From assembly GCA_009773205.1 (NCBI GenBank), contig WPAE01000018.1, forward strand, positions 1-41,742: a DNA stretch of 41,742 nt. Reading direction: 5' to 3'. This DNA comes from Ignavibacteria bacterium (GTDB lineage: Bacteria; Bacteroidota; Ignavibacteria; Ignavibacteriales; Melioribacteraceae). Position numbers and translations under genes: made by a program. Positions within the stretch are counted from its first letter, which is position 1, and each line of letters opens with the position of its first letter. Under the pieces are notes generated by a model. That model was not told the origin of the DNA. It worked only from the letters and a program-made list of their open reading frames with translations, and searched no databases. Below, piece by piece: positions 1 to 41,742 of the stretch.

Positions 1-92
1 AGGCCCTCCATAAAACGGCGGGCAGGCCCTCCATAAAACGGCGGGCAGGCCCTCCATAAAACGGCGGGCAGGCCCTCCATAAAACGGCGGGC
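1..92. repeat. 23-bp tandem repeat, four perfect copies
   Basis: Four identical 23-bp units lie head to tail at 1-23, 24-46, 47-69 and 70-92. The array is probably longer, because it starts at the window edge. The unit is GC-rich in an AT-rich region. Each unit can fold on itself: GCCCTCC and GGCGGGC pair with one mismatch around an ATAAAAC loop. A second imperfect hairpin spans each junction. On the minus strand the unit has no stop codon in any frame. It lies downstream of gpsA, and positions 93-144 hold nothing else that I recognise. Confidence 0.95.
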
Positions 93-144
93 GGGCAAGA
101 TTTGGCTCATAAATAAAATTGAGAGTAGTTATTCAGATAGGAGT

Positions 145-1146
145 TTATTCTTTTTCAGCTTTCATATCGCGTGTCATCAATTCGTAAGTAACTTTTATAG
201 GATCTCGCTCTTCGAAAAGAATTGAATACACTGCATTTGCAATCGGAGTTGAAACTTTATGTTTTGTAGAAAGTTCATGAACTGACTTAGAGGTTTGAAC
301 TCCTTCGGCAATCATTTGCATAGATTTTAAAACATCTTTGAGTTTTTTTCCGCTTCCAATTTGTTCACCTACATAACGGTTACGACTATGCTTGCTCATG
401 CAAGTAACAATTAAATCTCCCATACCGGATAAACCCGAAAATGTTTCTGGCTTTGCGCCAAGGTGAATACCTAAGCGTGAAATTTCGGCAATGCCTCTTG
501 TCATAATAGCAGCTTTAGTATTATCGCCAAATCCTGCGCCGTCAATAATTCCTGCTCCAACTGCTATTACATTTTTAAGCGCACCGCCATATTCAACACC
601 AAGAATATCTGTGGTAGAATAAACTCGAAAATAGGATGTAATAAACGCTGATTGAATTTGCTTAGCAGTAAATTCCTCTATGCTGGAAGCTACAACCGCT
701 GTAGGAATTTTTTTACTAACTTCTTCTGCGTGAGATGGGCCTGATAAAACACCAATTTGAGATGGAGATAATTTCTTGAGTTCATCTTTTATAATTTGCG
801 ATACTGTCATTAACGTTCCAACTTCAATTCCTTTTGATACACTTACAAAAGTTGTATTCTTAAAGTTTTCGCCTTTAAGTTCATGAACAACGTTTCTAAT
901 AAACTGAGTTGGAACTGCTATCACTATCATATGTTGATTATGGCAGCTTTGAGAAAGAGAATGTGTTATTGCAATGCCATCTGGTATTATTGCCCCGGGT
1001 AAGTAAAGTTTGTTCTCACGAGTACTTTCTAATATTTTGGCATAATTATTTTTATACTCCCACAGAGTAACACTATGCCCGTTGTAGTGAAGGAGAATTG
1101 CTAAAGTAGTTCCCCAGCCGCCGGCACCAAGTACAGAAATTCTCAT
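145..1146 (-). CDS. gpsA: NAD(P)-dependent glycerol-3-phosphate dehydrogenase
   Basis: This cytosolic enzyme reduces dihydroxyacetone phosphate to sn-glycerol-3-phosphate, the backbone for phospholipids. The 333-residue length is normal for GpsA. The Rossmann dinucleotide motif GAGGWGTTLA is at residues 7-16. The segment SGPSHAEEV is typical of the family, and GGALKNVIAVGAGI carries the expected catalytic lysine. GLSGMGDLIVTC follows in the helical C-terminal domain. The ATG directly follows the TAA stop of plsY with no intervening base, so the two are almost certainly cotranscribed and translationally coupled. That fits the pathway, since PlsY uses the product of GpsA. Nothing looks damaged. 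The identification is secure. Confidence 0.97.
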   Translation of the reverse strand: MRISVLGAGGWGTTLAILLHYNGHSVTLWEYKNNYAKILESTRENKLYLPGAIIPDGIAITHSLSQSCHNQHMIVIAVPTQFIRNVVHELKGENFKNTTFVSVSKGIEVGTLMTVSQIIKDELKKLSPSQIGVLSGPSHAEEVSKKIPTAVVASSIEEFTAKQIQSAFITSYFRVYSTTDILGVEYGGALKNVIAVGAGIIDGAGFGDNTKAAIMTRGIAEISRLGIHLGAKPETFSGLSGMGDLIVTCMSKHSRNRYVGEQIGSGKKLKDVLKSMQMIAEGVQTSKSVHELSTKHKVSTPIANAVYSILFEERDPIKVTYELMTRDMKAEKE

Positions 1147-1815
1147 TTACACAGTTTTCTTTTTTGAAAATGAAATTTTTCTTTCGCTGCCTTTTAGCAA
1201 ACGCGCGATGTTTGCTTTATGAGTATAAACTACAAAGACTGCTAATAAAATTGCAAAGGGAAGAATAGTATGGTAGCCTTGTATATCCACATTAAAAATA
1301 TTTTCCCTTATAACCATTATTACCGGAACAGACACGGCCGCCGCAAGAGAACCTAATGAAATATACCTTGATATCCCAACAACTAAAAAGAAAATGCCCA
1401 AAGCTAAAGCCATATCAATTGTAACAATCATAATTAAAACGCCAAGACCTGTTGCAATTCCTTTTCCACCTTTAAACCCGGCAAATAAAGTCCAAACATG
1501 ACCCATAACTGCAGCAACACCGCAGATGATTTGAACTAAAGTAAAGTCATCAAATGGAGTAACATTGCTAAAGGGGAAACTATCTAAGTAAAGCCGAGCT
1601 ACAACAATCACGGCAATTGCGCCTTTAAGTGCGTCTAACAGAATTGTAAGAATGCCCCACTTCCAGCCAAGTACGCGAAAAACGTTTGAACCACCGGCGT
1701 TGCCGCTGCCGAAATTTCTTATATCTATTCCACGAACTAATTTACTTATAACAATACTTGTTGGAATTGAACCAACTAAATAAGAGAGAATTATTACGAA
1801 AAACAGATTTAGCAT
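1147..1815 (-). CDS. plsY: Acyl-phosphate:glycerol-3-phosphate acyltransferase PlsY
   Basis: This inner-membrane enzyme transfers an acyl chain from acyl-phosphate to glycerol-3-phosphate, making lysophosphatidic acid. The protein is 222 residues with about five hydrophobic spans. The family motifs are present: GSIPTSIVISK near the N-terminus, IRNFGSGNAGGSNVFRVLG with the conserved GSGN segment, and GHVWTLFAGFKGGKGIATGLG with the GGKG acyl-phosphate loop. The C-terminus is basic. An AAGGTAG stretch lies upstream of the ATG. The gene follows ispD after 68 bp and abuts gpsA, so it is probably the third gene of a queA-ispD-plsY-gpsA transcript. The identification is secure. Confidence 0.96.
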   Translation of the reverse strand: MLNLFFVIILSYLVGSIPTSIVISKLVRGIDIRNFGSGNAGGSNVFRVLGWKWGILTILLDALKGAIAVIVVARLYLDSFPFSNVTPFDDFTLVQIICGVAAVMGHVWTLFAGFKGGKGIATGLGVLIMIVTIDMALALGIFFLVVGISRYISLGSLAAAVSVPVIMVIRENIFNVDIQGYHTILPFAILLAVFVVYTHKANIARLLKGSERKISFSKKKTV

Positions 1816-1883
1816 TTTGTATCTACCTTTATGATAAACAAAAAATATGTAAAAGGATTTTTATAAACAATTTGATTTTTCTA

Positions 1884-2564
1884 TTAATAAGATTTCAAAA
1901 TCAACGATAATAATTGTATGTCTTCATCAGTAGTAATTTTGAAGTTAAGAGATGAGCCATTTACGATTTTAATTTTGTAACCTGCACGATGTACAAGCAT
2001 AGATTCATCTGTGCCTATAAAATTTTCTGCTTTGGATTTTTTCATTGCTTCCATAAGTATCTTGTATTTGAATACTTGTGGTGTTTGTGCATAGAAAAAT
2101 TCTGAGCGGTCTACGTAATCCATTACAAAATCATTTCCTCTAATCAAAGTATCTTTAGCTTTCATAGCTACAACAGCAGAACCAAATTGCTTTGCAGTCT
2201 GAATTGAATTGTATAAAATTTCTTTTGTAAGCAAAGGGCGGACGGCATCGTGTACAACAATAATATCATCATCATCGGCTCTTAGTGATTTTAACGCATT
2301 GTAAACTGAGTGCTGTCGTTCTTCGCCGCCTTCAACCAAGCACGTAAATTTAGTTAAGTCGAAATTTTGTTTGATAGATTCTAAAAGGGGGAAAAAGCTG
2401 CTCTGCGCAGCTACAACAATTTCATCAACGTGTTTAGAAGATTGAAAGACTTGAAGTGTGTAAGCAATTAGCTCTTTGCCTGCAAATTGCAAATATTGTT
2501 TGGGAAGCGGTGTGTTAATCCGCTTTCCCAAACCACCCGAAGGAATTATAACATACGTTTTCAT
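1884..2564 (-). CDS. ispD: 2-C-methyl-D-erythritol 4-phosphate cytidylyltransferase
   Basis: This enzyme joins CTP and methylerythritol phosphate to make CDP-ME, a step of the MEP (non-mevalonate) isoprenoid pathway. It is 226 residues, normal for a stand-alone IspD without an IspF fusion. The nucleotide-binding signature is IIPSGGLGKRI near the N-terminus, with Ser-Gly where Ala-Ala-Gly is more common, followed by PKQYL. VHDAVRPLL is the conserved metal/substrate motif, and GTDESMLVHRAG lies near the C-terminus. The ATG lies one base downstream of the queA stop. It implies that the organism makes isoprenoids by the MEP route. Confidence 0.95.
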   Translation of the reverse strand: MKTYVIIPSGGLGKRINTPLPKQYLQFAGKELIAYTLQVFQSSKHVDEIVVAAQSSFFPLLESIKQNFDLTKFTCLVEGGEERQHSVYNALKSLRADDDDIIVVHDAVRPLLTKEILYNSIQTAKQFGSAVVAMKAKDTLIRGNDFVMDYVDRSEFFYAQTPQVFKYKILMEAMKKSKAENFIGTDESMLVHRAGYKIKIVNGSSLNFKITTDEDIQLLSLILKSY

Positions 2565-2565
2565 A

Positions 2566-3603
2566 CTACAGAATCAGCATAGCATCACCGTAACTTAAGA
2601 AACGGTAATCATCCTTTAATGCTTTTTTATAAGATTTCATCATAAAATCATAACCAGCAAATGCGCTAATAAGCATTAGTAAAGTCGATTCAGGCGAATG
2701 GAAATTTGTTATAAGTTTTTTGGTTACTTTGAAATCATATGGCGGAAAGATAAATTTATCTGTCCAGCCAAAATTTGGTTTAGCTAATCCATCTGCTGTT
2801 ACACTGCTTTCTAAGGCGCGGCAGGTGCTAGTTCCTACAACAAAAACATTTTTTTTGTTCTTCAGCGCAGTGTTAATAACTTCGGCAGTATGAGCAGGGA
2901 CTTCAAAGAATTCAGAATCCATTCTGTGTTTTGTTAAATCTTCTACTTCAACAGGACGAAAAGTACCAAGCCCGATATGAAGAATAACCGGAACTGTGCT
3001 AACTCCAATCTTCTCTAGTTTTTTGATTAAAGCAGGAGTAAAGTGTAACCCTGCAGTTGGAGCAGCAACAGAGCCATCAACTTCTGCAAAGATTGTTTGG
3101 TAGTCTTCACGGTCTTTTGGAACAGCATCACGTTTAATATACGGCGGCAGAGGAGTGTGCCCAATTTTATCTATCGCCTTAAAAATATCACCTGCATCTT
3201 CGTTAAAGCGAACAGTTCTTCCGCGTGATGTTGTGTTGTCAATTACTTCGCACCAAAGTTTATCATTGAAATATATTCTGTTGCCGATACGAACTTTTCT
3301 TGCAGGATCAACGATAACATCCCATATGTTTTCTTCTTTATTTAATTCGCGCAAAACAAAGACTTCAATTTTGGCGTTTGTTCTTTCTTTTTTGCCAAAG
3401 AGGCGTGCCTGCATTACTTTGCTTTTGTTCACTACAATAACATCGCCTTTTTGCATGAAATCAGTTATATCTGAGAACTTATAGTTTTCGATGCTTTGAT
3501 CGGCGCGGTTCATAACCATAAGTTTTGCTTTATCGCGCGGGTTTGCAGGATGCTTAGCAATTGCTGTCTTTGGTAAATTATATTTGAAATCTGATAACTT
3601 CAT
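2566..3603 (-). CDS. queA: S-adenosylmethionine:tRNA ribosyltransferase-isomerase
   Basis: QueA moves the ribosyl group of S-adenosylmethionine onto preQ1 at tRNA position 34, forming epoxyqueuosine. The 345-residue length is typical. Family segments visible are DFKYNLPKTAIAKHP at the N-terminus, GDVIVVNKSKVMQARLFG, APTAGLHFT, HIGLGTFRPVEVEDL and the C-terminal TNFHSPESTLLMLISAFAGYD. It is the first gene of the apparent queA-ispD-plsY-gpsA operon. Its promoter should lie in 3604-3711, just before the hairpin and MITE-like element described separately. The reading frame is intact. Confidence 0.97.
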   Translation of the reverse strand: MKLSDFKYNLPKTAIAKHPANPRDKAKLMVMNRADQSIENYKFSDITDFMQKGDVIVVNKSKVMQARLFGKKERTNAKIEVFVLRELNKEENIWDVIVDPARKVRIGNRIYFNDKLWCEVIDNTTSRGRTVRFNEDAGDIFKAIDKIGHTPLPPYIKRDAVPKDREDYQTIFAEVDGSVAAPTAGLHFTPALIKKLEKIGVSTVPVILHIGLGTFRPVEVEDLTKHRMDSEFFEVPAHTAEVINTALKNKKNVFVVGTSTCRALESSVTADGLAKPNFGWTDKFIFPPYDFKVTKKLITNFHSPESTLLMLISAFAGYDFMMKSYKKALKDDYRFLSYGDAMLIL

Positions 3604-3676
3604 TTAGACTCCTCTAAATTATTTCTGAGGAAAATTAACAAAGAATCTCGCCAACAGTTAATTAGAGATTCTTCGC

Positions 3677-3696
3677 CTCCCGCATAAAAGCGGGAG
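3677..3696. repeat. GC-rich hairpin with ATAAAA loop
   Basis: Perfect 7-bp arms CTCCCGC and GCGGGAG flank an ATAAAA loop. A weaker outer pairing (ATTCT at 3668-3672 with AGAAT at 3701-3705) may extend it. It lies about 75 bp upstream of queA. The loop and the CCCGC/GGGAG arms resemble the tandem unit at 1-92, so both may belong to one repeat family. No T-tract follows, so it is not an obvious terminator. Confidence 0.7.
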
Positions 3697-3716
3697 ACTC
3701 AGAATAATAACATTTA

Positions 3717-3854
3717 GAAACATCTGAAATATTTACGCTAAGTCATGGTGATCATTCGGCAAGCTCATGACAGGGTTTGTCGAACCATGACACTACAAAC
3801 GAAATTGCCACACTGCAAGCAGGTGTGACAATAGATTAATTATTCAGATGTTTC
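3717..3854. mobile_element. MITE-like element with 12-bp inverted repeats and 5-bp flanking duplication
   Basis: The 12-bp sequence GAAACATCTGAA at 3717-3728 is perfectly inverted at 3843-3854. Directly outside, ATTTA is present on both sides (3712-3716 and 3855-3859), as a target-site duplication would be. The interior codes for nothing. It contains nested palindromes: GTCATG and CATGAC arms near 3742-3771, a TGTCATGG/CCATGACA theme, and a stem TTGCCACAC/GTGTGACAA around 3805-3831. The right end lies six bases from the ppdK stop codon. The CATGAC-rich interior resembles dispersed palindromic repeats that I associate with Bacteroidota-type genomes; that link is from memory. Confidence 0.65.
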
Positions 3855-3860
3855 ATTTAC

Positions 3861-6653
3861 TTATTTCTTCCTAGCCGTTTTTTTAGGAGCAGCTATTTTA
3901 GACTTAACTACTTTTTGTGCAGCATTTTTTGGTGTAGATTTTTTAGCTGCTCTTTCTTCTTTAACAACTGCTTGTGCTGCTGCTAAACGAGCAATAGGAA
4001 CGCGGAATGGTGAACAACTTACGTAGTTCAAACCAATTTGATGACAGAATTCAACAGATTTAGGTTCGCCGCCATGCTCGCCGCAAATACCAATTTTTAA
4101 TTCTGGTCTGGTAGCGCGGCCGCCTTGAACTGCGATTTCCATCAACTTACCAATTGCAGGTCTATCAATTGATTGAAATGGATCTTCCGGTAAAATCTTT
4201 TTATCAAGATATTCTGGTAAGAATCCACCTATATCATCGCGCGAGAAACCGAAGCCCATTTGTGTAAGATCGTTTGTTCCAAAAGAGAAGAATTGAGCTA
4301 CTTCGGCAATCTTATCTGCAGTTAAACAAGCACGAGGAATTTCGATCATTGTACCGGTTAAGTGAGGAATTTTCTTTAATCCAAATTGAGCGGCAACTTC
4401 AGCATGAATTTTATTTACTAAAACAAACTGATGCTTAATTTCGTTTACGTCGCAGGTAACAGGAATCATAATTTCTGGAAAAGGTTTTTTACCTTCAACC
4501 AATAATTCTGCAGTTGCCTGGAAGATTGCTCTAACTTGCATTTCAGTAATTTCGGGATATGTAATGCCAAGACGAACGCCGCGGTGTCCCATCATCGGGT
4601 TGTTTTCGTGCAGCGAATCAGCACGTTCGTTAAGTTCTTCCAAAGAAATATTTAAACTTGCTGCTAATTTCTCTCTCTCTTCAGTTCTTGTAGGAACAAA
4701 TTCGTGCAGCGGCGGATCGAGTGTACGAAATGTTACAGCGTATCCATCCATAGCTTCCAAAGTTCCTTTTACGTCTCTCATAACGTAAGGGAAGAGTTCG
4801 TTAAGAGCAGAAATTCTTTCATTTTGAGTTTTAGAATGGATCATCTTACGCAAAATGAATAAAGGCTCTTCAGAATGTTTTCCGTAGAACATATGTTCTG
4901 TTCTGAATAATCCAATTCCTTCGGCGCCATAAGCGCGTGCACGAAGAGCATCTTCTGGAGTCTCAGCGTTAGTTCTTACTTTTAATTTCTTAACACTATC
5001 ACATAGTTTCATGAATGCAACGAAATCAGCATTATCTTCAGCAGCTTTCTTCATCGGAAGTTCACCTGCATAAACAGCACCTTTAGAACCGTTAAGAGTT
5101 ACCCAATCGCCTTCCTTAAATGTAAACCCGCCTGCATTAAAAGTTCTTTCCTCGTAATTAATTTTTAAACCTCCGGCGCCAACAATACAGCACTTGCCCC
5201 AACCGCGTGCAACTAATGCTGCATGAGATGTCATACCGCCGCGGGCTGTAAGAATAGCTTGTGCAGCACGCATTCCTTCAATGTCTTCAGGATTTGTTTC
5301 TTCGCGTACAAGAATAACTCTTTTGCCTTCTTTAAACCAAGCTACAGCATCTGCTGCATTGAAAACAATCTGACCCGAAGCTCCGCCAGGTCCAGCAGGT
5401 AAACCTTTAATAAATGCTTTAGTATTTAGTTCAACAGCCGGATCTATAATTGGGTGGAGCAGCTCATCCAATTGAGAAGGATGAACGCGCATTACAGCTT
5501 CTTCTTTTGTGATTAATTTTTCTTTATACATATCAAGTGCCATCTTAACAGCCGCTGGTCCGTTTCGCTTGCCTACACGGCATTGTAACATGTAAAGTCT
5601 GCCTTCTTGAATTGTAAATTCAATATCAAGCATATCGTTGTAATGTTTTTCAAGCAAGCGTTGAATCTTGTGTAATTCTTTATAAGTAGAAGGCATTCCA
5701 GTTTCTAATGAAGGAAGGTGAGCAGTATGTTCTGTCTTACCAACTTCGTTAATTGGGTTAGGAGTTCTAATGCCAGCAACAACATCTTCGCCTTGAGCGT
5801 TTGTTAGCCACTCGCCGTAGAAATAATTTTCTCCGGTTGCCGGGTTACGTGTAAACGCAACGCCAGTAGCAGATGTTTCGCCCATGTTACCAAATACCAT
5901 AGATTGAACGTTTACTGCAGTTCCCCAATCATCCGGTATTTCTTCAATTCTTCTATAAGATATAGCACGTTTGCCCATCCAGCTTTGGAACACAGCAGAA
6001 ACTGCGCCCCAAAGTTGATCCATTGGATTTTCGGGAAAAGGTTTGCCTAAAACTTCTTTAACTTTTGCTTTGTATGTTTCGATTAATTCTTTTAAATCAT
6101 CAGCAGATAAATCTGTATCTGCATTAACGCCGCGAGCTTCTTTCATTTTGTGAAGTTCTTTTTCTAATTGCTGGCGAACGCCTTTTCCTTCCGCAGGTTC
6201 AATACCGGCAGCTTTTTCCATAACAACATCGGAGTACATTTGTATTAAGCGGCGGTGTGAATCATAAACGAAACGTGGATTACCTGTTTTAGCAATCAAA
6301 GCTTCGCGGGTTTCGTTGTTCAAACCAACGTTAAGAATTGTTTCCATCATACCGGGCATAGAAGCACGGGAGCCTGAACGAACTGAAACAAGCAATGGAT
6401 TTTTAAGATCGCCAAATTTAGCGCCCATAGCTTTTTCAGTTTTAGCAAGTGCTGCTTTCACTTGTGCTTCCAACTCTTTTGGATATTTTTTCTTGTTCTT
6501 GTAGTATGCTGTACATACTTCTGTTGTAATTGTGAAGCCGGCTGGAACCGGTAAACCAATGTTCACCATCTCGGCAAGGTTTGCACCTTTGCCACCGAGA
6601 AGCTCTTTCATGGTAGCTTTTCCTTCAGCACGTTTTCCACCGAAAAAGTACAC
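3861..6653 (-). CDS. ppdK: Pyruvate, phosphate dikinase with basic C-terminal tail
   Basis: PPDK interconverts pyruvate, ATP and phosphate with PEP, AMP and pyrophosphate. The order is ATP-grasp domain (start to about 350), phosphohistidine swivelling domain with GGMTSHAALVARGWG (catalytic His near residue 474), and PEP-binding TIM barrel ending with the GICGEHGGEP segment and its catalytic Cys. The family usually ends soon after the equivalent of PIARLAAAQA. Here about 35 more residues follow, rich in Lys and Ala and histone-like. The start is uncertain. GTG at 6653 gives MYFFGGK, while a CTG at 6668 would restore the usual KKYVYFFG beginning, and an in-frame TAA directly precedes that CTG. 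The gene is monocistronic. Confidence 0.96.
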   Translation of the reverse strand: MYFFGGKRAEGKATMKELLGGKGANLAEMVNIGLPVPAGFTITTEVCTAYYKNKKKYPKELEAQVKAALAKTEKAMGAKFGDLKNPLLVSVRSGSRASMPGMMETILNVGLNNETREALIAKTGNPRFVYDSHRRLIQMYSDVVMEKAAGIEPAEGKGVRQQLEKELHKMKEARGVNADTDLSADDLKELIETYKAKVKEVLGKPFPENPMDQLWGAVSAVFQSWMGKRAISYRRIEEIPDDWGTAVNVQSMVFGNMGETSATGVAFTRNPATGENYFYGEWLTNAQGEDVVAGIRTPNPINEVGKTEHTAHLPSLETGMPSTYKELHKIQRLLEKHYNDMLDIEFTIQEGRLYMLQCRVGKRNGPAAVKMALDMYKEKLITKEEAVMRVHPSQLDELLHPIIDPAVELNTKAFIKGLPAGPGGASGQIVFNAADAVAWFKEGKRVILVREETNPEDIEGMRAAQAILTARGGMTSHAALVARGWGKCCIVGAGGLKINYEERTFNAGGFTFKEGDWVTLNGSKGAVYAGELPMKKAAEDNADFVAFMKLCDSVKKLKVRTNAETPEDALRARAYGAEGIGLFRTEHMFYGKHSEEPLFILRKMIHSKTQNERISALNELFPYVMRDVKGTLEAMDGYAVTFRTLDPPLHEFVPTRTEEREKLAASLNISLEELNERADSLHENNPMMGHRGVRLGITYPEITEMQVRAIFQATAELLVEGKKPFPEIMIPVTCDVNEIKHQFVLVNKIHAEVAAQFGLKKIPHLTGTMIEIPRACLTADKIAEVAQFFSFGTNDLTQMGFGFSRDDIGGFLPEYLDKKILPEDPFQSIDRPAIGKLMEIAVQGGRATRPELKIGICGEHGGEPKSVEFCHQIGLNYVSCSPFRVPIARLAAAQAVVKEERAAKKSTPKNAAQKVVKSKIAAPKKTARKK

Positions 6654-6780
6654 GTACTTTTTTTCCAGTTAATGATATAGTTGTTTAATTCAATTTTGTG
6701 TTTCCATAGCTAAGCTCATTTACATTTCCTTTTAGAAATCGTAACCAAACCTGTTCCTCTTTTCATTTTATGATGAGAAG

Positions 6781-6804
6781 GGAAAATGAGTTTAACAGAA
6801 CTCA
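6781..6804 (-). terminator. Possible weak terminator after lpxK
   Basis: Arms TGAGTT and AACTCA flank a six-base loop. On the minus strand a short TTTT run follows. It lies 8 bases beyond the lpxK stop codon, at the end of the long lipid A/smc gene run. The stem is AT-rich and short, so confidence is low. The rest of 6654-6811 must hold the ppdK promoter, but I see no clear boxes. Confidence 0.35.
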
Positions 6805-6811
6805 CATTAAT

Positions 6812-7858
6812 TTATTTTAATGAATTCAGAACAAGCTTATTGAATTTATCTTGCTCTTCAATCTTCATTTCAATCTTTAAATAGTAGATGTCAATATCAT
6901 CTAGTTCTTTTCTAAAGTTTTTAAGTTTTACCGCATCCTTATGTGTAGTTAAAACTGAATGCGTGTTTGCATCATAAAACAGTTTTCTTATCTCTTGTAC
7001 TTCTGCTGTTGTGTAGTTTGCATGATCCGGATACAGAAGCTTGTTTGTTATATCTATATTATTTTGTTCAAGAATTTTTAGAAACGAGTGAGGTTTGGCT
7101 ATTCCGCATACAACCAAACTTTTCTGCCCTCGAAAATCTTCTAACGAGAAAGATTTCTGAGTTTTGACATCATAAATACCTTGAGACGAATAATATCCAT
7201 GAAAAACTTCTTTGCCTGCAAAATGTCTTTTCAGCTTAGCTGGAATTTCACTTTGTTCGGAAAACTTTCTATTTAGAATTATTATGTCTGCTCGTTTTAG
7301 TGATTCAAAAGGCTCGCGCATCATACCAAGTGGAATTGGATTTTGTTCTACAAAATCTACTTTAAGTAAAAATCTTTGATCAACAAGCACAATGTCTAAA
7401 TCTCTGTAAATCCATCTGTGTTGAAATGCGTCGTCGAGAATAATTGTATCTACGTAAGTGTCTTCAATTAATTGTTCGGCTCCAGCAGCTCGTTTTTCAC
7501 AAACTGCAGCAGGCACTTTTAATTCTTCAGCTACTAAAATAATTTCATCACCGCACTGTTCTACTTTGCTTATTATCTCATTGCCATTACTTACTAAAAG
7601 GTATCCAAAAGAACGTCTGCCGTAGCCGCGGCTCAAAATACCAATCCTTTTGTTAAATATTTTCAACATATTTCCAAGCATAAGTACTGTTGGAGTTTTA
7701 CCAGAGCCGCCAACTGTAATGTTACCTACAGAAATAACTTTAGCTTTTACACTTCTTACTCTAAATATGTTCTTATCGAATAAGTAATTTCTTACACGGA
7801 TAATAACAGCATAAATAAATGCAAAAGGGGAAAATATGATTCTTAACAATTCAAGCAT
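6812..7858 (-). CDS. lpxK: Tetraacyldisaccharide 4'-kinase LpxK
   Basis: LpxK phosphorylates the 4' position of the lipid A disaccharide at the inner-membrane surface, giving lipid IVA. The 348-residue protein has a hydrophobic N-terminal anchor (about residues 1-25). The P-loop VGNITVGGSGKTP follows, then ILSRGYGRR and IILDDAFQHRWIYRDLDIVLVD, the LpxK hallmark containing catalytic Asp and His. The ATG overlaps the 3' end of the DUF374 acyltransferase gene by 16 bases, showing tight coupling. It is the last gene of the run that starts at the GH2-like gene. The C-terminal half is AT-rich but intact. Confidence 0.95.
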   Translation of the reverse strand: MLELLRIIFSPFAFIYAVIIRVRNYLFDKNIFRVRSVKAKVISVGNITVGGSGKTPTVLMLGNMLKIFNKRIGILSRGYGRRSFGYLLVSNGNEIISKVEQCGDEIILVAEELKVPAAVCEKRAAGAEQLIEDTYVDTIILDDAFQHRWIYRDLDIVLVDQRFLLKVDFVEQNPIPLGMMREPFESLKRADIIILNRKFSEQSEIPAKLKRHFAGKEVFHGYYSSQGIYDVKTQKSFSLEDFRGQKSLVVCGIAKPHSFLKILEQNNIDITNKLLYPDHANYTTAEVQEIRKLFYDANTHSVLTTHKDAVKLKNFRKELDDIDIYYLKIEMKIEEQDKFNKLVLNSLK

Positions 7859-8511
7859 ATTTCATTAGCTTCTTTCTGTAGTTTGCTTAATAAGCATTCA
7901 CAATCATCAATTACTTTACTTGTTTCTTCTTTACTCAAATGTTGCATAACTAAAACCGGATCAGAATAAATTGCAGTAACTTTAGAAAATGGTTTTGGTA
8001 TTTCAAATCTATCCCAGCTTTTTAAAGTCCATTTACTCTTCATTCCAATTCCAACTAACAGAAGAGGAACCATAGAACGCTTAGCAGTTATAACCGCGCC
8101 GGGTTTCATTTTATAAATTGGTCCGGTTGGTCCATCTGGCGTAATTGCAAGGCAATAATTCTCTTCAGTTAGGTGAATCATTGTATCTAGCGCTTCATGA
8201 CCGCCTTTACTGCTGGAACCGCGAACAACATGAAATTTCCATTTCGCGAGGATTGCAGTCAGCACATCTCCGTCTTTGCTTTTACTAACAAGCGATGCAA
8301 AGTTTTTATTACGATGCAAATACCAGCCTACAAGCATTGAGCCGTGCCAAAATGCAGTTATGTAATTCTTCTTTTCTATATCCAATTTTTTAACAACATC
8401 GGAATTATAAATATTAATTCTAACAGTCTTTAAAAGAACGTCTATCAAAAAGCCGGCTATTCTGATACCAATTGCCCGGAGAATATTTTTTTGATAATTA
8501 GTAAGCTTCAT
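7843..8511 (-). CDS. DUF374 lysophospholipid acyltransferase-like protein
   Basis: This 222-residue protein has an N-terminal membrane helix and the DUF374 signature AFWHGSMLVGWYLH. VSKSKDGDVLTAIL, VRGSSSKGG and LAITPDGPTGP follow. DUF374 belongs to the LPLAT acyltransferase superfamily; the His of AFWHG takes the place of the HX4D catalytic His. It overlaps lpxB upstream by 14 bases and lpxK downstream by 16 bases. That position suggests that it acylates lipid A precursors, standing in for LpxL/LpxM-type enzymes, none of which is seen here. The substrate is inferred from context only; the family assignment is firm. Confidence 0.85.
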   Translation of the reverse strand: MKLTNYQKNILRAIGIRIAGFLIDVLLKTVRINIYNSDVVKKLDIEKKNYITAFWHGSMLVGWYLHRNKNFASLVSKSKDGDVLTAILAKWKFHVVRGSSSKGGHEALDTMIHLTEENYCLAITPDGPTGPIYKMKPGAVITAKRSMVPLLLVGIGMKSKWTLKSWDRFEIPKPFSKVTAIYSDPVLVMQHLSKEETSKVIDDCECLLSKLQKEANEICLNC

Positions 8512-9637
8512 TCATAGTCTTAAAAATAATTTCGGCAGCACGTTTAGAAGCACCACTGCTGCCAAGTTTTTGTTTGATTTCGCTTAATGCTCTTTTCATT
8601 TCATCTAAACTTTCTTTGCTGCTTAAATAAACGCGGCTAGTATTATAAATATTTTCTTTGCATGCACCATTTTGGATTAATTCCGGTACAGCCGTTTTAC
8701 CCAAAATTATGTTAGCCATTGCAATGTTCTTAACTTTGGCAAGCAGCTTACCAATCAAATAAGTAATTGGATTAGTTACATAAACAACAACAAATGGCAA
8801 TTGAAAGTAGGCGGCTTCAAGAGTAGAAGTGCCGCTTTTAATTATTCCAAACTTTGCAAGTTTGAACAAATCGTAAGTAAATCCTTTAACAATTTTGTAA
8901 CCGGAAGCATAGCTGATATCAGTAAAAATATTTTCGTTAATATTTTCGGCGCAAGCAACTACAATTTGCAAATCAAACTCTTTAGCTAATTGCTTTGCAG
9001 CTTCTAAAGATTCGCCGAAAATTCTTTTTATCTCCTGTTTACGGCTTCCGGGTAAGAGCAAAAGAATATCTTTCTCATTATCAAGCTCAAACTTTGAATA
9101 CAATTCTGCTTTTGAAAGAAAATTGTAATTCTCAGCATGTTCAACTAACGGATGCCCAACGTAAACAGCATCAACTCCAGCTTCTTTGTAGATCTTTTCC
9201 TCAAACGGAAAAATAACAAGCATCTTTTTTATCATGATCTTAATCTTTTCTATTCTTCCTTTTCCCCAAGCCCAAACTTGAGGAGATATGAAATAGATAA
9301 GTTTCTTTCCGCGAGAATGAAATTTATGTGCAATGTTAAGATTGAAACCAGGATAGTCAATTAAAATAATCGTTTCAATTCTTTCTTTTTCTGCAAGCTG
9401 CAAAAGATCACTTTTCACTTTGTTGATGAATGGAAGATGGCGAATGACTTCGATGAAACCAAGGAAAGCCATTTGTTTAATATGATATTTAGCTTTCATA
9501 CCGGAGGCAATCATTTTGTCTCCGCCAATTCCAAAGAACTCTATTGAAGAATCAAGTAAACTCAATTCTTTCATAACGCTTGCGCCATGCAAATCGCCAG
9601 AGGCTTCGCCGGCAATTATCATCAGTTTCTTATTCAA
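8498..9637 (-). CDS. lpxB: Lipid-A-disaccharide synthase
   Basis: LpxB condenses UDP-2,3-diacylglucosamine with lipid X to form the lipid A disaccharide at the membrane. It is 379 residues, normal for this GT19 family. The N-terminus MIIAGEASGDLHGA is the family signature. PQVWAWGKGR, LLLPGSRKQEI and KSGTSTLEAAYFQLPFVVVY follow, with the C-terminal MANIILGKTAVPELIQ segment. Its start overlaps the stop of the preceding methyltransferase-like gene by ATGA. The next gene overlaps by 14 bases. Together with lpxK two genes on, it shows that the organism makes LPS and has an outer membrane. Confidence 0.96.
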   Translation of the reverse strand: MNKKLMIIAGEASGDLHGASVMKELSLLDSSIEFFGIGGDKMIASGMKAKYHIKQMAFLGFIEVIRHLPFINKVKSDLLQLAEKERIETIILIDYPGFNLNIAHKFHSRGKKLIYFISPQVWAWGKGRIEKIKIMIKKMLVIFPFEEKIYKEAGVDAVYVGHPLVEHAENYNFLSKAELYSKFELDNEKDILLLLPGSRKQEIKRIFGESLEAAKQLAKEFDLQIVVACAENINENIFTDISYASGYKIVKGFTYDLFKLAKFGIIKSGTSTLEAAYFQLPFVVVYVTNPITYLIGKLLAKVKNIAMANIILGKTAVPELIQNGACKENIYNTSRVYLSSKESLDEMKRALSEIKQKLGSSGASKRAAEIIFKTMNEAY

Positions 9638-10215
9638 CTTAATGCGTATCTAACAATTATTAAAAAAATTATAAAAGCAAAAGCTTGCAAAGTTCTCATT
9701 TCACTTTTTAGTCCGGCTTTCGGATTAAAAGGAGGCTGTTCAATACCGGGATTAGGATAGGCTTTTAATCTAGGAATTAACTTGGGAACAGAAGCTCTGT
9801 AATCTTCGTAAACTCTGCCATATTTAGAAACTAAAAATCCTTCTTCTTCTTTAATAATAACTGAATACTGCCAGATAAAAAATGCCATAGCAACAATTGG
9901 CAAAAGTGGAAACAAAGCCATAGACATTATTCCGATGCCAAGATACATCAACATATTTCCTAAGTAGAGTGGATTGCGTAAATGTGCAAAGGCTCCGCTT
10001 ACTACTAAGTAAGTAGCACCAACTTCTCCTGTTCGTCTTGTTTCACTTCCGGCGTATGCAACACCCCAGAAACGAAAAAATTCACCTAACAGCGCCGTGA
10101 GAAATCCAATTACCAAGCTAAGCGGTGTAGCTTGTTCAAAAACAAGCATAAGAATTAGGAATGGTATTGGAGTGTAGCTCCTGTACTTAAAAACTTTTAA
10201 CGCAAAATTGTTCAT
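9634..10215 (-). CDS. Isoprenylcysteine carboxyl methyltransferase-like membrane protein
   Basis: This 193-residue protein has about four to five membrane spans. The ICMT/phospholipid-methyltransferase signature is in its second half: HLRNPLYLGNMLMYLG, then EEEGFLVSKYGRVYEDY and VPKLIPR. These residues bind S-adenosylmethionine in the family. Bacteria lack prenylated CaaX proteins, so the substrate is probably a lipid or small molecule. The gene is coupled to both neighbours: its ATG shares one base with the stop of the HAD gene, and its stop overlaps the lpxB start as ATGA. Its place before lpxB hints at envelope lipid methylation, but nothing in the sequence proves that. Confidence 0.75.
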   Translation of the reverse strand: MNNFALKVFKYRSYTPIPFLILMLVFEQATPLSLVIGFLTALLGEFFRFWGVAYAGSETRRTGEVGATYLVVSGAFAHLRNPLYLGNMLMYLGIGIMSMALFPLLPIVAMAFFIWQYSVIIKEEEGFLVSKYGRVYEDYRASVPKLIPRLKAYPNPGIEQPPFNPKAGLKSEMRTLQAFAFIIFLIIVRYALS

Positions 10216-10937
10216 TAAGCTTCCTGTAAATAAACTTCTTTTCGTTTCAATAACGCTTGGTGTCTTTTCTTTAACCGTTTTTTGGTCTTCACTTCTTCAA
10301 GTCGTTTTATAACACAATCAAAATCTTTATAAGGGAAATAAGTAATTCTGTTTACTTCGCAAAATTTTAGCAGAGAGTCTTTAGCAAATATGAAATCACA
10401 AAACTGAATTGGGCATCTATCGGAAACTCCATCGCCAATGTAAACTGTAAAATCGTCATCGCTGCTATGTTTAAGAACATAATTACGTTTGCAGTTTGCG
10501 CTGCATTTACAATCATCCGCCGAATTAGGAAAACTTGGAATCATCTTGTTATCATTGAACAAAAGCACGTTTGAAGAAAACTCTATGCCTGCAAGCTCTT
10601 CTTTATCTAAAATTGTTTTAATGTAGTAATCGAAACCATCGCTGATTATCCGCAATTCAAAATTATTTTCTTTACAGTACACAACAAATCTTTTAAAAGA
10701 TTTTTCGATTTCGATAGTGTTTAGAAAATTTTTTATTTTTGCTTCATCTGCATGTTTTACAGATTCGCACAAAACTTTCCAGCCGGTTCTTGGGTCAACT
10801 AAATCATTGTTCCAATCTTCTATAAGTTTTTCAGAAAACTCTCTATCACCAAATTCAATGAACAATTCTTCGCCAACATCTTTTTTAGTGATTGTTCCGT
10901 CAAAATCAACAAACACTTTAAAGACTTTTTTATCCAT
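10215..10937 (-). CDS. HAD-family (MtnX/PHOSPHO1-like) phosphatase
   Basis: A HAD subfamily IB phosphatase of about 240 residues. Motif I is VFVDFDGTIT with the nucleophile Asp and the acid/base Asp. Motif II is around RIISDGFD, and motif IV is VYIGDGVSDRCP. The Cys-rich stretch DDCKCSANCKR resembles the inserted Cys motif of MtnX-like and PHOSPHO1-like phosphatases. The substrate is unknown; a methionine-salvage role is possible but no mtn neighbours are present. The open frame extends upstream into smc. I place the start at MDKKVF, where ATG overlaps the last 8 bases of smc; ATG at 10943 is an alternative. A 1-base overlap joins it to the next gene. Confidence 0.8.
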   Translation of the reverse strand: MDKKVFKVFVDFDGTITKKDVGEELFIEFGDREFSEKLIEDWNNDLVDPRTGWKVLCESVKHADEAKIKNFLNTIEIEKSFKRFVVYCKENNFELRIISDGFDYYIKTILDKEELAGIEFSSNVLLFNDNKMIPSFPNSADDCKCSANCKRNYVLKHSSDDDFTVYIGDGVSDRCPIQFCDFIFAKDSLLKFCEVNRITYFPYKDFDCVIKRLEEVKTKKRLKKRHQALLKRKEVYLQEA

Positions 10938-13900
10938 TCCCATACTCTGGAATATCCTCGAAGCGGACGCCAACAAGCTTGGAAACTCCTTCTTCTTGCA
11001 TTGTAACGCCATACATAGTTTCGGCAGATTCCATAGTGCGCTTATTATGTGTTACTATTATAAACTGTGTCTTATCACTAAATTCTTTTATAAGTTTTGT
11101 AAAACGATCAATGTTTGCATCGTCGAGCGGGGCATCAACTTCGTCTAACACACAAAATGGAGATGGTTTTACAAGATAAATTGCAAAGAGCAGGGCAGTG
11201 GCGGTTAATGTTTTTTCTCCTCCGGAAAGAAGTTCAATGGTTGTTGGGCGTTTTCCTTTTGGCTTTGCCATAATCTCAATCTTTGCTTCAAGCGGATCAA
11301 TGTTTTCTTCAAGGATTAAATCTGCTTCATCACCTGGATTAAATAAAGTTTGGAAAATATTTGTGAAGTTCTGACGTATAGCATCAAACGTATCCATAAA
11401 CAGTTTTTGTGCTGTTTCATTTATTTCATTTATTGTTTTGATTAAATCTTTTTCCGATTCAATCAAATCTGTTCTTTGCTTCAGTAAAAAGTCTAAACGC
11501 TGCTTTTCTTCATCGTACTCTGAATAAGCAAGTAAGTTTACAGGTCCTAAACTTTTGATTTTGTCTTTGTAGCGATGAACTTCTTGATTCACTTCATCGT
11601 AATTGAACGAGTGTAAATCCTCAAATTCTTTCACTACTAAATCAACAGAATAAGTCTCTTTGATATGTTCAAGAATGTTATTGATCTTGAAGTTTAGTTC
11701 ATTATCCTTTAGATCAAGCGAATAAATTTTATCAGAAACTTCCTGCCTTTGATACCTTAATTGACTCAACTGATTTTCAAATTGAGATGCTTCACTCTTT
11801 ATTGCTCTTAAGTTCCCACTAATTTCACTTTCTGCATTTAACATTACAGCGCGCGATGAATTAATTTTTTCAAGCTGGTCTTGAGCTTCGCCAAGTATTT
11901 CGTTAAGCGTACGCGATTCTTCTTCGTTTGTAGTTAAATCACTTTTTCTTTTTTCAATGCTTGCTTTGATTGTCCCAAGATTCTGTTCAGAACGTGTTAT
12001 AGAATTTTTAGTGTTTTCTATTTGTCCGCTCAATCTTTCAAAATCAACTCTTCTTTGATTTTGTTCTGCCAGCTGTTCCGTAAAATCAGTTTCAAATTCT
12101 TTTAACTTAGCTTCATGAGCTGCTATGGTTTCTTCGAGTTTATTTCTTTTCTCATTTAGTATTTCTAAATCTTCTAAACTTTGCTCAATGTGAACATCCA
12201 ATCCGTGAGCTTTTGACGCCAATTCTTGAATTTCTTTTTCTGTGCTCTCTACATCTTCATCAGCTTTCTTTCTTTCAAACTCAAACTGAGAAATTTGCTT
12301 GTCAATATTTGCTATATCATTTGCAATTAACTTCTCGCGGTCGGATAGATTTTTTAGATCAATCTGAGATAATTTCGTTTCAGTTTCTTGTATTGTAGAT
12401 TTTAGCCTTTCGAGATTGCCTTCGTAAGCAGGAAACTCTTTTTTAAGATTTTCTAAAAGCTGGCGGCGTCCAAATAAAGTTTCATCTTGTTTTGGAAGAG
12501 AGCCTGCCTCAACTATACCGTTGTTTTGTAATAAATCACCTTCAAGTGTTGCGAAGCTGAACTCCGGATAAAATTTACTAAGCGAAATTGCACTTCTTAA
12601 ATCTTTGGCAACAACAATGCGCTCTAATACTTTATCGAAATAGGGTTTCCAGTTGGAATCTGTCTCGACAAAATCTTTAGCCCAGCCAACAAAACCATCG
12701 TCTGCTGCAATCTTTTTTGCTTTTCTCTTAATGCTGAAACTTGAAAGCTTGTTAAGTATAGATTTCTTTAAATCATTTTCATTTTGTAAGAGATAAAAAG
12801 AAGCCTTACCCAAATCATTTTTCTTTAGATGATCAACAGCGCTTTCGAGATCTGAGAGATTATCTACGAGTAAATTATTAAGAACGGATTTTAGAGCTGC
12901 TTCAAGTGCAAAACGAAATTCTTCGTTGGTGTTGCCAATATCTGCAAAAATACTTTTACTCTTGGTCGTCCATTCATCACTATCAATTAAAACTCTTGCG
13001 CCTTTGGAAATGCCTTCGAGATTCGAAATCAAAGTTTGCAAGAAATTTATCTTTTCTTTCAAACCGGCAAATAAAGTTTTTTGCTCAACTTCTTCATTCT
13101 TTAATTTGTTTACTTGTTCTTCGAGCGCTGCCTTTTCTTTTTCGCGCAAAGTAATCTGCAAACCGGCTTCGGTTAGTTTTTTTTGAGTTTCTTCTTTTTC
13201 TACAACAAGATTATCAATGTAGCCAACAGTTTTAGCAATGTGATTTGTTACGTTCTGAATCTTAGTATTCTGCTTCTCAATATTTGCGCGGTGAGTATCA
13301 AGCTCTTTTTTATAACCGGAATTAACATTTTCTTTTTCTGCAATCTCCTTTAGAAGCGTAAACTTATCTTCATTAATAATTTTAAGATCACTTCTTTGCT
13401 GATCAAGCTGCAAGCGTTTTTCTACAACAAGGGATTCTTGCCGTTCTATATCGTATTTCTTTCCTTCTAATTTGGTAGTAAAAGTTGCAAGTTCTTCTTT
13501 CCCATCTTGAATTGCAAATTCTGTATCTTCAAGCTGAGATGTTAAATCTGCAATCTCTTGCTCTAATCTTGCGCGATTATTTTTAAGCGATTTTAATCTT
13601 TCTTCTGTAACTGAAATATTTTTTTGAGTATCAAATAAATGTTCGGAGTTCTTAGCTATTTCACTTCTCTTGTTTTGTAATTCAGAATCAACCGCGTTGA
13701 TTTGTTTCCTGAAACCAATCAATTCATTTTCAATTTTGCGAATATCAATGTCTATCTGATCCTTTTGAGCAGTTAATCCAATAATTTCACTTTTCAAAGC
13801 TGATTTCTTTTCGTTGAACAATGCGTACTCGTGTTCGCTTAAATCTATTTCTTTTTCGCGAAGCACAGTTTGTATTTGCGTGTACTGATCTGCTTTCTTA

Positions 13901-14526
13901 GCCTGACGTTCGAGTGACCGAACTGTTTTATCAACTTCGGAAACTATATCGTTTACGCGGGTTAAATCTGTTTTTACTTCATCAAGTTTTTTAAGCGAAA
14001 GCCTTCTGCGTAACTTGTATTTGTTTACGCCTGCAGCTTCTTCAAATAATCTCCTTCGTTCTTCTGTTTTGTTGCTGAGTATTGTTTCAATCATTTTTAA
14101 TTCGATAACAGAATAAGCGTTGGCTCCAATTCCTGTATCCATAAAAAGATTGGTAATGTCTTTAAGTCGGCAAATGTTTTTGTTCAGCAAATACTCGCTT
14201 TCGCCGGAACGAAATATTCTTCTTGTAATTGTAACTTCGGAGTACTCTGTAGGAAGTATTCCATTATCGTTTACTAAAGTCATAGAAACTTCTGCCATAC
14301 CCATTGGCTTGCGGCTTCGCGTTCCGTTAAAGATAACGTTTTCCATTTTATCCATCCGGAGCGTTGTAGTTCTTTGCTCGCCAAGTACCCAGCGAATTGC
14401 ATCTACAATATTTGTTTTTCCGCAGCCGTTTGGTCCTACAATTCCGGTTATACCTCGGTTGTAGTTAACAAGCGTTCTATTTGCAAAAGATTTGAAACCA
14501 AGTATTTCGAGTTTGGATAGAAACAA
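10930..14526 (-). CDS. smc: Chromosome segregation protein SMC
   Basis: SMC forms the ring of bacterial condensin and organises the chromosome. The 1198-residue length is typical. The N-terminal ATPase half has GFKSFA and Walker A IVGPNGCGKTN at about residues 29-39. Two long coiled-coil arms run roughly from 165 to 500 and 680 to 1000. A globular hinge lies between them at about 510-680. The C-terminal half has the ABC signature LLSGGEKTLTA, Walker B FCVLDEVDAPLDD and the D/H-loops ending in VTHNKRTME. scpA and scpB are not in this window. It begins 7 bases after the GH2-like gene and overlaps the HAD gene start, an unusual neighbourhood for smc. Confidence 0.97.
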   Translation of the reverse strand: MFLSKLEILGFKSFANRTLVNYNRGITGIVGPNGCGKTNIVDAIRWVLGEQRTTTLRMDKMENVIFNGTRSRKPMGMAEVSMTLVNDNGILPTEYSEVTITRRIFRSGESEYLLNKNICRLKDITNLFMDTGIGANAYSVIELKMIETILSNKTEERRRLFEEAAGVNKYKLRRRLSLKKLDEVKTDLTRVNDIVSEVDKTVRSLERQAKKADQYTQIQTVLREKEIDLSEHEYALFNEKKSALKSEIIGLTAQKDQIDIDIRKIENELIGFRKQINAVDSELQNKRSEIAKNSEHLFDTQKNISVTEERLKSLKNNRARLEQEIADLTSQLEDTEFAIQDGKEELATFTTKLEGKKYDIERQESLVVEKRLQLDQQRSDLKIINEDKFTLLKEIAEKENVNSGYKKELDTHRANIEKQNTKIQNVTNHIAKTVGYIDNLVVEKEETQKKLTEAGLQITLREKEKAALEEQVNKLKNEEVEQKTLFAGLKEKINFLQTLISNLEGISKGARVLIDSDEWTTKSKSIFADIGNTNEEFRFALEAALKSVLNNLLVDNLSDLESAVDHLKKNDLGKASFYLLQNENDLKKSILNKLSSFSIKRKAKKIAADDGFVGWAKDFVETDSNWKPYFDKVLERIVVAKDLRSAISLSKFYPEFSFATLEGDLLQNNGIVEAGSLPKQDETLFGRRQLLENLKKEFPAYEGNLERLKSTIQETETKLSQIDLKNLSDREKLIANDIANIDKQISQFEFERKKADEDVESTEKEIQELASKAHGLDVHIEQSLEDLEILNEKRNKLEETIAAHEAKLKEFETDFTEQLAEQNQRRVDFERLSGQIENTKNSITRSEQNLGTIKASIEKRKSDLTTNEEESRTLNEILGEAQDQLEKINSSRAVMLNAESEISGNLRAIKSEASQFENQLSQLRYQRQEVSDKIYSLDLKDNELNFKINNILEHIKETYSVDLVVKEFEDLHSFNYDEVNQEVHRYKDKIKSLGPVNLLAYSEYDEEKQRLDFLLKQRTDLIESEKDLIKTINEINETAQKLFMDTFDAIRQNFTNIFQTLFNPGDEADLILEENIDPLEAKIEIMAKPKGKRPTTIELLSGGEKTLTATALLFAIYLVKPSPFCVLDEVDAPLDDANIDRFTKLIKEFSDKTQFIIVTHNKRTMESAETMYGVTMQEEGVSKLVGVRFEDIPEYGNG

Positions 14527-14533
14527 ATAATCC

Positions 14534-17101
14534 TCAATTTATCATTGAATTGTATTGCATTACTGCATTACTCAAATAATAAAATACTGAATGAGTAAGT
14601 TGATATTTTAGCAGAACTCCGCCCAGCAATACAAATACAAATATGAATGAATATAAATAAACAAATAATGGACGCACATCAAATATTACGTAAATCCCTT
14701 TTATTAATCTTAAGTATAACCATAGGAAGAATATGGTTAGAAGTATAGCAATAATCGAGTTCGCTGCTTCCATCATAAGTACTTTGTAAAGAATTAATTC
14801 CACGGGCAAGAAAAGTGTAAATGGAAGTAATGCCCAGATAATTGTAAAATAAATACTCGATAGTGGAACTTTAGTTTTAACAAAGAAAGCTCCAAATTTT
14901 ATAATTAAACTTAGAAGCGCAATTTTTAGTACAACAGCTAATAAAAGAATTACAAAACAAGTTTGTGGATTCCAGGCAAGATAACTTACTGCAAGCATAA
15001 GCCTTGAACTAGCAAAAGAGAGCAGAAGTTTTTCAAACAAAATATTGTTATGCAAATAGAAAAGAATAATTGTAACAAGTAAAGCCGCTGAAGCCGCAAT
15101 TATTAGCATTAAAATTGATGAATGTATTCCAGATAAAATTCTATGGTCTCTTATATCTGCAAAGAAGTTGTAAGGGCGAATGAGCGCGCGCGTAGCATCT
15201 TCTCTAAATTTTCTTTTTGTGTTGATGAGAACTGCCATAGTTACAGAAAGTGCTAATGCTATAATTATGAATGCAATTGGGTTATCTTCTTTGCGTGAGC
15301 CGATTGGAATTGTAACTTTACTTCCGCCTGTCAACTTGGATTTCAAAACTTTGTAAGCAATAAAATTTGTGTTGCCGGAATGGTTGATTACATTAATCCC
15401 ATATTTGTTTTGTTCGTTAAAACCGGCAAACATTGAAGGAAAAGCGCCTCTATACCCAAATAACGAATTGATGAAAAAACCCGAAATCTTATTCTTTCTG
15501 GATAGATTTATTACATCTTCAAAATATTTTGCCTGCGCTTCTTTCGAATTTTTAACTAAATAGCCTGCAGAGCTTCCTTTATAATTTGGATACGTTAATT
15601 CGCTCAAGAAAATTGAACTGTTTCCTAGAGCCGATATAGATGAAGTTAGATTTTCTTCCAACAAATCTTTTGTAACAGAAAAGATTTCTAAGCCGAATAA
15701 ATCTACATTCTCAATTCTCTGAGTTTGGACTCCAACAAATGAAGCGTAGCTTAAAATGTTTTTCTTCTTAAACTCAGAAGCAACGCGTGTTAAAAATTTT
15801 TCTGTTATAAAAGAATTGGGTAAGAATCCGCTTCCAACTCCCATCAAAAGTGCGCTGGTATAATCCAGGTAATTCGAAAGAAACTCCTTTGCAAAGCCGG
15901 CTAATTTTAACTTGTACTCGTTTTGTTCAAGAAAGTGTTCAGGTACAGAATTCAACGGAAGCTCTACTAAAGCAAATAAACCTAATTCTTGACAAACCTT
16001 TAACGCGTAAGGATGCGGATAGCTTTTAGCAAAGCGGATACTGTTAAATCCCGTTTGCTTGATAAAACTCAACTCTTCTCGGATTTTTTCGTATAGATTT
16101 TTTTCGCGCGGTTGTGTTTCGTTTAAAAAATATGTTGTTCCGTTGAAGGCAAAAGGATTTCCGTTGAGAAGAAATGAGTTATCGCTTTTGTTAAGCTGAT
16201 AAAATGAAATTTCTTGAGCATGCTTGTCTATAATTACGCCATCTTTTATCAAGCTTATTTCGGATAGGTAAACATTAGGTGATTCAGGCGACCACAAAAC
16301 CGGATTTTGAATATAAAACTCGAAGCGTGCATCGTAGTTTTCTTCTGTCCCAATAACTTGAGAGAAACTTTCTTGAAACTGTGAACCCGCTGAATTATAT
16401 AAATTTACAAGAACATAAAACTGAGTCTGCTGATTTATTTTTTCTTTTGTTGTAGTGTTTTCTACATGAACATCGAAATTGATTTTACCGGAATTAAGAT
16501 TTCCTAGTGTGTATGAATAATCAACTTTAGAAATTGAAAGCTGCGGAACAATCTTCAAATAAACATCGCGTATAATTCCGCCGGAAAATTCTGGAAAAAG
16601 AAATCTTTGTTTTGTAGGAATTGTAGCTTCAGAATCTAACTTACTGTTTACCTTAACAGTAATCTTGTTGGCTTTATCCCAGCGCAAAATATCTTTGGGC
16701 AGTGAAACATCAAAAGGAACAGCTCCGCCGTAATGAATAAAAATAGTGTTACCGTTTAAAGATATTTCAGCCGAATTGCTTAATCCTAAAAAACCAATTT
16801 TAATTTGATTGTTTTTAATTTGCTGCTCAGTAAATTCTACATTTTTTTCAAAAACCAGAACATCTATGCCATCAAAAACTGCTGGAACAGAAATTTTCAC
16901 TTTTTTACCATAGTCGCTTGCGTGGTAAACATTCCAAGAATCGTTAATAAGAAAAACATTTCGTGTATCGGAAGAGCCGAATAAAATTCTGTCGAAAGTC
17001 TGGTTTTTGTTAGATGGCAGCGATGTAACTTTGATTTCTGCAAGGTTTAAAATCGGAAATAATAGGATTAGGCAGTAAAAGGATATTAGTTTTATCGTCA
17101 T
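14534..17101 (-). CDS. Membrane-anchored GH2-like protein, probably catalytically inactive
   Basis: This 855-residue protein begins with a signal peptide (MTIKLISFYCLILLFPILNLA). A sugar-binding-like beta domain, an Ig-like domain and a TIM-barrel region (FNGTTYFLNE, GFNSIRFAKSYPHP, ELGLFALVELP) follow in the order of glycoside hydrolase family 2. The acid/base motif, normally Asn-Glu after a short hydrophobic strand, reads MGVGSG near residue 420, so the catalytic Glu is missing. A Glu remains at the nucleophile position (FLSELTYP, near 500). About six membrane helices fill residues 600-855. The open frame continues to 17212, but that stretch contains the tpiA terminator, so I prefer the ATG at 17101. 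The function is unknown. Confidence 0.75.
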   Translation of the reverse strand: MTIKLISFYCLILLFPILNLAEIKVTSLPSNKNQTFDRILFGSSDTRNVFLINDSWNVYHASDYGKKVKISVPAVFDGIDVLVFEKNVEFTEQQIKNNQIKIGFLGLSNSAEISLNGNTIFIHYGGAVPFDVSLPKDILRWDKANKITVKVNSKLDSEATIPTKQRFLFPEFSGGIIRDVYLKIVPQLSISKVDYSYTLGNLNSGKINFDVHVENTTTKEKINQQTQFYVLVNLYNSAGSQFQESFSQVIGTEENYDARFEFYIQNPVLWSPESPNVYLSEISLIKDGVIIDKHAQEISFYQLNKSDNSFLLNGNPFAFNGTTYFLNETQPREKNLYEKIREELSFIKQTGFNSIRFAKSYPHPYALKVCQELGLFALVELPLNSVPEHFLEQNEYKLKLAGFAKEFLSNYLDYTSALLMGVGSGFLPNSFITEKFLTRVASEFKKKNILSYASFVGVQTQRIENVDLFGLEIFSVTKDLLEENLTSSISALGNSSIFLSELTYPNYKGSSAGYLVKNSKEAQAKYFEDVINLSRKNKISGFFINSLFGYRGAFPSMFAGFNEQNKYGINVINHSGNTNFIAYKVLKSKLTGGSKVTIPIGSRKEDNPIAFIIIALALSVTMAVLINTKRKFREDATRALIRPYNFFADIRDHRILSGIHSSILMLIIAASAALLVTIILFYLHNNILFEKLLLSFASSRLMLAVSYLAWNPQTCFVILLLAVVLKIALLSLIIKFGAFFVKTKVPLSSIYFTIIWALLPFTLFLPVELILYKVLMMEAANSIIAILLTIFFLWLYLRLIKGIYVIFDVRPLFVYLYSFIFVFVLLGGVLLKYQLTHSVFYYLSNAVMQYNSMIN

Positions 17102-17160
17102 TGTGCAAAAATTTTCCAAATAAATCACACAAATATACGAAATCGAGAGGGGGGTGTTCA

Positions 17161-17194
17161 ATAAAAACTTCAAAATAAAGGCTCTAAAAGAGCC
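17161..17194 (-). terminator. Rho-independent terminator of tpiA
   Basis: Perfect 6-bp arms GGCTCT (17180-17185) and AGAGCC (17189-17194) flank a three-base loop. Reading on the minus strand, a T-rich run follows (complement of 17161-17179). It lies 37 bases past the tpiA stop codon. It separates tpiA from the GH2-like/smc gene run and argues against the long upstream start of the GH2-like gene. Confidence 0.8.
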
Positions 17195-17230
17195 ATTATT
17201 TGAATTAAACAAAAAAAATCTAAACTATCA

Positions 17231-17983
17231 TTATACAGATTCAATAATCTTGAGGAAAGAATCGGCTTTAAGGCATGCTCCGCCTACCAAAGCGCCGTCA
17301 ATATCCGTCTGAGCTAACAATTCTTTTGCGTTTTCCGGCTTAACACTTCCTCCATATTGAATTACGAGCTTTTGAGCAAAAGTTTCAGAAAGTAGTTTTG
17401 AAACCAATCCGCGAATGAAAGCATGAACTTCCTGTGCTTGCTCGTTAGTTGCAGTTTTTCCGGTGCCAATAGCCCAAACCGGTTCGTAAGCAATTATTAA
17501 GTCGGAAAGTTCTGCTTCGGTTAATCCTTCCAAGCCAAAGCGAATTTGCCTTTCGCAAATTTCAAATGTAATTCCTTTTTCTCTTTCTTCAAGAGTTTCG
17601 CCAATACAAAAAATTGGCTTTAACCCATGTTTAACCGCTGCTTTAATTTTTTTGTTGATGATTTGATCTGTCTCACCAAAAATTGTTCTGCGTTCCGAGT
17701 GTCCTAAAACTACATATTCGCAGCCAACACTTTTAAGCATTGATGGTGAAATCTCGCCGGTAAATGCGCCGCTTTCTTCAAAATACATGTTTTGTGCGCC
17801 AAATTTAATTATAGAATCTTTGAGCAGTGTTTGTGCAGTTTCTAAAGATGTAAATGGGGGACACACAATAACTTCAGCTTTTGTAAGCTCGGTTACACCT
17901 TTTTTTAATTCAGAAATCAAACTGACTGTGCCGTTCAAGTCGTTATTCATTTTCCAGTTGCCGGCAATTACTTTTTTACGCAT
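17231..17983 (-). CDS. tpiA: Triosephosphate isomerase
   Basis: TpiA interconverts dihydroxyacetone phosphate and glyceraldehyde-3-phosphate in glycolysis and gluconeogenesis. It is 250 residues, standard for the family. Residues visible are GNWKMN (substrate-binding Asn and Lys near the N-terminus), VLGHSERRTIFGE with the catalytic His, AYEPVWAIGTGKTAT with the catalytic Glu and mobile loop 6, and IQYGGSVKPEN plus GALVGGACL in the phosphate-binding C-terminal part. It is followed by its own terminator. A 10-bp inverted repeat lies about 40-63 bases upstream of the ATG and may be a control site. Confidence 0.98.
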   Translation of the reverse strand: MRKKVIAGNWKMNNDLNGTVSLISELKKGVTELTKAEVIVCPPFTSLETAQTLLKDSIIKFGAQNMYFEESGAFTGEISPSMLKSVGCEYVVLGHSERRTIFGETDQIINKKIKAAVKHGLKPIFCIGETLEEREKGITFEICERQIRFGLEGLTEAELSDLIIAYEPVWAIGTGKTATNEQAQEVHAFIRGLVSKLLSETFAQKLVIQYGGSVKPENAKELLAQTDIDGALVGGACLKADSFLKIIESV

Positions 17984-18022
17984 CGTTTCCTCTTTGAATT
18001 TGTGTATGGAATAGGTACTCTA

Positions 18023-18046
18023 ATATTTCAAAACGATTTGAAATAT
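18023..18046. repeat. 10-bp perfect inverted repeat upstream of tpiA
   Basis: Arms ATATTTCAAA and TTTGAAATAT flank an ACGA loop. The site lies between the end of the restriction endonuclease gene and tpiA, 40-63 bases before the tpiA ATG. No T-tract follows on either strand, so it looks more like an operator or an RNA hairpin in the tpiA leader than a terminator. The function is inferred from position only. Confidence 0.6.
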
Positions 18047-18070
18047 GAAGTAGGTTCCCCTTAAAGAAAT

Positions 18071-18778
18071 CTAAACTCCCTTTATCCTCTCTAATTCTGT
18101 TGCTATTTCATCTATTACTTCAGTATTGAATATCTTTTTCTTTTTTCCAGAGGATTTTACCGAATAAACAAAGAAAACCTTTCCGCCAAAATCTCTTTGA
18201 AATCTTTCGTGATTCATTCTATGCATTTCAATCCACTGATATTGGTTCAAAGCTTGGCCAGATGAGATTGGCTTAATTTGTAGCCCAAGAAAAATATTAT
18301 TTACCTTTATGAAAAAATCTACATTATACACTCGATCCCATTGGTCGGGCGCTGGCTCAATCTTAATAGATAAAATAGATTGTAATTGGCCATAAATTGT
18401 ATCTATTTCAGACTTATATCCCTCATAAGTTCTATTTAGAACAAGATTATATGCATAATCAATACATTCCTCTTCTTGGATAGAGCCAAGCTCACTATGA
18501 ACAACTTCTGTTAATTTCATATAAAGCTTTTCACCAAGACCTCGGATGTAATCAAGAGTAATTCGTTCACCACTTTTTTTCTTTTGGGTAGCATTGTCAA
18601 AATAAAATTGTTCCCATTCTTCGAAAGCAACTGGGGCACATTTTCTAATTAATTCGGATGTTGGACCCACAGAAGAAGCCTTATTAAGACCCCACCGACC
18701 CATTGCATAATTTAGCAATGCTTCTCTTTTAAATTTTAGATTATGACCATCGCTTCCAGCAATCCACTCTTTAGCCAT
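18071..18778 (-). CDS. Type II restriction endonuclease, MjaI-like
   Basis: This 235-residue protein matches my recollection of the RE_MjaI family, whose prototype cuts CTAG. A candidate PD-(D/E)XK variant active site is present: Asp154 in YNVDFFIKV and, on the next strand, Gln167-Ile-Lys169 in LGLQIKP, giving D...QXK. The C-terminus is Lys-rich. The preferred start is the ATG at 18778, with a GGGGATC ribosome site 4 bases upstream, overlapping the last 8 bases of the methyltransferase gene. The longer open frame to 18847 lies inside that gene. The fixed order, methylase then nuclease, is typical of type II systems. The MjaI assignment is moderately sure and specificity is inferred. Confidence 0.75.
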   Translation of the reverse strand: MAKEWIAGSDGHNLKFKREALLNYAMGRWGLNKASSVGPTSELIRKCAPVAFEEWEQFYFDNATQKKKSGERITLDYIRGLGEKLYMKLTEVVHSELGSIQEEECIDYAYNLVLNRTYEGYKSEIDTIYGQLQSILSIKIEPAPDQWDRVYNVDFFIKVNNIFLGLQIKPISSGQALNQYQWIEMHRMNHERFQRDFGGKVFFVYSVKSSGKKKKIFNTEVIDEIATELERIKGV

Positions 18779-20066
18779 TTTGATCCCCAAGTAAATGAAG
18801 AAATTTATTTTTGTGTTTGAAGCTTGCTCTTGTATCAACAATAGCAAGACCTTCTTTTATTAAATGAGCGTTTATAAAAGTTTTGTTTTGAAGGTAGAGA
18901 TAACAGAGAAGGCGATTCTTTTCATCATACTTTTGCTCATCGTACTTTAGAAATACTTTTTGTCCCTTAGTTTTGTTCATCAGAAATTCAATTGCTTTGC
19001 CATTTACTTCTTTGTTTTCTTTAATGCCAATCAATCTTATAACTAAATCGTTATTTAGTCTGACTACCTCTGGACTAATAATTTCCTTTACTGAAAAATA
19101 TTCTTCCCTCATACTTCCATTGTTATCTAATTTTGAGCCAAATTGAAGTTTTTTAACATCTATTTTCTTATCAAGTTTATGAGGGTCTCTGAATATGTAA
19201 GGTTGTTTCTTGATCAGAACATTGAAATCAATTTGTAACTTCTCTTGAGCTAAAAAAATGAGCGAATGCGCCTCGAACATTTTGTCTTCATTAACAGCTA
19301 ATTTTTTCTTAATAATTGATACAAACTCATGGTTTATTTCATAACCAACCGAATTACGGTTTAAGTTTTTTGCCGCCAATGATGTTGTTCCGCTGCCGAG
19401 AAATGGATCGAGTACAGTATCGCCGACAAACGAAAACATTTTTATTAGTCTCTTAGGCAGTTCTTCCGGAAACATAGCAATATGGCTATCTTGTTTAGCT
19501 CCACCAAAATTCCAGTGACCTTGGAAGTATGTGTTCCATTCTTCCGTGGTTAATTTTGAAAGTTCCTTATTCTCTTTTGATACCTTTGGAGTCGTCCCAA
19601 CCTTTTTGAAAATAAGAATAAACTCATAGTCTAATTTTAGTATTCCATTGCGAGGATAGGGAAAGGATCCCATAATTGTGGCTCCGCCGGTTGTATTTGT
19701 TGTTGTAACTTTTTGCCAAATAACAGCCCCCATATAATCAAAACCGATTGTTTCGCAGAACTTTATGATTTCAGTTCGAATAGGAATTACTTTATATCTA
19801 CCATAATAAACTGAGCGAGCAAATTGGTCACCTATATTAATACACAATCGGCAGCCACCATCGAGAACTCTGAACGATTCTTTCCAAACAAGATTCAGAT
19901 TATTTATATAACTCTCATAACTATCATTAAAACCAATTTGATTGTCGGTTCCATAGTCTTTTAACTGCCAATAAGGTGGTGATGTAATTACTAAATGTAC
20001 AGAGCTATCACTTACTTCCCGCATACATCTTGAATCACCGTTAATAATTATGTGGTTCGTTTTCAT
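18771..20066 (-). CDS. N4-cytosine/N6-adenine DNA methyltransferase fused to an SNase-like domain
   Basis: This is the modification enzyme of the restriction pair. Motif IV TSPPYW is at residues 28-33 and motif I DPFLGSGTT at 220-228, the beta-class order. TSPPY favours N4-cytosine methylation, as in CTAG enzymes of the MjaI/MthZI kind. The 431-residue length exceeds the catalytic domain (about 1-265). Residues 322-427 look like a staphylococcal-nuclease (Tudor-SN) fold: VIRLIGI, NGKAIEFL, DEKNRLLCYLYL and NAHLIKEGLAIV align in order. The DGDT motif and the Asp/Glu of the RLIGID-PE segment are absent, so nuclease activity is unlikely. It starts 18 bases after nfu, apparently in the mrp-nfu transcript. 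Confidence 0.85.
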   Translation of the reverse strand: MKTNHIIINGDSRCMREVSDSSVHLVITSPPYWQLKDYGTDNQIGFNDSYESYINNLNLVWKESFRVLDGGCRLCINIGDQFARSVYYGRYKVIPIRTEIIKFCETIGFDYMGAVIWQKVTTTNTTGGATIMGSFPYPRNGILKLDYEFILIFKKVGTTPKVSKENKELSKLTTEEWNTYFQGHWNFGGAKQDSHIAMFPEELPKRLIKMFSFVGDTVLDPFLGSGTTSLAAKNLNRNSVGYEINHEFVSIIKKKLAVNEDKMFEAHSLIFLAQEKLQIDFNVLIKKQPYIFRDPHKLDKKIDVKKLQFGSKLDNNGSMREEYFSVKEIISPEVVRLNNDLVIRLIGIKENKEVNGKAIEFLMNKTKGQKVFLKYDEQKYDEKNRLLCYLYLQNKTFINAHLIKEGLAIVDTRASFKHKNKFLHLLGDQNG

Positions 20067-20084
20067 TTTTAATTAGTTCTTTGG

Positions 20085-20336
20085 TTAATTTACTGCTTCA
20101 ACTCTTCTAATTCCGGGTACTTCTTTAATTAGCGCGCGTTCAACGCCTGCACGTAAAGTCATTTGAGACATTGGGCAATCGCTGCAAGCGCCGGTTAATT
20201 TAACTTCTACAATGCCTTCGTGGGTAACATTAACAAGTTCAACATCACCGCCATCGGCTTGCAAATAAGGTCTAATAGTTTCAAGCGCTTTGAGAATTTT
20301 TTCATTCAATTCTACATCCATTTCAAACTCCATCAT
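20085..20336 (-). CDS. nfu: NifU-like C-terminal domain protein (Fe-S cluster carrier)
   Basis: This 83-residue protein is a stand-alone Nfu domain, which carries a [4Fe-4S] cluster to target enzymes. ALETIRPYLQADGGDVELV is the family beginning. The CSDCPMSQMTLRAGVE segment contributes the CXXC cluster ligands. It starts with two adjacent Met codons 3 bases after the mrp stop codon. The pairing with the Mrp ATPase, another Fe-S carrier, makes a two-gene cluster maturation unit. The two restriction-modification genes follow on the same strand. The start could be either Met; the identification is secure. Confidence 0.93.
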   Translation of the reverse strand: MMEFEMDVELNEKILKALETIRPYLQADGGDVELVNVTHEGIVEVKLTGACSDCPMSQMTLRAGVERALIKEVPGIRRVEAVN

Positions 20337-20339
20337 TAA

Positions 20340-21440
20340 TTATTCTTCAAGCGAAATTTCGATCTTAGGTTTGCTTGAATTAAAATTTGTTTTGCTTACT
20401 TCTGCAGCTAAATTTCTGCTTATTCCAAAAATTTGTTTTGCCTGCTCGCTATCTGGCTGGTCGAAAACAACCGGCTTGCCTTTATCGCCGCCTTCTCGAA
20501 TGTTTTGATTAATAGGCAGTTGACCAAGCAGTGTTAAGGAAAGTTGCTCGGCAAGCTTCTTGCCGCCGTCTGTACCAAAAATATCGTAACGCTTTCCGGT
20601 ATCAGGCGCCAAAAAATAGCTCATATTTTCAACAATCCCAAGTACGGGTACATTAACGCGCTGGAACATAGCAATCGCTTTTTTTACATCAATAACCGAG
20701 GCTTCTTGCGGTGTTGTAACAACTACTGCGCCGCTAAGAGGAATTGTCTGCACAAGTGTAAGTTGAATATCGCCGGTTCCCGGAGGCAAATCGAATATTA
20801 AATAATCGAGCTCATCCCATCGAACATCGCTCATAAATTGTTTGATAGCGCCGCTTGCCATTGGACCGCGCCAAATTACCGGAGCGTTATCATCAATTAA
20901 AAAACCAATTGACATTAGTTTTACACCATAATTTTCGAGAGGAACCATCTTCGCGGTTTCGGTATCTTGAAATATTCTTGGCTTTTCATTCAAACCAAAC
21001 ATCAAAGGAACGCTTGGACCGTAAATATCTGCATCTATCAATCCCACTTTAGCGCCATCCATTGCAAGAGCAACCGCAAGGTTTACAGCCACTGTGCTTT
21101 TTCCTACACCGCCTTTGCCGCTAGCTACTGCAATTGTGTTTTTTACTCCTGGAAGAAGTGAGTTCATTTTTTGATTTAAGCTCGGCTGAACTCGTGCATC
21201 CATCTTCACCAAAATTTCTTTTGCTGCGGGCACATCTTTTTTGATTGCCTCAAGGCAGTCTTGCTGGATTTTATCTTTTAGCGGACAAGCCGGAGTAGTA
21301 AGTTCTACAACAACGGAAATATTGCTGCCATCTATTTTTATATCTTTAATCATATTTAGTGTTACTAAATCTTTATGCAAATCGGGGTCGTTTACTTTAC
21401 GAAGTGCATTAAGAACCTGTTCTTGCGAAATACTTGCCAT
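20340..21440 (-). CDS. mrp: Mrp/ApbC-family Fe-S cluster carrier ATPase
   Basis: Mrp/Nbp35-type P-loop ATPase that binds and transfers Fe-S clusters. Residues 1 to about 85 form a MIP18 (DUF59) domain with the segment TTPACPLKD. The deviant Walker A ASGKGGVGKSTVAVNLA follows, then GLIDADIYGPSVP and DYLIFDLPPGTGDIQLT. ENMSYF lies where the cluster-binding Cys region of the family is found, but the CXXC is not evident: it reads FLAPDTGKRYDIFG, so cluster binding may differ. I choose the ATG at 21440 (366 residues), because GGAG lies 5 bases upstream. The frame extends 14 codons further to 21482 without a ribosome site. Confidence 0.93.
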   Translation of the reverse strand: MASISQEQVLNALRKVNDPDLHKDLVTLNMIKDIKIDGSNISVVVELTTPACPLKDKIQQDCLEAIKKDVPAAKEILVKMDARVQPSLNQKMNSLLPGVKNTIAVASGKGGVGKSTVAVNLAVALAMDGAKVGLIDADIYGPSVPLMFGLNEKPRIFQDTETAKMVPLENYGVKLMSIGFLIDDNAPVIWRGPMASGAIKQFMSDVRWDELDYLIFDLPPGTGDIQLTLVQTIPLSGAVVVTTPQEASVIDVKKAIAMFQRVNVPVLGIVENMSYFLAPDTGKRYDIFGTDGGKKLAEQLSLTLLGQLPINQNIREGGDKGKPVVFDQPDSEQAKQIFGISRNLAAEVSKTNFNSSKPKIEISLEE

Positions 21441-21640
21441 TAATTCTCCAATTTTGGTTTCAAAAATAATTCTTTTGCTCATTTCTACCTAAACAACAAA
21501 TAATTTGTCCACCAAATTCATTAGTGAATCATTTGCACAGATTTTTCGTTTACTTGAAAGATTAAGGTAGTAGTTATAAATTGTTATTTAGTTAAAACAT
21601 TTTTTTATGTGGAGTCTTTCTGGCACCTTTTTATGCAATA
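21441..21640. promoter_or_regulatory. Divergent intergenic region between mrp and the iron operon
   Basis: About 200 bases between oppositely read Fe-S and iron-uptake genes must carry both promoters. On the plus strand TTGAAA and TATAAA lie 15 bases apart (about 21554-21580), a poor but possible promoter. ATTCA and TGAAT form a small palindrome near 21518. I see no convincing DtxR or Fur box. A GGAG ribosome site at 21611-21614 precedes a CTG codon 5 bases later, discussed with the next gene. Confidence 0.35.
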
Positions 21641-22642
21641 TTGGTTGGATTAGTAATAATCGCTTTTGTCATTTTTCTATTTATGCCAAAGCGTGGCATA
21701 ATTGCAAGAATAAAGAAAATTAAGAGCGATGAAGATAAAATAGCCGTTGAAGATGCGCTTAAGCATTTATACGACTGTGAATTTAAGAAGCTTGATTGCT
21801 CTCTAAATAGCTTAACCGGAAATCTTGGATTAAAGCCGAATCAAATTGCTCAAGTAATTTCTAAACTTGAATCTATGAGTTTGGTTACTTTATTTAATGG
21901 GAAAATAAATTTAACGGAGCATGGAAGAGATTACGCAACACGCGTTGTACGGATTCATAGATTATGGGAAAGATATTTAGCAGAGAACACAAGTGTTAGC
22001 GAAAATGAATGGCACGTTATTGCAGAAGAAAGAGAGCACGAAACAACAGATGAAGTTGCAGAGTGGCTCTCGGCTCGCCTAGGGAACCCGCTTGTTGATC
22101 CACACGGCGACCCGATTCCAAATAAAAGTGGAGAAATTCTTTCCAAAGATGGCGTAACGCTAAACAATCTTGGCGAAGAAAAATATGCCCGCATAATTCA
22201 TATTGAAGATGAACCGAAAGAGGTTTATGCACAGCTTACTGCATTTGGGCTTTATCCAGGAATGCAGATTAAAATTTTGGAAAACACGAAAGATAAAGTT
22301 CGGTTTCTTGCTGATGGACATGAATGCCTGCTTGCACCTGTTTTGGCCGCTAATCTAACGGTTCAAGAAATTGATAAAAAAGAAATTGTAACAGAAAATT
22401 TTGATAACCTTACTGCTTTAGAAATTGATGAGGTTGCAACCGTTGTAGGTATTTCGAATGCAATGCGTGGGCAGCAGAGAAGAAGAATGCTCGATTTTGG
22501 AATTGTGCCGGGAACTACTATTTATACCAGGTTAAAAAGTTTGAAAGGCGATCCTTCTGCTTACGAAGTTAGAGGTGCGTTGATTGCCTTGAGAAAAAAT
22601 CAATCGGATCTAATTCACATTAAAAAGTTGAAAGCAAGTTAA
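21641..22642 (+). CDS. Membrane-anchored DtxR-like regulator with two FeoA domains
   Basis: Residues 1-17 form a membrane helix, followed by a basic patch. Residues 36-95 are a winged helix-turn-helix of the DtxR/MntR type. Residues 105-157 are the metal-sensing region, with His106, Glu110, His125, Glu129, Glu132 and His133 in the MntR spacing. Two FeoA-like SH3 domains follow at about 172-243 and 255-330. It probably senses ferrous iron and acts on the FeoB transporter encoded directly downstream. Whether it still binds DNA while in the membrane is open. The start is doubtful: TTG at 21641 lacks a ribosome site, while CTG at 21620 lies 5 bases after GGAG and would add seven residues. Confidence 0.85.
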   Translation: MVGLVIIAFVIFLFMPKRGIIARIKKIKSDEDKIAVEDALKHLYDCEFKKLDCSLNSLTGNLGLKPNQIAQVISKLESMSLVTLFNGKINLTEHGRDYATRVVRIHRLWERYLAENTSVSENEWHVIAEEREHETTDEVAEWLSARLGNPLVDPHGDPIPNKSGEILSKDGVTLNNLGEEKYARIIHIEDEPKEVYAQLTAFGLYPGMQIKILENTKDKVRFLADGHECLLAPVLAANLTVQEIDKKEIVTENFDNLTALEIDEVATVVGISNAMRGQQRRRMLDFGIVPGTTIYTRLKSLKGDPSAYEVRGALIALRKNQSDLIHIKKLKAS

Positions 22643-23431
22643 ATGACGGTAAGTAGTAACTGTGTAAATTGTCCAGCTCATAATTCGGCTAACTTAGTTA
22701 GGCTTGGAATTGATATGTCTAACTTCGATTATGTTGTAGCACTTGCCGGAAATCCAAATACAGGCAAAAGTACAGTCTTTAATTCTTTAACTGGATTGAG
22801 ACAGCATACAGGTAATTGGCCCGGAAAAACTGTTGGGCGAGCAGAAGGAGCTTTTCAGTATAATGAAAAACGTTACAAAATTGTTGACCTGCCCGGAACT
22901 TACTCGCTGCTTTCTACAAGCACAGATGAAGAAATTGCACGTGATTTTATTTTGTTCGGTCAACCCGATGTTACTATAATTGTGGTTGATGCCTCACGAT
23001 TAGAAAGAAATCTCAATCTAACGCTGCAAGTTTTAGAAATTACAGACCGCGCTGTTCTTTGCCTAAATTTAATTGATGAAGCTAAGAGACATCACATAAC
23101 TATTGATGACAGGTTGCTGTCTAAAAAATTGGGAATTCCAGTAATTCCGGCTACGGCAAGACAAAACGTTGGAATTCCGGAACTGATTAAAGCGGTTCAT
23201 TCAGTCGCTTCCGGAGAGTATATATGCAATCCTTATAAGATGAAAAGCCAGATCAAAAATGTTTCTCACGCAGTTGACGATTTGGAACAAAAATTAAAAA
23301 CAGAATTTCCTAATCTCGCTAACACCCGCTGGATTGCTCTGCGATTGCTTGAAGGAGACCAAAGAGTTACAGATGCAGTAAAAAGTAGCGAAATTGGAAA
23401 CTTAACTCCAGCAGAAACTGAAAATGCGTGA
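22643..23431 (+). CDS. feoB: FeoB GTPase domain protein (split FeoB, N-terminal part)
   Basis: This 262-residue protein holds the cytosolic G domain of the ferrous iron transporter FeoB. Its motifs are G1 GNPNTGKS (36-43), G2 region [13 protein letters not shown]3 DLPG (82-85) and G4 NLID (142-145). A Cys pair, NCVNC, precedes the G domain at residues 7-10. The end, [14 protein letters not shown], is the start of the helical linker that normally continues into the membrane part. The ATG directly follows the stop of the regulator gene. The stop TGA overlaps the GTG of the permease gene in the tetramer GTGA, so either the gene is naturally split and coupled, or a one-base indel broke it. Confidence 0.9.
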
Positions 23432-24855
23432 AAATTATGATTAACAAAAGAGAAGAAATATTAAAACAAGCAACCAGGTACAGATGGGAAATTGGAGAGA
23501 ATCTTCACGACTCTATTCTCGAATCAATCTATTCTGAAGCGGCAAATATTGCTAAAGTTGTAGTTACACGCGATAATGAAAAACGCAAATTTGATTGGGA
23601 CAGATGGATTGATAAATTAGTTACAGGCAAGTGGACCGGCTTTCCAATTATGTTTTTACTTTTAGCAGTTGTTTTTTGGTTAACAATAAGCGGTGCTAAT
23701 GTTCCTTCGGCATTATTAGCATCTCTTTTAGTTGATACAATTCATCCTATCCTTAAAAGTGGCGCTGAGTACCTTTATTTCCCTTGGTGGCTAAGCGGCG
23801 TTTTGATTGACGGCGCTTATCTTGCTTTAGCGTGGGTTATTAGCGTAATGCTTCCGCCAATGGCAATCTTCTTTCCATTGTTTACTTTGCTTGAAGATTT
23901 TGGCTACTTACCCCGCGTAGCATTTAATATGGATAATCTTTACAAAAGAGTTGGCGCTCACGGCAAGCAGGCTTTAACAATGAGCATGGGATTTGGCTGC
24001 AACGCTGCCGGAGTTATTGCTGCAAGAATTATAGACAGCCCGCGTGAAAGATTAATTGCAATTATTACAAACAATTTTTCTTTGTGTAATGGAAGATGGC
24101 CCACTCAAATTTTAATTGCAACTATTTTTATAGGAGGCGCTGTTCATCCAATGCTTGCTGGCTTTACAAGTGCTGCCGCGGTTATGTCTGTAGCGGTTCT
24201 TGGTGTTTTTTTCAGTCTAATAGTTTCCTGGTTACTTTCTAAATCAGTGCTTAAAGGGGAAGCCTCGGCTTTTAGTTTGGAATTGCCTCCGTACCGCCCG
24301 CCAAGATTTTTGCAAACACTTTATACATCTTTGATTGATAGAACATTAATGGTCTTGTGGCGTGCAGTTGTTTTTGCTGCTCCTGCCGGTATTGCAATTT
24401 GGCTCGTCTCAAACATTACAATTGCAGATATTACTTTAGCAGAATACTTTGTGAAAAATGTGAACCCATACGCAGCAATCATCGGGTTAAATGGAGTAAT
24501 TATACTAGCTTATATTATTGCAGTTCCAGCTAATGAAATTGTTATTCCTACTGTATTGATGCTTACAGCGCTAACTTCAAATATTGCTGGGTTTGGTTCA
24601 GGTGCCGGTGTTATGTTCGAGATGGATTCTTTAAGTGATACAGAAATGCTTCTACGGTCTGGCGGGTGGACTTTACTAACCGGCATAAATCTGATGTTAT
24701 TCAGCTTGCTGCATAATCCTTGTTCAACGACTATTTATACAATTTACAAGGAAACAAAGAGTTTAAAGTGGACTTTAATTTCAACTTTTCTGCCTATAGC
24801 AATGGGCATCGTAATCTGTTTCTTTGTTGCTCAATTTTGGAGACTCTTAGTATAG
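23428..24855 (+). CDS. feoB: FeoB membrane permease protein (split FeoB, C-terminal part)
   Basis: This 475-residue protein is the ferrous iron channel half of FeoB. The first 70 residues are the helical linker ([32 protein letters not shown]). About eight membrane helices follow, with the Gate motifs: [35 protein letters not shown] with the conserved Cys, and a second half around [16 protein letters not shown]. Together with the GTPase (262) it gives about 737 residues, the size of one normal FeoB. Translation starts at GTG inside the stop of the upstream gene. It ends 6 bases from the converging ppk1 stop. The function is secure; whether the split is natural is not. Confidence 0.9.
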
Positions 24856-24861
24856 AATTTT

Positions 24862-26991
24862 CTAAAATTTTGAAACTTCTCGCTTAACAATCTTTTTAGA
24901 AACACTAATGGCTCTCTGCATCATCCAATCTTGATGGCTTAGTGAATTTTCGTTATAGACCGGACGATAAAAAGCATATTTGCCGGTAGGAAGAAGAATT
25001 CTTGATTTAATAGTATCGTCAAGTATTGAGCGTAGTACAGAATCTTTAATGAAATTTTTCAAGTCCGGGTCGTTTATTGGAAATGTAATTTCAACTCTTC
25101 TATCAAGATTTCTTTGCATTATATCGGCAGAGCTGCAATACAATTCGTCTTTGCCATTGTTGTAAGCATAGTAAATTCTGCTGTGTTCAAGAAATCTTCC
25201 TACAATGCTTATAACACGAATGTTATCGCTTAAACCGGGCTGCATAGGAATTAAGCATGAAATTCCTCTAACAATCAAATCAATTTTTACTCCGCAGCGA
25301 GAAGCTTCATACATAGCCGCAATCAACAAAGGGTCAACAAGCGAATTTAGCTTAAAAACTAAATAGCCTTGTCCGCCGTTTTTAACATTCTTTATTTCTC
25401 GTTCAATTAATTCAATAAATTTTTCACGCATGTTTATAGGCGCAACAGCAAGCTTTCTAAATTGTTTCTGTTCTGAGTAACCCGTTAGGTAGTTAAAAAT
25501 TTCGGAGACATCTGCGCAGATTTCTGGATCAGAAGTGAAAAAACCTATGTCTGTATAAATTCTTGCTGTTGTAGTATTATAATTACCTGTACCCAAATGA
25601 ACGTAACGTTTAACGCCATCTATTTCTTTGCGAACAACTAAACTCATTTTGGCATGTGTTTTTAATCCAACCAAACCATAAACTACGTGAACGCCGGCTT
25701 TTTCAAGTTCGCGTGCCCAATAAATATTATTCTCTTCATCAAAGCGTGCTTTTAGTTCTACAAGCACAGCAACTTGTTTTTTTCTTTCTGCAGCTTCAAT
25801 CAAATACTTTACAATAGGGGAGTTTAATCCTACTCTGTAAAGTGTTTGTTTTATTGCCAACACTTCTGGGTCGCGGGAAGCTTGTTTTACAAATTCTACA
25901 ACCGGGTTGAAAGAATCGTAAGGATGATATAGCAGAATGTCTTTCTTCTGAATCAAAGTAAAAATATTTTCTTCTTCGAAAGGTTCTGGAGTAACAGCGT
26001 GAAAAGGTTTTTCTTTAAGATGCGGAAGCTGCAAATCATAAAGAATCATTACATCGCTAAGACCAAGTACACCATCAATTACGTGTACATCATCGTGCGT
26101 AATTTCAAGGTTTTCGATGAGTGTTTCTATCATATATTCTGGCATACGTTTTTCAACTTCTAAGCGAACAACCGAGCCAAACTTTCTTTGTTTAATATTT
26201 TCTTCTATCACCTGTAGCAAATCATCAGCTTCATCTTCTTGAATTTCCAAATCTGTATCGCGTGTAATCCGAAATTTATATGCTTCTAATATTTCAATGC
26301 CCGGGAAAAGATAATGCATGTTTGCTTTTATTACATCCCCAATCAAAATAAACTTAATTGTTCCGTTGCTGCTCTTCTGCTTGGTTTTAATAATCTGTTC
26401 AACTCTTAGAAGACGCGGTAAGTTTGTTGGCACTTTAATTCTTGCAAAGTTTTTTTCGCCGTTTGGTTTTTTTATTCTTGCAGCAAAACTTAAGCTCAAA
26501 TTTGAAATGTAGGGAAATGGTCTTCCGGGATCGAATGCTAACGGAGTTAATACTGGGTATATCTCTTGAACAAAATAATCGTTAACAGCTTCACGTTCTT
26601 CTTTGTTAAGCTGATTTAATTCACAGATTAGTATCTTATTCTCTCTTAGGCTGGGAATAATTTTATGGTGCCAATAATCGTATATCTCTTTTAGCATTTT
26701 CTGTACGTTAGCTTCAATCAGCTTAAGTTGCTCAATAGGAGATAAACCATCAATCGAAGTATCTATTACTTTTGCGCGGATTTGCTCTTTAATTCCAGCT
26801 ATCCGGATCATGTAAAATTCATCAAGGTTCGAGAAGAAGATTGAGATAAATTTAATTTGTTCGAGAAGAGGCAATTGAGGGTTTAGAGCCTCTTCTAAAA
26901 CTCGTCTGTTAAACTCAAGCCAGCTCAAATCTCTGTTAAAGAAATTATCAGGTCGTACGTATTTATTTAAGTTTTCTTTCGATAGTCTCAT
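24862..26991 (-). CDS. ppk1: Polyphosphate kinase 1
   Basis: PPK1 polymerises the gamma-phosphate of ATP into polyphosphate at the membrane. The 709-residue length matches the family. The N-terminus FFNRDLSWLEFNRRVLEEA and ISIFFSNLDEFYMIRIAG are typical. The autophosphorylated His is in YVHLGTGNYNTTTARIYTD, and the second catalytic His is in GRFLEHSRIYYA. ADIMQRNLDRRVEI follows near the C-terminus. I use the ATG at 26991; a GTG at 27000 would add three residues. It converges with feoB, leaving just 6 bases between the stop codons and no visible separate terminators. Confidence 0.97.
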   Translation of the reverse strand: MRLSKENLNKYVRPDNFFNRDLSWLEFNRRVLEEALNPQLPLLEQIKFISIFFSNLDEFYMIRIAGIKEQIRAKVIDTSIDGLSPIEQLKLIEANVQKMLKEIYDYWHHKIIPSLRENKILICELNQLNKEEREAVNDYFVQEIYPVLTPLAFDPGRPFPYISNLSLSFAARIKKPNGEKNFARIKVPTNLPRLLRVEQIIKTKQKSSNGTIKFILIGDVIKANMHYLFPGIEILEAYKFRITRDTDLEIQEDEADDLLQVIEENIKQRKFGSVVRLEVEKRMPEYMIETLIENLEITHDDVHVIDGVLGLSDVMILYDLQLPHLKEKPFHAVTPEPFEEENIFTLIQKKDILLYHPYDSFNPVVEFVKQASRDPEVLAIKQTLYRVGLNSPIVKYLIEAAERKKQVAVLVELKARFDEENNIYWARELEKAGVHVVYGLVGLKTHAKMSLVVRKEIDGVKRYVHLGTGNYNTTTARIYTDIGFFTSDPEICADVSEIFNYLTGYSEQKQFRKLAVAPINMREKFIELIEREIKNVKNGGQGYLVFKLNSLVDPLLIAAMYEASRCGVKIDLIVRGISCLIPMQPGLSDNIRVISIVGRFLEHSRIYYAYNNGKDELYCSSADIMQRNLDRRVEITFPINDPDLKNFIKDSVLRSILDDTIKSRILLPTGKYAFYRPVYNENSLSHQDWMMQRAISVSKKIVKREVSKF

Positions 26992-27024
26992 TATAATCAC
27001 TTTTACTTCAGATTCATTGAATGG

Positions 27025-27516
27025 TTATTTTTTAAATTTCTTTGCTGAGCTAAAACTTTTTAAGTTATAAAATATTTCACGATTCGGCATTTTGAGACGT
27101 ACAATTTTAACTTTAGCACTCTTAAAAAATTTTTCTGCTAAAGTATCGTGATAGTCTGAAAAAATTACAATTTCTTTGATTCCAGCGGCAATTAATGCTT
27201 TTGCGCAATTTGTGCATGGCATATTTGTAATGTACGCTGTGGCATTAGCAGTACTTATTCCGTGTGAAGAGCATTGAAGAATTGCGTTCATTTCTGCATG
27301 AATTGTTCTTACACAGTGGTTATCAACAACCATACAGCCAGCATCTTCACAATGTGCATCGCCTGGAATTGAGCCGTTGTAGCCTGTTGATAGAATTTGT
27401 TTATCTCTTACTAAAACACAGCCACAATGCATTCTCGGACACGTTGCCCTTTCAGAGACTAACATTGCAACTTTTAAAAAGTATTCATCCCAAGAAGGAC
27501 GAGTAGATTTTTTCAT
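27025..27516 (-). CDS. dCMP deaminase (ComEB family)
   Basis: This zinc enzyme deaminates dCMP to dUMP, feeding thymidylate synthesis. It is 163 residues. The zinc motifs are HAEMNAI (zinc His and proton-shuttling Glu) and MPCTNCAKALIAAG (two zinc Cys). The CPRMHCGCVLV and STGYNGSIPG segments are characteristic of the dCMP deaminase family rather than cytidine or guanine deaminases. A Lys-rich C-terminus follows. It precedes ppk1 by about 33 bases on the same strand, so the two may be cotranscribed. Upstream lies a strong terminator at 27612-27656. Confidence 0.9.
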   Translation of the reverse strand: MKKSTRPSWDEYFLKVAMLVSERATCPRMHCGCVLVRDKQILSTGYNGSIPGDAHCEDAGCMVVDNHCVRTIHAEMNAILQCSSHGISTANATAYITNMPCTNCAKALIAAGIKEIVIFSDYHDTLAEKFFKSAKVKIVRLKMPNREIFYNLKSFSSAKKFKK

Positions 27517-27611
27517 TTATGTTCTCTTTTTCCTAAATCGGTTGCTTAATTTATAATTTTTTGGAATGAATTGACAAAAACAAATTTGAATTGTATTTGA
27601 TGTTTAGAATT

Positions 27612-27656
27612 GCGTTAAAAAACGACAGATAAGGTTGAGGGCGGACCTTATCTGTC
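27612..27656 (-). terminator. Strong Rho-independent terminator downstream of the histidine kinase
   Basis: Perfect 12-bp arms GACAGATAAGGT (27624-27635) and ACCTTATCTGTC (27645-27656) flank a nine-base loop. On the minus strand the stem is followed by GTTTTTT. It lies about 220 bases past the histidine kinase stop, so it ends either a long 3' untranslated region or a separate small RNA. Confidence 0.85.
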
Positions 27657-27874
27657 TATCAGTAATTTAAGGAGGGGTTACTGATTAAGTATTAAGGTGT
27701 TACTTGTGTGTAATCAATCTTCATACCAGTATGATTATCGTAAAAGAAGTCTAAAAATTTAGGCAGTAGGTGTAATAAAAATCACATTTAGGAATGTTTT
27801 TGATTCAGTTTCTTGTAAATAAGAAGCTGGCAATTAATAATGCTTTAGACTTTTTACAACCAATGGTATCATCT
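27657..27874 (-). other. Unassigned 218-bp region with a hairpin displaying an anti-Shine-Dalgarno sequence
   Basis: The region between the histidine kinase stop and the terminator has no normal gene. It contains an 8-bp perfect stem, ATCAGTAA (27658-27665) with TTACTGAT (27678-27685). The 12-base loop reads CCCCTCCTTAAA on the minus strand, matching the 3' end of 16S rRNA (CCUCCUUA). A ten-codon frame, MKIDYTQVTP, lies at 27692-27724 on the minus strand, open upstream for about 19 further codons without an ATG. It could be an untranslated tail, a leader with a small peptide, or a small RNA. Confidence 0.35.
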
Positions 27875-29095
27875 TCAGGTAATTTCTTCCGTTGCACTAA
27901 GCTGTATTTTAAAAGTAGTGCCAGAATTTATAATAGAACTCTTTACAAATATTTTTCCTTTGTGATAATCTTCAATTATCCTTTTCGATAAACTTAATCC
28001 GAGTCCCCAACCCCGTTTTTTAGTGCTGTATCCGGGGCGAAAAATATCTTTTCTTATACCAGACTCAATTCCTTTTCCATTATCAGATATTTCAATTTCA
28101 ACCTTGTTTTTGTTTTTATGAACGCGAAAATGAATTTTACCCTCTTTGTGCTCAATTGAATCAAGTGCATTCTTAATCAAATTTTCGGCAACCCATTCAA
28201 ATAACTCTGTGTTTAAGTTAGCATATGCGTTCTTTTCACCTTCAAGAGTAATAACAACACTTTTCCCAAGGTGAGGAAGCCTTCTCTGGAAATAGCCTAT
28301 AACCCGCTCAATAACTATGTATGGAGTTTCCGTTTTTAATTCTGGTTTAGAACCTATTTTTGAAAATCTCTTCGTTATTTTATTCAAACGATTTAAGTCG
28401 CTCTCTATCTCTTCCGAAGTATCAAGCACTTTATCTGGGCTGTTATAATTCATCTTTAAAATTTCGTTCCAACCCATTAAGCTCGATATTGGCGTACCTA
28501 ATTGATGCGCAGTTTCTTTGCTCATTCCAACCCAAATATTGCTTTGCTCGCTTCTTTTTATGTAGCTAAAACTTGAGTAAGCAATTGCTATAAATAAAAC
28601 AGCAAATATGATCTGCAGAAATGGATAGTATCTGAGTTGCTTAATTATTTCTGAATCCCCGTAATAAATTCTTGAAAGAATTTTTCCGTCCGGCGTTCTT
28701 ACATCTATCGGCAAGTGAGATTTTGCTAGTTCCTTAACTTTGTTTTGAAGCAGAGATTTAAGCTGCTCAGAAGTAATATTTGTGTCGTGTTCAATATTTT
28801 TATATCCGATACCAATTGTTTCAGAAACTTGCTCTTTGTTATCAGTTAAAATAAGAGGGAAGTCAATTCGATTGATAATATTTTCTAGAATGAAGTTGAG
28901 CTCTTCACCTTCAGTTTCCGGTTTTGTAGCAAATTCCAAACCGCTTGCGTAAAGCTGAACTATTTCTTTTTCACTTTGTTGAAGTTTTGAAACTAAATTC
29001 TGAGTATAGTAAAGTGTAGCAAACGCAATAACTGCACCTATAACAACTAATGTGAGTTTAAGATTAAGCGATTTTGGTCCGGATGAGTATTTCAT
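27875..29095 (-). CDS. Sensor histidine kinase (orphan)
   Basis: A membrane histidine kinase of 406 residues. One helix near residues 12-35 and another near 170-190 enclose an extracytoplasmic sensor of about 130 residues. The H-box MSKETAHQLGTPISSL, N-box ENLIKNALDSIE, G1 DNGKGIE and G2 GWGLGLSLSKRII are all intact. No response regulator gene is next to it. The start is the ATG at 29095, preceded by GGAG with a 6-base spacer; the frame reaches back to 29116. The juxtamembrane LYASGL segment resembles one in the unknown membrane protein at 31676-32953. It follows purA, with a 66-base gap, on the same strand. Confidence 0.9.
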   Translation of the reverse strand: MKYSSGPKSLNLKLTLVVIGAVIAFATLYYTQNLVSKLQQSEKEIVQLYASGLEFATKPETEGEELNFILENIINRIDFPLILTDNKEQVSETIGIGYKNIEHDTNITSEQLKSLLQNKVKELAKSHLPIDVRTPDGKILSRIYYGDSEIIKQLRYYPFLQIIFAVLFIAIAYSSFSYIKRSEQSNIWVGMSKETAHQLGTPISSLMGWNEILKMNYNSPDKVLDTSEEIESDLNRLNKITKRFSKIGSKPELKTETPYIVIERVIGYFQRRLPHLGKSVVITLEGEKNAYANLNTELFEWVAENLIKNALDSIEHKEGKIHFRVHKNKNKVEIEISDNGKGIESGIRKDIFRPGYSTKKRGWGLGLSLSKRIIEDYHKGKIFVKSSIINSGTTFKIQLSATEEIT

Positions 29096-29161
29096 TCTTA
29101 GCTCCGAAAAGAACATCTGTTCAAATTTACTAAAGGAGTTCCAATAAATAAATCTTCCTGG

Positions 29162-30430
<1,269 letters not shown>

Positions 30431-30452
30431 TTATTCCTCAATAAAATTTTAG

Positions 30453-30484
30453 ACAAAAAAAACTCCGGATAGAGTAACCGGAGC
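30453..30484 (-). terminator. Rho-independent terminator after the STAS gene
   Basis: Arms CTCCGG (30463-30468) and CCGGAG (30478-30483) form a 6-bp GC-rich stem. On the minus strand it is followed by a run of eight T (complement of 30455-30462). It lies 24 bases past the STAS stop codon and before purA, so it separates the signalling gene from purA. Confidence 0.85.
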
Positions 30485-30507
30485 AAAAATTAAACTTGCC
30501 AAAACAA

Positions 30508-30849
30508 TTAATTTCCAAAACTCTTTATAGCGTCATCAAGTGAAGAAAAATTCTCAAAAATTGTTATGAGTTTGGTAATAACCAAAAGGCTTTCAATTTT
30601 TTCAGTTGCGTTAGCAAGTTTCAAAGTGCCGCCGCCATTTTTCATAGTTGTGTAACCGCTTATAAGCATTCCTAAACCGGAGCTGTTCATAAACTTTGTT
30701 TCAGCAAGATCAATAACTATGTTCTTTTTGTTTTCATCAATGCATTTATGGAGAATATCGCTAAATTCTTGAGCTTCGGTACCTCCCATTACGTTGCCAA
30801 CTAGTTCTATAACAACTGCATTGTACTTCTCAACTTGTTTAATTTTCAT
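30508..30849 (-). CDS. STAS-domain anti-sigma factor antagonist
   Basis: This 113-residue protein is a single STAS domain of the SpoIIAA/RsbV kind. Such proteins bind an RsbW-type kinase when unphosphorylated and are switched off by phosphorylation. The phosphorylation site sits in ETKFMNSSGLGML, around residue 55. It has its own terminator and is read away from the ECF sigma operon starting 225 bases upstream. The matching kinase (35382-35819) and phosphatases (32975-35008, 35821-37500) are encoded in that operon, so it is likely part of the same circuit. Family assignment is firm. Confidence 0.9.
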   Translation of the reverse strand: MKIKQVEKYNAVVIELVGNVMGGTEAQEFSDILHKCIDENKKNIVIDLAETKFMNSSGLGMLISGYTTMKNGGGTLKLANATEKIESLLVITKLITIFENFSSLDDAIKSFGN

Positions 30850-31042
30850 ATTTGCTCCTAGTTTTAAGTTATTTTTATTTCAACAATACTGTAATCTCTG
30901 TTCTAACTTTTTGTTTCAAACGATGGCTATAATCGAGTACAAATATTTATATTGGCGACCAAAGTTATTTAATCTATTAGTAAAAATAAAGTTCTTTTGA
31001 AAGCGAGATAGATATATTTTACAAATCAGTTACTCAGCTTTA

Positions 31043-31070
31043 GGAACTATCAAAACTTAACATCGTCTAA
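31043..31070 (+). promoter_or_regulatory. Candidate ECF-type promoter before the sigma gene
   Basis: GGAAC at 31043-31047 and GTCTAA at 31065-31070 lie 17 bases apart. They resemble the GGAAC and GTCTAA boxes recognised by several RpoE-like ECF sigma factors, so the sigma gene may transcribe itself. The minus-10 element ends just 4 bases before the ATG, so the transcript would be leaderless or start inside the gene. The match comes from reading by eye; the rest of 30850-31042 has no clear box. Confidence 0.45.
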
Positions 31071-31074
31071 AGAA

Positions 31075-31674
31075 ATGGATCTTCCAAAAGAACAAGATCA
31101 GTTTGATTTTAGTGGCGCAAAGACTGAACGTGAAGAGGATTTTGAATTAATCCGCAGTTTCATTAAAGGTGATGAAACCACATTTAGAACTTTGGTCATT
31201 AAACATAAAGAGAAGGTTCGTAATCTAGTATTTTTAACTTTAGGCGATGCCGAATATGTTGATGACATTTCTCAAGATGTTTTTATTAGTGTTTACCATA
31301 AGCTCGCCGAGTTTAGATTCGAATCTAAATTCACAACTTGGTTGTATAGAATTACTGTAAATAAGTGCCGCGATTATTTAAGGAAGAAGCGCGTAAGAAG
31401 CATATTTGTTCCAATTAAGGATTCCGATACCGATTATGGTACCGGTCCATTTTCCGAGAATGTGGATATTCCTAATCTTGTAAGAAGCGCAATCGAAAAA
31501 CTTCCGGAAAGATTACGCATTCCTTTGGTTATGAGAGATATTGAGGGATTCAGTTACAAAGAAATTGCAGATTCTTTAGGAACTGAAGTTGGTACAATTA
31601 AGTCTCGTATTTTTAGAGCCAGAGAAACTTTGAAAGTGATACTTGAACCATATCAAAAGGAATTGAAAGCCTGA
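31075..31674 (+). CDS. ECF-type RNA polymerase sigma factor
   Basis: A sigma-70 family factor of 199 residues with only regions 2 and 4. Region 2 runs from about residue 25 to 105 (DDISQDVFISVYHKLAEF, FTTWLYRITVNKCRDYLRKKR). Region 4 runs from about 135 to 190 (AIEKLPERLRIPLVMRDIEGFSYKEIADSLG, GTIKSRIFRARETL). It heads a six-gene plus-strand operon. The next gene begins one base after its stop, the position where ECF factors usually have their anti-sigma factor. Region 4 spacing and motifs are intact. Confidence 0.93.
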   Translation: MDLPKEQDQFDFSGAKTEREEDFELIRSFIKGDETTFRTLVIKHKEKVRNLVFLTLGDAEYVDDISQDVFISVYHKLAEFRFESKFTTWLYRITVNKCRDYLRKKRVRSIFVPIKDSDTDYGTGPFSENVDIPNLVRSAIEKLPERLRIPLVMRDIEGFSYKEIADSLGTEVGTIKSRIFRARETLKVILEPYQKELKA

Positions 31675-31675
31675 G

Positions 31676-32953
31676 ATGGAAACTCCATCAACTAAAAATC
31701 TTTTTACTGCCGAAAACATTAAAAAGTATTCTCCTTTAGTTCTTCTTTTGTTTTTAACTGTTATGCTTATGTTGTTTTTCAAAAGCAACAAAAAGGGAAT
31801 TTCTGGAATGATTGAAGAAGGAAAGAAGAATTTACTTTCACTTTATACCAGCGGATTGCGTCCTCTGATTTCTGAAACAGAAATCTCTCAAGAAGATTTA
31901 TTCAACTTTGCGCTTTATCAAAGCTTGCCGTTAGACCAAGCAAGAAAAAAGGCGTTGATGCTTTCCGACGGAAACGGGCAAATGGTTTACGAAATAAAGC
32001 CGGCAATCTTTAACAAGAATGCTCGTAATTACGAAACATTCAAAAATTATTTTGAACTTAATGACACCGAGAAGAGGATTGCAGATTCAGTTTTAAACTC
32101 ATATAGAAAAGAAATTTATTCTTGCGTGCTCGTAAATAAAAAAAATGCTTACGCTATAAATCCAAAAATATCTACCGTTAGAAAAGCAATGCTTGCAGAT
32201 TTAGTTTATCTGACTCAAAAAGTTAGCAAAGAAAAAGCTAAAGAGATTTTTCCAAGTTTGGGTGAGTTAAGCCAGAATGAATTAGCTGCGCTAATTAAAA
32301 CAGGCAGAGAACTTCCATCAACACAATACTTACTAATGACTCCGGATACTATTGCTAAAACAGATTTTACTTGGGATGTAAAGAAATTTGATGAACAGTT
32401 AAGAGCGTTTGAAGAAGGAAAAATTGATGCAGAGGATTTTGTTGAAAACCAAGCTTTTAAGTGGAATGAAGATGTAAGTCTGCCACAGCCGCCTTTAACT
32501 TCTTCTAAGCATGATTCTATGTTCGATTATACAATAGACTCTAACAAATACAAAATTTCGTTCGACACAAAGCAGTTAAGCAAAATTGTGAATGATTCGT
32601 TGAAAGTTAATTTAGATAAAGCCGCCAAATATTTGAGATCGATTTCAGTTCGAATTCCTAAACAAAAGGGTAGCCGCTTAAAATATGATAACTTGAAAAT
32701 CATTCCGCCGGTTACTATAACGCCCGATGCAATTTATGATGCAGTTCAAATTACAGAAAGCACTTTGAAAATTGTAGGAGGCATGAACCTTTCCAATATT
32801 ATTGAAGAAGCAGTGAAAAATGATTCAGCTTCCCAAACAATAACGAAGGACTCTGGAAGAAGTAAAAGGTACAAAGAGAAAATGAAAGGTGATAATAAGA
32901 AGCAGAGGGAACTTTATTTAGATAGTTTAAGCACTCGCAAAAGCAGAAGGTAA
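31676..32953 (+). CDS. Unknown single-span membrane protein following the ECF sigma factor
   Basis: I do not recognise a family. The 425-residue protein has a short N-terminal tail (1-18), one membrane helix (about 19-36), then a large mostly helical soluble region. The C-terminal 45 residues are strongly basic (KDSGRSKRYKEKMKGDNKKQ). It has no zinc-binding anti-sigma motif (HXXXCXXC). Just after the membrane span it carries LYTSGLRPLISETE, resembling LYASGLEFATKPETE in the histidine kinase at 27875-29095. It starts one base after the sigma gene stop, suggesting that it controls that sigma factor or senses for it. This role is inferred from position only. Confidence 0.7.
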   Translation: METPSTKNLFTAENIKKYSPLVLLLFLTVMLMLFFKSNKKGISGMIEEGKKNLLSLYTSGLRPLISETEISQEDLFNFALYQSLPLDQARKKALMLSDGNGQMVYEIKPAIFNKNARNYETFKNYFELNDTEKRIADSVLNSYRKEIYSCVLVNKKNAYAINPKISTVRKAMLADLVYLTQKVSKEKAKEIFPSLGELSQNELAALIKTGRELPSTQYLLMTPDTIAKTDFTWDVKKFDEQLRAFEEGKIDAEDFVENQAFKWNEDVSLPQPPLTSSKHDSMFDYTIDSNKYKISFDTKQLSKIVNDSLKVNLDKAAKYLRSISVRIPKQKGSRLKYDNLKIIPPVTITPDAIYDAVQITESTLKIVGGMNLSNIIEEAVKNDSASQTITKDSGRSKRYKEKMKGDNKKQRELYLDSLSTRKSRR

Positions 32954-32974
32954 TTAAACTTGGGTAAACAAATC

Positions 32975-35008
32975 ATGAAATTCAGTGGCATAAGAGGACT
33001 TGAGAATGCAATTATGCTTTCAATTGTTTTGTTTCTGTTCAATCTCATTTTTCCAATTCATGATGCTTTTTTACTTTCGTTAATTCACGAAGGAATTGTA
33101 TTTCTTACAATCTTTTTCTTGTACAATTATTTACAGCAGTCTTTATCAAGAAGACTTGATACGCCGCTATCGCTCGTATTGAATGTTGGAATTTTGGGGT
33201 CGTTACTTTTTTTTGTTCTTTCAATTGCAAATTCTACTTACGAGGCAGATTCTTCAGGCAAAATTCCTCTTAACTTTTTCAATTCGCTTCTTTTTGTACT
33301 AATTAGCTTCCTCTTTATTGCATCAATTGTTTACATATTCACATCCTTGCGCGAGTTGTTTTTCCTTCGGCAGAAGAAAGACCCAAGTGTATATTTCAAT
33401 ACTATGTTGGTTTTCTTTACACTTAGTTTTTTCTCCAATATTTTAATTTTAGCAGATTCAGAACTCGATTATCCTTTCTCGGCTTTTTATGTTGTATCAA
33501 TTGTACTAATTTGTCTCAACTCAATTAGAGTAGCATGGATTGCTTTTTTAACAAAGAAGCAAAAGTATTATTTATTAGGTTTATCAATCGTACTTTCAAT
33601 TGTTTATGGATTAGCTTACTCACTTGCTTTCGACTCTGAAGTAAGCAGTCAGCTTATAAAAGTATTTTCGCCCGGGCTGCGTGCTGTGTTTAGCCTTGTA
33701 ATGATCTACGGCTCAATTTACTTTGGAGTAGTATTTTTTGTTACGCTTTTTCATCTTCCTACAGCCGAAGTTTTTGATAGGAAAGTCCAAGAAGTTGCTT
33801 CGATGATGGATATTACAAAGCTCATTACACAAGTATTTGATTTTAAGGAATTGGCTGATACAATTACTTCGATGACTACTCAAGCATGTAACTCCGATTC
33901 GGCTTGGCTTGTAACTAATACAAAAAATGGAATTGAGCTAAACTCTGTTCACAAAATTGGTTATGTAGATGCAAACGATATAAGCAGCCGCATGCTTGGC
34001 TCCGGAAATGCTTCATTCGAAAATATTGAAGTTATTAATTACGAGTCTTTATTCCGCGATAAGAAATTTGTTGAAAATGTTTTCCATTCGGTTGCTGTAG
34101 CCCCACTCACGATGCATGGAAAAATAAACGGCTACTTGTTTACTGCACGTACAAAAGGTAACTCATTCGATGCAGAAGATCGAAAATCCCTGCAAGCATT
34201 TGCTTATTATGCTGCTGTTGCCTTAGATAATGCAATATTGATTAAAAAATCTATAGAAAAAGAAAGACTTGAAAAAGAGTTTGATGTAGCTCGAGATATT
34301 CAAAGAAAAATTCTTCCTTCTGTTGTTCCTTCTTCACATCAGATAGCAGTCTCGGCGCTTTTTGTTCCAGCTTTTGAGGTTGGAGGAGATTATTACGATT
34401 TCTTTGAGCTTGACGATGAGAATTTGGGTTTTGTAGTTGCAGATGTTTCTGGTAAGGGAATTTCAGCTGCTTTTATTATGGCTGAGGTAAAAGGAATTTT
34501 TGAATCACTTTCCAAGATTATTCAGCGCCCTGCAGAACTTTTAGATAAAGTGAATGGTGTTCTCAAAGGTAACATTGAAAAGAAAAATTTTGTTACAGCC
34601 GTTTATGGAATTATTAATAGGAAAACCGGCATATTAAATATGAGCAGAGCCGGGCATACGCCTTCGCTGCTTTGCAGTAAAGGAACTGTTACAAGACTTC
34701 AACCATCTGGTATTGGATTAGGACTCGATTTCACGAATAATTTTTCAAAATCAATAAAAGAGCTGGAAGTTCAGCTTAATGATGATGATATTATTGTTTG
34801 CTATTCAGATGGAATCCCAGAAGCAAAGAACTCTCTCGGAGAGGATTTTGGATACGAGAAGTTTGAAAAAATTATTTCTGAGAATTGCAGTAAAAATTTG
34901 GATGAAATTTCTAATTTGGTAATGAAAGAATTAAGTTTATTCTCAAAAGACTATCCACAACATGATGATATTACTTTGGTTATGTTTAGATGGAAACAAA
35001 AACAATAA
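32975..35008 (+). CDS. Membrane GAF-SpoIIE (PP2C) serine phosphatase, RsbU-like
   Basis: This 677-residue protein starts with about eight membrane helices (roughly residues 10-255), followed by a GAF domain (about 285-415). A short coiled coil (IEKERLEKEFDVARDIQ) leads to a SpoIIE-type PP2C domain. The metal-binding Asp motifs GGDYYDFF, VVADVSGKG, CYSDGIPEA and QHDDITLVMF are all present, so it should be active. It probably dephosphorylates the STAS antagonists. The nearby STAS gene starts 17 bases after its stop. TTG at 32960 is an alternative start, five codons upstream. The sensing region is unlike any family I can name. Confidence 0.88.
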   Translation: MKFSGIRGLENAIMLSIVLFLFNLIFPIHDAFLLSLIHEGIVFLTIFFLYNYLQQSLSRRLDTPLSLVLNVGILGSLLFFVLSIANSTYEADSSGKIPLNFFNSLLFVLISFLFIASIVYIFTSLRELFFLRQKKDPSVYFNTMLVFFTLSFFSNILILADSELDYPFSAFYVVSIVLICLNSIRVAWIAFLTKKQKYYLLGLSIVLSIVYGLAYSLAFDSEVSSQLIKVFSPGLRAVFSLVMIYGSIYFGVVFFVTLFHLPTAEVFDRKVQEVASMMDITKLITQVFDFKELADTITSMTTQACNSDSAWLVTNTKNGIELNSVHKIGYVDANDISSRMLGSGNASFENIEVINYESLFRDKKFVENVFHSVAVAPLTMHGKINGYLFTARTKGNSFDAEDRKSLQAFAYYAAVALDNAILIKKSIEKERLEKEFDVARDIQRKILPSVVPSSHQIAVSALFVPAFEVGGDYYDFFELDDENLGFVVADVSGKGISAAFIMAEVKGIFESLSKIIQRPAELLDKVNGVLKGNIEKKNFVTAVYGIINRKTGILNMSRAGHTPSLLCSKGTVTRLQPSGIGLGLDFTNNFSKSIKELEVQLNDDDIIVCYSDGIPEAKNSLGEDFGYEKFEKIISENCSKNLDEISNLVMKELSLFSKDYPQHDDITLVMFRWKQKQ

Positions 35009-35025
35009 ATTTAAGGAGATATTTA

Positions 35026-35385
35026 ATGGCTGAATTTAATGCCAACTTACGTGGTGTCGGTTCCGTAAGTGTTATTGATGTTAAAGGATATCTCGATGCT
35101 CACACTGCACCTGAGCTGGAGAATGTTTTCAACCGATTGGTTGATCTGAAACAGTACCAAGTGGTTGTAAACTTTGATGACCTGAAGTATATAAGCAGTG
35201 CAGGACTAGGAGTTTTTATGGCTTATGTAGAAACAATGAGGGAAAATCAAGGCGACATAAAATTCTCTAACATGAAAGAAAACGTTTACAACATTTTTGA
35301 TTTACTCGGATTTCCGATTCTATACGAGTTCTTCAAAGAAGAAAACGAAGCTGTTAAAAAATTTAGTGATCCAGCAAAATCTTGA
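35026..35385 (+). CDS. STAS-domain anti-sigma factor antagonist
   Basis: A 119-residue STAS protein of the RsbV/SpoIIAA kind. The phosphorylatable Ser is in DLKYISSAGLGVFMAY, near residue 57. The start at 35026 is supported by AAGGAG with a 7-base spacer; the open frame runs 12 codons further upstream into the phosphatase gene. Its TGA stop overlaps the TTG start of the RsbW-like kinase gene, so substrate and kinase are translated in a coupled way. It is the second STAS protein of the island; the other is at 30508-30849. Confidence 0.92.
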   Translation: MAEFNANLRGVGSVSVIDVKGYLDAHTAPELENVFNRLVDLKQYQVVVNFDDLKYISSAGLGVFMAYVETMRENQGDIKFSNMKENVYNIFDLLGFPILYEFFKEENEAVKKFSDPAKS

Positions 35386-35819
35386 ATGCACTAAACAAAA
35401 TATTAGAACATCAAATTGTCGTCAAAAGCACTACCGACAATCTTGAAAAAATACGTGAGTTTACCAAAAACGCAGCGTTACATAGCGGTTTTGGCGAAGA
35501 CACAATTGGAAAGATTATTTTAGCTGTTGACGAAGCTTGTACTAACATTATTAAACACGCTTATAAATTTTCTCCTGATGGAATTATATATATTTCTATT
35601 AAATTCTCTGAGGGCAAGTTTGTTGTTTCAATTACAGACGAAGGTGTACAATTCGATCCAACACAAGTACCGGAACCAGATTTACGCGAATACTATAAAC
35701 AGAAACGTGTTGGTGGATTAGGAATGTTTTTGATTAAACGATTGATGGATGAAGTAAACTACAACACAATCTCCGGCAACAAAAATCAAGTAGTTCTAAT
35801 AAAATATTTATCTCAATAA
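35382..35819 (+). CDS. RsbW/SpoIIAB-like serine kinase (anti-sigma factor type)
   Basis: A 145-residue GHKL ATPase without membrane segment or histidine-kinase dimer domain. The N-box is DEACTNIIKHAY, G1 is DEGVQFDP and G2 is GGLGMFLIKRLMDEV, the pattern of RsbW-type kinases, which phosphorylate STAS proteins and often hold a sigma factor. The only in-frame start near the domain is TTG at 35382, whose TTGA overlaps the stop of the STAS gene. No alternative sigma factor of the SigB kind is present, only the ECF factor, so its partner is open. The phosphatase gene begins 1 base after its stop. Confidence 0.9.
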   Translation: MNALNKILEHQIVVKSTTDNLEKIREFTKNAALHSGFGEDTIGKIILAVDEACTNIIKHAYKFSPDGIIYISIKFSEGKFVVSITDEGVQFDPTQVPEPDLREYYKQKRVGGLGMFLIKRLMDEVNYNTISGNKNQVVLIKYLSQ

Positions 35820-35820
35820 A

Positions 35821-37500
35821 ATGAAGCCTACAGATAACAATGCCGCTTTAAGAAATTATTCAGCTCTTGTAGATTTCAGCAACTTAATAAATTCCAGTCT
35901 CGATATTAATTTCACTCTAAATAATATTCTTCTTACCTGCTTCGGAAAATTTCATACTACAAAAGGTTTAATAGCACTGCTTAACAACGAAAGAATTTTT
36001 GAGGTACAAGCTTACAAAGGATTTTCTGAACAAGTTTTGTTATCGTTCCCTTTATTAAAGGCAGATGATTATGATTCAAATGAAAAGTTAGCGGATTTTA
36101 TTACCAGCAATAAATTGCAAGTTTATCAGGAAATAAAGTCTTCGGAAGGATTAAAAGGTTTAATTATTCTTGGCGCTCGTTTAACAAGCAAATCCTACGA
36201 TGATTCGGATATTAGCTTCTTACGCACAATAGTTAATGTTGGCGCAACGGCTATCGAAAATTGTTTGGCTGTTGATAAACTTAAAAATGTTAATCGTAAC
36301 CTGGATTCTAAAGTCAATCAGCTAAGTTCTCTTTTTGATTTGGGAAAAGAGTTTAGCGGAGTTTTGCAGATTGAACAAATATGCAAGCTGCTCGTTTATT
36401 CGCTCATTGGACAAATGCTAGTATCAAAATATGCCGTGGTTTCTTTTTCTGGCGGTGCAATTATTTTTCTAGAAAACCGTTTTGACGAAATACAAATTCG
36501 TGCTGCCTTAAAAGTTTGCAGCAAAGATTGTTTTCAAAAAGTGTATAATAGAAACGAGCTTACTGACGAGCTTAAATCTATAGCTGAAGCTGGTGTTGAT
36601 CTAATTGTACCGATGCAGATTAAAAATGAAACTAAAGGATTAATTCTTCTTGGTAAAAGAAAAAATGAATTGGCTTATTCTAAGTCCGATATAGAATTCG
36701 TCTCATCTGTAGGAAGTCTTGCAATTATCTCTATCGAAAATGCCCGGTTGTTTAAGGAAACTTTAGAGAAGCAGCGTTTAGAAAAGGATTTAGAGACTGC
36801 TCGTAACATTCAAAACAACTTGCTGCCTAAATTTATCCCCACGTTTTCTAATTTTGAAATTGCAGCATTTAACAAATCTGCTAAAATGGTTGGCGGCGAC
36901 TACTACGACATTATAAAACTTGATGAAGACCAAGTACTTATTGCAATTGCCGATGTTTCCGGTAAAGGAGTTCCAGCTGCATTATTGATGGCAAACATAC
37001 AAGCGTTTTTAAAATCAATTTGCAAAATGAAACTGCCATTAGCGGAAGCTACAAATTTGTTAAATGATCTTGTTGCAGAAAATACTTCGATGGGAAGTTT
37101 CATTACTTTCTTTTGGGGAATAATTAATAACGAGAATATGGAATTAACGTTTGTAAACGCAGGACACAACCCGCCGCTCCTTATAAGAAATAATAGAATC
37201 ACTAAGTTGAAAAAGGGAGGAATGATTCTAGGAGTTATGCCAACCGTTGTTCCATATTTATCAGATACAATTAAATTAGAAAGTGGAGATGCCGTAGTTT
37301 TGTTTACAGATGGTATTACAGAAGCTATGAATGTTAAATGGGAAGAATATAGTGACGATAAATTAGAATACTTAACTTTACAGAATAGTGCAATGGATTC
37401 TATACAACTGCTCGATGAGATAAAAACAAGTGTTGAACTATTTACTATCGGTGCGGAGCAATCTGATGACATAACATGTATGATTGTTAAAGTGATATAA
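35821..37500 (+). CDS. Cytosolic dual-GAF SpoIIE (PP2C) serine phosphatase
   Basis: A 559-residue soluble phosphatase. Two GAF-like domains occupy about residues 10-155 and 170-300. A coiled coil (ETLEKQRLEKDLETARNIQ) joins them to a SpoIIE-type PP2C domain (about 330-558). The Asp motifs GGDYYDII, IADVSGKG, LFTDGITEA and QSDDITCMIV are complete. Its linker and catalytic domain resemble those of the membrane phosphatase at 32975-35008, so the island has two phosphatases with different inputs: membrane-bound and cytosolic. It is the last gene of the operon and is followed by a terminator. Confidence 0.9.
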   Translation: MKPTDNNAALRNYSALVDFSNLINSSLDINFTLNNILLTCFGKFHTTKGLIALLNNERIFEVQAYKGFSEQVLLSFPLLKADDYDSNEKLADFITSNKLQVYQEIKSSEGLKGLIILGARLTSKSYDDSDISFLRTIVNVGATAIENCLAVDKLKNVNRNLDSKVNQLSSLFDLGKEFSGVLQIEQICKLLVYSLIGQMLVSKYAVVSFSGGAIIFLENRFDEIQIRAALKVCSKDCFQKVYNRNELTDELKSIAEAGVDLIVPMQIKNETKGLILLGKRKNELAYSKSDIEFVSSVGSLAIISIENARLFKETLEKQRLEKDLETARNIQNNLLPKFIPTFSNFEIAAFNKSAKMVGGDYYDIIKLDEDQVLIAIADVSGKGVPAALLMANIQAFLKSICKMKLPLAEATNLLNDLVAENTSMGSFITFFWGIINNENMELTFVNAGHNPPLLIRNNRITKLKKGGMILGVMPTVVPYLSDTIKLESGDAVVLFTDGITEAMNVKWEEYSDDKLEYLTLQNSAMDSIQLLDEIKTSVELFTIGAEQSDDITCMIVKVI

Positions 37501-37608
37501 AGGTTGCCTATATGATGAGTTGTTATTATTCCATTTACTCTCACAATCCTTTCATTTATGAGCCTACTATAAAAAGGTATTTCGGATGAAAAAATGCTTT
37601 GATTATTG

Positions 37609-37647
37609 CTCAAATTCAAAGTGCAAAAACTCAATTTGAGGCTTTTT
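37609..37647 (+). terminator. Candidate terminator of the sigma/phosphatase operon
   Basis: Arms CTCAAATT (37609-37616) and AATTTGAG (37633-37640) pair perfectly around a 16-base loop, and GCTTTTT follows. It lies about 110 bases past the phosphatase stop. The stem is AT-rich and the loop wide, so it is weaker than the site at 37691-37719. Confidence 0.45.
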
Positions 37648-37690
37648 AGAATAGAATTTTTGCAGCTCTTTTATATACTGAAGATCTTAT

Positions 37691-37719
37691 AAAAAAACCG
37701 GCTTGAGCCGGTTTTTTTT
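37691..37719. terminator. Bidirectional Rho-independent terminator
   Basis: Arms AAAAAAACCGGCT (ending 37703) and AGCCGGTTTTTTT (from 37706) are near-perfect complements around a two-base centre. Because the stem is bounded by A and T runs, it can stop transcripts in both directions. It lies between the converging phosphatase operon and secF, 26 bases past the secF stop codon. Confidence 0.9.
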
Positions 37720-37744
37720 AAAGATGATATGTTACTAATCAAAA

Positions 37745-38884
37745 TTAGAATGTTACCTTAGTCTTTGTTCTATTTGTATATTCTAAAACGAAAGCGCTGG
37801 CAACAAAGATTGAAGAGTAAGTCCCTGTAATCATTCCAACAAATAGAGCAACTGCAAACCCGCGTAAAACTTCGCCGCCTAAAATGATAAGAATGATAAT
37901 CATAAACATAGTAGAGAGACCGGTAATAATAGTACGGCTCAATGTTCTGTTAATAGCGTGGTTCATGTTTTCTTCGAGAGGAATTGTTTTGTGCAGCTTT
38001 ATATATTCTCTTACTCTATCAAATACAACTACTGTATCGTTCATTGAGTAGCCTATAAGTGTAAGGAACGCAGCCACAACTGTTAAAGTTATTTCTAAGT
38101 TTAAGCCTGGAATAACTCCATATAATATTGAAAATAAACTTAATGTTACTAAAACGTCGTGGAAAAGTGCGAGTACACCGCCAAGCGCAAAAGAAAACTT
38201 AAAACGAAAGCCGATGTAGATAAGAATTACAAGTAAAGCGAGTACAATTGCTATTATAGCATCAGTTTTTAATTCTTGTCCTACTTTTGGTCCAACTTTT
38301 TCTTCCTTTTGTACTTCAAACGGATTGTCTTTAAACTTTTCGGTTAGATTGTCTTTAAGCCAATCGGCAATACCTAAGCGTACTACAATACTTTTTCCTG
38401 TTTCATCATCCGTAGAGATAGATGTCTGGAAACCAGAATTAAATAATTGATTCCCTACTTTTTCAGCCGTTATAGAATCAGCAAAAGCATAAGTAATATA
38501 GTTTGCAGATGATTCGGATACTTGCTTCTCTATTCCAGGATTGTTCTGAGTAATAAGTAAATCAATTCTTTCTTTAACCTTTGGTAAAACATTAGCCGGA
38601 ATTTCTTGCAATTCTGATCTAAGAAGAATACCGGTTGCACCGCCAAAAGTTTTTACTTCAACTTCGCCCAAGCCAATTTTATCAACTTGATTTCTAACAA
38701 AAGAAATGTCTATTGGTTTTTCAAATTGGAGAGCGATTTCTGTTCCGCCTTTGAAGTCAATTCCAAAAGAAAGACCTCTAATCGCGATATTTATCATTCC
38801 TATTAGAATGATGAAACCGGAAATGAGGAAGAATACCGATCGTTTGCCCATAAAATCGATATTTGTTTTTGCAAAAAGTCTCAT
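37745..38884 (-). CDS. secF: Protein translocase subunit SecF
   Basis: SecF pairs with SecD and uses proton flow to help pull exported proteins through the SecYEG channel. The 379-residue protein has six membrane helices. FLISGFIILIG and GLSFGIDFKGGTEIALQF form the N-terminal part with the family DFKGGT motif. The periplasmic P1 domain (about 40-195) follows, then VGQELKTDAIIAI and the TLIGYSMNDTVVVFDRVREY helix with conserved Asp/Arg residues. The ATG lies 18 bases after secD, in the order secD-secF. Confidence 0.96.
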   Translation of the reverse strand: MRLFAKTNIDFMGKRSVFFLISGFIILIGMINIAIRGLSFGIDFKGGTEIALQFEKPIDISFVRNQVDKIGLGEVEVKTFGGATGILLRSELQEIPANVLPKVKERIDLLITQNNPGIEKQVSESSANYITYAFADSITAEKVGNQLFNSGFQTSISTDDETGKSIVVRLGIADWLKDNLTEKFKDNPFEVQKEEKVGPKVGQELKTDAIIAIVLALLVILIYIGFRFKFSFALGGVLALFHDVLVTLSLFSILYGVIPGLNLEITLTVVAAFLTLIGYSMNDTVVVFDRVREYIKLHKTIPLEENMNHAINRTLSRTIITGLSTMFMIIILIILGGEVLRGFAVALFVGMITGTYSSIFVASAFVLEYTNRTKTKVTF

Positions 38885-38902
38885 TTAATTTTTCTCCTAG
38901 TG

Positions 38903-40789
38903 TTAACCAACATTTATTTTGTAGCCTTTAGATGTCATATAATCAAAAATGACTCTAACTAAAACAAGCTGACTAAATAAGCTTGTAACTATACCTATCA
39001 TTAGTGTTAAAGCAAAACCTTGAACCGGACCGCTTCCAAATTGATAAAGAATAATACCGGTTAAAAGTGTAACTACGTTCGAATCGAATATGGCTGTAAA
39101 TGAAATTTTAAAGCCAGCAACCATAGCGGCTTTAAAAGTTTTTCCAGTTGCAAGCTCTTCTCTAATTCTCTCGTAAATCAATACGTTTGAATCCACTGCC
39201 ATACCCATTGTAAGCACAATACCTGCAATACCTGGTAAAGTTAGTGTTGCATTAAAAGCAGCTAAAACTCCTAATGTTAAAAGTACCGTCATAATAATTC
39301 CAAGATCAGCTAATGAACCCGCTGTTTTGTAGTAAAATATCATGAACAAAGCAACAATCAAGTAGCCAATCCAGCCGGAGTTCATTCCTTGAGAAATTGA
39401 ATCTTGCCCTAATGAAGGACCAACTGCGCTTTCAGCAATAATATCTACTGGAGCAGGTAAAGCACCGGCTTTTAGAACAATTTCTAAAAGTTTTGCTTCA
39501 TCCATATTAGCGCTTCCGGTAATTCTAGAACTCCCAGTAGGAATTTTATTTATGATAGTTGGAGCAGTATAAACTTTTCCATCTAATACAACTGCACATC
39601 GTTTATCAATGTTAGCGCCTGTAATTCTAGACCACTCTCTAGCGCCATCACCATCCATCTGCATTGTAACTTCCGGCTGCCCCGTTGTTTGGTCAATTTC
39701 TGCACGAGCATCTGTAATAACACCGCCGGTTAATTCGGCTTCCTTGTTTACCATATATAAACGGTAAAACTTTTCGCCGTCTGGACCTGTAATTTCTTGA
39801 TTATCGTACAAGAATTCTACGTTATTTGGCATTACTTTTTTTACATCTTCTCTTGCAAGGTAACCGCTTAATTTTGCTCTGTCTAAATCCTTAACATAAG
39901 CATCTGCAATTCTTCCTTGAGGATCTATTAAACGGGCAATTGCAAAAAAAGGATGCTCCTTTGCAAATTGTTCATCAGTAAGATTTTTCTGATTTGTGGT
40001 ATCTGTACTAGAAGTAGTATCTGTTACTTTACCTGCAAGAATTTCGTCAATTCTGTTCATAATAGGAATAGCAAAAGCTGCATCCTTTACAAGTTTGAAT
40101 TCTAATAATGCTCTTCCTTGCAAAAGCCTTCTTGCTTCTTCTTCTCTAGAAATACCAGGTAACTCTATTACAATTCTTCTTGAACCTTGCTTTTGGATGC
40201 TTGGTTCAGAAACGCCGTATTGATCAACTCTGTTTCTAATAATTTCGATAGCGCGTGTAACTGCATCTGTTTCTTGTTCTTGTAAACGAGCAACAATGCT
40301 TGCGTCATCTTCTCGTATAGATCCAAAATAACGGCTCATACGAATTCCTTGCTCTTGCATCATTCTTGCTAAGATACCAACAACATTTTCATTAGATTTT
40401 TTTGATTCAGCTTCTGCAACTTTCAAAATATCTAGATACTGTTGATCCGGATCTTTAGCTAATTTTTCAAGGAGCTTAGCGGTATTAACTTCCATAACTA
40501 GATACATACCGCCTTGTAGATCGAGACCAAGCTTAATTCTCTTTTCTCTTGCGCTTCTGTAATCCAAATTAGTAGAAAGAATACTATCCTTTTTAGATGC
40601 AACAATATCCTGAATCTGACTTGAAGTTAGTTCAGGATTATTTTTCTTAATCTTTACTTCAACAGGCTTAAGTGCCTCAGAAACATTCTTGGAGTTTTGG
40701 TAATCCTGGAATGTAGGGTAGAGGAGATATAAGCTTAGACCTATAAAAGCAAAGATAAGTATTAGTCTAAATCTCAGTTCTTTCATCAT
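38903..40789 (-). CDS. secD: Protein translocase subunit SecD
   Basis: SecD is the larger partner of SecF in proton-driven protein export. The 628-residue protein starts with a membrane helix (LRFRLILIFAFIGLSLYLLYP). KLGLDLQGGMYLVMEV opens the large periplasmic P1 region. TQVLRAGALPAP-like KAGALPAPVDIIAE and VGPSLGQDSI precede five more helices, including GIVLTMGMAVDSNVLIYERIREE with the conserved Asp. I use ATG at 40789 (MMKELRF); the frame reaches back to a TTG at 40831. It begins 68 bases after the rplI stop, apparently in the ribosomal protein operon. Confidence 0.96.
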   Translation of the reverse strand: MMKELRFRLILIFAFIGLSLYLLYPTFQDYQNSKNVSEALKPVEVKIKKNNPELTSSQIQDIVASKKDSILSTNLDYRSAREKRIKLGLDLQGGMYLVMEVNTAKLLEKLAKDPDQQYLDILKVAEAESKKSNENVVGILARMMQEQGIRMSRYFGSIREDDASIVARLQEQETDAVTRAIEIIRNRVDQYGVSEPSIQKQGSRRIVIELPGISREEEARRLLQGRALLEFKLVKDAAFAIPIMNRIDEILAGKVTDTTSSTDTTNQKNLTDEQFAKEHPFFAIARLIDPQGRIADAYVKDLDRAKLSGYLAREDVKKVMPNNVEFLYDNQEITGPDGEKFYRLYMVNKEAELTGGVITDARAEIDQTTGQPEVTMQMDGDGAREWSRITGANIDKRCAVVLDGKVYTAPTIINKIPTGSSRITGSANMDEAKLLEIVLKAGALPAPVDIIAESAVGPSLGQDSISQGMNSGWIGYLIVALFMIFYYKTAGSLADLGIIMTVLLTLGVLAAFNATLTLPGIAGIVLTMGMAVDSNVLIYERIREELATGKTFKAAMVAGFKISFTAIFDSNVVTLLTGIILYQFGSGPVQGFALTLMIGIVTSLFSQLVLVRVIFDYMTSKGYKINVG

Positions 40790-40857
40790 TATTCTTAGTT
40801 TAGTTATTAAATGTCTAAAAAACACCAACAATCTGGAGTTTCTAAGATAAGATTATA

Positions 40858-41301
40858 CTACTCACGTACAACCCAAGTTTTTACAGTAGCAGTAACCTTA
40901 GTGTGTAATTTTACCGCTACGCTGTAAATACCAAGCGATTTAATTGGTTCAGATATTTCAACCTTTCTCTTGTCAATCTCAAATCCTTTTTCTTTGAGCG
41001 ATTCAACAATCATCTGGGTGGTAACTGTACCAAAAATCTTTTCTTCTTCGCCTACTTTAACAGGAATAGTAACCGAAATTTTCTCCATTTCGGCAGCAAG
41101 TTTCTGCGCTTCTTCAAGTTCTTTGGCTTCGCGTTTCTGGATTTGCTTCTTTTCTTCTTCCAAAGCGCGAATGTTGCCTTGCGTTGCATGATAGGCTACG
41201 CCGCGAGGAATTAAAAAATTTCTTGCATAGCCGTCTTTTACATTTACAATTTCGCCTACTTTACCTAGCTGGTCAAAGTTTTTTCTTAATATTACTTTCA
41301 T
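40858..41301 (-). CDS. rplI: 50S ribosomal protein L9
   Basis: L9 binds 23S rRNA and helps to maintain reading frame. The 147-residue protein has the N-terminal signature MKVILRKNFDQLGKVGEIVNVKDGYARNFLIPRGVA, the long connecting helix (about 45-75) and the C-terminal domain ending VKLHTKVTATVKTWVV. It follows rpsR by 10 bases in the conserved rpsF-ssb-rpsR-rplI order and is followed by secD. All parts are intact. Confidence 0.98.
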   Translation of the reverse strand: MKVILRKNFDQLGKVGEIVNVKDGYARNFLIPRGVAYHATQGNIRALEEEKKQIQKREAKELEEAQKLAAEMEKISVTIPVKVGEEEKIFGTVTTQMIVESLKEKGFEIDKRKVEISEPIKSLGIYSVAVKLHTKVTATVKTWVVRE

Positions 41302-41311
41302 TGCTCAACTC

Positions 41312-41545
41312 CTATTTAACTGCTTCAGAAACAAATGGTAAAATCGCCAATTGACGGGCACGTTTAATAGCAGTTACAAGTTCTCTGTGCTGCTTTGCTG
41401 TAAGTCCTGTAATTCTGCGAGGAATTATTTTCCCTTGATCAGTCAGGAACCTCTGAAGCGTTTTCGAATCTTTGTAATCGATGAAACCATCGATAGTACG
41501 TTTTACTTTTTTAGTGGGGGCATTATTCTTGTTAGAATTCCTCAT
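41312..41545 (-). CDS. rpsR: 30S ribosomal protein S18
   Basis: A 77-residue S18, part of the small-subunit platform where it pairs with S6. The core [51 protein letters not shown] is standard; it has no zinc-binding Cys motif. Its ATG overlaps the stop of ssb as ATGA, so the two are translationally coupled. It sits in the conserved ssb-rpsR-rplI order. Confidence 0.98.
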
Positions 41546-41742
41546 GACTTATCCTTCATTAAATCTGATTCTTCATCGGTCAAGAATTTGTCGAATGAGT
41601 TGTCTTCATAATCCGCTTCGTCAGATTCTGATACAACATCATCACCATTACCTACTTTAGCAACTTTGTTTAGAAACTGGATGCGTTTTGCTTTAATTTC
41701 AACAATGGTTCTATTCTTACCGTCTTCTGTTTTAAAAGTTCT
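41542..41742 (-). CDS. ssb: Single-stranded DNA-binding protein, C-terminal part (cut by window edge)
   Basis: The last 66 codons of ssb are visible; the 5' part lies beyond the right edge. [21 protein letters not shown] then QFLNK is the end of the OB fold. An acidic tail follows ([20 protein letters not shown]). The identification rests on this OB-fold end and on the position before rpsR and rplI. The normal SSB tip, DDDIPF, is absent: the protein ends [10 protein letters not shown]. The stop overlaps the rpsR start as ATGA. Confidence 0.85.

Follow-up and report, generated by a model that had tools for sequence, protein, structure and literature searches.

A conserved locus in Ignavibacteriales that joins an ECF sigma factor gene and a putative headless anti-sigma factor to a partner-switching cassette

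The window analysed in this study is a stretch of 41,742 nucleotides from an Ignavibacteria bacterium, and it contains a run of genes in which an ECF sigma factor and a membrane protein are followed by a partner-switching cassette of a phosphatase, a STAS protein, a kinase, and a second phosphatase. The gene block is genuine and conserved across the order, and its arrangement is not due to chance. The locus appears to join two older units, the partner-switching cassette and an ECF/anti-sigma pair, and we favor, with a probability of approximately 0.65, its interpretation as a fused operon in which an autoregulated ECF factor transcribes the older cassette and the membrane protein is a remnant of the anti-sigma factor. 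Three families of the order Ignavibacteriales are compared here: f1, which is the family of the window (presumably Melioribacteraceae), and two further families, f2 and f3. According to the fused operon interpretation, the ECF factor would switch on its own promoter, and transcription would run on into two RsbU-like phosphatases, an RsbV-like STAS protein, and an RsbW-like kinase. The cytoplasmic sigma-binding domain would have been lost in f1 and f3, and the 425-residue protein of the window would be what remains. In these two families the overlap of the sigma and anti-sigma genes has mostly disappeared, and the pair lies close to the cassette. Gene order, the missing domain, promoter conservation, spacer loss, and conserved catalytic residues are directly seen; we infer a single transcript over all of the genes and a main link between the ECF factor and the cassette that is transcriptional.

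Every gene claimed in the preliminary description is present at its coordinates, and the gaps along the plus-strand run are 1, 6, -19, -4, and 1 bases. The ECF-type promoter GGAAC-N16-CGTCTA (31043-31069, plus strand) lies 5 bases ahead of the start codon of the ECF sigma factor gene (31075-31674, plus strand, 199 aa; Sigma70_r4_2 2.1e-18, Sigma70_r2 1e-14), and the gene for the membrane protein (31676-32953, plus strand, 425 aa; a short tail, one membrane helix, and an outer domain) follows directly after a 1-base gap. The cassette on the same strand comprises the first RsbU-like phosphatase (32960-35008, 682 aa, TTG start; SpoIIE 9e-42, GAF 2.7e-05), the RsbV-like STAS protein (34990-35385, 131 aa; STAS 2e-14), the RsbW-like serine kinase (35382-35819, 145 aa, TTG start; HATPase_c_2 1e-30), and the second, soluble RsbU-like phosphatase (35821-37500, 559 aa; SpoIIE 5.2e-43, GAF_3 3.3e-06). 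Another RsbV-like STAS protein is encoded divergently beside purA (30508-30849, minus strand, 113 aa; Pfam STAS 1.2e-13). The matches to Sigma70_r2, Sigma70_r4_2, STAS, HATPase_c_2, and SpoIIE among the eight window proteins scanned are all well over the Pfam cut-offs. The N-terminal region of the first phosphatase is hydrophobic as judged by eye. The second phosphatase had been described as a dual-GAF protein; one GAF domain was recovered by Pfam (GAF_3, residues 226-307), and the second was not. The proposal that the genes form one co-directional unit was borne out, since the unit is kept across the order and a conserved promoter precedes the ECF gene. In the window, no terminator-like site separates the sigma pair from the cassette; a terminator at this place had been named as evidence against such a unit. 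Two plus-strand matches (33074 and 34831) both fall within the first phosphatase gene, and the four terminator-like sites in total do not exceed the 5.0 found in shuffles.

The catalytic positions of the cassette are well preserved. In the kinase, Glu51 and Asn55 occur in 87/87 relatives, Asp86 in 85/87, and Gly88, Gly112, and Gly114 in 86/87, such that the N, G1, and G2 boxes are intact; the match to the NCBIfam RsbW model (6.6e-22) is under the model cut-off. Ser69 and Ser70 of the cassette STAS protein are present in all 87 relatives, 19 of which are from other orders, and Ser56 in the NSSG motif of the divergent STAS protein is present in all 68 aligned relatives. By analogy with SpoIIAA/RsbV, Ser70 and Ser56 would be the phosphorylated residues. 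Both SpoIIE phosphatases are of the PP2C type with the catalytic Asp present, the Asp positions of the first phosphatase are conserved in nearly all relatives, and particular Asp residues presumably bind metal. The kinase would be expected to phosphorylate a STAS protein, and the phosphatases to reverse this reaction.

The sigma factor contains only regions 2 and 4 (Pfam), and region 3 was absent at the locus in a genome-wide search. Among the NCBIfam models, sigma70-ECF was matched over its cut-off, and SigM, RpoE, SigW, and other equivalog models were listed under theirs. The promoter ahead of the ECF gene was found at 53/69 loci within the order under the strict pattern and at 69/69 under the relaxed pattern, and the corresponding values for loci of other orders were 18/20 and 19/20; off target, the strict pattern gave one match in 2.83 million strand-bases. 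Its position leads us to predict a leaderless ECF transcript, and the ECF factor itself may read this conserved promoter, which makes it a candidate for autoregulation. The promoter travels with the sigma gene. Cassettes of other orders without an adjacent ECF gene gave no promoter match at 16 of the 17 loci with upstream DNA (two loci, L205 and L212, had no upstream DNA and were left out), and the remaining locus, L207, had one weak match at -116 before the cassette. Within the order, two genomes lack an intact ECF gene at the locus; the promoter is absent in one (G066) and is kept ahead of an ECF remnant in the other (G064). The promoter pattern gave no sign of a wider regulon, since matches elsewhere were no commoner than matches to a reversed control. 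In the genome of the window, GGAAC-N15-17-CGTCTA gave three matches, one of which is this promoter, compared with five for the control, and across 160 genomes of the order the strict pattern with the final A gave 167 matches compared with 165, without enrichment; the reversed pattern differs in dinucleotides and is a rough control, and weaker sites would escape the strict search.

The preliminary description regarded the 425-residue protein as the ECF factor's own membrane partner. Judged by its sequence, it is a membrane anti-sigma factor lacking the sigma-binding head, and the idea of an intact partner must be given up. The f2 orthologs have an N-terminal anti-sigma-like domain of 85-88 residues. 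This head is present in 16/16 f2 proteins and absent from the window protein, from 40/40 f1 proteins, and from 4/4 f3 proteins; the f1 and f3 proteins have approximately 10-28 poorly conserved residues ahead of the membrane helix. In the AF2 model of the window protein, a helix (residues 12-37) is followed by a well-modelled domain (good for residues ~61-250, with pLDDT block means of 77-95), and Foldseek found no match to the whole model in the PDB at E <= 0.001. The model of the f2 protein is only fair (mean pLDDT 61.7). Its head matched RsiW, MucA, RslA, and ChrR chains with Foldseek probabilities of 0.63-0.99, yet with E >= 0.4, and Z scores against RsiW, MucA, RslA, ChrR, the SigK partner, and RseA were 4.0-6.8, some at rmsd values of 9-12, a mediocre result for domains made of helices. 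The sequence profile is better evidence for the identity of the head than these structure matches: the top PDB match of the f2 head profile is RsiW (E 0.002), and at E <= 0.1 zf-HC2 was matched in 19/20 and RseA_N in 12/20 head members. We also considered whether the lost head had been relocated. In the genome of the window, the head profile matched at two places, C132 and C459, each within a few hundred bases 3′ of another sigma gene, and weakly at a third, C467 (E 0.09), 3′ of a sigma match under its own cut-off. No match could be linked to the ECF factor of the window, although the profile would not detect a head that had diverged strongly.

The six-gene order, ECF factor, membrane protein, phosphatase, STAS protein, kinase, and phosphatase, which the preliminary description proposed to seek in related genomes, was found in 54 of 60 neighbourhoods of Ignavibacteriales anchored on the membrane protein (one per genome, hand-picked from 145 genomes with a match for spread and size of contig). 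For other orders, 20 cassette loci and 20 ECF loci were hand-picked by the same considerations among the matches listed. The cassette lacks a sigma gene at 19 of these 20 cassette loci, the remaining one being cut by the contig end, and G064 and G066 keep the cassette although neither has an intact sigma gene there; the cassette can therefore do without this ECF factor. Such relatives had been named beforehand as evidence against the joint unit, and that expectation holds for the other orders and these two genomes but not for most of the order, which keeps the sigma gene. Because the cassettes of other orders stand without the ECF gene, the cassette is probably older than the link. The ECF pair is probably older as well, because all 20 ECF relatives elsewhere in the class have the membrane protein downstream, 19 of them with an RsiW/RseA-like anti-sigma domain.

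The distance between the pair and the cassette differs among the families, with a median of 198 bases in f2 (18 loci), 28 in f1 (40 loci), and 13 in f3 (5 loci), and terminator-like sites occur there in 3/18, 1/40, and 0/5 loci. The sigma and anti-sigma genes overlap in 15/16 f2, 7/40 f1, and 0/4 f3 loci; the seven f1 loci that retain the overlap speak against the fused operon interpretation. Families f1 and f3 form one clade in the cassette tree (support 1.0) and in the ECF tree (0.984), and in the latter f2 is paraphyletic with f1 and f3 nested inside, which is compatible with one loss. The tree of the membrane protein disagrees weakly, because it joins f2 and f3 (0.826) and scatters the outgroup; since it lacks a grouping of f1 with f3, two separate losses are possible. 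Most likely, the head was lost once, in the common ancestor of f1 and f3. The pattern TTTAC-N18-TAn(n)TT precedes the first phosphatase gene in 7/20 f2, 3/48 f1, and 0/5 f3 loci, and it is only a hint because it was devised after viewing the f2 sequences. Given this sigma-70-like site at three f1 loci, some loci may have a second promoter. The history looks like that of a regulator changing partners, in which the head was lost and the sigma gene moved against a separate stress-style relay in the same lineage.

If the head is gone, the kinase may have taken its place: gated by the STAS proteins and phosphatases, the RsbW-like kinase would have replaced the head in inhibiting the ECF factor, and sigma activity would now be set by the relay. 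The families that lack the head are also those where the sigma gene closely adjoins the cassette, and without the head the ECF factor is still under purifying selection (dN/dS 0.035-0.10 for f1/f3 pairs with usable dS). The ECF gene and the second phosphatase are separated in 4/40 f2 compared with 0/51 f1 and f3 genomes (by eye, among the matches listed; Fisher p 0.034, uncorrected for shared ancestry). Two of these four f2 genomes are those that keep the cassette without the ECF gene, and two further f2 genomes of the class sample keep the ECF gene with no second-phosphatase match among the matches listed; the link is therefore not obligatory in f2. However, the survey scored three candidates per genome and may have missed the phosphatase in the latter two; matches at E <= 1e-75 were found in at least 291 of the 391 genomes of the class sample. 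Furthermore, no clade-specific change was fixed at the 90% level in the ECF factor (0/188 columns) or the kinase (0/139), compared with none in PurA and two each in the cassette STAS protein and the two phosphatases, and other orders keep the kinase gene without this ECF gene adjoining. We therefore consider this replacement unlikely. In an extended version, which we consider slightly less likely still, the relay gates the ECF factor directly, and what is left of the membrane protein has acquired a new role in feeding signals into the neighbouring membrane phosphatase.

It is somewhat easier to imagine, although we still doubt it, that the headless protein still holds back the ECF factor with its short cytoplasmic tail, or that the factor is active whenever it is produced, its control being purely transcriptional. 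The membrane protein stays beside the ECF gene and is under purifying selection (dN/dS 0.10-0.29 for f1/f3 pairs). However, the tail is short and poorly conserved, and all eight of the f1 loci examined that lack the gene for the membrane protein retain the ECF gene and the relaxed promoter; no copy of the protein was found elsewhere in those eight genomes. The pair and the cassette could also be neighbours without a common function that came to share an operon by drift, given that each unit occurs alone elsewhere and that the four f2 genomes mentioned above show just one unit among the matches listed. The order kept in 54 of the 60 genomes and the tighter spacing in f1 and f3 make this very unlikely.

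RsbW-type kinases occur in many bacteria that have no SigB/SigF-type factor, and to our knowledge, their targets in such bacteria are mostly not known. The preliminary remark that RsbW kinases classically control SigB/SigF-type and not ECF factors gains weight here, as a genome-wide search found no SigB/SigF-type factor in this genome, which is an estimated 99.95% complete. Its only two region-3 sigma factors are RpoD/RpoS-like, a point that also favors the replacement of the head by the kinase. For both, RpoD models gave the highest score (293.6 bits each, compared with 267-279 for RpoS models), and the SigB/F/G model scored 114.5 for the one factor where it was listed. The locus offers a concrete candidate output for the partner switch. 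The relatives provide a before-and-after set, from an intact pair away from the cassette, through a pair adjoining it with a wide spacer, to a pair without the head and with a shrunken spacer; therefore, what holds an ECF factor with a headless partner is a directly testable question.

SigW-RsiW, RpoE-RseA, and AlgU-MucA are ECF factors with membrane anti-sigma factors. The pairs of f2 and other orders share with them an anti-sigma-like domain, a helix, and an outer domain, whereas the sigma-binding domain is absent from the window protein. In titles and abstracts of the open-access literature, we recognised no description of this operon, nor of any ECF anti-sigma factor that has lost its head and is encoded next to a partner switch. 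The RsbU-RsbV-RsbW-SigB system of Bacillus (PMC8256260) has the same kinase, STAS, and phosphatase domains, whose catalytic positions are conserved at the locus of the window; Bacillus has SigB, and the window has an ECF gene instead. According to the same source, Chlamydia RsbU/V/W is likewise a partner switch without SigB and with two STAS proteins, and the main sigma factor is the proposed target there. In the EcfG-NepR-PhyR system of Alphaproteobacteria, an ECF factor is placed under a partner switch via a sigma-mimicking response regulator (PMC8103513); the Pfam scan of eight window proteins gave no match to a PhyR or NepR domain at E <= 1. The preliminary description expected a circuit of an ECF factor, its own membrane partner, and a two-input phosphatase relay to be unusual; an ECF factor encoded beside a partner switch has a partial precedent in the Bordetella btr locus (PMC7498569), which encodes the ECF factor BtrS, the anti-sigma factor BtrA, and BtrU/BtrV/BtrW. 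As in the window, genes for a SpoIIE phosphatase, a STAS protein, and a serine kinase accompany that of an ECF factor there. The btr locus, as described in that source, has a secreted anti-sigma factor (BtrA), one phosphatase, interspersed genes, and a tie to type III secretion, whereas the locus described here has a compact run with two phosphatase genes and what appears to be a headless membrane anti-sigma factor.

Six genes form one block on the forward strand of the window. The first two encode an ECF sigma factor (31075-31674) and a membrane protein of 425 residues (31676-32953). Next come a SpoIIE phosphatase gene (32960-35008), whose product has a GAF domain and a hydrophobic N-terminal region, and the genes of a STAS protein (34990-35385), an RsbW-like kinase (35382-35819) and a second, soluble SpoIIE phosphatase (35821-37500); the junctions are 1, 6, -19, -4 and 1 bases in that order. 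A second STAS gene (30508-30849) is divergent from the block, as is purA, and secF and secD, named by eye, converge on it from the opposite side. The window is one entire contig of a 4.14 Mb assembly in 476 contigs. The membrane protein is matched in 145 of the 164 genomes of the order Ignavibacteriales (99/109 among good genomes); the relatives named in this search (best 80 of 87) are Stygiobacter, Melioribacter, Melioribacteraceae and Ignavibacteriaceae. Sixty of the 145 neighbourhoods were fetched for a count of gene order, and 54 keep all six genes in the same order, which bears out the preliminary description of a single co-directional block. Among the exceptions, four (L058, L078, L084 and L088) are cut off where the fetched stretch stops, one (L069) yields no match for the first phosphatase, and one (L062) has no cassette, as we call the last four genes, downstream. 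A terminator between the sigma pair (the first two genes) and the rest, named beforehand as a sign against one unit, was looked for in the window sequence, and no such site was found.

Several further features were observed in the window and its relatives. In 47 of the 60 neighbourhoods, among them that of the window's closest relative (L031), the second phosphatase is followed by a third, about 855 residues long; the two such proteins that were scanned have PDZ-like, GAF and SpoIIE matches. The window has no such gene in the 244 bases (37501-37744) between its second phosphatase gene and secF. A histidine kinase gene adjoining purA (27875-29116) is matched in 51/60 neighbourhoods, and the QLYASGL after the membrane helix of its product resembles, by eye, the SLYTSGL of the 425-residue protein. 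At L058 (G067:C77), the membrane anti-sigma gene and the cassette are separated by an insertion of about 6.3 kb. At 1751-1847, ARAGORN places a tRNA-Phe of 97 bases with anticodon AAA; both the length and the anticodon are unusual for Phe.

The 425-residue protein has no Pfam match better than E 0.2 and no NCBIfam match at E 0.01, and its nature is indicated by its orthologs. In family f2 (putatively Ignavibacteriaceae), these have 501-527 residues, with an N-terminal stretch of 85-88 residues ahead of the membrane helix; in f1 (the window's family, putatively Melioribacteraceae) and a third family, f3, the helix begins at residue 10-28. The N-terminal domain is thus present in 16/16 f2 proteins, 0/40 of f1 and 0/4 of f3, and the 110-272 bases separating the ECF gene from the membrane protein gene at four f3 loci contain no such domain. 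Among named records (best 80 of 87, cut proteins counted), it is present at 47 loci and absent at 33. The domain begins with an LSAYxDxEL-like sequence, a start typical of anti-sigma domains. Whole f2 proteins score under the Pfam cut-offs; the isolated domains match zf-HC2 in 19/20 cases and RseA_N in 12/20 (E up to 0.1). Searched against all PDB sequences, the domain profile matches RsiW, the anti-sigma factor of SigW, best (E 0.002) and RslA next (0.059); RseA (0.32) and MucA (0.89) rank lower, amid unrelated proteins. An AF2 model of an f2 protein, fair at best, places helices at 4-16, 21-33, 35-54 and 64-74 before the membrane helix; among the matches listed, Foldseek gives high probability to anti-sigma chains only (E 0.4 or more), and the first six rows of a second structure aligner are anti-sigma chains. 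The profile also matches 19 of the 20 proteins downstream of ECF relatives in the class's other orders. We therefore consider the window's protein to be a headless anti-sigma factor, that is, one without its sigma-binding N-terminal domain. Its outer domain (residues about 61-250) was modelled well (pLDDT block means 77-95); the whole model has no clear PDB match, and the outer domain may represent an undescribed fold.

The simplest reading is that the head was lost once. The four cassette proteins give a tree (80 taxa, 1499 columns) in which f1 and f3 form one clade with support 1.0, and the domain is missing throughout that clade; the ECF tree recovers the same clade (0.984). The membrane protein tree instead joins f2 with f3 (0.826), has no f1+f3 clade and scatters the outgroup; it would fit two separate losses, a less simple reading than one. 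The spacing of the genes differs among the same families. Overlap between the ECF gene and the membrane protein gene is seen at 15/16 f2 loci (13 by four bases), 7/40 f1 loci (2 by four bases) and 0/4 f3 loci. The gap from the membrane protein gene to the cassette is at least 124 bases in f2 (median 198, 18 loci), has a median of 28 and reaches 487 in f1 (40 loci), and has a median of 13 in f3 (5 loci), with terminator-like sites in 3/18, 1/40 and 0/5 gaps, respectively. Head and spacer were thus lost in the same families. Upstream of the cassette, 7/20 f2 loci have a sigma-70-like site, whose pattern was chosen post hoc.

Within the class but outside this order, the cassette is independent of the ECF factor. 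Its four genes stand in order at 19 of 20 loci around the second phosphatase (L219 is cut by a contig end; L205 and L212 begin within the first gene). Neither the ECF gene nor the membrane protein nor the divergent STAS gene is matched anywhere in these 20 stretches. Twenty close ECF relatives in those orders, chosen from a longer match list, are located elsewhere, with a membrane-protein relative directly downstream in 20/20. Because the two units are found apart, the simplest reading is that each predates the union. Relatives that keep the cassette without an intact sigma gene, which the preliminary description had set against a joint unit, do exist in other orders (19/20 loci) and in the f2 genomes G064 and G066. 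Other partner-switching genes were also seen. A second cluster in the window's genome (L100 and L101, G000:C393) holds an RsbW-like protein, a STAS protein, phosphatases of 535 and 388 aa, a protein closely paralogous to the divergent STAS protein, and a pair of very large SpoIIE proteins (1239 and 1293 aa); in f1 genomes, second copies of the soluble phosphatase occur elsewhere (L200, L201 and L202), two of them directly after a STAS gene.

A promoter, GGAAC-N16-CGTCTA (31043-31069, forward strand), lies five bases ahead of the ECF ATG. Within the order, it is found near the start of the ECF gene at 53/69 loci in strict form and 69/69 in relaxed form, and in other orders at 18/20 and 19/20; away from these sites, the same stretches contain a single strict match in 2.83 million strand-bases, and chance expectation per region is about 0.0001 (strict) or 0.03 (relaxed). 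The promoter accompanies the ECF gene regardless of neighbouring genes, as autoregulation predicts. Because the promoter lies so near the ATG in this order, the transcript is predicted to be leaderless. Elsewhere in the window's genome and others of the order, the motif is not enriched. Further decay is visible at some loci. The membrane protein gene is gone and the ECF gene retained at the eight f1 loci examined for this (L189-L196), and G064 and G066, on different branches, retain the cassette and lack an intact ECF gene and membrane protein. In G064 (L197, G064:C83, about 5083-5500), an ECF remnant lies under a perfect promoter, and this loss, with promoter and cassette kept, could serve as a natural control; no ECF remnant was seen at the G066 locus. 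Among f1/f3 pairs with usable dS, dN/dS is 0.035-0.10 for the ECF gene and 0.10-0.29 for the headless protein gene, values which indicate that both are still under purifying selection.

The kinase boxes are intact, and the STAS serine and phosphatase aspartates are kept, in almost every sequence of each group. The window's genome has 12 sigma-factor matches above the region-2 cut-off. Only two of its sigma factors have region 3. For both, RpoD models give the best fit and RpoS models come close, whereas those of FliA and SigB/F/G fit far worse; therefore, no SigB/SigF-type factor was found among them. Candidate outputs are the ECF factor, the RpoD/RpoS-like factors or a non-sigma target. In Chlamydia, the partner switch is proposed to act on the main sigma factor (PMC8256260). 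In a class sample in which three second-phosphatase candidates were scored per genome (cut 1e-75), the ECF gene and second phosphatase are separated in 0/51 f1+f3 genomes versus 4/40 f2 genomes (p 0.034, ancestry uncorrected). This may be a sign that losing the head makes the ECF factor dependent on the cassette, although a promoter common to both would produce such a pattern as well.

We consider the block more interesting than a chance island, for a reason other than the one originally given. A circuit joining an ECF factor, its own membrane partner and a two-input phosphatase relay had been described as one that would be unusual; the Bordetella btr locus likewise has an ECF factor beside RsbU/V/W-like proteins (PMC7498569), and the pairing is not unheard of. 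The new element here is an ECF factor that became separated from its anti-sigma domain and came to lie near a partner switch.
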